Shown here: one piece after another, positions 1 to 57,897 of the stretch
Position numbering within the stretch: the first letter of the stretch is position 1
Layout: each line of letters opens with the position of its first letter
Source of the DNA: Fibrobacterota bacterium
GTDB taxonomy: Bacteria; Fibrobacterota; Fibrobacteria; UBA11236
Assembly: GCA_028287465.1 (NCBI GenBank)
Contig: JAQBPO010000029.1
Location: 1 to 57,897 of the forward strand
Reading direction: 5' to 3'
DNA length: 57,897 nt
Made by a program: the position numbers and the translations under genes
The notes under the pieces: generated by a model
What the model was told of the DNA's origin: nothing
Database searches by the model: none
The model's input: only the letters and a program-made list of their open reading frames with translations

Positions 1-755
1 AGTTCCTTGATTGCCATCTCATCAGGATAGGATCGATCATCCAGCAGATCCTTGGGCTGGTCCTTGAATTCCGGGAACGGCATTTCCTTGAACGCGGTCG
101 CCTCCAGGGCGCCCTGCTTGAATACCCGTTTGGTCCCGTCCTTCAGAACCCAGGCCTTCTTCTCCCAGGCCAGGGTACGGGCATCGATGCGCATGGCCAT
201 TGGGCCGTGCTTCGGCTGGGAGATCACGGTGACACCCTGTCCCGATGTGCGATGCCCGGAATAGAAATCGAAATACACTATGGTCCCGTCCGAAGCCGTG
301 TACAGGTAGTTGAACTTCTCCATCGGATCGCCGCCGGATTCCCCGTCCTGGGATTTGGGCTCGTTGATCTCGTAGCGGCGGTGGTTCGCGTCCGGCAGGA
401 CCGCGTCCTCGAACCAGAACATGAAACCGCTCATCAGGACGCCGAACGTGAGGATGGGCATCAGGATGCGGACCACCGAGATCCCCGCCGCCCGCAAAGC
501 CACCAACTCCAGGTGCCGGGACATATTGCCGATGGAAAAGACGGAAGCCAGCAATACGGCGATGGGCAAGATCAGGTAGATGATATGCGGCAGGAAATCC
601 AGGTAGTAATGGATGACATCCTTGGGGGACCGCGTCAGCCAGACCTTGCTATTGCCGACGAAATCGATGACCACGAATATGACCACGATGGACGCAACGG
701 TCAGGAGCAGCAGGCCCAGGAATCCCATCAGGACATGGCGGGTATGGATCCTCAC
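1..755 (-). CDS. lptG: LptG-like lipopolysaccharide export permease, 3' end outside window
   Basis: Reading leftward from a GTG at 755-753, about 251 codons stay open to the window edge. An N-terminal membrane helix (about residues 8-30), a second around 55-75 and a third around 88-110 are followed by a soluble stretch, the start of the YjgP/YjgQ permease layout. In that family LptF and LptG form the inner-membrane part of the ABC exporter that moves LPS to the outer membrane. The GTG overlaps the stop of the upstream permease gene in a 4-base GTGA, so the two are probably translationally coupled. Calling this one LptG rather than LptF rests on gene order. The C-terminal membrane helices are not visible. 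Confidence 0.85.
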   Translation of the reverse strand, partial: MRIHTRHVLMGFLGLLLLTVASIVVIFVVIDFVGNSKVWLTRSPKDVIHYYLDFLPHIIYLILPIAVLLASVFSIGNMSRHLELVALRAAGISVVRILMPILTFGVLMSGFMFWFEDAVLPDANHRRYEINEPKSQDGESGGDPMEKFNYLYTASDGTIVYFDFYSGHRTSGQGVTVISQPKHGPMAMRIDARTLAWEKKAWVLKDGTKRVFKQGALEATAFKEMPFPEFKDQPKDLLDDRSYPDEMAIKE

Positions 756-2155
756 GCCGCCGGCCTTTCCCGCTTGCGCCAAACAAGTCGGAGCAGCTTC
801 TGCGGGAGCGAGATGTTGTTCAGGTAATTCTCCCGCGCCATCCGGAATACCAGGAACAGGCCCCCGATCCCGACGATGATGTTCGGCGCCCACATGGCGA
901 CCCAGGGCTGGATGATAAGGCGATCCGCCATCACCTCGCCCCGTATCATGCAAACCCAGTAGAGGAGGTAGAAGGCCACGCTGTAGATGACGCCGGTCCC
1001 GATCCCGCCGCGCCGGGCCATGATGCCCAGGGGAACCCCGATGAATACGAATACCAGGCAGGCCATGGGAATGGAGAATTTCTTGTGGATCTCCACCATG
1101 AACTGGCTGATCTCCTTCCGTTCATTCTCCTCGCGGCGTTCGTACCTCTCGATCAGGTACATCTTGTCCTTTTCCTGGCGCTTCACCTCGGCATACGCGA
1201 TGGTCCCGATCGGATCGTCCTTCCACCAGGTCCCTTGGAGCAGGCGGGGCGGGACGTCCTTGACCGTATCGGCCATCAGGACGATGTCCAGGGCATGCAG
1301 TTCGTCGAAGATCTTCTCCCGGTATTCCTGGCGTAACCCCTTCAAGCGGGATTCGCTCGCCTTGACGATCCCCAACATGTCCTGGATGGACATTTCGCGA
1401 TCGGTCCGGTAGGAACGCTGGTGGCGCTCCAGGGTGGCGTCCACGTTATCGATGGCCACGTCCTGGGTGCGGAACCGCACCCGCACGTAATTGGCCGTTT
1501 CCTTGGGATCGACGAAATGGTTCTCGCCGCCCTGCAGGTGGATGAGGATGCTCTTGCCTCCGTTGGCGTATTCCATGGAGGCCGAATCCGCATAGGTGTA
1601 CCGGATCGGTTTTCCCGCCTCAACGTTGTAGATGCGGACTCCGCCCAGCTGGCCCGTACCCTGATCGAGACGGTCGATCCAGATCAGATAGTTCTCGAAG
1701 TCACGGATCAAGGTTCGCGGAGTGATGAGGGCCGTCGGTTTCTTGCGGCCGATATCGTTCCGCAACGCGGCGGCCCTGAAATTGGCTTCGGGAAGGATGT
1801 CGTTGTTGAAATACACCAGGCCCCCGCCCAGGATTACCGCCACGACCAGGACCGGAAGCATGGCCTTGAACGGGGATATCCCGAGGGATTTCATGGCCGT
1901 AACCTCGTTGTCCGAGGAAAATCGTCCGAATGCCATCAAGGTGGCAACGAGAACCGCCATGGGGATGGAAAGCGCGAGCATCCAGGCCAGGTTGAGGACC
2001 AGGATTTCCAGTACCACTCGCCAGCCGAGTCCCTTGGACAGGATGGAGGAGAGGATGCGGATGAGGAAGTCGACTAGGAAGAGGAAGGTGATCACGAACA
2101 AGGCATAGAAGAAAGGAGCGATATGCTCCCTCAGGATATACCTTGCGAGTATCAT
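752..2155 (-). CDS. lptF: LptF-like lipopolysaccharide export permease
   Basis: This 467-residue YjgP/YjgQ permease has membrane segments near residues 12-32, 50-75 and 95-118, a long periplasmic domain, and three C-terminal helices (about 365-450, including MACLVFVFIGVPLGIMARR). LptF normally pairs with LptG and the ATPase LptB to pull LPS out of the inner membrane toward the periplasmic bridge. The protein is about 100 residues longer than typical LptF (around 360). The extra length lies in the periplasmic part, including a charged, helical stretch near residues 260-355. It is the first gene of a leftward pair with the LptG-like gene and diverges from the CpoB-like gene across about 50 bases. 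Confidence 0.88.
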   Translation of the reverse strand: MILARYILREHIAPFFYALFVITFLFLVDFLIRILSSILSKGLGWRVVLEILVLNLAWMLALSIPMAVLVATLMAFGRFSSDNEVTAMKSLGISPFKAMLPVLVVAVILGGGLVYFNNDILPEANFRAAALRNDIGRKKPTALITPRTLIRDFENYLIWIDRLDQGTGQLGGVRIYNVEAGKPIRYTYADSASMEYANGGKSILIHLQGGENHFVDPKETANYVRVRFRTQDVAIDNVDATLERHQRSYRTDREMSIQDMLGIVKASESRLKGLRQEYREKIFDELHALDIVLMADTVKDVPPRLLQGTWWKDDPIGTIAYAEVKRQEKDKMYLIERYERREENERKEISQFMVEIHKKFSIPMACLVFVFIGVPLGIMARRGGIGTGVIYSVAFYLLYWVCMIRGEVMADRLIIQPWVAMWAPNIIVGIGGLFLVFRMARENYLNNISLPQKLLRLVWRKRERPAA

Positions 2156-2207
2156 TTGAGTTGAATATACTACATCTTAAAGTAAGTAAACAGGATTGCG
2201 ACATAAC
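2156..2207. promoter_or_regulatory. Short divergent promoter region, lptF / cpoB-like
   Basis: Only 52 bases separate the divergent starts. The stretch is AT-rich compared with its surroundings and contains the run GAATATACTACAT, so both promoters must be compact or overlap. I can name no operator here. Confidence 0.35.
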
Positions 2208-3089
2208 ATGAGAAACGGGAACCGGATACCGCTGAAAATCATCACAATCGGCTCAGCCGTCCTCGGTGTCGTCCTGTTCCTATCCGCCTGCGCGGCCGCG
2301 CCCAAGCATCGCTCCGGCGACCCCTCCCTTCCGGAAATCGACGTGCTCCAGCTCAAGGAAAACTCGGACGAGGCCCTTAAGCTTTCCCAGGAGAACAAGC
2401 TCGCCCTGCAAAGTCTGGAGACCAAGGTGCGCGAGTTGGAAACCCGCATTTCCTCTTTGGGGGATGAATTGGCCAACCTTCCGCTTTCCAGGATTGAAGA
2501 ACTCACCCAGCAGATGTCCTTGATGACGGAACAGTTGCGCAACCTGGAAGACCGCCTCGCCAGGACTCCGTCGGCGCCTCCCAAAATGGCCACCTTCTCC
2601 CCCACCGCCCTGGATTCATCCGAGTCTAAAGCCGCCAAAGGCGATACCGTCAAAGCTGCCGCGGCCGCCAAAGCGGTAAAAGCGGCCAAGTCCGCCGCCC
2701 GCAAGCCTCCCGCCTCGGATGCCGAGGCCCAGCTTTACAAGAAGGCCTTCGATCTGTATTACGGCCGGGACTATCCCAAGGCGATCGCCAAGTTCGAGGA
2801 ACTCCTCGGGAAATTCCCCGCCAGCACCTATGCGGACAATTGCCATTATTGGATCGGGGAATGCAATTTCGCCCAAGGGAATTTCGCCAAGGCCATCACC
2901 GCTTTCCGCAAGGTATTCACCTTCCCCGAAACGGAAAAGGCTGATGACGCCCAACTTAAACTCGGGTACTGCTACCTGAGGCTCGGAGAGAAGCGGCAAG
3001 CTGCTGAGGAATTCAAAAAAGTTGTATCTTTGTACCCCGATAGCGAATATACCGAACGGGCTAAGGAAGAACTGGCCAAATTGGAGTGA
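2208..3089 (+). CDS. cpoB: CpoB/YbgF-like lipoprotein with coiled coil and TPR domain
   Basis: The ATG at 2208 gives 293 residues with a lipoprotein signal peptide ending in the lipobox LSAC. A TTG at 2196 is an alternative start. After the cysteine comes a predicted coiled coil (about residues 45-115, heptad-like leucines), an Ala/Lys-rich linker (about 140-170), and three tetratricopeptide-like repeats to the C terminus (FDLYYGRDYPKAIAKFEELL and two more). This is the layout of YbgF/CpoB, a periplasmic partner of the Tol-Pal system that links outer-membrane constriction with peptidoglycan synthesis. Canonical CpoB is soluble; a lipid anchor is a variant. The next gene is bamD, also a TPR lipoprotein. 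No tol-pal genes are in the window, so the exact role is inferred. Confidence 0.75.
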   Translation: MRNGNRIPLKIITIGSAVLGVVLFLSACAAAPKHRSGDPSLPEIDVLQLKENSDEALKLSQENKLALQSLETKVRELETRISSLGDELANLPLSRIEELTQQMSLMTEQLRNLEDRLARTPSAPPKMATFSPTALDSSESKAAKGDTVKAAAAAKAVKAAKSAARKPPASDAEAQLYKKAFDLYYGRDYPKAIAKFEELLGKFPASTYADNCHYWIGECNFAQGNFAKAITAFRKVFTFPETEKADDAQLKLGYCYLRLGEKRQAAEEFKKVVSLYPDSEYTERAKEELAKLE

Positions 3090-3167
3090 GAGGGGCGTTT
3101 TATCGCTTCACTCAGCATGTTCCAAGGCCGATCGCCTTTTGCAGCGAACCATGAAATCGGGGCCAAA

Positions 3168-4046
3168 ATGCCTTTAAGAGCGGACTCAATCATACTCGAT
3201 ACATCGACCTCCGGGACCTCCCGTGGCGGCAACCTGATCGTCCTCGCCTGCGCGATTGCGGGCGCCTTCGCCCTGCTGGCCTGCTCCTCGAGCAAGAAGC
3301 TCTCGCTGGAAGAATCCTGCCAGGAAAAATGGGACAAGGCCAGGCCCAAGTTCGAGAAGAAGAAATACGTGCAGTCCAAGGAGCTCCTATCCGAACTCGT
3401 GACGGCATGCCCGGGCTCCCCTTTCACCGAAGAGGCTTTTTTCGACCTGGGCGAGGCCCATTTCAATCTGCAGGAGTGGGATGAAGCCGAGTCCGAGTAC
3501 AACTCATTCCTGAAGGACTTCCCCGCCTCCAAGAAATACGGGGAACTCGTCCGTTACCGCATCGCCCAGTCCGCGGGCCACCAGACGGAAAAGCCTTCCC
3601 GGGACCAGACCAAAACCCTGGATGCCATAATCGCGTACGAGAACTTCCTGAACGAATATCCCGATGGAACCCGTGCGGACAGCGCCAGGCAGGAAATCGA
3701 GAAGCTCAAGGACCTCCTCGTCGAGAAGCAGATGATGATCGCCCGGCTTTACAACCGTATGGGCGAACCCCAGGCAGCCGCCATCTATTATAAGAACCTG
3801 CTGAAGGAGTACGGCTCCCGCGTCAATCAACGGGATATCAATCTCAAACTGGCCGAATGCTATACCGATATGGGGCAGTTCGATGAGGCCGAATCCTACC
3901 TGGCCAAATTCGACGGCATAGCCAAGGATGATCCGTTCCGCGACAAGGTGAAGAAGGCCTTCAGCAAACTCGAAAAGGCCCGTACCAAGCTGGCGCGGGA
4001 CAAAAAGGAAGAACAGGAGCAAGGCAAGCGCCAGGAAGCGATGTGA
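3168..4046 (+). CDS. bamD: BamD-like outer-membrane assembly lipoprotein
   Basis: From the ATG at 3168 the product is 292 residues with a signal sequence and lipobox LLAC. An ATG at 3117 would add an unlikely 17-residue hydrophilic leader. Five TPR-like units follow (YVQSKELLSELVTACPGSPF, WDEAESEYNSFLKDFPAS, and later ones), matching YfiO/BamD, the essential lipoprotein that works with the BamA barrel to insert outer-membrane proteins. The C-terminal tail is highly charged (KLARDKKEEQEQGKRQE). Its last codons overlap the start of nadD by 4 bases (GTGA). BamA itself is not in the window. Another YfiO-type TPR lipoprotein is possible but less likely. Confidence 0.8.
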   Translation: MPLRADSIILDTSTSGTSRGGNLIVLACAIAGAFALLACSSSKKLSLEESCQEKWDKARPKFEKKKYVQSKELLSELVTACPGSPFTEEAFFDLGEAHFNLQEWDEAESEYNSFLKDFPASKKYGELVRYRIAQSAGHQTEKPSRDQTKTLDAIIAYENFLNEYPDGTRADSARQEIEKLKDLLVEKQMMIARLYNRMGEPQAAAIYYKNLLKEYGSRVNQRDINLKLAECYTDMGQFDEAESYLAKFDGIAKDDPFRDKVKKAFSKLEKARTKLARDKKEEQEQGKRQEAM

Positions 4047-4642
4047 AGTACTGCATTTTCGGCGGTTCCTTCGATCCTCCCCACGAGGGCCATCGTCATG
4101 TGGCCCGTTCCGCTTCGGACACCCTGCGCCTGGACCGGGTTTTCTGGGTTCCGGCCCAGGATCCTCCCCATAAATCCCGGCCCGGAACCCCTTTCGAAAA
4201 ACGCGTCGCCATGGTCCGGCTCGCCACCGCTGATATGCCCCGGCATTCCGTTTCCGAAATCGAAGCGCGCCTTCCGGTTCCATCGTATTCCCTGAACACG
4301 ATCTTGGCCATGAAGGCCGAGCACGGCCCGGAGCATCAGTGGCATTTCCTGATCGGAGCCGACAATTGGGCCATCTTCCCGACTTGGCATCGATGGGAGG
4401 AGGTACTCAAGGAAGCCACCCTGGTGGTCTATCCCCGTAATGGCGTCCCGCTGGGGGCCTTGCGGGAAGGCGTTATCGGGCTGACCTTGTTGGAGTTCCC
4501 TGGGGAATCCCGCGCCATCCGCGAAAGCCTTGAGGCCACCGGGGACCTGGAAAAGGCCGGGGTGCTTCCGGAAATCCGCGATTATGTCCGGTCCGAAGGC
4601 TTGTACGGCCTGCAAGCCGCGGGTAGCCGGGGAATGACCTGA
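4043..4642 (+). CDS. nadD: Nicotinate-nucleotide adenylyltransferase
   Basis: This 199-residue protein makes deamido-NAD from nicotinate mononucleotide and ATP in NAD synthesis. The nucleotidyltransferase motif GGSFDPPHEGH (residues about 7-17) and the NadD-type segment FLIGADNWAIFPTWHRWEE are clear. The usual C-terminal ISSTxIR motif appears as ESRAIR, so its first serine/threonine positions differ from the common form. The C-terminal PEIRDYVRSEGLYG matches the family end. The GTG start overlaps the bamD stop by 4 bases, so it is probably translated by coupling. Confidence 0.92.
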   Translation: MKYCIFGGSFDPPHEGHRHVARSASDTLRLDRVFWVPAQDPPHKSRPGTPFEKRVAMVRLATADMPRHSVSEIEARLPVPSYSLNTILAMKAEHGPEHQWHFLIGADNWAIFPTWHRWEEVLKEATLVVYPRNGVPLGALREGVIGLTLLEFPGESRAIRESLEATGDLEKAGVLPEIRDYVRSEGLYGLQAAGSRGMT

Positions 4643-4643
4643 T

Positions 4644-5639
4644 ATGATCCGCGCCTGGACACGCCTCCCCGTTAACGGCTCTTTCAAAGTCGCCATTTGC
4701 CTCGCCCTCCTTTGGATCGCGGGCGCTGCCGTGCCTTCCTCATCGCAAACGGCCGATACCCTTCCCGCGTTCAAACCGGATTCCGCGATCCAGGATCCTT
4801 TCCGGAAGGTGGAGGCCGGCCCTTCCCCATGGTCGGCCGCGCCCACCGCGGTTCCGAAAACCAGGGCGGACAGCGCGGCGGCGGATACCGTAACGGAAAG
4901 GCTGCGTAAGCGCCATCCCGCCTTTTCAGTCTACCTCGGGGTCGACTTCATGGACTTCGACGCGAAGGATGCGTTCAGGACCTCGCTTGCGGTCAGGGAG
5001 GCCAGGGACAGCGCGATCGGGCTCAAGACCCTGCAGGATTTCGAACCCGTCCACATGGCCTTCCCCATCGGCTTGCAGGCCGTTTTCCCCGTCGGTCCCT
5101 ATCTCGATGTCGTGGCGAAAACCCATTCCTTCTGGTACAAGCAGACCGCGGTCCTTGGGGACAGGAACTCGAACCATGCCGGAGACGAATGGTACGCCGT
5201 GCAATCCAACCTGGGCGGGGTCGGCATCCGGTATTACATCCCTCCGTCCTTCCTTTCGGTCACCGGCGGACTGGGGCTTTTCATGCAAGGCCTCTTGTAT
5301 TGGAACCTCGGCGGCTCGGAATTGTACACGCCTTACGGATCGGCCCAGGCCCGCTTCAATCCTTCCGGTTCGGCTTACGAAATCCAATTCGGCATGCAAC
5401 AAGCCCTCACCGGCCCCTGGCGGCTGGCCGGGGCCATCGGGTTCCTGCAACAGGATTTCACCTCCGACCAGGCCTGGACCGGGATCATGCGGTACGCCCC
5501 GCCCACGGGCAAGGCGCATTGGGGCAGTTCCGCCGTCCAGGCGACCCTTGGCCTTTGGTACCATTTCGGAGTGGTTGCCGATAAAAAGCCTGCCGGCGCG
5601 CCCAATGCGGCGCCGGCCGACTCTTCCCGCCGTTTTTAG
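4644..5639 (+). CDS. Putative outer-membrane beta-barrel protein
   Basis: The 331-residue product has an N-terminal signal peptide (FKVAICLALLWIAGAAVPSSS), then a Pro/Ala/Asp-rich linker to about residue 85. The rest consists of alternating aromatic and glycine-rich strands (FSVYLGVDFMDF, VGIRYYIPPSFLSVTGGLGLF, QATLGLWYHFGVV), typical of a small outer-membrane barrel. I do not recognise a named family. It starts one base after the nadD stop, so it is likely in the bamD-nadD transcription unit, but nothing ties it to NAD synthesis. A short tail rich in Ala and Pro follows the last strand. Confidence 0.7.
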   Translation: MIRAWTRLPVNGSFKVAICLALLWIAGAAVPSSSQTADTLPAFKPDSAIQDPFRKVEAGPSPWSAAPTAVPKTRADSAAADTVTERLRKRHPAFSVYLGVDFMDFDAKDAFRTSLAVREARDSAIGLKTLQDFEPVHMAFPIGLQAVFPVGPYLDVVAKTHSFWYKQTAVLGDRNSNHAGDEWYAVQSNLGGVGIRYYIPPSFLSVTGGLGLFMQGLLYWNLGGSELYTPYGSAQARFNPSGSAYEIQFGMQQALTGPWRLAGAIGFLQQDFTSDQAWTGIMRYAPPTGKAHWGSSAVQATLGLWYHFGVVADKKPAGAPNAAPADSSRRF

Positions 5640-5697
5640 ACCGCATTTATCCGCGAAGCAAATTGACGTCCCTTCCCTGCAGGGCTATTTTTGTCGC

Positions 5698-6600
5698 ATG
5701 AGCAACCCCGTCGCTTCGACCCCTCCTCCCATCACCGAAATTCCCTTGTTTTCCCGAGGCAAGGTACGGGATGTCTACGACCTGGGGGACAAGCTCCTGA
5801 TGGTGGCGACCGATCGCCTTTCGGCCTTCGACGTGGTGCTGCCCACCCCCATTCCGGACAAGGGCGCCATCCTGACCCAGCTTTCGGTGTTCTGGTTCAA
5901 CCACCTCGGCGTGCCTAGCCATTTCCTCTCCGCAGACCTCAAGGATCTGCCCGCATCCCTTGACCGGCATCGCGATTACCTGCGCGGCCGCTTCATGATC
6001 GTCAAGAAGGCCAAGCGCTTCGACGTGGAATGCGTGGCGCGCGGCTACCTGGCGGGATCGGGTTGGAAGGAATACCTGGCCACCGGCGCGGTTTGCGGCA
6101 ACGCCCTGCCCCCGGGTTTGAAGCAAAGTTGCAAGCTGGATCCGGTCCTGTTCACGCCCGCCGCAAAGAACGACATCGGCCATGACGAGAACATCGATTT
6201 CAGGACCATGGAGGGCATGGTGGGCGCAGGGGACGCGAAACGCTTGCGTGAGCTCACCCTGGACATCTATTCCCGCGCCCGGTCCTATGCCGCGACCAAG
6301 GGCGTCATCATCGCGGACACCAAATTCGAATTCGGCGTGGTGGACGGGAAGACCATCCTGATCGACGAGGTTCTCACGCCTGACTCCTCGCGCTTCTGGC
6401 CCGCGGCCGGCTATGCCGAGGGACGCGAACAGGACAGCTTCGACAAGCAATACGTGCGCGACTACCTGAACACCCTCGACTGGGACAAGACGTACCCGGG
6501 CCCCGAACTGCCCGCGGACGTGGTCCAGAAGACCCGCCGCAAATACCTGGAAGCCTTCGCGCTTTTGACAGGAAAGGAATTCCGTGAACAATCCCAATAA
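5698..6600 (+). CDS. purC: Phosphoribosylaminoimidazole-succinocarboxamide (SAICAR) synthase
   Basis: This enzyme joins aspartate to CAIR using ATP in purine synthesis. The family signatures RGKVRDVYDLGD, LLMVATDRLSAFDVVL, KAKRFDVECVARGYLAGSGW and DEVLTPDSSRFWP are all present. At 300 residues it belongs to the longer class (about 300, as in yeast Ade1) rather than the ~240-residue bacterial class. The ATG at 5698 matches the conserved N terminus. The same frame is open far upstream, but that part is antiphase to the preceding gene and not coding. Its end overlaps the purH start by 17 bases, so the two purine genes are coupled. Confidence 0.95.
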   Translation: MSNPVASTPPPITEIPLFSRGKVRDVYDLGDKLLMVATDRLSAFDVVLPTPIPDKGAILTQLSVFWFNHLGVPSHFLSADLKDLPASLDRHRDYLRGRFMIVKKAKRFDVECVARGYLAGSGWKEYLATGAVCGNALPPGLKQSCKLDPVLFTPAAKNDIGHDENIDFRTMEGMVGAGDAKRLRELTLDIYSRARSYAATKGVIIADTKFEFGVVDGKTILIDEVLTPDSSRFWPAAGYAEGREQDSFDKQYVRDYLNTLDWDKTYPGPELPADVVQKTRRKYLEAFALLTGKEFREQSQ

Positions 6601-8269
6601 AAGCGAGGCGCATGGAGTTGCCTCGGCAACTCCGGAGCAACGAGCCATCAAGAAGACAGCCCTTTTGAGCGTATCCGACAAGACCGGACTACTGGAGTTC
6701 GCCCAGGCCCTTGCGGCCATGGACATCCGCATCCTAAGCACCGGAGGGACGCTGAAGTTCCTGAAGGAAAAGGGTGTGCCCGCCATCGCCATTTCCGAAT
6801 ACACCGGCTCGCCGGAAATCCTGGACGGCCGCGTCAAGACCCTCCATCCCAAGATACATGGGGGCCTGTTGGGCATCCGCGACAGCGCGGAACACAAGGC
6901 CCAGATGGCCGCGAACGGCATCGAGGCCATCGATATCGTGGCCGTGAACCTCTACCCCTTCCGCGAAACCGTGGCCAAGCCCGGCGTGGCCCTGGAAGAT
7001 GCCATCGAGAACATCGACATCGGCGGCCCGGCCATGTTGCGATCCTCGGCCAAGAACTACCGCTTCGTCACCGTGGTCTGCGATCCGGCCGACTACGCCC
7101 AGGTGGCCGCGGAACTGAAAAGGGAAGGCGATACCTCCCCTTCCACCCGCCAGGCTCTGGCCCTCAAGGTCTTCCGCCACACCGCGGATTACGATTCCGC
7201 CATCGACGAATTCCTCTCCGCCACCCTTGAGAAGTCCCCGTCCCTGAGGCTCTCCTTCGTGCAGGGCAAGACCCTCCGTTATGGCGAGAACGATCACCAG
7301 AAGGCGACCTTCTTTCTGGAGAAGGACGTTCAGTACTCCAAGGAGCCCAACCTGGGATCCGCCCGCCAGCTCCACGGAAAGGAGCTCAGCTTCAATAACC
7401 TGGTCGATGCCGACGCCGCTCTGGAATCCGTCCGCGAGCTCCAGGATTCCCCGGCCGTTTCCATCATCAAGCACATGAACCCCTGCGGCTACGCCACGGG
7501 CGCCACCTTGGCCGAAGCGTTCGAAGCGGCCTGGGAGGGCGACCCCGTCTCGGCATTCGGATCCGTTATCGCGGTAACGCGTCCCGTGGATCTGGCCACG
7601 GCCGAGAAGCTCAAGGGCCGGTTCGTGGAATTGCTGATCGCCCCCGGTTTCGCGCCGGACGCGCTCGAATACCTCCAGAAGAAGAGCAAGGACATCCGCC
7701 TGCTGGACATCGGCAAACTGGTCCCGGCCACGGAGCGCAAGGTCTACAAGCATATCCTGGGCGGCATGCTGGTCCAGGATCGGGACGTGGAACTGAACCG
7801 CAAATGGGAATCGCCTACCAAGACCGTCCTTCCGGAATCCTTGAAAGCCTTGGCGCTCTTCACCTGGAAGGCCTGCAAGCACGTGAAGTCGAACGCCATC
7901 GTCATCGGCCAGGAATACGCGCCCGGACGATTCACCCTGGTAGGCATGGGCCCGGGCCAGCCGAACCGCATCGACTCGAACCTCAAGCTGTGCCAGCCGC
8001 GCGCGAGGGAAAACCTGAAGAGGCAAGCGGAAGCCACCGGCCTCAAGGGCGCCGAGGCCGATGCCTACGTCAAGCAGGCCTTGTCCAAATGCGTCATGGC
8101 CTCCGACGCCTTCTTCCCGTTCGACGATAACGTGGTCGCGGCCCATGAGGGCGGCATCCGGTTCATCCTGCAGCCGGGCGGTTCCCTGCGCGATCAAGAC
8201 GTAATCGCCACGGCGGACAAGCTGGGCGTGGCCATGGTCTTCACCGGGACGCGGCATTTCCGCCACTGA
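6584..8269 (+). CDS. purH: Bifunctional AICAR transformylase / IMP cyclohydrolase
   Basis: PurH performs the last two steps of IMP synthesis. The N-terminal MGS-like cyclohydrolase domain starts at KKTALLSVSDKTGLLEFA and includes STGGTLKFLKEKG and DGRVKTLHPKIHGGLL. The C-terminal transformylase domain carries the catalytic Lys-His in IKHMNPCGYATG and ends in FTGTRHFRH. The length of 561 is slightly above the usual 510-530 because of about 20 extra N-terminal residues and a divergent mid-segment. The GTG at 6584 lies inside the purC end and is preceded by AGGAA, which supports it. The next gene follows after 12 bases. Confidence 0.95.
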   Translation: MNNPNKSEAHGVASATPEQRAIKKTALLSVSDKTGLLEFAQALAAMDIRILSTGGTLKFLKEKGVPAIAISEYTGSPEILDGRVKTLHPKIHGGLLGIRDSAEHKAQMAANGIEAIDIVAVNLYPFRETVAKPGVALEDAIENIDIGGPAMLRSSAKNYRFVTVVCDPADYAQVAAELKREGDTSPSTRQALALKVFRHTADYDSAIDEFLSATLEKSPSLRLSFVQGKTLRYGENDHQKATFFLEKDVQYSKEPNLGSARQLHGKELSFNNLVDADAALESVRELQDSPAVSIIKHMNPCGYATGATLAEAFEAAWEGDPVSAFGSVIAVTRPVDLATAEKLKGRFVELLIAPGFAPDALEYLQKKSKDIRLLDIGKLVPATERKVYKHILGGMLVQDRDVELNRKWESPTKTVLPESLKALALFTWKACKHVKSNAIVIGQEYAPGRFTLVGMGPGQPNRIDSNLKLCQPRARENLKRQAEATGLKGAEADAYVKQALSKCVMASDAFFPFDDNVVAAHEGGIRFILQPGGSLRDQDVIATADKLGVAMVFTGTRHFRH

Positions 8270-8281
8270 GGCCGCACCATC

Positions 8282-8812
8282 ATGATCGATATCAATCCGC
8301 AACTGCAGTCCAAGATCTTCGATTCCCTGCTGTTGCACATGAAGGCCGAGCGGAACGCGCCCCGTTTCGTCAAGAGCGCGGCGTCGAGCGGCAAGCCCAA
8401 GCCGGCCCGCAACAAGGCGCAGGCCCACAGGCCGGGGACCCGTCCCGCGCCGATGGACCTGTCCCCCCAATGGGACATCCTGGCCGCGGACCTGCATCGG
8501 CTGGGCTTGAACAAGACCACGGCGGACGCCCTGGTCTCCTGGGCATCCTCCCAGGCGGAACAAAGCCGGCAGTCGCCCGTCAAAATCCGGGTGCTCCATC
8601 CGATGGAGCGGGAATTCATCTCCGTGGAAGCGTACGACTACCTCCTTGAGCTCTACCGGCTCGGTCTGATCGGCCCGCCCCAGTTGGAAAACCTGATCGA
8701 GAACTGCGCCTTCCTGACATCGCTCCCGGCCACCCGTGACCAGATCGGGAAGATGGCCCTGAGGGCCTTCACCGAATACCTGGAAATCCAGGGTCTGGGT
8801 TCCAGTCATTGA
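8282..8812 (+). CDS. DUF494/Smg-like protein
   Basis: This 176-residue protein has a basic, low-complexity middle (SGKPKPARNKAQAHRPGTRP). It then has an Smg/DUF494-like C-terminal half: a helical segment (LAADLHRLGLNKTTADALVSW) followed by KIRVLHPMEREFISVEAYDYL and LYRLGLIGPPQLENLIENC. These align by eye with the 'SMRIYTPEE' and 'LNLETREMVIE' regions of E. coli Smg. The function of Smg is unknown; in many bacteria it sits near topA or dprA. Here it is followed by trmFO, which often neighbours topA, and that mildly supports the call. No catalytic motif is visible. Confidence 0.55.
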   Translation: MIDINPQLQSKIFDSLLLHMKAERNAPRFVKSAASSGKPKPARNKAQAHRPGTRPAPMDLSPQWDILAADLHRLGLNKTTADALVSWASSQAEQSRQSPVKIRVLHPMEREFISVEAYDYLLELYRLGLIGPPQLENLIENCAFLTSLPATRDQIGKMALRAFTEYLEIQGLGSSH

Positions 8813-8901
8813 CCCCTAGGCCGCAAGGCTTTGGTTCCCCGATTCGTATCTTGTCCTTTCCTTTCGCTTTCCTTCCCTCCTTCCCCATCGGGTCCTGAGC
8901 C

Positions 8902-10218
8902 ATGCCAAGAATCAAAGTCATCGGAGGCGGCCTTTCCGGCTGCGAAGCCAGCCTCCAGCTCGCCGACGCCGGACTGGACGTAGACCTGTGGGAAATGCGC
9001 CCGCAGGTGACGACGCCGGCCCACAAGACCGGGGACCTGGCCGAGCTCGTATGTTCCAATTCCTTCAAGGGATTGGGCCTGACCTCGGCCCATGGGCTCT
9101 TCAAGGAAGAATTGCGCCTGATGGGCTCCCGATTGATCTCCCTGGCCATGGAATCGCGCGTGCCCGCCGGGGAAAGCCTGGCTATCGATCGGGCCATGTT
9201 TTCCGCGGCGGTGGAGAAGGCCATCGCCACCCATCCCCGCATCACCCTGCACCGGGAGGAGGCCGCCGGACTCGATCCCGAGGAACTCACCTTGGTCGCC
9301 TCCGGCCCCTTGAGCTCCGATCGCCTGACCCAATCCCTGTTCACCCTCATCGGATCCCAACGCCTGTATTTCTTCGATTCGATCGCTCCGGTCGTAGAAT
9401 ACGACAGCCTGGATCTGGAGCATACCTTCGCCAAGAACCGATGGGAAAAAGGCACGGAACCGGATTTCATAAATTGCCCCTTGGACAAGGAAACGTATTT
9501 CGCCTTCGTGGACGCCCTGGTTGCGGCCGACACCGTGGAGGCCAAGCCCTTCGAAAAAGGACAGCTCTTCGAAGGCTGCCTGCCCGTAGAGGAAATGGCC
9601 CGCCGCGGGCGCGAGACCCTGCGTTATGGCCCCATGCGTCCGATCGGGTTGCGCCATCCCGTCACCGGCAAGACGCCCTTCGCCGTCATCCAATTGCGCG
9701 CCGAAAACCGCCAGCGCACCTTGTACAATCTGGTGGGCTTCCAGACCCGGCTCAAATGGGGAACCCAGAAGCAGATCTTCTCCATGGTCCCGGCCCTTAA
9801 GGATGCCGCCTACGCGCGCTTGGGCGCGATGCATCGGAATACCTTCCTGAATTCGCCGCAAGTGATGGAACCTTCGCTGCGGATCAGGAATACGCGGATC
9901 TTCTGCGCGGGCCAGCTCACGGGCGCGGAGGGATATACCGAAGCCATAGGCACGGGCATGTATGCTTCGTCCATGATCCTGGCCCATTTGCGGGGGGACG
10001 AGGGATTCACCTGGCCGGAGGCGTCGTGCCTCGGCGCCCTTACGCGCCACCTCACCGATCCGAATCCCGACTTCCAGCCCATGAATTTCAATTTCGGGTT
10101 GTTGCCGAAGGTTGAGACGGCTTCCAAAAAGGACAAGAAGGGCGTCCAGATCGAAAACTGCCTTAAGGCCCTGGAAGGCTTCCGGCCCTTTCCGGAACGC
10201 GTTCCGGTGATGACGTAA
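8902..10218 (+). CDS. trmFO: Folate- and FAD-dependent tRNA (uracil-54-C5)-methyltransferase
   Basis: TrmFO makes 5-methyluridine at position 54 of tRNA, using methylenetetrahydrofolate and FAD. The 438-residue protein opens with the FAD-binding GGGLSGCEASLQLADAG and has the family signatures WEMRP, TGDLAELVCSNSFKG, LYFFDSIAPVVE, PLDKETYFAFVDAL, FEGCLPVEEMARRG and FCAGQLTGAEGYTEA. Length and motifs fit intact TrmFO. The ATG at 8902 starts directly at the dinucleotide-binding strand. It lies 90 bases after the Smg-like gene. The topA gene that often sits between these two families is absent here. Confidence 0.95.
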   Translation: MPRIKVIGGGLSGCEASLQLADAGLDVDLWEMRPQVTTPAHKTGDLAELVCSNSFKGLGLTSAHGLFKEELRLMGSRLISLAMESRVPAGESLAIDRAMFSAAVEKAIATHPRITLHREEAAGLDPEELTLVASGPLSSDRLTQSLFTLIGSQRLYFFDSIAPVVEYDSLDLEHTFAKNRWEKGTEPDFINCPLDKETYFAFVDALVAADTVEAKPFEKGQLFEGCLPVEEMARRGRETLRYGPMRPIGLRHPVTGKTPFAVIQLRAENRQRTLYNLVGFQTRLKWGTQKQIFSMVPALKDAAYARLGAMHRNTFLNSPQVMEPSLRIRNTRIFCAGQLTGAEGYTEAIGTGMYASSMILAHLRGDEGFTWPEASCLGALTRHLTDPNPDFQPMNFNFGLLPKVETASKKDKKGVQIENCLKALEGFRPFPERVPVMT

Positions 10219-10422
10219 ATCGCATTGATGGCGCCTTGGGTCTCGAAGCTCCCCTGAATGCGTTTTTCCTCCCGTAATACGCCGAAATAGTACCCATCCC
10301 CGGAATCGATCCCGCTTATCCTTGCAAATGGAGAGTTACCCCAAAGGTTCCTCTCGAACGGGGTAAGGGAAGACGCCTTTCCCGGTACTCGAGGTGGTAG
10401 ATTATCCGAGCCTGGGGGAAGA
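10219..10422. other. Intergenic stretch after trmFO
   Basis: About 200 bases lie between trmFO and the small frame at 10423. I see no terminator with a T-tract and no RNA gene. The reverse strand encodes a natural-looking but startless stretch (about 10215-10365) that runs into antisense trmFO; it may be gene debris. Confidence 0.3.
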
Positions 10423-10593
10423 GTGGAAAACCGGATTGCCGGCGCACCGGCGCCGAAGCTTGCGACCCTGCTTCTATGCCTGGCCGCATTTCCCTGGAAA
10501 ACGGAAGCCGCGCTGGCCTGGCCGGGTTGCCCGGATCCGGTGGCGGCCGATTTCAAGGACGTCATCCTGGTCGCGGTCAGGTACTTCAAATGA
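10423..10593 (+). pseudogene. Small secreted-type frame, possibly the remnant N terminus of a longer gene
   Basis: A GTG at 10423, preceded closely by GGGGGA, opens a 56-codon frame. The product has a convincing signal peptide (KLATLLLCLAAFPW, then Ala-x-Ala) followed by WPGCPDPVAADFKDVILVA, and stops at 10591-10593. The stop overlaps the ATG of the ThuA-domain gene in an ATGA, as in translational coupling. The mature part resembles the first residues after the signal peptide of secreted dehydrogenase-like proteins that often accompany ThuA domains, and it ends abruptly. Either it is the leftover start of a truncated gene or a real small secreted peptide. Confidence 0.35.
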
Positions 10594-11549
10594 AAGGCTA
10601 TCCTGCATCCATTCGATTGGCGCTCCTGGCGTTCTCGGCGGTCGTGCTCGCCTTGCCATGCCATGCCTTACCGGGAGCCGCCAATCCGCGAGTGCTGGTC
10701 TTTTTCGGATGCGGCGGGGTGGTGCACGGCAGCATCCCTTACATCAACCAGATTTGGATCCGGCTCGCCGCCGAGAACGGGATCGATATCGATACCTCGT
10801 CGGATGTGAAGGTATTCACCAAGGACAACCTGGCGCGGTACAAAGCGGTACTCTGGAACAATACCACGCATCCGGGGACCATCCTGGATTCCGCGAAACG
10901 CTCGGCCTGGCTCGCCTATGCCAAGACGGGCGGATACGTAGGGATGCACGCCGCGGGCGACGTCAGCGAAACCTGGCCCGATTACGTACTGTACATGGGC
11001 GGGACGAACAGCCAACATTCCAATACAACGCAAGCCACCTTGAATCTCGAACCCGGACCGGAGGCCGCGCTCCACCCTATCCGGGTCGATGCGGCATGGC
11101 CTGTCAGCCTGCAGTTGACCGATGAATGGTATAGCTGGAGGATCAACCCCCGGACTGTTCCCGGAATAAAAATCCTCTACACCCTGGATGAAAAGACCTT
11201 CACTCCCGGTATCGCCATGGGGAACGATCATCCCATCGTCTGGACGCGGGAATTTTCCGAGGGCGGGCGCATGGTGTATATGGGGATGGGCCATAATATC
11301 GACCTGTTCAAGCCGGTACCGGACAAGGGATACGCGATCATGGAAAAACTGATGCGTGCCGCCTTGCTTTGGGCCGTCAAGCGGAACTCCACAGCATTGA
11401 TTCCGGTCCGGCCTGGAAAGACAGGGACTCCAGGCCGGGTCTCGCGCGAGACCCAACCATCCCGGATCCGCTTCCGGGATACCCGATCCCCGTTCGATTC
11501 CTACCTGGACGTTTCCGGCCGCTGGTCGGGTATTCTGCAGGCTAGATAG
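10590..11549 (+). CDS. Secreted ThuA-like domain protein
   Basis: The ATG at 10590 gives 319 residues with a signal peptide (IRLALLAFSAVVLALPCHA). Codons further upstream are open but encode no plausible leader. The domain (about 30-265) has the ThuA/trehalose-utilisation features: RVLVFFGCGGVVHGSIPYI, YKAVLWNNTTH, GGYVGMHAAGD, WYSWRINPR, and MGNDHPIVWTREFSEGGRMVYMGMGH. The fold resembles class I glutamine amidotransferases, and most members have no assigned reaction; sugar-related roles are suspected. The last 50 residues are basic and end in a DVSGRWSGILQAR tail resembling a shortened C-terminal sorting module. It is the last gene of the rightward run. Confidence 0.75.
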   Translation: MKGYPASIRLALLAFSAVVLALPCHALPGAANPRVLVFFGCGGVVHGSIPYINQIWIRLAAENGIDIDTSSDVKVFTKDNLARYKAVLWNNTTHPGTILDSAKRSAWLAYAKTGGYVGMHAAGDVSETWPDYVLYMGGTNSQHSNTTQATLNLEPGPEAALHPIRVDAAWPVSLQLTDEWYSWRINPRTVPGIKILYTLDEKTFTPGIAMGNDHPIVWTREFSEGGRMVYMGMGHNIDLFKPVPDKGYAIMEKLMRAALLWAVKRNSTALIPVRPGKTGTPGRVSRETQPSRIRFRDTRSPFDSYLDVSGRWSGILQAR

Positions 11550-11811
11550 CTCCAGACCCGATATTCCGCCCCTTTGGTCCAACTCCGCGGCCTCTCCCGG
11601 GGGCGGCCATCCTACGCCTATAACCGGTGGTTACCGGGGAGGTACCAATCCTTTTCCCTCGGAAACGGTTCGAAATCCCTCCACAATGCCTCAACCTCCC
11701 CAAGCGTGTTCCGGCCTGCCCAAGGAAAAACTTTTTATATTGTCTACCAAACACTTGTACATTTGAATCAGCGCGCCTGCCGAAGCGCGAAGCAGAAAAA
11801 AGGAACAGAAA

Positions 11812-12228
11812 ATGATGTACGATGAAGGCCTTGTCACTCCCATGCGCGAAGAACTCACCGACCTGGGCATCAAGGAAACCCGCACGGCCGCCGATGTGGA
11901 TCGTTTTCTGAAGGAGCCCAAGGGCACGACCTTGGTCGTGGTCAACTCGGTCTGCGGGTGCGCCGCCTCCAATGCCCGGCCCGCCGTGAGCGTGGCCATG
12001 AAGAATCCCAAGCTGCCCGAAAACGCCATCACCGTTTTCGCCGGTAATGACGCGGAGGCCACAGCCCGCGCCCGTTCCTATTTCGTAGGCTACCAGCCCT
12101 CCTCGCCGCAGATCGCCCTGCTCAAGGACGGAGAGGTGGTGTTCATGCTGGAACGCCACAATATCGCGGGCCGGAGCGCGGACGATATCGCGTCGGAAAT
12201 CTCGGAAGCGTTCAACCAGTTCTGCTGA
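11812..12228 (+). CDS. BrxA/BrxB family bacilliredoxin
   Basis: This 138-residue protein matches the YphP/YqiW (BrxA/BrxB) family over its full length. The N terminus is MYDEGLVTPMREELTDLGI, and the active-site CGC motif lies at Cys48-Gly-Cys50 (VVVNSVCGCAASNARP). These thioredoxin-fold proteins remove bacillithiol from S-bacillithiolated proteins in Firmicutes; related proteins occur in other phyla. Two ATG codons in a row begin the gene, preceded by GGAACAG. It stands alone after a 262-base gap that contains TTTTTATATTGTC, a possible -10 region. Whether this organism makes bacillithiol cannot be judged here. Confidence 0.9.
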   Translation: MMYDEGLVTPMREELTDLGIKETRTAADVDRFLKEPKGTTLVVVNSVCGCAASNARPAVSVAMKNPKLPENAITVFAGNDAEATARARSYFVGYQPSSPQIALLKDGEVVFMLERHNIAGRSADDIASEISEAFNQFC

Positions 12229-12237
12229 TTCCCCGGC

Positions 12238-12858
12238 TCAGAACATGGCCGCTCTCACCACGGGACGCAGGGACGGGAAATCCGTCGCCATGCGTTCCTT
12301 GAGCGCGGCCAGGGTGAGCCGCCCCTCTTTCGCCTCTTCCGTGATCACGCGGACTTCCCAACCGGTCTTCCCGCTGCGCCTCAGGTAGCGGTGGAAGCCG
12401 GCTCCCTCCCAAGCCAGGGCCTTGGCCCCGAACCTTTCGAACAATTCCGCCTTCTGGGCCGGATCGAAAACGTCCTTGTCCCCCGAAAGGATGGGACCCG
12501 AGAGCGTGCGGCGCGGCTCGGGGAAGGGCCTGCGCATACGGAATTCCGGCGCCTTGTCCGCATCGAAATCCCATTCGATGCCCGGGTCCGCCATCACGAT
12601 ATCGCCGACTATCAATGAGGGATCAAGGGCCGTGGCGGAACCCAGGAGCATCAGGGCCCGGGGCTCCAAGGCGTCCGAAAGGATCTGGGTCGCAAGTGCG
12701 GCTTCCACCTTGCCTTGGCCGCAGACGGCCAAGCGCCATTCAGGCTCCGCCTCAACGCTGAATAAGCGGATGCCGCGGACCTTGGTTTCGGTGCGGCCGG
12801 TCATGCCGGAGAGGAACGCCTCCAGCTCGGCCTGGAAGGGGAAGATGAGAAGGATCAA
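12238..12858 (-). CDS. MTA/SAH nucleosidase-like protein (phosphorylase superfamily)
   Basis: From a TTG at 12858 that overlaps the ridA stop (TTGA), the product is 206 residues. It has the nucleoside-phosphorylase fold order: the N-terminal purine-binding strand (LLIFPFQAEL), GSATALDPSLIVGDIVMADPG, SGDKDVFDP, and LAWEGAGFHRYL, where Glu151 corresponds to the ribose-binding glutamate. In MTA/SAH nucleosidases the catalytic aspartate lies in an R-x-I-S-D motif. Here that motif is RVITEEA, with Thr173-Glu174. The enzyme would normally cleave methylthioadenosine or S-adenosylhomocysteine. The substitution leaves substrate or activity open. The larger frame extending to 13386 is not coding upstream of 12858. 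Confidence 0.7.
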   Translation of the reverse strand: MILLIFPFQAELEAFLSGMTGRTETKVRGIRLFSVEAEPEWRLAVCGQGKVEAALATQILSDALEPRALMLLGSATALDPSLIVGDIVMADPGIEWDFDADKAPEFRMRRPFPEPRRTLSGPILSGDKDVFDPAQKAELFERFGAKALAWEGAGFHRYLRRSGKTGWEVRVITEEAKEGRLTLAALKERMATDFPSLRPVVRAAMF

Positions 12859-13319
12859 GGTCCGACCTCGAAAATGGCATCGATTTCCACGGCCGCGTCG
12901 AGAGGCAGGGCGTTGACGCCCACCGCCGCGCGGGCATGCAGCCCCTTGTCCCCGAATATCGCCTGGCAAAGGTCCGAGGCTCCGTTGACGACCTTGGGCT
13001 GATCGCTGAACCCGTCGACGCACTGGACGAATCCGCCCAGGCGTACCACCCGGGTTACCTGATCCGGATGGACGCCGGCGAAACCCAGGGCGGCCAAGGC
13101 GTTCAGGAAGCAGATTCGGGCGGCATCCTGGGCCGCCCCCACGTCCAGGTCCCGGCCCACCTTGCCTTTGTGAATCAGCTGGCCGTCCCGCATCGGCAAT
13201 TGCCCTGCGACGTAAACCAGGTTGCCCGTACGGACGGCGGGTACGTAGGATCCCTGCGGCTTGGGGGCCGGCGGCAACCGCAAACCCAGCGCCTGCAAGC
13301 GTTTTTCGATGCCCTCCAT
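12855..13319 (-). CDS. ridA: RidA-family enamine/imine deaminase
   Basis: The ATG at 13319, preceded by GGGAGGGG, gives 154 residues. RidA-family features are present: PPAPKPQGSYVPAVRTGNLVYVAGQLP at the start (read as two parts: PPAPKPQGSYVPAV and TGNLVYVAGQLP), DAARICFLNALAAL, and LPLDAAVEIDAIFEV at the end. RidA hydrolyses reactive 2-aminoacrylate and related imines made by PLP enzymes. The protein is longer than the ~125-residue E. coli form and resembles the YjgH/RutC-like branch often annotated as 'RidA family'. The conserved arginine of the active form appears to be replaced in VGVNALPLD, where active members have R-x-x-V-x-V, so true deaminase activity is uncertain. Confidence 0.85.
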   Translation of the reverse strand: MEGIEKRLQALGLRLPPAPKPQGSYVPAVRTGNLVYVAGQLPMRDGQLIHKGKVGRDLDVGAAQDAARICFLNALAALGFAGVHPDQVTRVVRLGGFVQCVDGFSDQPKVVNGASDLCQAIFGDKGLHARAAVGVNALPLDAAVEIDAIFEVGP

Positions 13320-13385
13320 GGTACCCCTCCCGGCGCGGACGCCCTTGGCTGATGAGATTACGTGGGATAAATATATCTTTCCCCA

Positions 13386-14213
13386 ATGGATTTCATCGAT
13401 ACCCATTGCCATCTTGACAGCATCCTCCGGAAGCTCGCGATACCGGATTACCCCGCCTTCAAGGCCAGGTTCCTGGCGCCCGGGTCCGAGGAAAACCCGG
13501 ACGCCGGAAACGTCGGCGCCGCATCCGCCCGGTACGGCGGTTGCATCACCATTTCCTGCGATCCGGATTCCATCGATGATGCCTTGGCCCTGATGCGGGA
13601 AGAGGATGTCCATGGCGCCTTCGGGATCCATCCCCATGACGCCAAGGCCTATGGGGCCGATCTCGAAGCCCGCCTGCGCGCGGCCATGGCGGATCCCAAG
13701 ACCGTCGCCTGGGGTGAAATCGGCTTGGACTACCATTACAACATGTCCCCGCCCGAAGTCCAGCGGGAGGTCTTCGCCAGGCAGATCCGCATGGGGGTGG
13801 AGCACGGAAAACCGTTGATCATCCACACCCGGGAGGCCGAAGCGGATACCCTGGAAGTGATGCGCCGGGAGGCCCCGCGCGACTGGAAGATCCATGTCCA
13901 TTGCTTTACCTCTTCGCCCGACATGGCTGGGAAGCTGTTGGAGGCCTTTCCGAACCTGTGCCTGGGGTTTACCGGTATCGTCACCTTCAAGAACGCCCAG
14001 GAGCTCCAGGAGGTCGCGAAGGCCACGCCCCTGGACCGATTGCTTTTGGAAACCGATGGTCCCTATCTCGCTCCCATACCGTTCCGGGGTAAACCGGCGC
14101 ATCCAGGTCATATCCCCTTCATCGCGAGGAAAATCGCGGAACTCAAAGAGACCGATGTGGAGGCTGTTTTCGCGGCTGCGCGGGAGAATACCCGGCGTAT
14201 CTACGGGATTTGA
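13386..14213 (+). CDS. TatD-family metal-dependent hydrolase (DNase)
   Basis: This 275-residue TIM-barrel amidohydrolase has the full TatD metal site: FIDTHCHLD (His7, His9), the glutamate in WGEIGLDYHY, His in LIIHTREA, His in IHVHCFTSS, and the aspartate in LLLETDGPYL. TatD proteins are 3'-5' exonucleases or tRNA/DNA-processing nucleases acting in DNA repair and turnover. The end (ENTRRIYGI) matches the typical N-x-x-R-x-F terminus. It diverges from ridA across 66 bases. The ATG at 13386 is right at the first beta strand. Confidence 0.92.
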   Translation: MDFIDTHCHLDSILRKLAIPDYPAFKARFLAPGSEENPDAGNVGAASARYGGCITISCDPDSIDDALALMREEDVHGAFGIHPHDAKAYGADLEARLRAAMADPKTVAWGEIGLDYHYNMSPPEVQREVFARQIRMGVEHGKPLIIHTREAEADTLEVMRREAPRDWKIHVHCFTSSPDMAGKLLEAFPNLCLGFTGIVTFKNAQELQEVAKATPLDRLLLETDGPYLAPIPFRGKPAHPGHIPFIARKIAELKETDVEAVFAAARENTRRIYGI

Positions 14214-14252
14214 AAAGGGCCTTGATGCGGCGGGCGCCGCCTCAGGCGAGGG

Positions 14253-14666
14253 CTACTTGTTTTCGAACTCGACGTCCTCGTTCTTGCCTTCGTTTTCCTT
14301 GACTTCCTTGTCGATCATCTCCCGCTGTATCCGCTCTTCGACGATCTTCTGCTCCCACTCGCGGAAGGATTGGTCCAGCAGCTTGCGCTTCTCCACGATC
14401 ATGGAGGAGACATCGATGAGCTTACGGCGCACCTCGTCCCGTTCCTTGATGAGCTTTTCCTCTCCGGGATGGGTTTCCAGGTTGTTGAGGACGATGATGA
14501 ACTGGGTCTCGAGGTTGTGGCGCTTGTCTTCCAGGCGCGCGATTTCGAGCTGTTCCTGATTGATCCGGTTGCCGTACTCCGTGAAGGCGCATCCGGAGAA
14601 CAGGACAAGGGACATGCAGGCCCCGGCAAGGAGAAGGCGCCTAGTATTCGTAGATGTCTTCTTCAT
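14253..14666 (-). CDS. Small coiled-coil lipoprotein
   Basis: This 137-residue protein has a signal peptide ending in lipobox FSGC. The mature part is almost entirely charged helix with heptad-like spacing (EQLEIARLEDKRHNLETQF, then KLIDVSSMIVEKRKLLDQSF) and an acidic tail. It probably forms a coiled coil in the periplasm, anchored to a membrane by lipid. I recognise no named family. Its ATG lies 26 bases inside the end of the upstream lipoprotein gene, so the two are co-translated and may act together. Confidence 0.75.
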   Translation of the reverse strand: MKKTSTNTRRLLLAGACMSLVLFSGCAFTEYGNRINQEQLEIARLEDKRHNLETQFIIVLNNLETHPGEEKLIKERDEVRRKLIDVSSMIVEKRKLLDQSFREWEQKIVEERIQREMIDKEVKENEGKNEDVEFENK

Positions 14667-15573
14667 ACCGGTAAAGGTGCACGGGCGTCCGGGCCGTCTC
14701 TCCTTTGAGGGTCAGCTCCAGATCCGACGATTCGGTCTTGGAAGCGAAGCAGGGCATGCCGGTCGCCGCTTCCACCGAATACTGCAGGATGCCGAGGACC
14801 ACGGAAGGATGCCAATCGTATTTCCGGTATTTACGGTTCTGGATTCCGGAGAAATAGAACTGCTCCATGAGGAGGGAAAGCGAATCCGTGCGATGGTAAT
14901 ACAAGGTATAGTCCAGGCATGATTTCTTCAGGCGGGGACGCGCTCCGTCGAATCGCGCCGAATCCGCCTTAAGGGTCTCGAGGGATTTGTTCAGGGCGTC
15001 CACCGGCAAGGCCTGGCGCGCTTCGATCTCCACGCCATGGGGCAGGAAATGGCACATGCGCCACCAATCGCGCCATTCGGCCCGGTACTTGGCGGTGTCG
15101 GAACCGGCGAGCAATTGCTTCCGGTATTCCTCCTTCTGCTGGATGCGCCCCAGGATGGCCTTCAGGGAATCGTATCCATCGATACGCACGGGTATCATGG
15201 CCGAATCCATGGTCAATTCCAGATCGACCTTCTTTTCCAATTCATTTGGCATGGAGAATTTATGGTAACCCCGGGCGACCAGGGTGTCCAGCTTGCGCCG
15301 GAGGATCCAACCCGGCGCCTTCCTTTCCATGTCGAAGGAAAGGGTGGTCTGGAAGATGGTGCCTTCGATCTCCTTTTCCTCGTCCAGCTTGCTGGAGTAG
15401 GTTCCCAGGTGGAAGACGCGGAAGCGCGAGGTTTCCGGGAATTTGGGTTGATAGACGGTCTTGAGCTCGCATTGGAAAAGTCCCAGGCTCATAAGGGCCA
15501 TGGCGGCCTTGGCGAACAAGGCGGCGGCAGGTTTTTTTCCGCCGGCTCCGGGCGCGATTCGTTTGATTTTCAT
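14641..15573 (-). CDS. Putative lipoprotein of unknown function
   Basis: The ATG at 15573, preceded by GGAAGGGA, gives 310 residues. A basic N terminus and a hydrophobic stretch lead to LFQC, an acceptable lipobox. The mature part is mixed alpha/beta with no recognised motif; it contains RNGYHKF-like and aromatic-rich segments (ILRRKLDTLVARGYHKF, WRDWWRMCHFLPHG, SCLDYTLYYHRTDSLSLL). An earlier ATG at 15621 would add 16 residues that do not improve the signal peptide. The 3' end overlaps the following coiled-coil lipoprotein gene by 26 bases, and the pair forms a small envelope operon. Confidence 0.7.
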   Translation of the reverse strand: MKIKRIAPGAGGKKPAAALFAKAAMALMSLGLFQCELKTVYQPKFPETSRFRVFHLGTYSSKLDEEKEIEGTIFQTTLSFDMERKAPGWILRRKLDTLVARGYHKFSMPNELEKKVDLELTMDSAMIPVRIDGYDSLKAILGRIQQKEEYRKQLLAGSDTAKYRAEWRDWWRMCHFLPHGVEIEARQALPVDALNKSLETLKADSARFDGARPRLKKSCLDYTLYYHRTDSLSLLMEQFYFSGIQNRKYRKYDWHPSVVLGILQYSVEAATGMPCFASKTESSDLELTLKGETARTPVHLYRYEEDIYEY

Positions 15574-15601
15574 GCCATCCCTTCCAGTCCAGAAAATATA
15601 G

Positions 15602-16078
15602 TCAACTGGGCCGTTTCGCACGTCCGGGCCAGATTCCGAAATGGGTCAAATCCTCGTCCACACCGGGCATGATGTCGAGGCTGGCATAGGCATCCCGGCC
15701 CACCCAAGCATACTCGGTATGCTCCTCGCTAAGCCGGATGGTCCCTTTCAACCATAAGGAATGCCAGAGGTGGATGAAACCGCCATAACCGCCGATGGCC
15801 TTCAGCGTATCCGGTCCGCGCAAGGTCTTCAAGGTGAAATCGTCTCCCAGTTCCTCCGACAGTTCACGGCGCAGTCCCTCCTCGGGAGTCTCCCCCGCCT
15901 CCACGCCGCCGCCCGCGATTCCCCATTTGCCCGGCCATCGCAAGGTCCCCGGCGAGCGCCGCAACAGCAGCAATTCATCCGCGGCGTTGACGATGATCGC
16001 GGCCGCGAACTCCCTCGGTCCGGAATCCGCTCCCCCGCCCTTTCCCGGCGTATCGCCGGGTCCTTTCGCATCAGTCAT
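15602..16078 (-). CDS. Nudix hydrolase (MutT-like)
   Basis: This 158-residue protein carries a complete Nudix box at about residues 57-79 (GGVEAGETPEEGLRRELSEEL), with the catalytic REL-x-EE core. It would hydrolyse a nucleoside diphosphate linked to another moiety; the substrate cannot be told from sequence. The N-terminal 20 residues are Gly/Asp-rich and probably disordered. Its ATG overlaps the stop of miaA by 8 bases, so it is translated from the miaA message. A housekeeping role for cleaning oxidised nucleotides is possible but unproven. Confidence 0.88.
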   Translation of the reverse strand: MTDAKGPGDTPGKGGGADSGPREFAAAIIVNAADELLLLRRSPGTLRWPGKWGIAGGGVEAGETPEEGLRRELSEELGDDFTLKTLRGPDTLKAIGGYGGFIHLWHSLWLKGTIRLSEEHTEYAWVGRDAYASLDIMPGVDEDLTHFGIWPGRAKRPS

Positions 16079-17006
16079 GTCCGCCTCTTCCCCGCTTCCA
16101 GAGTTCCAGGATGGTTTCCGGGCCTGCGCCCGCGTCGTACCAGGTCATGGGCACGCCCCGCCTTTCCATCCCGCGAAAATAGGTTTCCTGCCGCTTGGCC
16201 AGGAGGTGGATCTCATGCCGCAAATCCGCTTCCATGCTTTCCCGCGTCTTGAACCCGGCCAGGTAGTCCGCGATTTCGCGGTATTCCATACCGAGCACCT
16301 GCATGCGTTCAGGGCTGACCCCGCGCCGCAGCAGGCCTTCGACTTCCCCTATCATGCCTGCATCCAGGCGTTCCCTGAGACGCGCATCGATCCTGGCGCG
16401 CAGGAGAGAGCGGTCCATGCGGGACGTGAACACCGAATAGGTGAAGTCCACCGCCGGTTCCCGTCCGTATTCGACGGCCTGCTCCCGGCCCGCCTGCCAT
16501 ACCTCCAAGGCCCGGACTATCCGTTTGGCGCTGCTGCAATCGGTGCGGGCCGCCAAGGCGGCATCCTTCGCACGCAACTCCGCCTCCAGATCCTCCCTCG
16601 AACGCCGCATCAGATCCGCGCGCAGTCCGGGGTTTTCCGGGACATTGGCGATCCGGTATCGCCGCAGCACGGCCTCCAGATACATGCCCGTTCCCCCGGC
16701 CATCACCAGGGTTTCGGAAACGGGTCCGCCCGAGGCCGCCTTTTCGCCGATGACTCCGTAGCAGGCCTGTTGGTATTGATACAGGCTGTATCCCGCTTCG
16801 GGTTCCACGATATCGATCAGGTGATGGCGGACCTCCGGATCGAATTTGCGGTATTCCTCGAGATCCTTGCCCGTACCCAGATCGAGGCCACGGTAGACCT
16901 GGCGGGAATCCGCAGAAATGAGTTCCGTCCCCAAAGCGTGGGCCAATCCCGCCGCCAAGGCGGTCTTTCCGGTCGCGGTGGGTCCGGCGATGACCAGCAA
17001 ATGCAT
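16071..17006 (-). CDS. miaA: tRNA dimethylallyltransferase
   Basis: MiaA adds the isopentenyl group to A37 of tRNAs that read codons starting with U. The 311-residue protein has the P-loop GPTATGKTALA (about residues 8-18), then the family motifs LISADSRQVYRGLDLGTGK, HHLIDIVEP, YSLYQYQQA, VMAGGTGMYLEAVL and AKRIVRALEVW. The end contains LAKRQETYFRG, the usual Q-T-W/Y-x-R segment that contacts tRNA. It starts right where the upstream ATP-grasp-like gene ends (shared base 17006) and runs into the Nudix gene, so three genes are linked. Confidence 0.94.
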   Translation of the reverse strand: MHLLVIAGPTATGKTALAAGLAHALGTELISADSRQVYRGLDLGTGKDLEEYRKFDPEVRHHLIDIVEPEAGYSLYQYQQACYGVIGEKAASGGPVSETLVMAGGTGMYLEAVLRRYRIANVPENPGLRADLMRRSREDLEAELRAKDAALAARTDCSSAKRIVRALEVWQAGREQAVEYGREPAVDFTYSVFTSRMDRSLLRARIDARLRERLDAGMIGEVEGLLRRGVSPERMQVLGMEYREIADYLAGFKTRESMEADLRHEIHLLAKRQETYFRGMERRGVPMTWYDAGAGPETILELWKRGRGGHD

Positions 17007-18253
17007 CAGGCGCGCCCCAAGGCCCGGGAAAAAGCCGCCTGCAAGCCGGCGAGGCCGTCCTCGTCTACGGCGCTGAACAGGAAACCCACCCTTTTGGGCC
17101 GCTGGACGGGAACCTTTCGTGAATCCGCGACGGGAACGATCAATGGGGAAGCCGCCAGGATACCCGTGCCCGTTTCGGAACGGAACGCATCCGGACCCAG
17201 CCGCGCATCCAGATCACCGTAGCCGTCCGGGAGATCCAGCTTGCGGGGCTTGGTCCACATCCAGAGCAAGGTCTTTCCGGGGAGGCGATCGGCCAGACCG
17301 TGGGCGGGCAGGGCCATGGAAAGGCGGGCATTGATATCGACCATGGAACGCAGACGGGGTCCTTGCGGGGAATTCCAGACATAGGCGTCCACGCCCACCG
17401 GCCCATGATAGCCGATGGCGTCCAGGGCCCGGGCCAGGGCGGCGGCGGAAGCCTCCAGGGCTCCGTCCCACGGTTCCGGAGGGCGGCGCGAGGGCAGGAT
17501 CTTAACGCCCAGGAAGGCCCCGTCGCGGGAATTGAGCAGCAAGTGACCGCGGTATCCGGACATCGCCCCGCCCGCGGCCACCCGGAAGTTCACCGACATG
17601 TCCAGGACCCGATCATGCCAAGGTTCGACAGCCACCCGCCCATGATCGGCGAGGATGCCGGCCAGGATTCTGCGGTCTTCGGCGCCCAGCGGACCGGATG
17701 GAACGCGCCGGTTGGCGGTCCCGGCATGGCCATGTTCCCCTTTGACCACCCACCCCAGGGACTCGTGCCGGGATGCCAGGAACCCCTCCAAGGCCTCCAG
17801 GGAAACGAACAGGTTACCGTATGTTGCCGGCTCCGGGTCGCGGGAACCGTCGTCCTCCGCATGCAACCGTTCCAGTTCCAGGCTGAAGGTGCGGCTGTTC
17901 GCGAGCTTTACCGCTTCCAGGGCGGGGTGCGGGGCGACCGCCTTATAGCGGGAGGACATGGACTCGGTATGGCTGTTCCACCCGAATGGGGTGAAAATCG
18001 AATCGGGGGTGAAGCCGGGATGAAGGGTCAATCGAGGCGGTCGGAGCCCCTTGGAATCCAGGTAGGCAAGGAAGTCCGCGGGCAGATCCCGATGTACGAT
18101 CAGGCTGTCGCCGGGTCCCGGGGCGAATAGGAAATGCCAGGCCATCTCATGGAGGAAGGTCGGGTCGCCGGTTTCCAGGAGCGATGGGCGTCCTAGCAGG
18201 CCTGAGTCGAAATCGGCGTTGAGATAGTATTCGCGGGGAATTCGGGATTGCAA
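17006..18253 (-). CDS. ATP-grasp-like protein of unknown function
   Basis: The product is 415 residues from a TTG at 18253, which is the only plausible start. The N-terminal half (to about 150) has no recognised motif. The C-terminal half looks like an ATP-grasp fold: a nucleotide-binding lysine in GWVVKGEHGHAGTANRR, then RVAVEPWHDRVLDMSVNFRV, GYHGPVGVDAYVW, and the metal-binding type strand MVDINARLSMALPA, which parallels the E-x-N-x-R of ATP-grasp ligases. Such enzymes join a carboxylate to an amine or thiol through an acyl phosphate. The acceptor is unknown. The gene is coupled to miaA, but a link to tRNA modification is only a hypothesis. Confidence 0.6.
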   Translation of the reverse strand: MQSRIPREYYLNADFDSGLLGRPSLLETGDPTFLHEMAWHFLFAPGPGDSLIVHRDLPADFLAYLDSKGLRPPRLTLHPGFTPDSIFTPFGWNSHTESMSSRYKAVAPHPALEAVKLANSRTFSLELERLHAEDDGSRDPEPATYGNLFVSLEALEGFLASRHESLGWVVKGEHGHAGTANRRVPSGPLGAEDRRILAGILADHGRVAVEPWHDRVLDMSVNFRVAAGGAMSGYRGHLLLNSRDGAFLGVKILPSRRPPEPWDGALEASAAALARALDAIGYHGPVGVDAYVWNSPQGPRLRSMVDINARLSMALPAHGLADRLPGKTLLWMWTKPRKLDLPDGYGDLDARLGPDAFRSETGTGILAASPLIVPVADSRKVPVQRPKRVGFLFSAVDEDGLAGLQAAFSRALGRA

Positions 18254-18316
18254 AAGGCCTCGTTGTCCTGACCGAAAAAGGGTTTCCCTGAAAGTCGCCG
18301 AAAGGTTTATTTGAGT

Positions 18317-18982
18317 ATGTTATTCGCCATGATAGCCAAAGTCAACCGATTCCCCCATGCGCCTTCCCCATGGCTGCGATTGCCGGCCGCAGCTTTGGTC
18401 CTGCTCCTGGCGGCCTGCGCCCTGAATCCCGGTCGCGGGGTGAAATCCTGCAAGTACCGCTTCCAGACCCTCGGCTTCACGGGCATGGACGCCCAGGCGA
18501 CCCACTGGCGGATGGATGTCGCGGTGACCAATCCCAATGCCAAGGACGTGACCCTGACGCGCATGCGTTACGCCCTCCTCTACCAGGCCGATACCTTGCT
18601 TTCCGGTTGGAATCCGGAAAAAAGAACGATAACCGCCAACGATTCCCAGATGATCCAGACCAGCCTCGACATCCCCAATGCCCTCTGGAAGCGGCTGCCC
18701 GCGGACATCTGGACCCAGACGGACGCGAAGTTCGACCTGATCGCGGATGCCTATCTCTCCACCTGGGTCGGCGATATCATGGTCCCCCATGCGGTTAAGG
18801 AGACCGTGCATATCAATATGACGGAACAGGTCGCCAAATACCGGGACATGGTCATGAAGCGGTTTTTCGGGTGGCCGGGGGAACATCTGAACGAAGGCGG
18901 CATAGCCGGCCCGGATACCGCCGCGCCCAGCGCTCCCTACCCGCCATCCGGTACCGAACCCCGCACCAACGAACATTTCTGA
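18317..18982 (+). CDS. LEA14/WHy-like lipoprotein
   Basis: From the ATG at 18317 (TTG 18311 or ATG 18329 are alternatives) the product is about 221 residues, with a lipobox LAAC after a hydrophobic run (LPAAALVLLLAAC). The mature domain has the order of a LEA-2/WHy domain: YRFQTLGFTGMDAQATHW, then MDVAVTNPNAKDVTLTRMRYALLYQADTLLSG, read in parts. The V-x-N-P-N segment is the key feature. WHy-domain lipoproteins are beta sandwiches of unclear function, sometimes linked to stress. The tail after residue 190 is Pro/Ala-rich and likely disordered. It diverges from the ATP-grasp-like gene and converges on cysM. Confidence 0.7.
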   Translation: MLFAMIAKVNRFPHAPSPWLRLPAAALVLLLAACALNPGRGVKSCKYRFQTLGFTGMDAQATHWRMDVAVTNPNAKDVTLTRMRYALLYQADTLLSGWNPEKRTITANDSQMIQTSLDIPNALWKRLPADIWTQTDAKFDLIADAYLSTWVGDIMVPHAVKETVHINMTEQVAKYRDMVMKRFFGWPGEHLNEGGIAGPDTAAPSAPYPPSGTEPRTNEHF

Positions 18983-19012
18983 ACCCGGTCCGGTGAGGCG
19001 AACCTGACTTGG

Positions 19013-22014
<3,002 letters not shown>

Positions 22015-22098
22015 CGGCGGGAATGGCCTTTTCTAAACTTAAACGCTCTTTCAGGGAATGACGGTCCAACCAAAGATCGTTGCAAGCCCTGGAGACTA

Positions 22099-22174
22099 GC
22101 GGGTTTAGCTCAGTTGGTAGAGCATCTCCTTGCCAAGGAGAAGGTCGAGGGTTCGAGTCTCTTAACCCGCTCCA
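22099..22174 (+). tRNA. tRNA-Gly (anticodon GCC)
   Basis: A complete cloverleaf can be drawn. The acceptor stem GCGGGTT (22099-22105) pairs with AACCCGC. The D-arm is GCTC...GAGC, the anticodon stem TCTCC/GGAGA has loop TTGCCAA (anticodon GCC, glycine), and the T-arm GAGGG/CTCTT encloses TTCGAGT with two G-U pairs. A T discriminator and an encoded CCA end the gene. It is followed three bases later by a strong terminator. Confidence 0.95.
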
Positions 22175-22176
22175 TA

Positions 22177-22207
22177 AAGCCCCCCGGGAAACTGGGGGGC
22201 TTTTTTT
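22177..22207 (+). terminator. Rho-independent terminator of tRNA-Gly
   Basis: An AAGCCCCCC/GGGGGGCTT stem closes on a GAAA tetraloop through a G-U and a G-C pair and is followed by seven T residues. It begins three bases after the tRNA CCA. The second hairpin at 22300-22333 is homologous but has different, compensated stem bases. Confidence 0.9.
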
Positions 22208-22226
22208 ATTTATGGCACCCTTCATC

Positions 22227-22298
22227 CCGGGTTTCCTCCTTGTAGAGCAGCCCTTTCCAAGGAGAAGGTCGAGGGTTCGAGTCTCTTAACCCGCACCA
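22227..22298 (+). pseudogene. Decayed second copy of tRNA-Gly
   Basis: The 3' half is intact: from CCAAGGAGAAGG through the T-arm to AACCCGC and CCA it is identical to the tRNA-Gly gene apart from the discriminator (A for T). The 5' half is not. The first acceptor base no longer pairs, the D-arm reads CTCC...GAGC and cannot fold, and the anticodon stem has mismatches. The loop would read TCC. This is a tandem duplicate that has decayed or been rearranged at its 5' end. Confidence 0.8.
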
Positions 22299-22299
22299 T

Positions 22300-22333
22300 A
22301 AGGGCCTCTCGGGAAACCGGGAGGCCCTTTTTT
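22300..22333 (+). terminator. Second terminator, copy of the tRNA-Gly terminator
   Basis: GGGCCTCTCGG pairs with CCGGGAGGCCC around a GAAA tetraloop (one G-U pair) and is followed by six T residues. Position and loop are conserved with the first terminator while the stem bases differ, which indicates duplication followed by compensated change. Confidence 0.85.
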
Positions 22334-22351
22334 ATTGCACCGCCCTTCAAC

Positions 22352-22392
22352 CCGGGTTTCCTCCTTGTAGAGCAGCCCTCGCCAAGGCGAAG
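22352..22392 (+). repeat. Third, partial tRNA-Gly-derived repeat
   Basis: The first 28 or so bases, from CCGGGTTTCCTCC to GAGCAGCCCT, are the same as the 5' half of the decayed tRNA copy at 22227. A short GCCAAGG..GAAG stretch follows, and then similarity ends before the next gene. The unit of repetition is therefore tRNA plus terminator, present about two and a half times. Confidence 0.7.
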
Positions 22393-22446
22393 GGAAAGCT
22401 TTTCTTTTGCCCCGGCCGAAACCTATTTTCCCAGCCGGATGGAACC

Positions 22447-23319
22447 ATGAAAAGACTCCTGCTTGCCTTGGTGATGGCGCTCTGCCATTGGGGATGCGCC
22501 CCATCGCCGTTGGTTCGTCAGGACGATGCGACCTTCCGCCAAGCGAAAAACCTGTTCCGGCATACCCTGGAAATGCAGGCCGCCCGCGCCCCATCGGATT
22601 CAGGCCCCGCGCAGGCCTCGCCTGAGGAAAATGCCCTCTTCCTCCAGGCGGAAGCCTTCTACCGCTACCGGCCCGAAATCCGGCCGCCGGGTGGATTCGC
22701 GATGGCGGCCCAGACCATGGCGGCCTCGACGGATTTCGCGCCACTCTCGGTTTGGGCGGCAGGCGCGGAAATCCATCCGCTCAGGATGCAGGCCTATAAC
22801 GGGGCCGTGCAACTGTACGAAGAAACCCTCAGGGAATATCCCGGGACTCCGCTCCGTCCGCTCATCCTCTATCGACTGGGTTGGGCGTATCGGAGCATCA
22901 GCATCCGGGGATTCCCGCGGGACCAGGACCGGGTCGTGGCGGAGCTCCGGAAGGATTTCCCCGGATCTCAATGGGCCTCCCTTGGCGCGGAACTGGAATC
23001 GGTGCCCTACCGGACGCAGGAAAAGGCCGCCGCCTGGTCCATCCTTCCGGGCGCAGGTCAAATGTATATCGGCAATACGCGTAGCGGTTTGGTGAGGTTC
23101 ACCATCGCCGCGGCCTTCGCCTCAGCGGCCTTGATACCGCCGCTTTTCATGATCAAGAATCGCGAGCTTGATTGGCCCGGACTGGCGCTTTCCGCGGTGG
23201 GCTTCATCGGTTTGCAGGTCAGCTATACCCTGGCCTTCCAGGATGCCCAAAGCGGCGCGATCCTCTTCAATGAGCGGGAGGAGGACGCCTCCCGGAAAAG
23301 GCATCCCGAGGCGCCGTAA
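22447..23319 (+). CDS. Lipoprotein with TPR-like part and C-terminal membrane hairpin
   Basis: This 290-residue protein has a short signal peptide ending in HWGC, a workable lipobox. The middle (about 100-185) is helical with a TPR-like unit (YNGAVQLYEETLREYPGTPL). The C-terminal part begins AAAWSILPGAGQMYIGNTRSG, the proline/glycine turn seen in DUF5683/TM2-like small membrane domains, followed by two or three hydrophobic helices (about 215-265). Function is unknown. A membrane-embedded C terminus is unusual for an outer-membrane lipoprotein and suggests inner-membrane retention, or that the N terminus is not lipidated. Confidence 0.65.
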   Translation: MKRLLLALVMALCHWGCAPSPLVRQDDATFRQAKNLFRHTLEMQAARAPSDSGPAQASPEENALFLQAEAFYRYRPEIRPPGGFAMAAQTMAASTDFAPLSVWAAGAEIHPLRMQAYNGAVQLYEETLREYPGTPLRPLILYRLGWAYRSISIRGFPRDQDRVVAELRKDFPGSQWASLGAELESVPYRTQEKAAAWSILPGAGQMYIGNTRSGLVRFTIAAAFASAALIPPLFMIKNRELDWPGLALSAVGFIGLQVSYTLAFQDAQSGAILFNEREEDASRKRHPEAP

Positions 23320-23329
23320 AGGCGCCTTT
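23309..23329. terminator. Candidate terminator between convergent genes
   Basis: AGGCGCC and GGCGCCT form a 7-base-pair stem around five bases that include the TAA stop of the upstream gene. Only three T residues follow, so it would be weak. It lies between convergent genes. Confidence 0.4.
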
Positions 23330-23355
23330 CAGCGCCGCCGATGGCCGAGGCGGGT

Positions 23356-24534
23356 TCAGTGCGTAAGCCGAACGGCCTCATAGGGGTGCGAAGTGGTTTC
23401 CATGGTTCCTTCCGCGGTCGCGCTGAAGGATCCCGAATGGTCGGCGCGCTGGAAGACCGGCACGCGGAACACGCTCTTGTCCAGGTCATAAGCATTCGGT
23501 GGAGGACCGTATCCGTCCACGTACAGGGTGCCATCAGGATTCTTGCTCACGTTACGCAGGGGCATGATGGCCTGGAAACCGGTATTGGCGTCGACCCCTT
23601 CGGTGAAGAATCTGCGGGTATATCCGCCTATGGCCAAATCGTCGGCGGTGAAGAAAAGCCCCATGGTCGCACCGCCATTGATGCGGTAACGCTCCAACAC
23701 GGCCGGAGCGGCATCGATGATGCCGGAAATGTCCGGATAGCCGATGCAAAGGAAAGGCGGGCTCGGGGCATCCGTTTCGGCGGGGCGGTCGCCGGAGCAA
23801 TTGCCCGGGGTCCAGGCCCCGGAGGTCTTGCGGGAACCGAGTGCGGCATAGGCCAGCTCTTCGATGTCGAAGTACAGCTTGAAATCCACCTCAGCGCCGA
23901 GGGTATCCGTGATCCGGAGGGGATGCGGGAGAGGGTAGGTTCGTCCGCAGCCATCCGACCGGATGGATACAGGCGTGGCCGGCCCGACCGTGTCGAGCAC
24001 GGAAGCCGTATTGGTGGTCCAGGTCTTGCCGTCCAGGTTCACGGAACCGGTAACGGTAGAGTGGTAAGACCCTTCCGAATCATCGCAGGTCCGGACGAAG
24101 ACGTAATTGTACTCGCCCATTTCAACCCTGCGCGGGGTGGCGTTGAGGGCATCCTGGAAGGCGGTTCCCGCCATCTCCACCTGGCAGGCATCGTTCGATC
24201 CCGAGCAGATATAGATGTCGGCTTCATGATCGAATGCCGCGTTGTGCAAGCTGATTTGTTTTATGGGGACCTTGAGGGACGTGATCGCCACCTGGCTGGA
24301 CCAATGGAGATCCGGATCCAAGGTCGCGCCCGGCGAAGCGGATTTTTTCGCGGCAGCGGAGCCAACGGAAACCGCGGCATGGGATGCGGCCTTGCCTTCG
24401 GCGCGGACCAGTTGGGGCTTGACCAGAACGCCGCGTTTGCCGCCGTCCTCCCCTATCCCAAGGCAACCTTGCACCATCCAGGCTCCGACTCCGACTGCGA
24501 TGGTAACCCCGGCCGAAGCCTTGAACCTGCCCAT
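23356..24534 (-). CDS. Putative lipoprotein of unknown function
   Basis: This 392-residue protein has a signal peptide with lipobox VQGC (about residue 24) followed by a Gly/Ala/Lys-rich linker. The rest is beta-rich with several cysteines (YICSGSNDACQVEM, RTCDDSEGSYHS, SDGCGRTYPL, NCSGDRP) that may form disulfides outside the cytoplasm. A motif-free central region includes VDFKLYFDIEELAYAALGSRK. I recognise no family. It is a single gene, convergent with the previous one and followed on its 5' side by a 201-base gap with no obvious feature. Confidence 0.65.
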   Translation of the reverse strand: MGRFKASAGVTIAVGVGAWMVQGCLGIGEDGGKRGVLVKPQLVRAEGKAASHAAVSVGSAAAKKSASPGATLDPDLHWSSQVAITSLKVPIKQISLHNAAFDHEADIYICSGSNDACQVEMAGTAFQDALNATPRRVEMGEYNYVFVRTCDDSEGSYHSTVTGSVNLDGKTWTTNTASVLDTVGPATPVSIRSDGCGRTYPLPHPLRITDTLGAEVDFKLYFDIEELAYAALGSRKTSGAWTPGNCSGDRPAETDAPSPPFLCIGYPDISGIIDAAPAVLERYRINGGATMGLFFTADDLAIGGYTRRFFTEGVDANTGFQAIMPLRNVSKNPDGTLYVDGYGPPPNAYDLDKSVFRVPVFQRADHSGSFSATAEGTMETTSHPYEAVRLTH

Positions 24535-24735
24535 ATTTCCTCCATCAGTCCCGGTATCACGGAACGCTTTATTGGGATATTAGGGGTAGGGCGATGCCAG
24601 GGTCAACATGAAGATTCCCGATTCCCGAGGTAAACCGGGGATAACCGGGAACGGGGCGATTCGGATTCAAATAAGGGCCCTACCCGGGTTTAATTCCTGG
24701 CCGGGGGCCGGTCCAAAACGGTTATTCATCTTGGA

Positions 24736-25551
24736 ATGCGTTTCCGATTCCATCATGAAACCCCCTGGGTCCTCTATTATTGCCGTATCGGCATCGCTTC
24801 CCTCTCCGCGCTCTACCTGTTGACCGGATCCCTTACGGCCCTTTCCGCCATGGGATTGGGCGGCAAGCGTGTGGATCAGCAGGACGTCATTCCCTTCCTC
24901 TTCAAGCTCCCCCTCGGCCGCATCACCCTTTTCATCATGGCCCTGGGAATGGGCGGTTACGTATTGTGGCGGCTTACCCAGGTCTGGACGGATCCTGCCG
25001 GCTTCGGGGCGGGGCCCAAAGGCCTCTGTATCCGCGCGGGTTACCTCATCAGCGGCTTATTGTACGCGAGCATGGCCGGTTACGCCTTGCGGATGGTCTG
25101 GGAGGATCGATCCAGGAAACCGATGCATGGCGCCCCGCTCGTGGCTGCGGCGTTGTTGGATCAACCGCACGGACCGGACCTGGTGCGAGTGCTGGCCCTG
25201 ATTATCTTCATCGTAGGCATGGTGCAATTCTTCCGCGCCTTTACGGAACGATTCCGCCGCCAGATCCCCGATAAGAACATCAACCGCCGGTTCGATCGGT
25301 TGATCCGGTGGTCAGGCCGCATCGGGTTCACCGCGCGGGGCGTGGTGCTGGTGGTCATCGCACGCCTTTTCCAGGCCGCCGCCAACCATGCCAATGCCCG
25401 GGAGGCGGGCGGCATGGGTAAAGCCTGGGATTTCCTCGGCAAAGGTCCCTGGGGGCATGAGACCCTGGCCATGGTAGCGGCCTGCCTTGCGTTTTACGGG
25501 GTGTTCCTGGGGGTCAAGGCCTGGGGATTGGGGCCGGATTTGAAGGGGTGA
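24736..25551 (+). CDS. DUF1206-like membrane protein
   Basis: This 271-residue protein has about six membrane helices arranged as three similar pairs: YYCRIGIASLSALYLLTG with ITLFIMALGMGGYVLWR; IRAGYLISGLLYASMAGYA with VRVLALIIFIVGMVQFF; and IGFTARGVVLVVIARLF with TLAMVAACLAFYGVFLGVKAW. This three-fold repeat, with an R-x-G or R-I-G at the start of each first helix, is the DUF1206 pattern. Its function is unknown. It is preceded by a 201-base gap and followed by the NmrA-type gene after 112 bases; whether they share a message is unclear. Confidence 0.75.
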   Translation: MRFRFHHETPWVLYYCRIGIASLSALYLLTGSLTALSAMGLGGKRVDQQDVIPFLFKLPLGRITLFIMALGMGGYVLWRLTQVWTDPAGFGAGPKGLCIRAGYLISGLLYASMAGYALRMVWEDRSRKPMHGAPLVAAALLDQPHGPDLVRVLALIIFIVGMVQFFRAFTERFRRQIPDKNINRRFDRLIRWSGRIGFTARGVVLVVIARLFQAAANHANAREAGGMGKAWDFLGKGPWGHETLAMVAACLAFYGVFLGVKAWGLGPDLKG

Positions 25552-25663
25552 ACCCGGGTTCTTTTTGTTCCCACAGGGCGGGCCAACATCTATCTTCCCA
25601 CGGATGCGGGCCGACCCTGACGGCCGCGATTTCCACATCGACCCTGGAACAAGGAGCTCCGAG

Positions 25664-26536
25664 ATGAAAATTCTGGTAACGGGCGCGACGGGACATTTTG
25701 GTTCGAAGGTGATGGAACGGTTGCTCGAGCACGTGCCGGCGAAACATCTGATCGCCAGCGTCACCGACCCCAAGCGGGCCGGGAACCTGAAGAAACGCGG
25801 CGTCGATGTCCGGCACGGTGATTTCGATTTCACCCACACCCTTGATCATGCCTTCAAGGGTGCGGATCGCATGCTGCTCATATCGACCATGGGGGATAAT
25901 GAAACGCGGATCCGCCAGCATCTCGCCGCCGTGGAGGCGGCCCGGCAGGCCAAGGTCAAATTCATCGCCTATACAAGCATCGCCAAGGCCGACAACACCT
26001 CCCTATGGCTGGGAGAGGTCCATCGCGCCACCGAAACAGCCATCCGGGCCACGGGAATCCCGTTCTGCCTCCTGCGCAACAACTGGTACCTGGAGAACGA
26101 GGCTCCCGTGTTCAAGGCCGCTCTGGATGGCGCTCCCGTGACGACTTCCGCGGGGGAAGGAAAGGTCGGCTGGGCGCTCCGCAGCGACTATGCCCTGGCC
26201 GCCGCGAACGTATTGACGGGTACGGGACATGGCAATAAGGTTTACGAATTGTCCGGGCCGCCGTTGACGTATCCGGGATTGGCCGCGGTGATGTCCACCG
26301 TCATCAAAAGGCAGGTCCCCTACCACAACCTTGACGATTCCACCTTCGCGAAGTTCCTTTCCCAATCCGGATGGCCGCAGGAACTGGTCTTCCTGACGGT
26401 GGAAATCCACCGCGCCATCCGGGAAGGCGCTTTGGACGTGAATCGCCTGGATCTGGAAACCCTGATGGGCCGGCCCGTAACGCCCTTGGCGAATGGGATA
26501 GAGGAGGTGCTCAGGGAATCGTCCGTCCCGGCCTGA
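25664..26536 (+). CDS. NmrA-like NAD(P)-binding protein, QorB type
   Basis: The ATG at 25664, with AAGGAG just upstream, gives 290 residues. The Rossmann fold starts at once with the glycine motif GATGHFGSKV. Further QorB (YtfG)-like features are GADRMLLISTMGDNETRIRQH, FIAYTSIAKAD, VHRATETAIRATGIPFCLLRNNWYLEN (in parts) and YELSGPPLTY. Relatives reduce quinones with NADPH or sense the NADP ratio. The lack of the Tyr-x-x-x-Lys catalytic pair of classical dehydrogenases fits this atypical class. The exact substrate is unknown. Confidence 0.82.
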   Translation: MKILVTGATGHFGSKVMERLLEHVPAKHLIASVTDPKRAGNLKKRGVDVRHGDFDFTHTLDHAFKGADRMLLISTMGDNETRIRQHLAAVEAARQAKVKFIAYTSIAKADNTSLWLGEVHRATETAIRATGIPFCLLRNNWYLENEAPVFKAALDGAPVTTSAGEGKVGWALRSDYALAAANVLTGTGHGNKVYELSGPPLTYPGLAAVMSTVIKRQVPYHNLDDSTFAKFLSQSGWPQELVFLTVEIHRAIREGALDVNRLDLETLMGRPVTPLANGIEEVLRESSVPA

Positions 26537-26550
26537 TCGGGACCGGAGCG

Positions 26551-27570
26551 CTAACTCCTCCTGGGAATCTTTTCCGTTTCACCATTGGTAGCCTTGTCGC
26601 TGGACATCAGCATGGCTCGGATCCTATCGATGTGGACCTGGGATTCCCTGGCACGTTCGGCCATCGAATTGGAAAACCGACCCGTCCTGGCCTCCGACAG
26701 GGTCTGCAGAAGGTTCTTCCGCTCCTCGAACATGCGCAAGGCGATCCAAAGCGTTTCCTCGATCTTGACGGTCTGTTCCGCCAGGAGGACCGATGAGGTA
26801 AAAGCGTGCCCGGTATGGCATCGGTACCTATCGGCATTCCCCTTCGCGATTTTCCAAAGCACCCCGCCGCATTCGGGGCAGTTGAAAGGCACCTGCTTTC
26901 CCAAGGCTCCAACCGAAACCAGATCGCTCAGGACGCGTTTCGCAATCTTTGATTCTACCGCAAGGTCCTCAGGGACCGGAGGCGAGGGTCTGGCCTTCAC
27001 CGCGACCAGTCTCGTCAACAGAGCTCCCATTTCTTCGAGGGGCAGGCAATAGTCGGCCTTGACATTGTTCATGGCATTTTGCGGCATATCCGGATAGGCC
27101 GCATCCTTCGGGTCCTGGATGACGCATAGGCCTCCGCACCTATGGATGGCGATTAGCCCCGATGTTCCATCGTCGAGATACCCCGTGAGGATGACACCGA
27201 TTGCTTTCGATCCATAAGTGACTGCCGCCGATCGGAAAAGAGGGTCGATGGCCGGCCGGGAACGGTTCTCACGCGCGCCCTTGGTAACCAGAATCCGGCC
27301 TTTTTCCACCAGCATATGATGGTCCGAGGGCGCGACATAGATGCATCCGGTTTGGATGCTTTCACCGTTGACGGGATGCTTACAAACGAGCTTTCCGGCT
27401 CTGCGGAGGCTATTGACCAGGACGTCGCCGGTTGTGTCGGCGGCCATATGTTGCACTACCAGGATGGGCGCCGGAAAATCCCCCGGAAGTTGCTTTACCA
27501 GTCTGATAAGGGCCTCCATGCCGCCCGCCGAGGTACCGACGACGACGATTGCCGATCCTTTCATTTTCAT
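26551..27570 (-). CDS. CheB-type protein-glutamate methylesterase with C-terminal zinc-ribbon and helical part
   Basis: Residues 1-190 form a CheB methylesterase domain with an intact triad: Ser14 in GTSAGGMEAL, His41 in VVQHM and Asp134 in LTGYLDDGTSG. The N-terminal receiver domain of classical CheB is missing. The C-terminal part (about 225-339) has a zinc-ribbon-like CPECGG...YRCHTGH and a helical region. This layout is found in stand-alone 'chemotaxis protein CheB' genes outside chemotaxis operons. No methyl-accepting proteins or other che genes are nearby. The next genes encode a hybrid kinase and PPK2, so a signalling role other than flagellar chemotaxis is plausible. Confidence 0.85.
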   Translation of the reverse strand: MKMKGSAIVVVGTSAGGMEALIRLVKQLPGDFPAPILVVQHMAADTTGDVLVNSLRRAGKLVCKHPVNGESIQTGCIYVAPSDHHMLVEKGRILVTKGARENRSRPAIDPLFRSAAVTYGSKAIGVILTGYLDDGTSGLIAIHRCGGLCVIQDPKDAAYPDMPQNAMNNVKADYCLPLEEMGALLTRLVAVKARPSPPVPEDLAVESKIAKRVLSDLVSVGALGKQVPFNCPECGGVLWKIAKGNADRYRCHTGHAFTSSVLLAEQTVKIEETLWIALRMFEERKNLLQTLSEARTGRFSNSMAERARESQVHIDRIRAMLMSSDKATNGETEKIPRRS

Positions 27571-27742
27571 GGAAGTCTCCTGTTCGGTTTATCCCCGAAA
27601 CCGGGCCGCGTGACGTAAAAATAGGTTACCCATAACGTATAGGGGATTTTTTGTCCGATCCCGGCCTCCCCAGGGGCGGCAAATGGAGTTGGCGCTGAAA
27701 GTCCAATGGTAGGCCAAAACAGGCAACCACTCGAAATCGGCT

Positions 27743-30151
27743 TCACTGTTTCTGCAGCTTGGCTTGCAAGGCACCCATGACCACTTCTATCAGGTAGGCG
27801 GGGGTGAATGGTTTTTGGATGAGTTGGGCGCCTTCCTCCAACAATCCCAGGCTATCCACTATTTCATCCGTATACCCGGACATGAAAAGGACGGGCGTAT
27901 CCGGATTCTCCTCCCGGAAACGGATAGCCAAGTCCCGACCGTTCACTCCCGGCATGAGGATATCAGTCAGCAACAGGTCGATGGAGCCCTTGGACTTGGA
28001 GCTGATCGCCAGGGCTTCCTCGCCGTTCTGCGCCTCCAGTACTTTATACCCATGGATTTCCAGGGTCCTCCGGGTGAAGGTCCTGACGATGGAATCGTCT
28101 TCGGCTAGGAGGATGGTTTCGGTTCCCAGGGCATCTTCCGATCTTGGGACTGGAGGGGGATCGACTTCGGCTTCCGCCCCTTCCACCCGGGCCAGGTAGA
28201 TGGTAAAGGTGGTTCCTTTGCCGGGAGCGCTTTCCACCTTGATGCGGCCGCCGCTCTGCTTCACGATCCCGTCCACCGTGGCCAGGCCCATTCCCGAACC
28301 CTTACCGAAATCCTTGGTCGTATAGAACGGCTCGAACAGGCGCGCCAGGACTTCGGCATTCATGCCCAGGCCATTGTCGCTGACCGACAACAGGACATGC
28401 TTGAAGGCATGGCCGTCCTTTCCGGATTTCGCAGGATCCTTATCCGTCACCCCGTTGCCGGTCGTGATGATGATCTCCCCTCCCTTGGGGAGGGCGTCCC
28501 GGGCATTGACGGCCAGGTTCAGGAGCACCTGCTGCATCTGTACCGGGTCGGCCCGTACGAGTCCGAGATCGGGCTCCAGCACGGTTGTAAGGCGGATGTT
28601 TTCCCCGATCAGACGGCGCAATAGGCTCAGGATATCGGTGACCGTGGCGCTCAGGTTAAGGATTTTCGGGGCGAGCACCTGCTTGCGACTGAAGGCCAGC
28701 AATTGTTGGGTCAGGCCTGCCGCCCGGTTTCCCGCCTTGAGGATTTCCCCAAGGTACTCCTGCATGGCCCCGCCCTGGGTATTGATCGATAGGCACAGGT
28801 CCGAGTATCCATTGATGGCGGTGAGCAGGTTGTTGAAGTCATGGGCGATGCCGCCGGACAATTTGCCCAGGGCCTCGGTTTTCTGGGCCTGCCGGAGGTC
28901 CTCCTCGCTGCGATGCAAGGCAGCCTCGGTCCGTTTCCGATCGGTGACGTCCCGGATATTGCATTGCACCACGTTTCCGGTACCGACCTTGTAGACATTG
29001 CTGACGAATTCCACTTCCTTCTTGATCCCGCCCTTGGTCAGCAGGGGGAGGTCGTCATACCTGAGAAAGCCTTCCTGTTGCAGGGTCAGGAAGGCCTGGC
29101 GGTTGGCTCCGATATCCCCGAACAGGCCGATTTCCCAAAGCTCCTTCCCTATCAATTCCTCCCCGGAATAACCGAGGAGCTCGGCGAGGAAAGGGTTAAC
29201 GTCCTGGATGCGTCCGGCTTCGGCGTCCAGGATCAAGATGCCGTCCTGGGCGGTTTCGAAGAGGCGCCGGTAACGGTCTTCGGAGTGCTTCAGCTTTTCC
29301 GCGGCCTGGTTCTGCTCGGTTACGTCCTGGAATTCCACCACGGTCCCGGCTTGCCTTCCCGCAGGCTGCAGAGGCGAAATGGAACAGGAGACGGCCATGG
29401 GTAGGCCGGTGCTGTGGGTGAAGATCTCCCCGAGATTCTTGATGGGCGATCCCGATTCCAGGGCCTTGGTCAAGAGGCAGACGGTTTCCGGTCCTGCCTT
29501 GCCGTCAAAGCCTTCCGGGTGGGCGACGTCATGGAGGGTCCGGCCCTTTACCTGCTCGAAGGTGCGGCCGAGCGCCGTTTCCGCGGCCGGATTCATGAAA
29601 GTGATCCTGCCATCCTTGTCCAGCAGGAACAGTCCGGAAGCTGCGTTGTCCGTTATGGTTTTGGTCACCGCATCGCGGATCACCAATTCCGCGGACCGTT
29701 CCTTTACCCGATCTTCAAGGTCAAGGGAATGCAGCGCTTGACGCTCACGGCTTTGGAAGGTTTCCGCCAAGTATTCCATCTTTGCCCGGAAGATTTCCGG
29801 GATGACGGGGACGATCAGGAAATCCACCGACCCAAGGGCATAGCCCTTCCGGATATGGGAGTCGGGCGGCTGGGTCGCGGTCAGGAAGATGATCGGGATC
29901 ATCCTTGCCTGTTCCAGCTTGCGGATCCGTTCCGCCAGCTCAAACACGTCCATTCCCGGAATGCGCACATCGATCAGGATGACCGCGAATAGCCCGGTCC
30001 GGATCAGGTCGAGTCCCTCCTGCCCCGTATCCACCTGGACGATTTCCAGCCTTGGATCATCCAGGGCGGAGATGAGATCCCGCCTCTGTTCCGGCGAATC
30101 GCCCACGAGGAGGATACGAATACGGGATCCTGATGCCGTATCTTCCTTCAT
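27743..30151 (-). CDS. Hybrid sensor histidine kinase: receiver, PAS, PAS, kinase, receiver
   Basis: This 802-residue protein has, in order: an N-terminal receiver (about 10-130, Asp61 in VILIDVRIPGMD); two PAS domains (about 160-285, SGLFLLDKDGRITFMNPAAE, and 290-410, DGILILDAEAGRIQDVNPFLAEL); the dimerisation domain with His437 in GGIAHDFNNLL; the ATPase domain (VNARDALPKGG, SDNGLGM, GSGMGLATVDGIVKQSGG); and a C-terminal receiver (about 675-800, Asp730 in LLLTDILMPGVNG). The first receiver reads VGDSPE where a pair of acidic residues is usual, so it may phosphorylate poorly. No membrane helix is present, so it senses a cytoplasmic signal. The 172 bases to the CheB-like start upstream-left hold no clear terminator. 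Confidence 0.93.
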   Translation of the reverse strand: MKEDTASGSRIRILLVGDSPEQRRDLISALDDPRLEIVQVDTGQEGLDLIRTGLFAVILIDVRIPGMDVFELAERIRKLEQARMIPIIFLTATQPPDSHIRKGYALGSVDFLIVPVIPEIFRAKMEYLAETFQSRERQALHSLDLEDRVKERSAELVIRDAVTKTITDNAASGLFLLDKDGRITFMNPAAETALGRTFEQVKGRTLHDVAHPEGFDGKAGPETVCLLTKALESGSPIKNLGEIFTHSTGLPMAVSCSISPLQPAGRQAGTVVEFQDVTEQNQAAEKLKHSEDRYRRLFETAQDGILILDAEAGRIQDVNPFLAELLGYSGEELIGKELWEIGLFGDIGANRQAFLTLQQEGFLRYDDLPLLTKGGIKKEVEFVSNVYKVGTGNVVQCNIRDVTDRKRTEAALHRSEEDLRQAQKTEALGKLSGGIAHDFNNLLTAINGYSDLCLSINTQGGAMQEYLGEILKAGNRAAGLTQQLLAFSRKQVLAPKILNLSATVTDILSLLRRLIGENIRLTTVLEPDLGLVRADPVQMQQVLLNLAVNARDALPKGGEIIITTGNGVTDKDPAKSGKDGHAFKHVLLSVSDNGLGMNAEVLARLFEPFYTTKDFGKGSGMGLATVDGIVKQSGGRIKVESAPGKGTTFTIYLARVEGAEAEVDPPPVPRSEDALGTETILLAEDDSIVRTFTRRTLEIHGYKVLEAQNGEEALAISSKSKGSIDLLLTDILMPGVNGRDLAIRFREENPDTPVLFMSGYTDEIVDSLGLLEEGAQLIQKPFTPAYLIEVVMGALQAKLQKQ

Positions 30152-30537
30152 ACCCCTCCCGCGCGTCCGATGCCCGAAGGTTCGGTGGGATCACAGGCAA
30201 GGGACAAGGAGCCGGCGGAATGTTTCATAATCTCCAATCGGGGCATAAGCGCTTCGTGAAGCCTGAGTCTCGCCAAGATACGTTCTTCTGGGGATCGGAA
30301 AAGAATTAGTCGAAATGGGTTTTGATACGGATTCCCTTCGCGCGAAGGTCCAGTTTGCCTACATACAACCGGTCACGAAGGATTCCGGTAGGAAGATACG
30401 ATACGAAACGAAAGCATGTCGATGCGGCCGGAATAACCCAGTAATGGGCATTTCCCGTGAGGAAGGGGGAATTCGTTTGTTTCCCTTTATCGGGATCCCT
30501 GGGGCATTTATCTTATCCCCAACCATGGAGTAACACG
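30152..30537. other. 386-base intergenic region before ppk2, with a 14-base palindrome
   Basis: No coding frame with a start and conserved character is visible. A perfect 14-base palindrome, CCTTCG followed by CGCGAAGG, lies at 30335-30348, about 190 bases upstream of ppk2. It may be a protein-binding site. I see no RNA gene. Confidence 0.35.
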
Positions 30538-31407
30538 ATGAAAATCGACATACGTGACTTCCGGGTCGCACCCGGAGGAAAATTCAGGCTCGGGAAATGG
30601 CCCACCCGGGTCAAACCGTTTTACGGATCGGAGGAGGAATACCATCGCCGGCTGGAAGATGGAATCGGAGAACTGGATGAGAGGCAGAAGGTCCTTTATG
30701 CGTCCAACCAGTTCGCGGTGCTGCTCGTATTCCAGGCCATGGACGCGGCCGGCAAGGACAGCGCCATCCGCCATGTCATGTCCGGGATCAATCCCCAAGG
30801 TTGCCACGTATCGAGCTTCAAACAGCCCAGCGCGGAGGAACTGGAGCACGATTTCCTCTGGCGGACCCAGATGCGCCTTCCGGAACGGGGCATGATCGGC
30901 ATTTTCAACCGCTCCTACTATGAAGAGGTGATTGTGGTGCGTGTGCATCCCGAGCTCTTGCTGCACCAAGGAGTCGAACCGCGCGCGCATGAAGCGAAGG
31001 GATTCTGGAAGGACCGCTTCCGCTCCATCAACGATTCGGAAAGCCACCTCCATAGGAACGGTACGCGCATCCTCAAATTCTTCCTCCATGTGTCCAAGGA
31101 AGAACAACGGAAACGATTGCTGGCCCGCATCGAGGAACCGGAGAAGAACTGGAAATTCAGCATGGCCGATCTCGAAGAGCGGAAGCGCTGGAACGATTAC
31201 ATGGATGCCTATGAGGATTGCCTAGCGGCCACGAGCACGGAGTACGCGCCATGGTACGCCGTGCCGGCCGACGATAAGAAGAACGCGCGCCTGATCATTT
31301 CCAGGATCGTTTGCGAAACCCTTAAGGACCTCAAGCTGAAGTATCCCGTATTGCCCAAGGATAAGCGGGCCGAATTGGATGAAATCCGGGCCTTGCTCAA
31401 GAAATAG
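30538..31407 (+). CDS. ppk2: Polyphosphate kinase 2 family phosphotransferase
   Basis: PPK2 enzymes move phosphate between polyphosphate and nucleotides. The 289-residue protein has the Walker A-like [19 protein letters not shown] (about 66-84), the lid and Walker B-like [18 protein letters not shown] (about 121-138) and the C-terminal [19 protein letters not shown]. The N-terminal region with [13 protein letters not shown] and the wording of NRSYYEEV fit the branch annotated as polyphosphate:nucleotide phosphotransferase, which phosphorylates AMP and/or ADP. The ATG at 30538 follows GGAG. It is a single gene with a long upstream region. Confidence 0.92.
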
Positions 31408-31537
31408 GCCTGGATCTCCTTGGCTTGGAAAGGTGCTTCGATAGGTTTGTACGGATTATCTAATTAATCGCCGTATCCGGTCCCTGAATCAGGATGGAAA
31501 CGGCCTATCCTCTTTGCGTGTGGCGAAGAGGAGGAAA

Positions 31538-32362
31538 ATGGATTCGAAAAGCACCCTGAGACATTCCGCGGCCGCATTCGCGATCATCCTGTCCGGCCTG
31601 GCGACCGGCCCATCAGCCGTCAAGGCCCAGACCGAACTGGACGTCTGGCCCATGGGCGTGAACGGCCCCCAGGCCTGGCCGCCCGATCTGCATAACCCCT
31701 GGTGGGACGCCGAGCATAAATATCCGGAAGGAGGACAACCGCCGCCCGTAGACCTTTTCGACCGCATCAAATGCCCTGGCGGGAGCAAGGTCAGGATCAA
31801 GAGCGCCAACAGCGCGCCCTGGGAAAACAGCCGCTGGCACCCTCCCGAATACGCCTTCGATGGCTATACCATGTCCCGCTGGTCGAGCAACGGGTCGGTG
31901 GACAAATGGCTGGCCGCGGACATGGGCGAGGCAAAGGCCGTGAACCGCGTCTACCTCGTCTGGGAAACCGCCTACGGCAAGGATTACGATATCCAGCTTT
32001 CCAATGACAGCGTCGCCTGGACCACGGCCAAGCAGGTCAGGGGCGGCAACGGCCAAGCCGACGTGGCGGATCTGGAAGGCAAGGGAAGGTATATCCGGAT
32101 GATGGGCGTGGCCACGGGCAGCCCATACGGCTATTCCCTCTATGAGTTCACCATCTGCGCGGCGGAGGGAAGCTCCGGTTTGCGGAACGGAACCCGAGAG
32201 CAGGGCGTCCCGTCCCCCCGATCGGCCGGGAGCCGGCGGATCCTGAAAATGACGGCGGAGGGCCTGCCGCAAGGTCTGGCGGTCCGGGACCTGGCGGGAA
32301 GGGAAACCATTCCGAAGGCCAACCGCAGCGGCCTTGGGGCGATCATCCAGGCAAGGCCCTGA
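31538..32362 (+). CDS. Secreted protein with F5/8 type C (discoidin) domain
   Basis: From the ATG at 31538, preceded by GAGGAGG, the product is 274 residues with a signal peptide (AAAFAIILSGLATG to AQ). A discoidin/CBM32-like domain spans about 95-215: the start PPEYAFDGYTMSRWSS, then VDKWLAADMGEAKAVNRVYLVW, DYDIQLSNDSVAW and GRYIRMMGVATG. These domains bind sugars or surfaces. The region before it is Pro/Trp-rich. The last 45 residues (GLAVRDLAGRETIPKANRSG) look like a shortened sorting module of type IX-like cargo. No catalytic domain is present, so this is likely a binding protein. Confidence 0.8.
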   Translation: MDSKSTLRHSAAAFAIILSGLATGPSAVKAQTELDVWPMGVNGPQAWPPDLHNPWWDAEHKYPEGGQPPPVDLFDRIKCPGGSKVRIKSANSAPWENSRWHPPEYAFDGYTMSRWSSNGSVDKWLAADMGEAKAVNRVYLVWETAYGKDYDIQLSNDSVAWTTAKQVRGGNGQADVADLEGKGRYIRMMGVATGSPYGYSLYEFTICAAEGSSGLRNGTREQGVPSPRSAGSRRILKMTAEGLPQGLAVRDLAGRETIPKANRSGLGAIIQARP

Positions 32363-32363
32363 T

Positions 32364-33989
32364 TCAATCCACCCGGAAGTGGAACATCATCATGTCCTCG
32401 GAGTGCTCGGCGATATGGCAGTGGGCCATCCAGCCTCCGGGGTTGCTCGCGTCCAGAAGGATGTCCACGGTCTCCTTCATCCCCACGAGGTAGGTGTCCT
32501 TCCAGGCCTTGTTCAGGTTGGGGATTCCGTTCACCGCCACGATGAGGAAGCGTTGGCCGTGGAAGTGGATGGGATGCGGCATCGGATGCGCCGAGGCCGA
32601 ATCGTTCCGGATGCGGATCTTGACCTTTTCCCCGCGCGTGAAGTTCCATGAGATGGCATGGTTCTCCAGGCCCGTATTCACGTCGCGGATGATCCATTCC
32701 ATGTTTTCCGTGGTGGAGACGGCGTTCATCGCGGCCATGTGGTCGCGCCATTCGATCCCTTTCGCTTCCGTGCTGATGGGCTCGCCCTGGGCCGCGGAGA
32801 CCTTCATCCCCGGCATGACGGACATCTTCCCCATCTTGCCCGTCAGGAGGATTTCCTTGGCGATGGGAACCTTGGGATCGAAATAGCCGCGCAGGGAATC
32901 CAGCCCGTGCAGGGTCTGCAGGCTGCTGTCCTCGGCCAGGAAGGTTTTTCCAAGGGACGATTCCACGGTGTCGGCAAGGACCGTCACGCGGCCCAGGATG
33001 GCCATGGAATCCGGATACCCGAAGGCTTTGAGCATATGATGGGTCAGATAGAAGGTTCCCGCCTTATCGAACCAGGCCTCGAAGATCTTCCTCTCCCCCG
33101 GCGCCACCACCGCGCTCGCCGCCATGTCGAAATATTCGTATTGCCCGTTGTCCGTGCCGGTGATCTTGATCTTCCGGACGGCCATGCCCGAATCCGCGAA
33201 CCCTACGTTGAATACGCGGGTGTTGGATGAGTTCGTCGCGTAGAACCGGACCACCTCGTTGCGCTTGACCGTCAGGTTGAACGTCGTGTCCCCGTTGAGC
33301 AGGAATACATTGCCGAAGCGGCCCATCATGGTATGGTCCGTTTCACCGAGCCTGAACGGAGCGGTGTGGGTGGCGGTATCCAGGAAGAAGTCGTCCAGCA
33401 TCAGGATCTGCTCGCGATCGACGGGCCGCCAATACGCCGGGTCGGACGGGATCACCAGGAAGTTGCCGTACAATCCCATCTCCTGGGACCAGTCTTCCCT
33501 CTCATGGGCGTGGTACCAATACAGACCGGCATCGGGGAATTTCAGATGGTAGGTGAAGCTGTCGCCGTCGGCGATGGGTACCTGGGAAAAATTGGAGGCG
33601 CCATCGAACCGGTAATCCATGCGGATGCCGTGCGCGTGCAGGGTGGTGGGAAAGCCGGTATGGTTCCTGAGCCTGATGATGACTTCGGAACCCTGCTTCA
33701 CGCGCAGGATGGGGCCCGGGATGCTTCCGTTATAGGCCAGCATCCGTACTTCCCGGCCTTGCATGGACTTCTTCACCGGGGCCGCATCCAGGACCAGGGT
33801 GTCCCCGTTTTCCAGGTCCTTGGTCACGGCCGCGCCCGCGGTCTCCAATCCTGCCGTAGAAGTGGGGTAATAAACCGGGCCTGGAACGACCGTAGCGGGG
33901 GATTTATCGGAGAAGCACCCGGAAAGGCTCAACGCGACCAAGGAGGCGGTAAGGCCCGGCAACCTCGTCAGGCGCGGCGTTCTCCCCAT
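32364..33989 (-). CDS. Multicopper oxidase, lipoprotein
   Basis: The ATG at 33989 lies one base after the previous stop and gives 541 residues with lipobox LSGC. All four copper-binding histidine motifs are visible: TLHAHGIRMD, YWYHAHERED, HPMPHPIHFHGQRF and WMAHCHIAEHSEDMMMF. The last carries the Cys and downstream Met of the type 1 copper site. Three cupredoxin domains of ordinary laccase-like layout are present. The enzyme would oxidise a phenolic or metal substrate with reduction of oxygen to water, outside the inner membrane. Its position in a secreted-protein operon, not in a copper-resistance cluster, leaves the substrate open. An ATG at 34037 lies inside the previous gene. Confidence 0.93.
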   Translation of the reverse strand: MGRTPRLTRLPGLTASLVALSLSGCFSDKSPATVVPGPVYYPTSTAGLETAGAAVTKDLENGDTLVLDAAPVKKSMQGREVRMLAYNGSIPGPILRVKQGSEVIIRLRNHTGFPTTLHAHGIRMDYRFDGASNFSQVPIADGDSFTYHLKFPDAGLYWYHAHEREDWSQEMGLYGNFLVIPSDPAYWRPVDREQILMLDDFFLDTATHTAPFRLGETDHTMMGRFGNVFLLNGDTTFNLTVKRNEVVRFYATNSSNTRVFNVGFADSGMAVRKIKITGTDNGQYEYFDMAASAVVAPGERKIFEAWFDKAGTFYLTHHMLKAFGYPDSMAILGRVTVLADTVESSLGKTFLAEDSSLQTLHGLDSLRGYFDPKVPIAKEILLTGKMGKMSVMPGMKVSAAQGEPISTEAKGIEWRDHMAAMNAVSTTENMEWIIRDVNTGLENHAISWNFTRGEKVKIRIRNDSASAHPMPHPIHFHGQRFLIVAVNGIPNLNKAWKDTYLVGMKETVDILLDASNPGGWMAHCHIAEHSEDMMMFHFRVD

Positions 33990-33990
33990 A

Positions 33991-34899
33991 CTACCGGTTT
34001 CCCTGGGACTCTCGGGCCGCAGCGCCGGATCCCGCATGCTGGTCCTTCCCCGCCCTGGTTTCCGTTACGCAATGGCCGGATGATTTCCGGCCTTCGATCA
34101 ATCGGCGTCCCCTGAGGTCATAAAAATACCGTCCCGCCCCGGGAAGGTCGGAGGGAAAGGAGCCTGTCCGGGCCGACCGGCGGATGCCCACGTGTTTCTC
34201 CCTCACCGCCGGAGCCGCTACGGGATCGCGCCCTATGGCCCGGAAAAAATCCTCCCATGCAACGCTGACTCCGGGCATGCGTTCGCCGACCAGGCCCTTC
34301 TTATGGATATGCCCGTCGATGATGGTCAGGGCCGTGGGTTCGAAAAAGCACCCATCCATCGGGCCGACCCCCAATTGGCGGATGCTGTCGTATTGGTTGA
34401 ACATGGCCACGAACGGGGTATCGACCAGGGGCGTATAGGTGGTGGCATAGGGGTTGCCGGTGAAGGCGACCCAGCGATCGACATAGGAGAGGCGTGAGAC
34501 GGGCAGGCTGTCCTTGAGGCTCCCCTGGATGGAAATCCATACCTTCTCGGTCTGGAAGGTGTCCACGTAGTAAGGCTGGCCATGGTAAAAGGTGGTGTCG
34601 TAGGTGAGGTAGTTGGAAATGCTGTCTACATAGGCGAGCACGGCGTATTTGGAGGCCTGGTACTCGTCGACCATCCCCTTCAACAGTTTTTCGCGGTAGA
34701 AGGTATCCACGAAGCAGCTGCCGAAATCCGCGTAGCAGGCGTTCTGGACGGCCACTCCATCGGAAGGATAGGACATTTCCACCTTGGGGGGGACGCTGGG
34801 GCAATGCGCCTGGGCGGAATGAAAAACCGGAGCAGCGAAAAACGCGGCGCCGGCCAGGAAGGAACGCAGGGATGGGAAACGGAAGGCCCTGCCTCGCAA
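33991..34899 (-). CDS. Secreted protein with short sorting-like tail, unknown function
   Basis: The product is 302 residues from a TTG at 34899 that begins two bases after the preceding stop. It has a signal peptide (LRSFLAGAAFFAAPVFHSAQA). Cysteines occur as CPS near the cleavage site and in ACYADFGSCF, and the mature part is rich in tyrosine and aspartate (YLTYDTTFYHGQPYYVDTF). The C-terminal region has GRYFYDLRGRRLIEGRKSSG, which resembles the Y-D-x-x-G-R-x-L start of type IX-like sorting modules. Central motif DGHIHKKGLVGERMPG is unassigned. It sits between the LVIVD protein and the oxidase and may be part of the same extracellular complex. Confidence 0.7.
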   Translation of the reverse strand: MRGRAFRFPSLRSFLAGAAFFAAPVFHSAQAHCPSVPPKVEMSYPSDGVAVQNACYADFGSCFVDTFYREKLLKGMVDEYQASKYAVLAYVDSISNYLTYDTTFYHGQPYYVDTFQTEKVWISIQGSLKDSLPVSRLSYVDRWVAFTGNPYATTYTPLVDTPFVAMFNQYDSIRQLGVGPMDGCFFEPTALTIIDGHIHKKGLVGERMPGVSVAWEDFFRAIGRDPVAAPAVREKHVGIRRSARTGSFPSDLPGAGRYFYDLRGRRLIEGRKSSGHCVTETRAGKDQHAGSGAAARESQGNR

Positions 34900-34901
34900 G
34901 A

Positions 34902-36302
34902 TCAGTTCCCGAGGACGAGGGGGGCGCTGAGCAGGAGGTTATCCTGGCTCAGGCGGACCACGTAGCTACCGGCGGACAGCCGGCCGTTCCGGAGGCTCAG
35001 GCTTTCTTCGCCGACCGTGGCGCGCCCGGGCTGGCTGAACAGTTGTTTTCCGGTGGAAGAATAGATGCTCATGACATAGGGTCCCGCCTGGGACAGGCGC
35101 AGCTTGATCGTACCATTGTCCAGGGCCCGGATCATCAGTTTGGGGTCGGCGTTCTTGCCGTTCGCCAAGGCGGTGACCGCGGGATCGAGCTTTTCGATGA
35201 AAAGCCCGGCCACGTCGTCCCCATGGATGATGCTTCCGGACTTGAACCAGGGGTAGACGCCCCAGGTGCCGCCGAAAAGCTCCTTGGAGGCGCTGGGCCG
35301 GTGGAAGGCGACTTCCTTCATGTTCACCGGGTCGGAAATGTCCACCACCCGGATGCCGGCGGTGTAATGGCCCACGAACATCAGGTTGCCCTTGATGTAG
35401 ACGTTATGGCCGATGATGCCCTTCACGCCGATGTATTTGCCCAGCAACTTGGGCGGGCTGCTCAGGGAGATATTGGTCAAATCCCAGGATTTGATGGTGC
35501 AGCCTGCGGTCTCCTCCGTGGTGAACAGGACCTTATTGTCCTCGGAGGGCCAGGAATTGTGGGAGATGCCCTTGGCCGGTTCGCCCAGACCTGGATCGAT
35601 GGCGTTGAAATCGATCACCGAAAGCTTGAGCGGCGTGGTCGTGGCCACGTTGGCGATATTCCAGATGGTCAAGGTCGCCTTGAACTGGTTGGAGATATAC
35701 AGGCGATCCCCGCGGGCATACATATCGTGGGCTTCGCCGACGATGGTGCGGATCAACTTGGGATTCTCCGGATCCTCGAGGGTGAAGATCATGACGCCGG
35801 CGGTGGACTCGTAGGCCACGTAGAGGCGGGCCGGGCTCACGGTCGTGTCGACGAAGACCGTATGCGCGGTCTTGAACCAGGTGGTCGGGCTCTTGACGAG
35901 AACGGCCGGCTTGCCCTGGTTGAGCGGCGACATGTCTATGATCTGCAGGCCGTCGGAATTCTCCTGGGAGACCTTGTAGATGTAATTGTGGTACCCGTTC
36001 ACCTCGTGCCAGATCGAGTTGCCCGTGGAGGGGATGAAATTGATTTCCTTCGGGGTCGCCGGCGCGGAAATGTCCACGATGCTGATTCCGCCGGGTTTGC
36101 GGCTGGTGAGGAGGGCGTATTCCTTGCCGGTCGCCCCGGTCCAACCCCATACTCCCGCCGAAGCCTGGGTCGTCCCGGGCCGCAGATAGGTCCCCAAGGT
36201 GGTCATGTTCTTCGATGTCTGGCCGAATCCGTCCGGGGAAAGGATCCCCGCGATTGCCAAGCCCAGAATCCCAATCGATGCGACAATCCGATGTCCGGCC
36301 AT
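34902..36302 (-). CDS. Secreted LVIVD-repeat protein (choice-of-anchor B type) with C-terminal sorting module
   Basis: This 466-residue protein has a signal peptide and repeats of the LVIVD type: GGISIVDISAPATPKEINFI, DGLQIIDMSPLNQG, VMIFTLEDPENPKLIRTI, and GIRVVDISDPVNMKEVAFH. Such repeats form a beta propeller on the cell surface, often in proteins of the choice-of-anchor B family. The end (about 395-466) is a clear sorting-like domain: GPYVMSIYSSTGKQLF, then RLSAGSYVVRLSQDN. The gene starts a leftward operon with the secreted protein and multicopper oxidase. Its promoter lies in a repeat-rich divergent region. Confidence 0.85.
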   Translation of the reverse strand: MAGHRIVASIGILGLAIAGILSPDGFGQTSKNMTTLGTYLRPGTTQASAGVWGWTGATGKEYALLTSRKPGGISIVDISAPATPKEINFIPSTGNSIWHEVNGYHNYIYKVSQENSDGLQIIDMSPLNQGKPAVLVKSPTTWFKTAHTVFVDTTVSPARLYVAYESTAGVMIFTLEDPENPKLIRTIVGEAHDMYARGDRLYISNQFKATLTIWNIANVATTTPLKLSVIDFNAIDPGLGEPAKGISHNSWPSEDNKVLFTTEETAGCTIKSWDLTNISLSSPPKLLGKYIGVKGIIGHNVYIKGNLMFVGHYTAGIRVVDISDPVNMKEVAFHRPSASKELFGGTWGVYPWFKSGSIIHGDDVAGLFIEKLDPAVTALANGKNADPKLMIRALDNGTIKLRLSQAGPYVMSIYSSTGKQLFSQPGRATVGEESLSLRNGRLSAGSYVVRLSQDNLLLSAPLVLGN

Positions 36303-36475
36303 TATCGTTCCCCCGCTTTCCTAGGGAAGGTAATGACAACCCCGGAATATACCAGACATATTCTAGAATAAAGGGTTGTCCCGCCGACAACCCGATTTGG
36401 GCTTTGACGGCGAAAAACGTCATTTTGTGAATATTATTTAGGAAAACCGGCCGATTCGGGCCTGTGGGGGCTTTC
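36303..36475. promoter_or_regulatory. Divergent control region with repeated 8-mers and a 12-base palindrome
   Basis: GACAACCC occurs at 36335-36342 and 36386-36393, and its complement GGGTTGTC at 36373-36380. The last two form a perfect 8-base inverted repeat with a 5-base loop. A perfect 12-base palindrome, TATTCTAGAATA, lies at 36359-36370 between them. The region separates the LVIVD operon from the barrel gene. The arrangement fits binding of a dimeric regulator, though the inverted repeat could also fold as an RNA hairpin in the barrel gene leader. Confidence 0.5.
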
Positions 36476-38026
36476 ATGAAAAATCACTTGTTCCTGGCAC
36501 TGTTTGCATCCGCGACCTGCTCGGCCGTACTGGCCGAAGACCCGGCCAAGGACCTGGACATCAAAACGACCGGATACTTCATCGTTGACGGCGGATACAT
36601 CAGCGAAACCGAGGACGTCGGCCTGAAGCGGTGGCAGAACGAACCTTTCGCCGATTTCATCGGCGGCCTGCGCCTCTCCGCCCAGCCAACCGACCGTTTC
36701 CGCCTGACCATCAATCCCGAATTGAAGAGCCATAACATCTTCCCCATGTCACCGGGCATCGCGACAGGTGAGACCGTGCAAAGGCAGAAATACGACATCT
36801 ACCTCGAGGAGGCCAAGGGATCCTGGTCCCTGGGCGGAAACGAGCATCGCTCCTATTCGCTCGACTTCGGCTACATGATCTACAAGGACAACCCCGACGC
36901 CCACGCGTTCGGCGACTACCTGTTCCGCTCAATGATCTATCCCGGCATCCTGTTCACCAAATTCGATTACGCCCAGGCGCAGATATTCGGCGCGCATGGC
37001 ACGGCGGATTTCCTGGACGGCCGTTTCCGGAACAATGCCTTCTTCCTGAGCGAAGTCCGCAACTATCCCTATTTCGATTTTTCCCTGGCCTATTCCGGCA
37101 GCTACAATGTGGGCGGATTCCTCGAGTTCGGCGCCGGCATCAATGCGCGATCGGTCATTCCCGTCCGACCCAGCCGCACCACGCCCAAAGGCGGGGAAGG
37201 CCTGGGCGTGCAGGACAATACCTACAAGTTCGTCCCCTACCAGGACAGCACCCTCATCCACAATGCCGCGGGCCAGGCGGTCAAGACCGTATGGGTCGCC
37301 CCGATAGCCGGTACCGATTCCGCCCTGGTGACCATCCGGGATTCCGCCGGCAGCGATGAAGTCATCCGGGTCAAGGCATCGGGGAACGGCGTCGCGGGGC
37401 TTTCCCGGGGCCAGTTGAGCAACAAGGCCATCGGGAGCCTTACCCCGGCCGACGGCGTGGGCGATCTGTACCCGGAACTGCATGGGACCAATACCTATTA
37501 CTCCTTCGCGGGCACCATCGTGACGGCGCGGATGTCCTTCGATCCCCTGTCCATCGTCCGGAAGGACGGCCCATTCGGCAAGAACGCCTTCAAGATCTAC
37601 GGTGAAGTGGGCGTGCTGGGGTGGAAGAATTATCCGGGATTCTACGAAAAGCGCAGCGAACGCATGCCCATCATGGGCGGTATCTATATGCCGACCTTCA
37701 ACCGGCTGGATTTCCTGACGTTCGAGATGGAGAAGTACACGAGCAAGGAACTCCCCACTTACGATAAGCGTTCCTTCCTGAACGTACCCCAGCCCGGAAA
37801 CCACAAGGAGGAGGTGGAAACCCTATGGGACGCCGATCGCCGCAAGAAGGATGATTTGAAGTGGGTGATTTCGGCGAAGAAATCCTGGCGCGGTTGGGGG
37901 CTGGTGGGCCAGGTCGGCACGGACCATATGAAGCTCCTGAACGACGGGGGAAGCGAACTTTTCGACGTGATGTCGAGCCCGTCCCAATGGTACGCCCAGA
38001 TCCGCTTCGTCGGCGGAGTCTACTGA
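36476..38026 (+). CDS. Putative outer-membrane barrel protein
   Basis: The ATG at 36476, with a GGGGG run upstream, gives 516 residues with a signal peptide (HLFLALFASATCSAVLA). The mature sequence is made of amphipathic strands with aromatic girdles (RLSAQPTDRFRLTINPELKS, FFLSEVRNYPYFDFSLAYSG, AFKIYGEVGVLGWKNYPGF) and ends in QWYAQIRFVGGVY, an aromatic end of the kind recognised by the Bam machinery. One large insertion (about residues 235-330) would sit outside the barrel. I recognise no named porin family. It diverges from the oxidase operon, so the two may respond to the same regulator. Confidence 0.7.
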   Translation: MKNHLFLALFASATCSAVLAEDPAKDLDIKTTGYFIVDGGYISETEDVGLKRWQNEPFADFIGGLRLSAQPTDRFRLTINPELKSHNIFPMSPGIATGETVQRQKYDIYLEEAKGSWSLGGNEHRSYSLDFGYMIYKDNPDAHAFGDYLFRSMIYPGILFTKFDYAQAQIFGAHGTADFLDGRFRNNAFFLSEVRNYPYFDFSLAYSGSYNVGGFLEFGAGINARSVIPVRPSRTTPKGGEGLGVQDNTYKFVPYQDSTLIHNAAGQAVKTVWVAPIAGTDSALVTIRDSAGSDEVIRVKASGNGVAGLSRGQLSNKAIGSLTPADGVGDLYPELHGTNTYYSFAGTIVTARMSFDPLSIVRKDGPFGKNAFKIYGEVGVLGWKNYPGFYEKRSERMPIMGGIYMPTFNRLDFLTFEMEKYTSKELPTYDKRSFLNVPQPGNHKEEVETLWDADRRKKDDLKWVISAKKSWRGWGLVGQVGTDHMKLLNDGGSELFDVMSSPSQWYAQIRFVGGVY

Positions 38027-38030
38027 TAAC

Positions 38031-38050
38031 GGGGACCCCGGGGGGTCCCC
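38031..38050 (+). terminator. GC-rich hairpin after the barrel gene
   Basis: GGGGACC and GGTCCCC pair around a 6-base loop, beginning four bases after the stop codon. There is no T-tract, so it could work as a Rho-type pause or message-end stabiliser rather than an intrinsic terminator. Confidence 0.4.
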
Positions 38051-38102
38051 ATCCCGACCTCTGAAAGCTTCTGGTTCACGCCGATAGCCATGGGATAGGG
38101 CC

Positions 38103-39269
38103 CTATGGCTTGAGCACGATCTTGGTGCAACCGTCCCGCTTTTCCAGGAACATCTTGTATCCCTCGACGGTTTCCGACAACGGCATCCGGTGCGAAACGA
38201 CGAAACTGGGATCGATGGCCCCGGACTCGACCATATCGAGCAGCTTATGCCAGTACTTCTGGACATGGGCCTGGCATTGGCGGATGGTCAGGGCCTTGTT
38301 GAACATCGCTCCCAAGGGGATTTTGTCCCCGAATCCGCCGTACGCCCCCATCACCGAAACCACGCCTCCCTTCCGGCAAGCCATGATGGCCTGCCTGAGG
38401 ACGAAGGGCCTGTCGGTCTGTAAGCGAGCCACCTGCTTGATCTTATCGTACATGCCGATGAACCCGCCTTCATGGGCTTCCATGCCCACCGCATCGATGC
38501 AGGCGTCCGGACCGTGGCCGCGCGTCATTTCCATCAATTGATCGTGGACCTTCACCTCGTCGAAATTCAAGGTGATGGCGCCGGCCTTCTTGGCCATTTC
38601 CAACCGCTCGGGGACATGGTCGATGGCGATGACCCGCTCCGCCCCGAGCAGGAAGGCGCTCCGGATGGAAAATTGCCCGACGGGGCCGCAACCCCAGACC
38701 GCGACGGTTTCGCCCCCCTTGAGATCGCAATTCTCGGCCGCGTTGTATCCGGTCGGAAAGATATCCGACAGGAAGAGGACCTTTTCGTCGGGAAGGGCGG
38801 ACGGGACCTTCAGCATCCCGATATCCGCATAGGGGACACGGACGAATTGCGCCTGCCCGCCGGGTAGGCCGCCGAACATATGCGAGTAACCGTAGATGGC
38901 GGCCGTATGGTTGCCCAGGAATTTATGCTGAAGATCCTTGTTCGGATTGCTGTTGTGGCACAGGGAGAACTGCCCCTTCTGGCAATACACGCACTCGCCG
39001 CAGGAAACCGGGAACGCCACGACCACACGGTCCCCCGGGCGGACGGACTTGACGGCCGCTCCGACCTCCATCACTTCCCCCATGAACTCATGGCCTAGGA
39101 TGTCCCCCTTTTCCAAGGTGGCCACGAAACCGTCGTACAGGTGGAGATCCGAGCCGCAAATGGATGTGGATGTAACCCTCAGGATGGCGTCCTTGGGATC
39201 GGAAATCCGCGGATCGGGGGCGTCCTCCATACGCACGTCCCTTGAGTCATACCAACGCAGAGCTTTCAT
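38103..39269 (-). CDS. Zinc-dependent alcohol dehydrogenase
   Basis: This 388-residue medium-chain dehydrogenase has both zinc sites. The catalytic ligands are Cys38 (SICGSDLHLYDG) and His60-Glu61 (LGHEFMGEV), and the structural cysteines are Cys90, 93, 96 and 104 in CGECVYCQKGQFSLC. The NAD-binding motif is VWGCGPVGQF. Its length and the segment GNHTAAIYGYSHMFGGLPGGQAQFVRVPYAD (in parts) match the branch annotated as glutathione-independent formaldehyde dehydrogenase-like. The substrate is therefore an alcohol or aldehyde not identifiable here. It is a single gene, convergent with the barrel gene. Confidence 0.92.
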   Translation of the reverse strand: MKALRWYDSRDVRMEDAPDPRISDPKDAILRVTSTSICGSDLHLYDGFVATLEKGDILGHEFMGEVMEVGAAVKSVRPGDRVVVAFPVSCGECVYCQKGQFSLCHNSNPNKDLQHKFLGNHTAAIYGYSHMFGGLPGGQAQFVRVPYADIGMLKVPSALPDEKVLFLSDIFPTGYNAAENCDLKGGETVAVWGCGPVGQFSIRSAFLLGAERVIAIDHVPERLEMAKKAGAITLNFDEVKVHDQLMEMTRGHGPDACIDAVGMEAHEGGFIGMYDKIKQVARLQTDRPFVLRQAIMACRKGGVVSVMGAYGGFGDKIPLGAMFNKALTIRQCQAHVQKYWHKLLDMVESGAIDPSFVVSHRMPLSETVEGYKMFLEKRDGCTKIVLKP

Positions 39270-39405
39270 GATCGACTCCTTTGAATCGGGTGCAAAATGA
39301 AGTCGGAAGGGCCGCCACCCGCGGCTGGGCCCTATCCTTAAAATACGTTCGGGTGGAGGGGGTTCGAAAGGAGGGGCGGCCGGAGCGGCCGATGCGCCCG
39401 GTGGG

Positions 39406-41082
39406 TCAGGGCCGCAGGCGGACCACGGTAGATCCGGGCCTTTGGGTCGCGTAACACAACGCCAGCCATCCGGCGCGCCGCGGAACCCGTTCTATCCGCA
39501 ATTCGTCGATAAGGCCCTGGAAGTTCCGATTGCCTTGGAGATGCGCCCCCAACAATACGGGATGGATCCCGCCGGCCGCCAACCCCGCGCCGGATACGGT
39601 GAAATCCTGGCGGCCGTTGACGTAAGCCGTGAATCGGCCGGATGCGAAGGTGAGGGCCACATGGTAAACGCTGTCTTCCACGACCGCGGTATTCCAATGG
39701 TACACGCTGTCCGAGGCCCGGGAGTAATGGGAAAGCTTCTTATCATTGCCGATGCCCCAGGCCAGCGCCGATATGCCCGAGGTATCGGTCTTGAAACTGA
39801 GCAGCCGATGGCGCACGCTGTCCCCTACCGTTTGGATTGCCCCGGGACGGATCCAGGCGCTCAGGGTCAGGGATTGATCAGGGACTCCCACGAACAGGCG
39901 GGAGGCCGGCAATTCCACGTGGTCATCCTTGCCGTCGAACAGGAGACCTTTGCCGACGATGCCCGCCACCGAAGCCTCGGCGGCCATGGCGCCATCGGGG
40001 ATTCCGTGGAAGCCGTTGCCCGTCCGATCCCGGATCACCGCCTCCCGCTGGAAGGCCTTCACAGGGGATTCCCCCAGGTGCCAGACCCCGGAGAATCCTG
40101 AGGCGGTGTCGAAAACGGACTCACCGACGGCAGGTTCCGACGCACCGGGATTCCCGGAGAACAGGAGGAGGTATTGCGAGGAATCCGTGCCGCGTAAGGT
40201 ATCCGTCCGGATCCAGATCTCCGCGGTTTTTGCGGAGGGATCCCAGGACTCCACCTCGAAGGCGAGCGGGGTGGCGCTATCCGATTTCGTCACCCGGAGG
40301 TCCGAACCATCTGCCTTGGCGGCCGAAAAATCGAAATCCGGGGAGGTCAGCCGGACCAGGAGGGGGAAGCCGATTTGGTCTTCCGAAACGTCCGCGCCTG
40401 ACGCCGTGGTATTGATGGCTATCCGGTACGCGCGTTTCCATCCGATGAAGGGAGTCACCCTACCCGTGCCTTCTGGTTCCACGCGGAGGGGAGCGGTCAG
40501 GATATTGCGCCCGGAATCCCCGCCCGGGGCCACGTAAATCAAGGCGGGATAGAGGGCGGCGGGAACGTGCGGTATGGAAAGAACGCCCTCTCTCGCGGCC
40601 GTGGAATCGACGAAGGCTGAAATGCCCATGCCGGGCAGATAGTAGTGGGCTCCAACGATACGCGCGGTCTCCGGTATCCCAAGGTTGATGGAACCCTCCG
40701 GAAGCAAGGCCGCCTCAGGAAGGATCAGGACGGTGTCCCCGTCCACGATGATTTGATCCGCGATCACGGCGGAGGTGGATTCGGTTGGATGATTGGCCAC
40801 GAGGGAGTAATGTCCCGGAACCAGGTTTTCGAACCGGTAACTCCCGGATCGGTCGGTAATCCGTTTGCGCGAATCCGGGATCGCGCCATCGCGCACGGGA
40901 TCGTATCCCGATCCGTAGAGCATGACCTTGATGCCGCTGGCCGGGAGGCCGTCCCGGGTGACGGTTCCCGAGAACCCATTGGTCGTTACCGATCCGGACC
41001 CGGCCAGGCGGCCACGGTCGTCCGAGCAGCCTGAAAGCAATGCCGATAGGAAGAATACCAGGTTCCAGGCCAGCGACTTCAT
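39406..41082 (-). CDS. Lipoprotein with carboxypeptidase-regulatory-like, DUF2341 and LamG-like domains
   Basis: This 558-residue protein has lipobox LSGC. Domain order: a carboxypeptidase-regulatory-like beta sandwich (about 35-125, GFSGTVTRDGLPASGIKVML and YRFENLVPGHYSLVA); a linker domain; DUF2341 (about 215-310, IGFPLLVRLTSPDFDF and YLLLFSGNPGASEP); and a concanavalin A/LamG-like domain (about 335-545, GVWHLGESP, GLLFDGKDDHVELPAS, LTLSAWIRPGAIQ, AYVNGRQDFTVSG, IDELRIERVPRRAGWLAL). DUF2341-LamG proteins are surface proteins thought to bind glycans. The ATG overlaps the stop of the TIGR02147 gene in an ATGA, so the pair is coupled. Confidence 0.88.
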   Translation of the reverse strand: MKSLAWNLVFFLSALLSGCSDDRGRLAGSGSVTTNGFSGTVTRDGLPASGIKVMLYGSGYDPVRDGAIPDSRKRITDRSGSYRFENLVPGHYSLVANHPTESTSAVIADQIIVDGDTVLILPEAALLPEGSINLGIPETARIVGAHYYLPGMGISAFVDSTAAREGVLSIPHVPAALYPALIYVAPGGDSGRNILTAPLRVEPEGTGRVTPFIGWKRAYRIAINTTASGADVSEDQIGFPLLVRLTSPDFDFSAAKADGSDLRVTKSDSATPLAFEVESWDPSAKTAEIWIRTDTLRGTDSSQYLLLFSGNPGASEPAVGESVFDTASGFSGVWHLGESPVKAFQREAVIRDRTGNGFHGIPDGAMAAEASVAGIVGKGLLFDGKDDHVELPASRLFVGVPDQSLTLSAWIRPGAIQTVGDSVRHRLLSFKTDTSGISALAWGIGNDKKLSHYSRASDSVYHWNTAVVEDSVYHVALTFASGRFTAYVNGRQDFTVSGAGLAAGGIHPVLLGAHLQGNRNFQGLIDELRIERVPRRAGWLALCYATQRPGSTVVRLRP

Positions 41083-41930
41083 GGAGCGGATTCCCCTACC
41101 GGCATCGCCATCGGGAATACCTGGAGGTTGACCTGATAGACCCGATCCCCGATTCCAGATTGCTCGGATATCTCCAACATCTCTTGATGGAATTGACGGA
41201 CCCTTTCCCGGATTTTTTCAATGGCTTCGCCATTGATTGTCAACGTGACCGTCGAAATGTCCCTGGCTTCCTTGGGAACCTTTTCCAGGGCATGGCGCGC
41301 CAATTCGAGGGACTGGAGCTGAAAGGCCCTTACCGCGAAGGAGCGCCATTCGTCCCCAGTGGTCAGGTACTTATCGGTGAGGGCGAATCCCCCGTCCCGC
41401 TTCCTGGAAATCATGCCCAAATTCTCGAGTAAGGTTATGGCCTTCCTCGCCTCTTTGGGGGAAATGGCCGGGACCATCATGCCTGCGAGGGATTCGTAAT
41501 CCCCATTGAAGGGCAGGAAGTGGAGGACTTCGCGCACGGCGGTGTAATACCACTCCTGGTAGAACTCGTATTGGGACCGCTCCACTTGTTTCCCGCCCAG
41601 GCCGGTGAACCCGATCAGGCGTTCGAAATACTGTTGCGCTTCCCGGTCCGATTTGGCGCGTCCGTACAGGACGAGCAGTTCGAAATATTCCGCCCGGCGT
41701 TTCGTCAACGCGAGGACCGAGGCGAACACGGCGATTTTCTTGAGGGAGAGCGGCCGTTTGCCCTGCAGGATGCGTACGACCAGGCCGGCGTCCAGGCCCA
41801 CCTTGCCGCCGATATAGCGCAAGGAGAAATAGGGATTCACGGTCTTGCGCCATTCGTAATAATCACGCAGGAAAGCGTGGTAATCGTAGTACCGGTAGAT
41901 TTCCGGGGCGACCGGGGCGCAATCGTCCAT
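41079..41930 (-). CDS. TIGR02147 family protein, candidate transcription regulator
   Basis: This 283-residue protein matches the TIGR02147 paralogous family described in Fibrobacter: it opens with YRYYDYHAFLRDYYEWRKTVNPYFSLRYIGGKVG (in parts) and continues with LVVRILQGKRPLSLKKIAVFA, FELLVLYGRAKSD, YEFYQEWYYTAVREVLHFLPF and ISPKEARKAITLLENLGMISRKRDGGF. The first part looks like an XRE-type helix-turn-helix and the last like a winged helix, so a DNA-binding role is likely though unproven. It is coupled by an ATGA overlap with a surface lipoprotein gene. It diverges from the rubrerythrin cluster across 213 bases. Confidence 0.88.
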   Translation of the reverse strand: MDDCAPVAPEIYRYYDYHAFLRDYYEWRKTVNPYFSLRYIGGKVGLDAGLVVRILQGKRPLSLKKIAVFASVLALTKRRAEYFELLVLYGRAKSDREAQQYFERLIGFTGLGGKQVERSQYEFYQEWYYTAVREVLHFLPFNGDYESLAGMMVPAISPKEARKAITLLENLGMISRKRDGGFALTDKYLTTGDEWRSFAVRAFQLQSLELARHALEKVPKEARDISTVTLTINGEAIEKIRERVRQFHQEMLEISEQSGIGDRVYQVNLQVFPMAMPVGESAP

Positions 41931-42047
41931 GGGGGAAATATACCTGCGATTCCCGTTTCCGGTTCCCGGATTATCGGAATATCGCTGACTTTTATGTCAA
42001 CAGGAAGGGGGCGACGCAAGAACCCCAAAACGGTAGTTCCCTGCCTG

Positions 42048-42084
42048 ATAGGTTCCGCCTATCGCCCGCATCGGATCAAACGAT
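42048..42084 (+). promoter_or_regulatory. OxyR-type operator upstream of the rubrerythrin operon
   Basis: The tetrad pattern ATAG-N7-CTAT-N7-ATCG-N7-CGAT is found at 42048-42051, 42059-42062, 42070-42073 and 42081-42084. The OxyR recognition pattern in enteric bacteria is ATAG-N7-CTAT-N7-ATAG-N7-CTAT. The first half-site is exact and the second keeps the spacing and symmetry with one base changed in each tetrad. It lies 60 bases before the rubrerythrin start, where an activator would contact RNA polymerase, and an oxyR gene with both redox cysteines lies at the other end of the cluster. Confidence 0.65.
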
Positions 42085-42143
42085 TGGCCGCTGGCGGTCG
42101 AACAGGACTACCTTAGGGCCGGGACAACCAGCCAGGAGGAACC

Positions 42144-42617
42144 GTGTACGCCGACCAATCCGCAACCATGAAAAACCTCGAATCCGCCTTCGCGGGGGAA
42201 TCGATGGCGCATATCAAATACCTGCACTTCGCCAAGATCGCGCGCGCCAATGGGCATGCGGAAGTGGCCCAGGTCTTCGAGGAAACCGCGGCCCAGGAGG
42301 TCAAGCACGCCTTGGCCCACGCGGAACTGATTTACCCAGGGCAGCTCGTGGATACCGCCAAGGCGCTTGAGCTCGCCATCGAAGGGGAAACCTACGAATA
42401 CACGGAAATGTATCCCGGGTTCAGGTTGGATGCGGAGAAGGAGGGGAACCTCGCCGCCAAACGGGAGCTGGAAGGACAGATCCAGGAATCCAAGGAGCAC
42501 GCCGAGCTCTTCAAGGCGACCTTGGCGACCGCGGCAAAGCGCTTCGCCGCGCTGGCCCGCATCGAGGAAAAGCACGCCAATAACTATCGCGCGACATTGG
42601 AAAAGGTGAAGGCCTGA
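42144..42617 (+). CDS. rbr: Rubrerythrin (di-iron domain only)
   Basis: This 157-residue ferritin-like protein reduces hydrogen peroxide at a di-iron site. The helices carry the expected ligands: [53 protein letters not shown] and [10 protein letters not shown]. The C-terminal rubredoxin domain of classical rubrerythrin is absent; the end ([17 protein letters not shown]) is short. A separate rubredoxin gene follows after 17 bases and would supply the electrons. The GTG start follows GAGGAA, and no better ATG is present before residue 9. Confidence 0.93.
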
Positions 42618-42634
42618 GGCCGGAGGAGGATCGA

Positions 42635-42805
42635 ATGAAAAAGTGGAAATGCGTCGTATGCGGATTCATCTATGACGAAGCCGAGGGCATGCCCGCCGAA
42701 GGCATCGCGGCCGGTACCCTCTGGAAGGATATTCCGGAGGACTGGACCTGCCCGGATTGCGGCACCTTCAAGTCGGATTTCGAGATGACCGAGTTGAAGG
42801 GGTAG
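42635..42805 (+). CDS. Rubredoxin
   Basis: A 56-residue protein, [14 protein letters not shown] at the start, with both iron-binding pairs: CVVCG (Cys6 and Cys9) and CPDCG (near residues 39-42). The spacing between pairs and the W-x-C-P motif are as in typical rubredoxins of 52-56 residues. It is preceded by GGAGGA. It lies between rubrerythrin and an FAD-dependent reductase and is very likely the electron carrier from the reductase to rubrerythrin. Confidence 0.95.
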
Positions 42806-42811
42806 CCTGGA

Positions 42812-43972
42812 ATGCCGGCTGCGGGAATAGTCATCGTCGGCACCGGGCTCGCTGGATACGGCGTGGCTAGGGAGTTGCGGAAATGGGACGCGACCGTTCC
42901 CCTCACCTTGGTGACGGAGGATGAGGGCGCCTACTATTCCAAGCCGCAATTGTCGGCGGCCTGGGGTTCCGGCAAGACGCCGGAACAACTGGTCCTGAAG
43001 GACGCCGCATCCATGTCCACCGATCTGTCCGCGGAAGTCCTGACCGGGAACAGGGTGACCGGCGCGGATAGGGATGGCAATCGCATCGTATTGGAGGATG
43101 GCAGGGAAATCGGCTTCCGGAAACTCGTATTGGCGGTGGGCGCCCGCGCTCGCATTCCGGCGATAACGCTCAGGGACGGCGCGCGGATCCATTCCGTGAA
43201 CAATCTCGCCCACTACGCGCGCCTCCGGGAATCCCTCCCTGGGCAAGGGCGCTTGGCCATCCTGGGTGCGGGGCTGATCGGATGCGAATTCGCCCACGAT
43301 TTCGCCCAGGCCGGATTCCAGGTCACCTTGATAGGACGCGGGGCGGGCCTGCTCGAAGGCCTGGTACCCGATAGCGTATCCTCGGCCTTGCAGGATGCTC
43401 TCGGTAAACTCGGCGTCCGGTTCCTGGCCAACCAGGGGATCGAAGACCTCTCGGCTTCAGGGACGGGATGGAGGGCGCGCCTCCAAGGCGGACAATCCGT
43501 GGATGCGGATGCCTTCCTCTCCGCCATCGGATTCCTTCCGAACCTCGATCTGGCGACCCTGCTCGGATTGGAAACCGGTCGCGGCATCAAGGTCGACCTG
43601 AGCCTCCGGTCCTCCCGCCCGGAGATATTCGCCTTGGGGGATTGCGCCGAAATCGCCGGCCGGTGGCTTCCCTTCGTCCTGCCGATCAACCACTCGGCAA
43701 AAGCCTTGGGCCAGGTCCTGGCGGGGAAGGAAGCGCAGGTTACCTTTCCCTTGATGCCGGTCCTGATCAAGACGCCTTCGTTTCCTTTGGCGGTGCTTCC
43801 TCCACCCCGGGAATCCCAGGGAACCTGGACGGAGACTTCCGACTCCGGAGGGGTCTCGGCACGATTCAGGGATGCGGAAGGTCGTGTACTGGGCTTCGCG
43901 GTGGGCAGGAACCGATACCCGGAACGCACGGCCCTATTACGGGAAATGGCCGGTCAATCTCCCGTATCCTGA
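42812..43972 (+). CDS. FAD-dependent rubredoxin reductase-like protein
   Basis: This 386-residue pyridine nucleotide-disulfide oxidoreductase binds FAD through IVIVGTGLAGYGVARELRK and DAEI-type ending (FALGDCAEI). It binds NAD(P)H through LAILGAGLIGCEFAHD. Similarity of YYSKPQLSAAWGSGKTPEQL to NorW and AlkT-type rubredoxin reductases supports transfer of electrons from NADH to rubredoxin. It follows the rubredoxin gene after six bases and completes a NADH to rubredoxin to rubrerythrin chain for peroxide. Its 3' end overlaps the convergent oxyR gene by 19 bases. Confidence 0.88.
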   Translation: MPAAGIVIVGTGLAGYGVARELRKWDATVPLTLVTEDEGAYYSKPQLSAAWGSGKTPEQLVLKDAASMSTDLSAEVLTGNRVTGADRDGNRIVLEDGREIGFRKLVLAVGARARIPAITLRDGARIHSVNNLAHYARLRESLPGQGRLAILGAGLIGCEFAHDFAQAGFQVTLIGRGAGLLEGLVPDSVSSALQDALGKLGVRFLANQGIEDLSASGTGWRARLQGGQSVDADAFLSAIGFLPNLDLATLLGLETGRGIKVDLSLRSSRPEIFALGDCAEIAGRWLPFVLPINHSAKALGQVLAGKEAQVTFPLMPVLIKTPSFPLAVLPPPRESQGTWTETSDSGGVSARFRDAEGRVLGFAVGRNRYPERTALLREMAGQSPVS

Positions 43973-44904
43973 AGGGCCCGGAATTTACGACCCTCCCGGG
44001 GCGCCTTCGCATCCAGCTTAGCCAAGTGCCGACCTATTTCCTTGGCCCATTTCGCCAGGAAGACCGAGCGTGGCGCGCCTTTGCGCCAAGCAAGGGCGAT
44101 TTTGCGGCTAGGGATCGGTTCTTTGAACGGAAGGTACCGGATGGAGGCTGCCTGGCTGATGGGAGCTTTGACCGCGAGCCAGGGCATCAAGGTGATCCCG
44201 TTTCCCGACCCGATCATCTGCCGGAGGGTTTCCAGGCTGGTCGCCCGGAAAAAAGGATGCTCATGGGCCCCGGTCTGGCGGCAGACCGCGAGGGCCTGAT
44301 CCTTCAGGCAATGTCCCTCCTCAAGGAGGTATAGGATTTGGCCCGATAGATCTTCGCCCGTAAGCGACTGCTTACGGGACAAGGCATGCCCGGCCGGGAC
44401 GGCCAGGTAGAACGGTTCGGTGAAAACCTCCTCCATTTCCAGGCCGGCCTGGCCGATGGGCAGGGCCAAAAACGCGGCCTCGATCTTTCCTTCCGCCAGT
44501 GCCGCCAACAAATCCCGGGTCTGCATTTCCGAAAGGAAAAGATCCAGATTGGGATGTTGCTTGCGCGCGAAGGGTACGACCAAGGGCATGAGGTAAGGTG
44601 CCAAGGTGGGTATGACGCCCAGTTTCAAGGGACCCGATCGAGGATCCTTCAAGGACTGTGCGGCATCCGCCAGCCGCCGCGCTTGATCCAGTATGCCAAG
44701 CGCGAATGGCAGCAACCCGTCGCCGGCCGGCGTCAATCGGACGCCCCGCGCGCTCCGTTCGAACAGGGAAACCCCGAGTTCCTCCTCGAGCTTCTTCAAT
44801 TGTCCGCTCAGGGTGGGTTGGGAAACGAAACACCGCTCCGCAGCCAGGCGGAAATGCCTGAGATCGGCCACGGCGGCGAAGTATTCCAGATCGCGGATAT
44901 TCAT
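43954..44904 (-). CDS. oxyR: Hydrogen-peroxide-sensing LysR-type regulator
   Basis: This 316-residue LysR protein has the N-terminal winged helix (MNIRDLEYFAAVADLRHFR, CFVSQPTLSGQLKKLEEELG). The redox cysteines are in EEGHCLKDQALAVC, at residues 199 and 208, the same numbers as in E. coli OxyR, where they form the activating disulfide. The effector domain also has SLETLRQMIGSGNGITLMP as in OxyR. It is convergent with the rubrerythrin, rubredoxin and reductase genes and very likely controls them through the site at 42048-42084. Whether it also regulates itself is not visible. Confidence 0.94.
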   Translation of the reverse strand: MNIRDLEYFAAVADLRHFRLAAERCFVSQPTLSGQLKKLEEELGVSLFERSARGVRLTPAGDGLLPFALGILDQARRLADAAQSLKDPRSGPLKLGVIPTLAPYLMPLVVPFARKQHPNLDLFLSEMQTRDLLAALAEGKIEAAFLALPIGQAGLEMEEVFTEPFYLAVPAGHALSRKQSLTGEDLSGQILYLLEEGHCLKDQALAVCRQTGAHEHPFFRATSLETLRQMIGSGNGITLMPWLAVKAPISQAASIRYLPFKEPIPSRKIALAWRKGAPRSVFLAKWAKEIGRHLAKLDAKAPREGRKFRALQDTGD

Positions 44905-44957
44905 GGAACCAATATAGCATGCCGAAAGGACCCATCAGGGACCCTCCCGGGGTCGGT

Positions 44958-45425
<468 letters not shown>

Positions 45426-45533
45426 TTAGCAATATCCGTCACGAATCGAATTGGATTCGGTTTTACCGTGGGATTTTCCGGGAAAGGAGCTCCGAGTCAC
45501 CAGGTAAAATGGTTACTCGAGGATACGATGGAC

Positions 45534-46406
45534 TTAGGGTTTTTTCTGCAACTTAAGGGGGACGCGCGCGAAGGCCATTTTCGGAAGAGGCATCAGGAAA
45601 GGTTGTTCCCGGCTGAACTTGTCCTTGACCATCTCCCGGCCCGGGGATTCTTCGCGGCCCAGGAGCCATCCAAGCAAGGCGGTATTGGCGCCTTCAAGCG
45701 TCTTGAATGGGTACCCCCTCAGGAAGAGCACTTCGATCATCCGCAGGGGACGCTTCAGGCGGCCAATCGCCCATGGGGAAAATGCCCGGGCAGGAACGGG
45801 AACGAATCCATGATGGCCGGCGAACCGCGCCATGGGGAGGTTTACGCCCGCTCGCCCAACCAAGGCCTTGAGATGGCGGTTCCGCGATCTTTCATAAGCG
45901 ATTTCCGCGGGCACCCCCTGGAAATACCGGAAGGCCCGGATGTGCCATTCCAGGAAAGCGTCCAGGTCGGCGCGATCGGACAATTCGGCGTAGATGCGGC
46001 CCGAAAAATCCAGGCAAAGGGTGAACAGCCACATGGTATGTCCGGCCAAGTCGACCCGGCCCAAATCCGCGGTGGCCCGGGCTCCGGGGGCCGGGGCGGA
46101 GTCGCCGCGTTCAATGCCCAGTCTGAGCGATCTGACTTTGCGCTTCACCAGGTCGTAACTTCCGGAATATCCCTTCGCTTTAAGCGCGCGGAAAATCTCT
46201 ATTGAACGCGCGTCCGGATTTTCGCCGAGCATTTCCGAAAGGGGGATTAGGTAACTTGCGAGTTTCCCAGGGTCATGCCCTACGCCGGCCACGGTCCCGG
46301 CAGTCAGGTATTTCCTGAGGGTGTTCCGGCTTACGCCCAACATCCGGGCGATCTTGCGACGGGAGAATCCGTCCCCGGTCAAAGCCAATGCGGCTGCAAT
46401 GTCCAT
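45534..46406 (-). CDS. IS21 IstA-like protein, catalytic residues lost
   Basis: This 290-residue protein has an N-terminal helix-turn-helix (FSRRKIARMLGVSRNTLRKYL) and an integrase-like core following IstA: ADLGRVDLAGHTMWLFTLCL, DFSGRIYAELSDRADLDAFL, AFRYFQGVPAEIAYER. Asp114 is retained, but the second acidic residue of the D-D-E triad reads Glu172 in AYERSR. The glutamate of the usual K-V-E-R motif is Lys218 in GRLKRP. No istB gene is adjacent and the frame is intact. An intact but catalytically dead frame suggests a domesticated DNA-binding protein, or a recently inactivated transposase. Confidence 0.7.
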   Translation of the reverse strand: MDIAAALALTGDGFSRRKIARMLGVSRNTLRKYLTAGTVAGVGHDPGKLASYLIPLSEMLGENPDARSIEIFRALKAKGYSGSYDLVKRKVRSLRLGIERGDSAPAPGARATADLGRVDLAGHTMWLFTLCLDFSGRIYAELSDRADLDAFLEWHIRAFRYFQGVPAEIAYERSRNRHLKALVGRAGVNLPMARFAGHHGFVPVPARAFSPWAIGRLKRPLRMIEVLFLRGYPFKTLEGANTALLGWLLGREESPGREMVKDKFSREQPFLMPLPKMAFARVPLKLQKKP

Positions 46407-46451
46407 GCACGTCCTCCCGCGAGCCGGTCGTGTGGACAGCTAATATAACGC

Positions 46452-46486
46452 GTACCGGGCGGTACGGGTTGGGGCCCGTTCGGTAC
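46452..46486. promoter_or_regulatory. Repeated CGGTAC motifs upstream of the IstA-like gene
   Basis: GTACCG and CGGTAC form a perfect inverted repeat with a 2-base spacer at 46452-46465. A further CGGTAC lies at 46481-46486, and the bases between are also partly symmetric. The motifs sit 46-80 bases upstream of the IstA-like ATG, which is preceded by GGGAGGAC. They could be an operator, perhaps bound by the protein itself, or remains of an insertion-sequence end. Confidence 0.35.
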
Positions 46487-46531
46487 ACCTACCCTTTGGC
46501 CGGGCTAAATCGCGTTTTCAGGCTATCCGCC

Positions 46532-46565
46532 CTTAAGTCCTGACCCCGCTTAAGTCCTGACCCCG
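46532..46565. repeat. Exact 17-base tandem repeat at the end of a gene
   Basis: CTTAAGTCCTGACCCCG occurs twice head to tail (46532-46548 and 46549-46565). The second copy encodes the last codons and stop of the 247-residue protein on the minus strand, so the stop is repeated. Similar GGGGTCAGGACTT motifs are familiar near REP-type transposases in many genomes. Confidence 0.7.
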
Positions 46566-47293
46566 CGGCGCAATTCGATGGTCGGCGGATCGGACAGAAA
46601 GACCATTTGCAATTTTTCACCGGTTGGCATGAGTTTCTGCAACAATGGCAAAACGTGGGTTTTGTAATGCTCGCGCACTTCATCCGAGAAGCCCGTGGCA
46701 TCGATGGATTCCAGGATTTCGATGGTCTTCGTATGCGTGGGCGAAATGACGTGGATTTCCCTTGGGCCGGATACCGGTTTCTTGTCGCCCGTTTTCCGGC
46801 CGCGTTTGGTCCGGCTCTCCTCGGGGATGAGCCCCTTTTTCCGGAGCTGGGTCTTCATGCTGAAGAAATGCGGTTTGGACAATTCCTTGAAGTCGAGGCT
46901 TTTCACGAGTTCGTCGTAGGTGCATCCCGGATGTTCTTTGATATACTGTTTGGCCTTTTCGTTCAGCTTTTTCTTCTCGGGCTTTTTCAACATCGTTTCC
47001 TTTGATTCTGTATTGTTTGCACTCCTGCTTCCCGGACGATTGAGCGGTCCGCCCATGAGGAAGAGGGCGTTAACATCCCTGGAGCCCGTGCGCGTCATCT
47101 CCCGTTCTTCACGGGCCTTGATCGCCTGTTCCACTTCATTGAAATGTTGCCGCGAAACCACGGAGTCGCCGGTAAGTACCTGGAAGGCTTCGAAATCCTT
47201 CCCCGGATTGTTTTTAAGGAACAGATAAACTTTCTGTTTCAACGGATTGTTAAAAAGCAGATCCGGTTTTTCTTTGATTAAAGTCGTATTCAT
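46550..47293 (-). CDS. Unknown protein with two similar helical domains
   Basis: This 247-residue protein is basic and rich in lysine, with lower GC than the surrounding genes. Two related segments can be aligned: KQKVYLFLKNNPGKDFEAFQ at about 19-38 and KAKQYIKEHPGCTYDELVKS at about 113-132. Each is followed by an S-x-x-H-F motif (VSRQHFNEV; LSKPHFFSM) and a basic helix, a pattern like tandem winged-helix or HTH domains. A basic linker (KKRGRKTGDKKP-like) leads to a C-terminal acidic helix region. I know no named family. Base composition and the adjacent transposase-like gene point to transferred DNA. Confidence 0.6.
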   Translation of the reverse strand: MNTTLIKEKPDLLFNNPLKQKVYLFLKNNPGKDFEAFQVLTGDSVVSRQHFNEVEQAIKAREEREMTRTGSRDVNALFLMGGPLNRPGSRSANNTESKETMLKKPEKKKLNEKAKQYIKEHPGCTYDELVKSLDFKELSKPHFFSMKTQLRKKGLIPEESRTKRGRKTGDKKPVSGPREIHVISPTHTKTIEILESIDATGFSDEVREHYKTHVLPLLQKLMPTGEKLQMVFLSDPPTIELRRGVRT

Positions 47294-47545
47294 GTTAATC
47301 CCGCTTACAATGTCAAAAAGGCCGGAAAGCCCTTAAAAGAGTCTTGACGGGGTAATAAGGGTCCCCCATCTTCCATCAGCTGCTGTTGGTTTATGTCCGG
47401 CAATCCATTTGGAAATCCGGCATCCAGAGGCGAAAGCCCGGCCTTAGCAATCCATACTTCCAAAAAGTTACATTTATTTTTCCGGAAATCAATTATTGCT
47501 GACACTCCGGAATCCGTCATATCGCCAATTAGTTATTTTAGTCCA

Positions 47546-48484
47546 ATGCCCCTCATTGACCCTCACGGACGGTTAATCCGCAAGCTCAGGGTCCAGCTTA
47601 CGGACGCCTGCAATTTCCGGTGCTTCTACTGCATGCCCGCGGGAACCCGGTTCCACCCGTCCCACCTGCTTCTTTCCCCTGAGGAAATCGGGGACATCGC
47701 TTCCGCCCTCGCCGCCTTGGGGGTGGACGAAATCAGGGTAACCGGGGGGGAACCCACGGTCCGGCCGGAGTTCGACGCCATCATGGAACGGCTGGCGCGC
47801 ACCTCCTGGAGGAAGTTCGGCCTCACCACCAACGGATTCCTCCTGGCCGGCAAATTGCCGCTCCTTTCGGACCTCGGCTGCCGGCACGTCAACGTCAGCC
47901 TGGACAGCCTTGAGGAGCCGAAATTCCGTTCCATAACCGGGAGCCCGCATTTCCGGAAGGTCGTGGCTTCCATTCTCAAGGCCAAGGCCATGGGATTCGA
48001 AGTGAAGGTGAACACCATCGTTTTCCGCGGCATCAACGACCACGAGTTGCCTGCCTTCCTGGATTTCTCCTCCGAGCATGGCGTGGAGGTCCGGTTCCTG
48101 GAATTGATGAAGGTCGGCCCTTCAATCGGCGTTCACGAAGAAAGGTTCGTTCCCGCCGCCGAAATGATCGATCGCTTGCGGGCTCGCGAGGACCTCCTCC
48201 CCGTGCCCTCCTCGGTGGATTCGACGTCTTTCGGATTCCGTACGCCTCGCGGTGGGCGCGTCGGGTTCATCGCCTCGGAATCACAACCCTTTTGCGGAGC
48301 CTGTTCGCGGCTGAGGCTCACCGCGACGGGTAAACTGCGGTCATGCCTGTTTTCGGATACGGGTTCGGATCTCCGGGGACGTGATCCCCTCGACTATCCG
48401 GAAATCCTGCGTGAAGTGATGGCCTTGAAACCGACGGGCAGGCTTCCACGGATCCCTCAGCCCATGAACCAGATCGGCGGTTAG
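47546..48484 (+). CDS. moaA: GTP 3',8-cyclase (molybdenum cofactor synthesis)
   Basis: MoaA starts molybdopterin synthesis by rearranging GTP. The ATG at 47546 gives 312 residues; the frame upstream is open but not coding. The radical-SAM cluster is Cys22, Cys26 and Cys29 (DACNFRCFYCMP). The second cluster is in PFCGACSRLRLTATGKLRSCLF, and the C terminus ends in the two glycines (NQIGG) needed for activity. RVTGGEPTVRPEF and TTNGFLL are further signatures. It is the only molybdenum cofactor gene in the window, preceded by 252 AT-rich bases in which I see no riboswitch. Confidence 0.93.
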   Translation: MPLIDPHGRLIRKLRVQLTDACNFRCFYCMPAGTRFHPSHLLLSPEEIGDIASALAALGVDEIRVTGGEPTVRPEFDAIMERLARTSWRKFGLTTNGFLLAGKLPLLSDLGCRHVNVSLDSLEEPKFRSITGSPHFRKVVASILKAKAMGFEVKVNTIVFRGINDHELPAFLDFSSEHGVEVRFLELMKVGPSIGVHEERFVPAAEMIDRLRAREDLLPVPSSVDSTSFGFRTPRGGRVGFIASESQPFCGACSRLRLTATGKLRSCLFSDTGSDLRGRDPLDYPEILREVMALKPTGRLPRIPQPMNQIGG

Positions 48485-48508
48485 CCCGGGCTTCCCGGGT
48501 TGATTCGG

Positions 48509-51100
48509 CTATTGCGCATCTTCGAAGCCGAGGTGGAGTCCGGCGCCCATTCGAAGGTAATAGAAAGGCGCTCCCCCTTCGACCGCTCCCATTCCTATCC
48601 TTAGGGTGCCGACCGGGGTGGCGTAACCCGCCTGGGCCTCCCAATGGGGCGTGAAAGGGATTTCCCGCCCGAAGGCCCTATGGGGTTCGGCTTGCACGCC
48701 GAACAGGGCAGGCTGGTAATTACGGTAGGCTCCGGCGATAAGGCGGATGCCCGCCTTTCCGAAGGTCGGGCAATACTCGATTTTGGCGTCCTGGAAGTTC
48801 GCGGAGTAGAGGTTCGCGAGGAAGAATTCATCCTGGAACGAGAACAAATCGATCTTCCCCGCCTCCATCAAATCGAACACGGTCAATTCCGAGTTGGACT
48901 GATCCGACCAGAAGAATTGGTCGGTGAACAGGAAATCGCCCAGGCTCAAACGCAGTCGCGATTCGAAATTGGACGTCGAATACTTGACCGGACCGAAAAG
49001 ATTGACGCGATTGAGGTTCTTGTACCGGAGCCGAAGCGAATGGGGGTAAATCCCCGCACCGTCAGGCCGGCCGGCTCCCAGGAAGGCGGTTTCCTGGAAA
49101 TCCGTCGATAGGAAGGTGCGCTCGGAGGGATCCGAATCCCCTGGGAAATCCATTTCATGCTTTTGGATGGCGGTGCGCAGGTACATCGAAGGCATGGGGT
49201 ACACCTTCAGGTAGACCTCGGAAAGATCCCGTCCAGCCCGGATCGCGATCGCTCCCTGCTGATTGGCGGCCTTGGGCGCGGAAAAAGCGTGGAGAAGCTC
49301 CCAGTGCGTCCGGGAAAATCCCAACTGCAACTGCAGGGGATAGACGGGAGCGATCTGGATCCTGAATTCATATCCAGGGCGATGGCCGCCCAGGAGCGCC
49401 CCGGCCTCTCCTTGGAACGGGATATAGAAGGGCTCGCTCCAGGACATTCCGCCGTAAATCTCAGGCGCTCGGTCCGGCACGTCTTCGCCCGTGAAGGCGG
49501 CGTTCCATCCGGCTCGGAACTCGACCTTGGATTTTTCCTGGGCGTCGAATACCAGGACCGCGTTTTCCTCGCCGGTCCCTTGGGCCCATTCAACATCGAG
49601 GCCGGTATAGAAGCCGGACTTCTCGAGAGCGGAGATGGCGCCGTTCCCGGCGCTATCCTCCCCGTCATTCCCGGAGATGCGGAGGATATCGAGGAGCAAT
49701 TGGCGGCCGCCTGATGCCAACGGGTTGACGGACAGGCGGTTCAATCCCAGGCGGCCTCCGTTGGCGGGCGAGGAAGGCGCCCCGGAGTCCCGGACAGCCC
49801 CGTTTCCATCGCCCGTTCCACCCCTGGAGGAGTCCTTGGCGAGGATGGATTTGAGCACGTCCATGGAACGTAACGTTGAGGTATACCCCAGGCTGATCCA
49901 CCTTCGCGGATCCGTTTCCGCGGGATCGAACTCCCCTTCGGGTTCGAGTTCGATCCGCAGGATCCGCGCCTCGGCCCCATCCTTGCCATCGGTGAACGAG
50001 GAGGACTGGGAATTCCGGCGCATGTTGCGGAGGTTCAGGGAATCCGTCCAGGCCCCTGAGGTACGGTCCAGGGAGGGCGGGCGCAAGCGATGCCCGGGTT
50101 GCACCACGATGATGCGATCGAAGTCGAAGGGCAGCTTGTCGGCCATGACCGAATGCCCTGAGAGCAACGCCCCGGAGGCGTATGGCCAGAGGCCTTGGCG
50201 CTGACGGACAACTCCCGCGGGAAGCAGGGAGCCTTTGAGAATGCTCTGCAAGGCCCCCTCGGTCACGACCTTCTCCTGCTCGGTGGCGATGTCGGAAACC
50301 TGTACGGCCAGCTTACGTGGGGTTCCGGACAGGTCTTCCACGGGACCTCCGGGCGCGTCATGGGTCAGTTTCGCGATCATCCAGGAAAGGTTCAGGAACT
50401 CCCGCCCCTCTCCCGCCATCACGTCCGACAATACCGAACCCGGTGCCTGTAGGTTCTGCAGATCCAAGGGGATGTTCCATTGGATGGGGTCGGGGCCTTC
50501 GGGATTGAAGGACGTTCCCGGCCTTACCCTGCCGGAAGGGTCCGGCCGCACAAAGCGCTCCAGGGGGTTCAGGAGCATTTCGGCTTCCACCTGGGCCGCA
50601 TTGTATCCCAAGGCCCAGGCCGCACCGAGGATCGCGGCCTTGGATTCGACGAGCATGGCATCGGGCGCGAGGCCGAATTCCTCAAGCGCCTTCCAGACCC
50701 CCAGATAGGCGTAAACAAGCTTGCTGTCCGCGCTCAGGAAGAGCACGTTCCCGTATCGGGGAGGTTCTTTGGCGGGCGAGGCTGCAGGTTGACCTGGTTT
50801 GGCGGAATCCGATATCGGTCCGGATGAGGCCGCGGGAGCCGCCACGGGCGGAGCCACGATCGCAGAAGGCTGGGACGGCAGCGTAGAGCCGGGGATGGTC
50901 CGGGTTTTGGATGGGGATTCCGGCCCTTGGGATACGGAATCCCGGGCGGGGGTCTTGCCCGGTTCGGAGGTATCGAGGAAAACGAAGGCCGAAGTCGGTA
51001 CCCGAAGGACGGCCATGGCCATGGCGAGGAGTATGCCGGGGACAGCCGAACGGGAGGATTTCCGACATGGGATTGCGGGCATGGTACGGTTCAATATCAT
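48509..51100 (-). CDS. Patatin-like / outer-membrane barrel fusion with degenerate active site
   Basis: This 863-residue protein has a signal peptide, a Pro/Ala/Ser-rich linker (about 45-115), a patatin-like domain (about 115-335), a POTRA-like piece (about 430-515), and a C-terminal barrel (about 525-863, FRAGWNAAFTG to FYYLRMGAGLHLGF). This is the order of PlpD-type autotransporters. The active site is altered. The glycine-rich oxyanion loop reads LSADSKLVY. The serine lies in VESKAA (Ser153) without its flanking glycines. The D-G-G segment reads LLSGHSVMADKLPF, with Ser314 for Asp. Lipase activity is unlikely, so the domain may bind rather than cleave. Confidence 0.75.
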   Translation of the reverse strand: MILNRTMPAIPCRKSSRSAVPGILLAMAMAVLRVPTSAFVFLDTSEPGKTPARDSVSQGPESPSKTRTIPGSTLPSQPSAIVAPPVAAPAASSGPISDSAKPGQPAASPAKEPPRYGNVLFLSADSKLVYAYLGVWKALEEFGLAPDAMLVESKAAILGAAWALGYNAAQVEAEMLLNPLERFVRPDPSGRVRPGTSFNPEGPDPIQWNIPLDLQNLQAPGSVLSDVMAGEGREFLNLSWMIAKLTHDAPGGPVEDLSGTPRKLAVQVSDIATEQEKVVTEGALQSILKGSLLPAGVVRQRQGLWPYASGALLSGHSVMADKLPFDFDRIIVVQPGHRLRPPSLDRTSGAWTDSLNLRNMRRNSQSSSFTDGKDGAEARILRIELEPEGEFDPAETDPRRWISLGYTSTLRSMDVLKSILAKDSSRGGTGDGNGAVRDSGAPSSPANGGRLGLNRLSVNPLASGGRQLLLDILRISGNDGEDSAGNGAISALEKSGFYTGLDVEWAQGTGEENAVLVFDAQEKSKVEFRAGWNAAFTGEDVPDRAPEIYGGMSWSEPFYIPFQGEAGALLGGHRPGYEFRIQIAPVYPLQLQLGFSRTHWELLHAFSAPKAANQQGAIAIRAGRDLSEVYLKVYPMPSMYLRTAIQKHEMDFPGDSDPSERTFLSTDFQETAFLGAGRPDGAGIYPHSLRLRYKNLNRVNLFGPVKYSTSNFESRLRLSLGDFLFTDQFFWSDQSNSELTVFDLMEAGKIDLFSFQDEFFLANLYSANFQDAKIEYCPTFGKAGIRLIAGAYRNYQPALFGVQAEPHRAFGREIPFTPHWEAQAGYATPVGTLRIGMGAVEGGAPFYYLRMGAGLHLGFEDAQ

Positions 51101-51195
51101 ACCAATTTGCGACGGGGCAAAGGCCTTTTTAGTACCTTAAACCGATGGGGTCTTCGGCCGTCTCTTCAGCCGGATTCCTCACCCGGACTCCCGAA

Positions 51196-51516
51196 ATGCC
51201 CGCCATTACAGCCTATATAACCGCCAAGGACCGCGAGGAAGCGATAAGGATCGGACGCGGCCTTCTAAAGGAACGTTTGGTCGCGTGCGTCAATGTCCTT
51301 GACGGGATGCAATCCCTGTATTGGTGGGAAGGCCGGATCGAAGAGGCGTCCGAGTGCGTCCTGATCGCAAAAACCGTTGCGTCCATGCAGGATCGCGTCG
51401 TCGCCAAGGTCAAGGAACTCCACGGTTACAAGGTTCCTTGCATCGTTTTCTGGCCGCTTGCGGGCGGCAATCCAGACTACCTGGACTGGATCGCCAAGGA
51501 AACCGGGCATGCCTAG
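51196..51516 (+). CDS. cutA: CutA divalent-cation tolerance protein
   Basis: The ATG at 51196 gives 106 residues, the usual length; the ATG at 51145 would add an unlikely leader. CutA features are present: ITAYITAKDREEAIRIGRGLL, ERLVACVNVLDGMQSLYWWEGRIEEA (in parts), LIAKTVASM and HGYKVPCIVFWPLAGGNPDYLDWI. CutA is a small trimer linked to copper tolerance and protein quality control; its precise function is unsettled. It shares eight bases with thpR, so the two are coupled. It diverges from the patatin/barrel gene across about 95 bases. Confidence 0.93.
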   Translation: MPAITAYITAKDREEAIRIGRGLLKERLVACVNVLDGMQSLYWWEGRIEEASECVLIAKTVASMQDRVVAKVKELHGYKVPCIVFWPLAGGNPDYLDWIAKETGHA

Positions 51517-52063
51517 GATCTTCGTCGCATTGGATATGCCCGAGCATGCCCGGGAAAGGCTCAATGGGATTTCTTCCGGCCTACCCGGCGCCGATTGGGT
51601 ATCCCCGGACCAATATCACCTGACCCTGCGCTTCATCGGAGAGGTCGACAAGGAAAGCCTGGATGTGATCCGCGAGGGCCTTGGCGGAGTCGTGGCCCGG
51701 TCATTCTATCTGTCGCTCAAGGGAATCGGGGTTTTCCCGTTACGCGGCGATCCGGAAATCCTGTGGGCCGGCGTAGCCCGGAACGAAGGCCTCCGGAGCT
51801 TGCGGAACAAGGTGGAAAGCCTCCTGGGCCGCAAAGGCATCGCCCCTGATACCCGGAAATTCTTCCCTCATGTCACCCTGGCCAAGGTAAAGGGCTCGAA
51901 GAGCGAATGGGTCGGGGAGTACGTGGCCGGCAATTCCCTTTTCTCGCTTTCCGAAATCCCCGTCCAGGGCTTCAGCCTTTACTCGAGCAGATTGACGCCG
52001 GAAGGTTCGATCTATACCCTGGAAGGGTCCTACCCTTTGGACGGGATCCTCGAAGCGGACTGA
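51509..52063 (+). CDS. thpR: RNA 2',3'-cyclic phosphodiesterase (2H family)
   Basis: This 184-residue protein has the two H-x-T/S-x motifs of the 2H phosphoesterases: YHLTLRFIGEV and FPHVTLAKVKG. The N terminus PRIFVALDMPEHARERL is typical of ThpR/LigT. The enzyme opens 2',3'-cyclic phosphates on RNA ends. The ATG at 51509 lies within the last codons of cutA, so it is translated from the cutA message. The C terminus (GFSLYSSRLTPEGSIYTLEGSYPL) also matches the family. A tRNA-processing role is likely but not shown here. Confidence 0.93.
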   Translation: MPRIFVALDMPEHARERLNGISSGLPGADWVSPDQYHLTLRFIGEVDKESLDVIREGLGGVVARSFYLSLKGIGVFPLRGDPEILWAGVARNEGLRSLRNKVESLLGRKGIAPDTRKFFPHVTLAKVKGSKSEWVGEYVAGNSLFSLSEIPVQGFSLYSSRLTPEGSIYTLEGSYPLDGILEAD

Positions 52064-52100
52064 GGGCATCGCCGATCCCCGGTGCCCATGTCTTCCAGGT

Positions 52101-52904
52101 TCAGATGAAATCGCGCTTGCCGAACCAGAGGCTTGCGATCAGCAGGTAGACCCCGATGAACATGAGGCCGTAGAGGCTCGAATACAAAACGTAATGTTCG
52201 GGTATCGGGAGATCGTAGACCACCCGTCCCCGGATATTGAAATTCTCCAGGTTGGGGATGAGATAGTAGATGCCCTTCAGGAGCTTTTCCGAAAAGGGGG
52301 TGATCACCGGGGTGCCCGGGAGGCGATTGCCGTATTTGTGGATGAAGTCGAGGTGTTTGACGATGTCTCCGGCGAGATGGCCGGCGACGTAGACCCCCAG
52401 GGTGAACAAGGCGCTCAGGGTAGGCGTTGAGAAGGATGAGAACAGCAGGGCCGCGGCCGTCACCACCGCCATCTCGACGAAAATCAGGTAGATGGCCAAG
52501 AGCAAGGATGGCTGCGGCCGCGTCCCGATGAAGATGAGGAGGAAGAAGAATACCAAGGTCATGATGGCCAGGTTCATGGCCAGCACCATCAACAGGCCCA
52601 GGTACTTGCCCACGATGAAATGCCAACGCGGCAGAGGCTTGGCCAAAAGGGTCAGGATGGTCTTGCGTTGGATTTCCTTCTGCACCAATCCGATGCCGAC
52701 AAAAATGGACATCATGAGGCCGACCAGGGACATGACGGCCAAGGTGAAATCGGATATGACCGTCTGCCTGGCGAAAACGGACCACTCCCCCAACAGGAGG
52801 GAAAAGCCGATCAGGCCGAGCGCGAAAATAACGAGGTTATAAAGGATTTTATCGCGGATGGTTTCCCGGAAGGCGTTCACGGCGATGATCAGGATGGGTC
52901 TCAT
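52101..52904 (-). CDS. ABC-2 type transporter permease
   Basis: The ATG at 52904 overlaps the ATPase stop by 4 bases (ATGA) and gives 267 residues with six membrane helices: LYNLVIFALGLIGFSLL, LAVMSLVGLMMSIFVGIGL, LLMVLAMNLAIMTLVFFFLL, LIFVEMAVVTAAALLFSSF, TLSALFTLGVYVAGHLAG and LYGLMFIGVYLLIASLWF. The arrangement fits the permeases of drug or lipid-type ABC-2 exporters, including the charged cytoplasmic loop QKEIQRKTILTLLAKPLPRWH. The substrate is unknown. It is functional only with the coupled ATPase, and together they make one transporter. Confidence 0.88.
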   Translation of the reverse strand: MRPILIIAVNAFRETIRDKILYNLVIFALGLIGFSLLLGEWSVFARQTVISDFTLAVMSLVGLMMSIFVGIGLVQKEIQRKTILTLLAKPLPRWHFIVGKYLGLLMVLAMNLAIMTLVFFFLLIFIGTRPQPSLLLAIYLIFVEMAVVTAAALLFSSFSTPTLSALFTLGVYVAGHLAGDIVKHLDFIHKYGNRLPGTPVITPFSEKLLKGIYYLIPNLENFNIRGRVVYDLPIPEHYVLYSSLYGLMFIGVYLLIASLWFGKRDFI

Positions 52905-53809
52905 TCCGCTTTCGCGACCTCCATGGCCAGGACGTCCTCGAGGGTCTGGCGGTTGCGGTTCACGGAGACGATCCCGATTCCCTGGGCCATGGCCCATTGC
53001 AAGAGGGAACGCTGGGCCTCCGGGGTTGGACAGGAAACGGTCCGCGCGTCGATGAGGGCGCCTAGGCCGTTCGGCAGGGATTCGGCTTTGATTTCCGACC
53101 CAAGGCCGATCTGCCAATGCTCGGCCTCCCCTTCCAGGACCTGTTCCACCGTACCCTGGCGGCGGATTTGTCCGTCCACCACCATGGCCAAGCGCGTGCA
53201 TATGGCCTCCACGTCGCTCAGGACATGGCTGGAATAGAATACGGTGATGCCTTGGGCATGAAGGGTCTTGAGCAGGTTACGGACGTCCCTGCGACCCAAT
53301 GGATCCAACCCGGACATGGGTTCATCCAGGATCACCAGGCGGGGCCGGGACAGTAAGGCCTGGGCCAGGCCGATACGCTGGAGCATGCCCTTGCTATAAG
53401 TGCGCAGCTTGCGATCCATGGCATCGGGTTTAAGGCTCACGAGTTCCGAGACCTCCTTGACCCGTACCTTGAGGTCGCCCCACCGGAGGCCGGAAAGCTG
53501 ACCATAGAACCACAGGAATTCGCGGCCGGTCAGGTAATCGTAGAAATAGGGTTGTTCGGGAAGGAATCCCACGTCGAGCCTGCTGCGAGGGGAACCCGCG
53601 GGTTTCCCCATCAGGGAGGCCGAGCCGGAACCCGGCTTCAGGAGACCGAGCAGGATTTTTATGGAGGTGGATTTCCCGGCGCCGTTCGGGCCGATGAATC
53701 CGTAAAGGTCGCCTTCCTTGACGTCGAAGGTGACGCCGCGCAGGGCCTCTACCGATTTGCGCCAGAATCCGATCCGGTAGGTTTTGCGGAGATCTTCGAC
53801 CTGGATCAT
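52901..53809 (-). CDS. ABC transporter ATP-binding protein
   Basis: This 302-residue ATPase has Walker A GPNGAGKST, the Q-loop region FLPEQPYFYDYLTG, the signature YSKGMLQRIGLAQAL, Walker B LVILDEPMSGLDP and the switch histidine in SSHVLSDVE. The wording YSKGM rather than LSGGQ is common in ABC-2 exporters of the drug and antibiotic type. The C-terminal 75 residues form a small extra domain. The gene is coupled to its permease by an ATGA overlap and follows a small two-helix membrane gene by 13 bases. Confidence 0.94.
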   Translation of the reverse strand: MIQVEDLRKTYRIGFWRKSVEALRGVTFDVKEGDLYGFIGPNGAGKSTSIKILLGLLKPGSGSASLMGKPAGSPRSRLDVGFLPEQPYFYDYLTGREFLWFYGQLSGLRWGDLKVRVKEVSELVSLKPDAMDRKLRTYSKGMLQRIGLAQALLSRPRLVILDEPMSGLDPLGRRDVRNLLKTLHAQGITVFYSSHVLSDVEAICTRLAMVVDGQIRRQGTVEQVLEGEAEHWQIGLGSEIKAESLPNGLGALIDARTVSCPTPEAQRSLLQWAMAQGIGIVSVNRNRQTLEDVLAMEVAKAE

Positions 53810-53822
53810 GGCCGACCCGACC

Positions 53823-54125
53823 TTAGGAGCGTTTCCTGAATCTGAGATAGTAGGTGATGGCCCGCCCCGCGGCGTAGAATGCGATCCCGATGAGGATCAG
53901 GTACCTTCCCAAGGCATTCGGATTCAGGGCGAAGTCCTTGTGGCTGAAGAAGGCGGTGGACCCGGTCCTCCCCATCCAAAGGCAGATCGCCGCGAATACC
54001 AGGGCAATGATCCCGGTGGTGACGAGATACCAGCTTACCGTAGCCAGTCCGTCCTTCTTGCCCAGGGAATCGAAGGCAGCGGGATCGAATTTTCCGTTTT
54101 CCGTCTCTTGTTCTTGTTCCGCCAT
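53823..54125 (-). CDS. Small membrane protein with two helices
   Basis: This 100-residue protein has a charged N terminus (EQEQETENGKF) and two membrane helices (VSWYLVTTGIIALVFAAICLW and YLILIGIAFYAAGRAITYYL). It ends in a basic cytoplasmic-type tail. No family is recognised. It lies 13 bases upstream of the ABC ATPase gene in the same direction, so it may be an accessory subunit of that transporter. The start is supported by the lack of any other ATG and by a GGAAC-type stretch before it. Confidence 0.65.
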   Translation of the reverse strand: MAEQEQETENGKFDPAAFDSLGKKDGLATVSWYLVTTGIIALVFAAICLWMGRTGSTAFFSHKDFALNPNALGRYLILIGIAFYAAGRAITYYLRFRKRS

Positions 54126-54250
54126 GAAGGGAAATATAAACGTTCCCCAGGCTCCTGACCATTCGCGTTCGCATATGCGGTCCCATTATATTCCAGAGGC
54201 CCGGGCCGATGCAATGGTTCGTTTAGGGCCCCGGGGCCGTCACCTTGATT

Positions 54251-54916
54251 TCAACGGTTCAAATCCTCGGGCAGGACCCTCACTCCTCCGTACTGTTCCA
54301 GGACCAGGATCGCTTGTTCCAGATGGGTGGATTTGCGTTGCCGGGCCAGGGATTCCGCCCCTTGGAGGATGAGAGGGAGGGATTTGTGGAGATGGAATTT
54401 CCAGAGGCCACCCTCCCGGGTGAACAGGAAAACCGGCACGTTGGGCGCCTCCCGCAATCCTATTTCCCCTGAATTCCCGCGCACGCGGGATTCTCCCAGT
54501 TCCGTCTTTATCAGGCTTTTCCGGACCGGCCAGCTATTGACGACCAACTTGTCCAGGATGGAAACGGGCCGGTCGTCGAAGGATGGATTGAGGCGCCGTT
54601 CCACCCGCAGGGCAAGGACGCCGAGGATTTCATGGAACGGTCGTTCGGCCAGGTATTTCGGGGCTTCGGTGCGCGAGGCGCGGCGCATGTCATCGAGCCA
54701 ATTCAGCGACTCCCTGGAAAGGTACAGGGGAATCGAATCCGCCTGCCCTTCTTGGATCTTCTGGCGGAAACGCAGGAAGAAGGCATCGAGGTCCTTGCGG
54801 GCTGCAGGGTCCTCAGGGGGGAGCGGGCCGGAACCGGCGCATGCGAGGAGGAGGCAAAGCGGCAAGAGCAGGAAGCCCAGGGATCCAATGCCGCTTCGGC
54901 TGATAGGGTGTGGCAT
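54251..54916 (-). CDS. Putative lipoprotein of unknown function
   Basis: This 221-residue protein has a signal peptide with lipobox LLAC (FLLLPLCLLLAC). The mature part is helical then beta-rich (DLDAFFLRFRQKIQEGQADSIPL; REAPNVPVFLFTREGGLWKFHLHKSLPLIL in parts) and resembles small SnoaL/NTF2-like or DUF-type lipoproteins. The order of helix followed by strands with a W-K-F-H-L end fits an NTF2-like cone, but I cannot place it in a family. It is preceded by about 65 bases and the large C39-like gene, in the same direction. Confidence 0.65.
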   Translation of the reverse strand: MPHPISRSGIGSLGFLLLPLCLLLACAGSGPLPPEDPAARKDLDAFFLRFRQKIQEGQADSIPLYLSRESLNWLDDMRRASRTEAPKYLAERPFHEILGVLALRVERRLNPSFDDRPVSILDKLVVNSWPVRKSLIKTELGESRVRGNSGEIGLREAPNVPVFLFTREGGLWKFHLHKSLPLILQGAESLARQRKSTHLEQAILVLEQYGGVRVLPEDLNR

Positions 54917-54980
54917 TCCTTATATATACAAAGCGGCCGCCGTCATCCGAGGTCCGTGGACTCCGGCTTGGGGCGCGGAG

Positions 54981-57341
54981 TCAGACCCCGGCGGCCAGGC
55001 GATTGCGGTAGATACGGATCTTCTTTTCCCATCCGCGCTGGTTGAACTCGTCGTCCGCGCGGAATTTCTTGAGCTTATACGCCTCCAGCAGTTCCTTGAT
55101 TGCCGGCCTATCGTAAGGATTCCACTTCACCAGGTACCCCTCCATCACCGCCAAGGCCTCGTCGATATTTCGGAAATCCACCACGGTATGCCTGCGCCAG
55201 GTCCAGAACGCGAGGTGCGCCGCGGAACCGGGAATCTTGTCCTCGGACTCCAGCAGCTTCAAGGCGATGCGCCTGGCCGTCTCCGGATCCTCCTGCACGT
55301 AGTCCTGCTCGAGGAGGAACTCCAGGGTCACGGCTTCCTGTTCATCGAGGTCGATGTACCCGAGAAGCACCTCGCCCGCCTTGGAAGGATCCCCCAATTG
55401 GTAATAGCAACCCGCGAGCAGGGTGGCCATGCCGGTGGAAAGGCGGTTCTCCTTGCGGTACCGTTCGATGAAGGCGATGGCCCGGGAATAGTCCCCGCGC
55501 TGGTAAAGGCTTTGCAGGTATTCCAGGATCTGGCTCTCGTAAACGTCGTGGCCCAGCAGGAATCCGGAAATGACGGAGTCCTGGACCGCGGGCAGGGGCC
55601 GCCTGCCGATCAGGTTCTCGTATTCCCAATCCGCGAAAAAGAAACCATGGCCGGCGCTCCGGCCCAGGTGCAGGGCCCGGCGATCCAGATCGTCCTCGTT
55701 GATGCGGGCGATCAGGAATTGCAGGTAGGCCTCGTTCTGGTCGGGGATGTCCTGCCCCAGGATCGCCTTCAACTCCGGAAGCCGCGCCTTGGGAATGACG
55801 ATTCCAAGGGTATTGTACATGTGGCTCCAGTCCTGGCCGAACTCGCTCCATCTTTGATCGTCCCAGATATCGTAGGTGTTCACGTCGTAGGTGACCAGGG
55901 TCTGGAGGACCTGGTCGTAACCGAAGATGGCTATGACGTGACCGGGTATGAAGGCCAGGACCGGAATCCCGTGATCGATAAGCTTGAAGATGTCCTTCAT
56001 GGACCGCAAAGGCAGTACCATGTTGGCGAACCCGCGCGATTCCGAAAAGAAGGCTTCATCGGTGATAAGGCTGCCGCGATCCAGTTGGGTTATTTCCGCG
56101 CCGATCCGCTTTGCGCCGCTGCGATCGCCCCAATAGTTCAATACCAGGCCCAGTGAATTGGGGACGCAATACGCGCTCTTGTATTCGGTATGCGCTTCGA
56201 TTCCGGGTATGACCACCCGCTTGAGGGTGCTGTCGCGGTCTTTTTCCAGGCGATCGCGGAATTCATTGGCTTCGAGGAGGAGGCGCGAGTCGTGGTAATA
56301 CTTGACCAGCACGCGGATGAACGCTTCCTTCGACTCCTCCAGGTTGCCGCTCTTGCGGTGCAGCAGGGCAACGCGGAACTGCAGATAGGATTTCAGCTTA
56401 TCGGACCGGCTCCATGCCAGGGCGCGGGAATACCAGGGTATGGCCTTGTGGGGCGTGCCGGATTTCTCGTAATGCTGGCCTATCAACAGGGCGTAATTGA
56501 TGGGGAGGCCCGTCACCACGGCAAGGCCGAGCATGGCCAGCCCCACCGATAACAACCCGGTCGTATAGGCGCCCAGGAAATTGCGACCCGCCCGCCATAG
56601 CTTGAGGCAGTGGTGAACGAGAAGGGGCACGCTCGAGAACCACATGATGAAGAACAGGATCTGGCGCGTCCGGTCGAGCCACGCCGGGAAGATGGTCAGT
56701 TCCTCCACCTGCCACAAAGGGATGGTGACCAGCAGGAGATTCAATTGGTTCACGACCACATGCGCGCCCGTGACGAGCAGGATGAGGCCGGCCAATCCGC
56801 GCAGGGACCAGCCTTCGGCCTCCTTGGAGGATTGCAGGGCGGAGAAGAAGAGCAGGAGCCCGAAATTGAGCCATACCACCCCGAGCTCGGAGGAAATGGA
56901 ATCCACGGAGGCGTTGATGGGATAGTAGCTGCTCCAGAGGAAATCCGAAAGCCATTGCTCCATGCTCGCGAGGAACACGGCCATGGGCAATGCCGCCACG
57001 GCCAGGGCCAGGGAGGTCCTGAACCTGCGGTAGGCCGGCACCGCCGAAGGCACGCCCCTTTCCATCGGCATGGCCGCCATGGCCGCGAAGCTCCAGACGA
57101 GGTTCCATCCCGCCAGCAGGAACGAGACGAAAAGCCAATTGAAGGTCAGCAATGCCGCGGCGGGCAAAGGCGCCAGGGCGGCCAGGATCATCATGACGCG
57201 GAATGCCCGGGAAGGCGCGCGTCCAAGGAAAGGGAGGAAGGGCCAAGGACCGGCCAAAAGCATCAGGAAATAAACGTAACCGGGTAGCCCCGTTCGTGTG
57301 ATCCGCGCGGAAGCCGCGGTCTTGGCGCCGGGTTGGATCAT
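54981..57341 (-). CDS. Large membrane protein with C39-like peptidase domain and TPR repeats
   Basis: The ATG at 57341 follows the upstream stop by four bases and gives 786 residues. Eight or so membrane helices fill about 1-300. A TPR-like region (HKAIPWYSRALAWSRSDKLK) leads to a papain-like C39 domain (about 380-500). Its catalytic candidates are Cys392 in YCVPNSLGLVLNYWG, His468 in IPGHVIAIFGYD and Asp486 in LVTYDVNTYD, all in the expected order. TPR-type repeats continue to the C terminus (AIAFIERYRKENR, GCYYQLGDPSKAGEVLLGY). C39 peptidases cut Gly-Gly leaders, usually on ABC exporters. Here the domain is joined to a membrane and TPR scaffold, so the substrate is unknown. Confidence 0.75.
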   Translation of the reverse strand: MIQPGAKTAASARITRTGLPGYVYFLMLLAGPWPFLPFLGRAPSRAFRVMMILAALAPLPAAALLTFNWLFVSFLLAGWNLVWSFAAMAAMPMERGVPSAVPAYRRFRTSLALAVAALPMAVFLASMEQWLSDFLWSSYYPINASVDSISSELGVVWLNFGLLLFFSALQSSKEAEGWSLRGLAGLILLVTGAHVVVNQLNLLLVTIPLWQVEELTIFPAWLDRTRQILFFIMWFSSVPLLVHHCLKLWRAGRNFLGAYTTGLLSVGLAMLGLAVVTGLPINYALLIGQHYEKSGTPHKAIPWYSRALAWSRSDKLKSYLQFRVALLHRKSGNLEESKEAFIRVLVKYYHDSRLLLEANEFRDRLEKDRDSTLKRVVIPGIEAHTEYKSAYCVPNSLGLVLNYWGDRSGAKRIGAEITQLDRGSLITDEAFFSESRGFANMVLPLRSMKDIFKLIDHGIPVLAFIPGHVIAIFGYDQVLQTLVTYDVNTYDIWDDQRWSEFGQDWSHMYNTLGIVIPKARLPELKAILGQDIPDQNEAYLQFLIARINEDDLDRRALHLGRSAGHGFFFADWEYENLIGRRPLPAVQDSVISGFLLGHDVYESQILEYLQSLYQRGDYSRAIAFIERYRKENRLSTGMATLLAGCYYQLGDPSKAGEVLLGYIDLDEQEAVTLEFLLEQDYVQEDPETARRIALKLLESEDKIPGSAAHLAFWTWRRHTVVDFRNIDEALAVMEGYLVKWNPYDRPAIKELLEAYKLKKFRADDEFNQRGWEKKIRIYRNRLAAGV

Positions 57342-57345
57342 GCCG

Positions 57346-57897
57346 TCATGTGCTCCGGCGCTGCCAATTGATGTGAACCTGCATGCTTGCCTTGTCCCCG
57401 CGATGGCGGTAGTAATCCGCCAGCAGGGCATGGGTCTCCCCTATGGATTTGTCGACCTTGAGGCTGCGTGCCAGGGACGAATAGGCCGTCCGGTAGCGGC
57501 CGTTCTTCATCGAGACCGCCGCCTTCATGGTCAGGTACTTCGCATCTTCGCTAAAGGACTTGCAGCGGGACAAAAGGCCGGGAAGCTCCCCGACCTTGCC
57601 CAGCTTCAGCTTGGTCCAGGCCAGGCGGTATAATGCGGATTCGCTGCCGAACGGATAAAGGCCGGAAAGTTCCGCGTACAGGCTTTCTCCGGCCGCCAGG
57701 TTCCCGCGCCTGACCAGCAAGGTCGCCAGCGAATCCGTATACAGGGGTTCCTCCGGATCCATGGCATGCAACCGCCGGAACAAGGTCAGGGCCGTGTCCA
57801 TGGCGGCCCGCGATTCGCCCGAGGTGTCCGGCATGGGCGTGGCGTACCAATTCATCATCAGGTAGGTCCCTAGCCTGCCCTCGAGGATCTTGGCCAC
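57346..57897 (-). CDS. TPR protein, 5' end outside window
   Basis: The last 183 codons of a TPR-type protein are visible. Repeats include ALTLFRRLHAMDPEEPLYTDSLATLLVRRGN, read in parts, LYAELSGLYPFGSESALYRLA and AYSSLARSLKVDKSIGETHALLADYYRHRGD. The frame is open to the window edge, so the start is not known. The stop lies four bases before the ATG of the large C39-like membrane protein, so both are on one message and probably cooperate. The next repeat region of that neighbour is of the same type. Confidence 0.75.
   Translation of the reverse strand: MAKILEGRLGTYLMMNWYATPMPDTSGESRAAMDTALTLFRRLHAMDPEEPLYTDSLATLLVRRGNLAAGESLYAELSGLYPFGSESALYRLAWTKLKLGKVGELPGLLSRCKSFSEDAKYLTMKAAVSMKNGRYRTAYSSLARSLKVDKSIGETHALLADYYRHRGDKASMQVHINWQRRST

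Follow-up and report, generated by a model that had tools for sequence, protein, structure and literature searches.

Does the operator that OxyR binds in enteric bacteria also control a rubrerythrin operon in the Fibrobacterota? The window analysed here, a stretch of 57,897 nt from a genome of 5.8 Mb (G000), contains four short tetrads upstream of a rubrerythrin gene and an oxyR gene that lies convergent at the end of the same cluster. Judging from the sequence, it is very probable that the tetrads form a genuine OxyR operator controlling a rubrerythrin-rubredoxin operon, with or without a rubredoxin reductase gene.

The probable operator and its predicted promoter

The candidate operator is located at 42048-42084 on the forward strand. 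Its 37 bp read ATAG-GTTCCGC-CTAT-CGCCCGC-ATCG-GATCAAA-CGAT, or ATAG-N7-CTAT-N7-ATCG-N7-CGAT, and the spacing of 4-7-4-7-4-7-4 is held without deviation. The rubrerythrin gene begins with a GTG at 42144, 59 nt downstream of the operator's 3′ end. An earlier note on this DNA had described the same four tetrads with seven-base gaps, some 60 bases before the rubrerythrin gene, and the letters agree with that description. The promoter-distal half of the operator is canonical. The promoter-proximal half, ATCG...CGAT, carries an extended conserved sequence (AAACGATTGG) and is the better conserved of the two. The extended form that is conserved is ATAG-N7-CTATC-N6-ATCGgATCAAACGATTGG, in which TGG directly follows the last tetrad.

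We scored sites as matches out of 16 to the enteric consensus (ATAG-N7-CTAT-N7-ATAG-N7-CTAT). The operator scores 14/16, versus 11/16 for the runner-up place in the window. In a first-order Markov simulation with the composition of the window, 14/16 matches occurred by chance at 0 of 19.3 million positions. Under a first-order Markov model, the chance expectation for 13/16 or better is about 3.3 matches in a genome of 5.8 Mb and about 1e-4 in an intergenic region as large as this one. A genome-wide pattern search of G000 found the operator to be the sole match with two or fewer mismatches, and two other places had three.

A predicted -10 element (TACCTT) is located at 42109-42114 on the forward strand. 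In 5/5 species of the genus, the first base of the last tetrad is followed at exactly 28 nt by the start of a TAnnnT hexamer, which reads TACCTT, TAGCTT, TACATT, TATCTT or TAGATT; none of 5000 shuffles gave a TAnnnT shared by all five species at any offset. The same strand has a possible weak -35 element (TTGGCC, 42084-42089) that overlaps the operator's final base and is separated from the -10 by a spacer of 19 nt. Its TTGG is kept in 5/5 species. OxyR of E. coli activates from a position next to the -35 region. Given this constant distance of the -10-like box, the last tetrad is predicted to fall at about -40 to -37, adjoining the weak -35 (TTGG), and transcription would start near 42121, downstream of the operator. 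By that spacing, the site adjoins the -35 region of the promoter it would control.

The same geometry bears on the direction of control. OxyR could bind here and mainly repress, or act in both of its states, in which case rubrerythrin would be derepressed and not activated. Activation and repression are indistinguishable by sequence alone, and the OxyR of Shewanella is reported to regulate H2O2 scavengers in both its reduced and its oxidised form (PMC6416212). However, a last tetrad near -40, with the -10 fixed and no good -35, is in the classical position of an activator, and we consider this alternative improbable.

The operon and the convergent oxyR gene

The rubrerythrin gene (42144-42617, forward strand) is preceded by an AGGAGG ribosome site at 42134-42139 and encodes a sulerythrin-like protein of 157 aa. 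The protein has a ferritin-like domain (PF02915, 3.4e-19), and its likely diiron ligands (E19, E52, H55, E82, E85, E141, H144) are invariant. The C-terminal rubredoxin-like domain of the classical form is absent from it, and rubredoxin is encoded separately. An insert of some 25 residues that precedes the last ExxH helix is common to all six orthologs of the family and is missing from the aligned Phenylobacterium rubrerythrin that is discussed below. A suspected loss of the Glu of this ExxH motif proved to be an alignment artefact of the inserted segment, as E141 and H144 are conserved. The next gene (42635-42805, forward strand) encodes a rubredoxin of 56 aa (PF00301, 5.3e-21). It is followed by a gene for an NADH:rubredoxin reductase of the NorW type (42812-43972, forward strand; PF07992, PF18113; top NCBIfam model NorW), the C-terminal domain of which is rubredoxin-binding.

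The oxyR gene (43954-44904, reverse strand) is convergent with the operon. Its product has the HTH and substrate domains of the LysR family (PF00126, 2e-24; PF03466, 7.2e-45), and its closest relatives in the PDB are OxyR proteins (4x6g, 3.8e-64). The best NCBIfam model is the OxyR equivalog at 304.1 bits, which is 25 bits under the model's cut-off of 329 bits, a bookkeeping threshold and not a biochemical feature. The next OxyR model scores 210 bits and the next other LysR family 160 bits. The earlier note had placed a convergent oxyR with Cys199 and Cys208 at the cluster end. Alignment to E. coli OxyR confirms this, and the two cysteines have the same numbers in both proteins. The motif GHCLxDQAxxxC, which holds the peroxidatic Cys199 and the resolving Cys208, is invariant in E. 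coli, in five species of the genus and in a further genome of the phylum that carries OxyR (G014), and the recognition helix shares the stretch QPTLSGQ with E. coli OxyR. By these features the product is a bona fide OxyR.

Two other features of the locus were observed. The 3′ ends of the reductase gene and oxyR overlap by 19 bp (43954-43972), and the two transcripts could pair. An IS21-transposase-like gene, with a score under the curated cut-off, is located nearby at 45534-46406. A plasmid origin was considered and rejected, as no match was found among plasmids.

We infer that OxyR binds the operator, responds through a redox switch and probably activates the rubrerythrin and rubredoxin genes, together with the reductase gene where it is present. 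A tetramer of OxyR, made from the convergent gene at the cluster end, would sit on the four tetrads. H2O2 would oxidise Cys199, which would form a disulfide with Cys208. At the weak -35 region beside the operator, the oxidised protein would then contact RNA polymerase and so switch the operon on from the -10 at about 42109. The operon would supply a complete chain from NADH via the reductase and rubredoxin to rubrerythrin, by which H2O2 is reduced.

In G000, OxyR may have almost no other target than this operon, with weaker sites possible. A second site of comparable quality was not found in this genome. No motif was found near the AhpC/TSA-family genes of G000, G002 and G004 (30 examined of 33 found) or in the upstream region of oxyR itself, and G000 has no catalase-peroxidase gene. 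One place with a single mismatch to the half motif (C80:10554), which falls at the 3′ terminus of an ORF with a convergent gene opposite, was taken as chance. True OxyR sites can fit the consensus less well.

Distribution of the site and its possible readers

A close ortholog of the rubrerythrin was found in five relatives, four from the same genus (G002-G005) and one from another genus of the same family (G008). The earlier note had proposed a comparison of the regions upstream of these genes. The tetrads are conserved in 4/4 relatives that have both rubrerythrin and oxyR: the operator is in the same place with the exact spacing, scores 13-14/16 and is kept even though the gene upstream of it differs among species. 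The oxyR gene is convergent with the operon in all four. With the source genome, the operator is thus kept in 5/5 species of the genus that have both genes. G008 retains rubrerythrin (83% identical) and rubredoxin, but has neither oxyR nor the operator. In just two of the five species, G000 and G004, does the reductase gene stand between rubredoxin and oxyR.

Across the phylum, OxyR is found in 7/168 genomes. The motif, with one mismatch at most, occurs at the rubrerythrin gene in each of the five congeneric species that carry OxyR. Elsewhere in the 168 genomes it occurs seven times in one genome (G010), singly and scattered in four genomes, and at one extra place in G000, and a reversed control motif had 0 matches. 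In two genomes with OxyR, no such operator was found in the stretches examined (12 kb in G014, 2.7 kb in G161). In another genome, a four-tetrad OxyR-like match with two mismatches (G001:C20:28719-28755) ends on a LysR gene's start codon. It was set aside: the protein is just 32% identical to OxyR, and the genome is without rubrerythrin. The earlier note's claim that OxyR activates the rubrerythrin-rubredoxin-reductase genes in this phylum therefore has to be narrowed. The conserved site and the fixed predicted -10 argue for activation of the rubrerythrin and rubredoxin genes, but the reductase is optional and "in this phylum" is too broad for what is found in one genus and perhaps one relative.

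We also scanned about 85,000 species genomes of bacteria and archaea once for the motif CTAT-N7-ATYG-RWWYAAA-CGATTG, blind to gene content. About four chance matches were expected, which is our estimate from the information content of the pattern. The scan gave 15 matches, seven in Fibrobacterota and eight outside the phylum. Three of the eight are within unrelated coding genes, as chance would give. The other five are upstream of peroxide-defence genes. In an Acidobacteriota MAG (L144:2976, minus strand), an ATAG-CTAT-ATCG-CGAT operator lies between divergent oxyR and peroxiredoxin genes. One match precedes ahpC in Methylophaga, and two precede ahpC-ahpD operons in Algimonas; these two come from related species and can be counted as a single event at most. 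In a Phenylobacterium MAG (L139:5490, minus strand), the four tetrads and the extended CGATTGG are upstream of a rubrerythrin gene, and the frame that follows reads as an Fe-S oxidoreductase. This is likely to be an OxyR-controlled rubrerythrin in the Alphaproteobacteria.

The seven sites in G010 (Fibrobacteria nGRbin1, of the same order as G000) raise the question of which protein reads the motif. The copies (L053:4855, L054:5383 on the minus strand, L055:5148, L056:3002, L057:5300 on the minus strand, L094:843, and one on the minus strand of L095) are at promoters, with a -10-like box at 27-28 nt. Their targets are a thioredoxin operon, the transhydrogenase genes pntAA-AB-B, a sigma factor, YceI, a CDGSH protein, CIA30, and cytochrome c7 with respiratory-complex genes (ACIII). 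No LysR substrate-domain protein was found in this assembly, which is 79% complete, and HTH_1 occurs in it only as a protein of 126 aa. Most likely, oxyR is encoded in the part that the assembly lacks; a different reader of the motif in G010 is possible.

Extended to the whole family of sites, such a reader would make oxyR a mere neighbour of the rubrerythrin operon and the resemblance to the four enteric tetrads a matter of shared architecture. G010 lends this some weight, with seven sites, no LysR substrate-domain protein and a single HTH_1 protein of 126 aa, and with transhydrogenase, sigma factor, YceI and respiratory genes as targets that are not the classic OxyR set. So does the operator itself, in which AAACGATTGG and not the canonical ATAG half is the more conserved. 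However, oxyR may simply be missing from an incomplete assembly. Within the genus, the site goes together with oxyR, both are absent from the sister genus (G008), and in unrelated phyla the motif is found at promoters of oxyR/peroxiredoxin, ahpC and rubrerythrin genes. We therefore regard another regulator as very unlikely and retain OxyR as the reader of the operator. That the tetrads are a chance match beside an unrelated promoter has a negligible probability: the pattern was chosen post hoc by a reader of 58 kb, but every oxyR-bearing relative in the genus conserves the tetrads, they are absent where oxyR is absent, and their distance to the -10 is fixed, which rules chance out.

A wider picture is tentative, and we hold it to be somewhat short of probable. 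It would combine a local, nearly single-target OxyR switch for an NADH-rubredoxin-rubrerythrin peroxidase operon, an asymmetric operator whose promoter-proximal half bears an extended signature (ATYG-RWWYAAA-CGATTGG) that Acidobacteriota and Alphaproteobacteria have as well, and a spread of this operator in a sister family, where the regulon would take in genes for thioredoxin, transhydrogenase, a sigma factor and respiration.

Comparison with known systems

In the literature searched, which left subscription papers mostly outside, we found no paper on OxyR in Fibrobacterota and none that shows OxyR directly controlling a rubrerythrin gene. Where that literature describes a peroxide sensor encoded beside a rubrerythrin operon, the sensor is PerR, as in the PerR-controlled operons of Desulfovibrio and Geobacter (PMC545781). 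As in G000, the gene of the sensor is found together with those of rubrerythrin and rubredoxin, but PerR is a repressor of the Fur family and has another operator, whereas the sensor here is the LysR-type OxyR.

In plan, the operator is close to those of oxyS/oxyR, katG, ahpC and dps in E. coli, which likewise have four tetrads with 7-bp gaps just upstream of a weak -35. In the E. coli upstream regions, the best matches to the consensus, which may not be the footprinted sites, score 14 (oxyR/oxyS), 13 (ahpC), 11 (katG) and 10 (dps) of 16. The Fibrobacterota operator differs from the enteric ones in its promoter-proximal half, with ATCG...CGAT and the extended AAACGATTGG, and in its target, which is rubrerythrin and not catalase or Dps. 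That half has a parallel in Pseudomonas aeruginosa, where the OxyR sites of ahpB, ahpC and phnW have ATCG/ATTG tetrads in the promoter-proximal half (PMC5720770). The footprinted phnW site (ATCG-GAACAAA-CAAT) is close to the ATCG-GATCAAA-CGAT found here. The P. aeruginosa sites score 12-13/16 versus 14/16 here, and the target genes differ.

The site at the Phenylobacterium rubrerythrin has the same four tetrads and CGATTGG, but there the Fe-S oxidoreductase frame takes the place of rubredoxin. The case suggests that sequence alone is enough to recognise the enteric four-tetrad operator in other phyla, and the extended signature finds peroxide-defence promoters in unrelated phyla. It also offers a one-operon OxyR circuit that is open to testing. 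On present evidence it is a well-supported, predicted addition to a known type of switch, in which an OxyR operator governs a rubrerythrin peroxidase chain.
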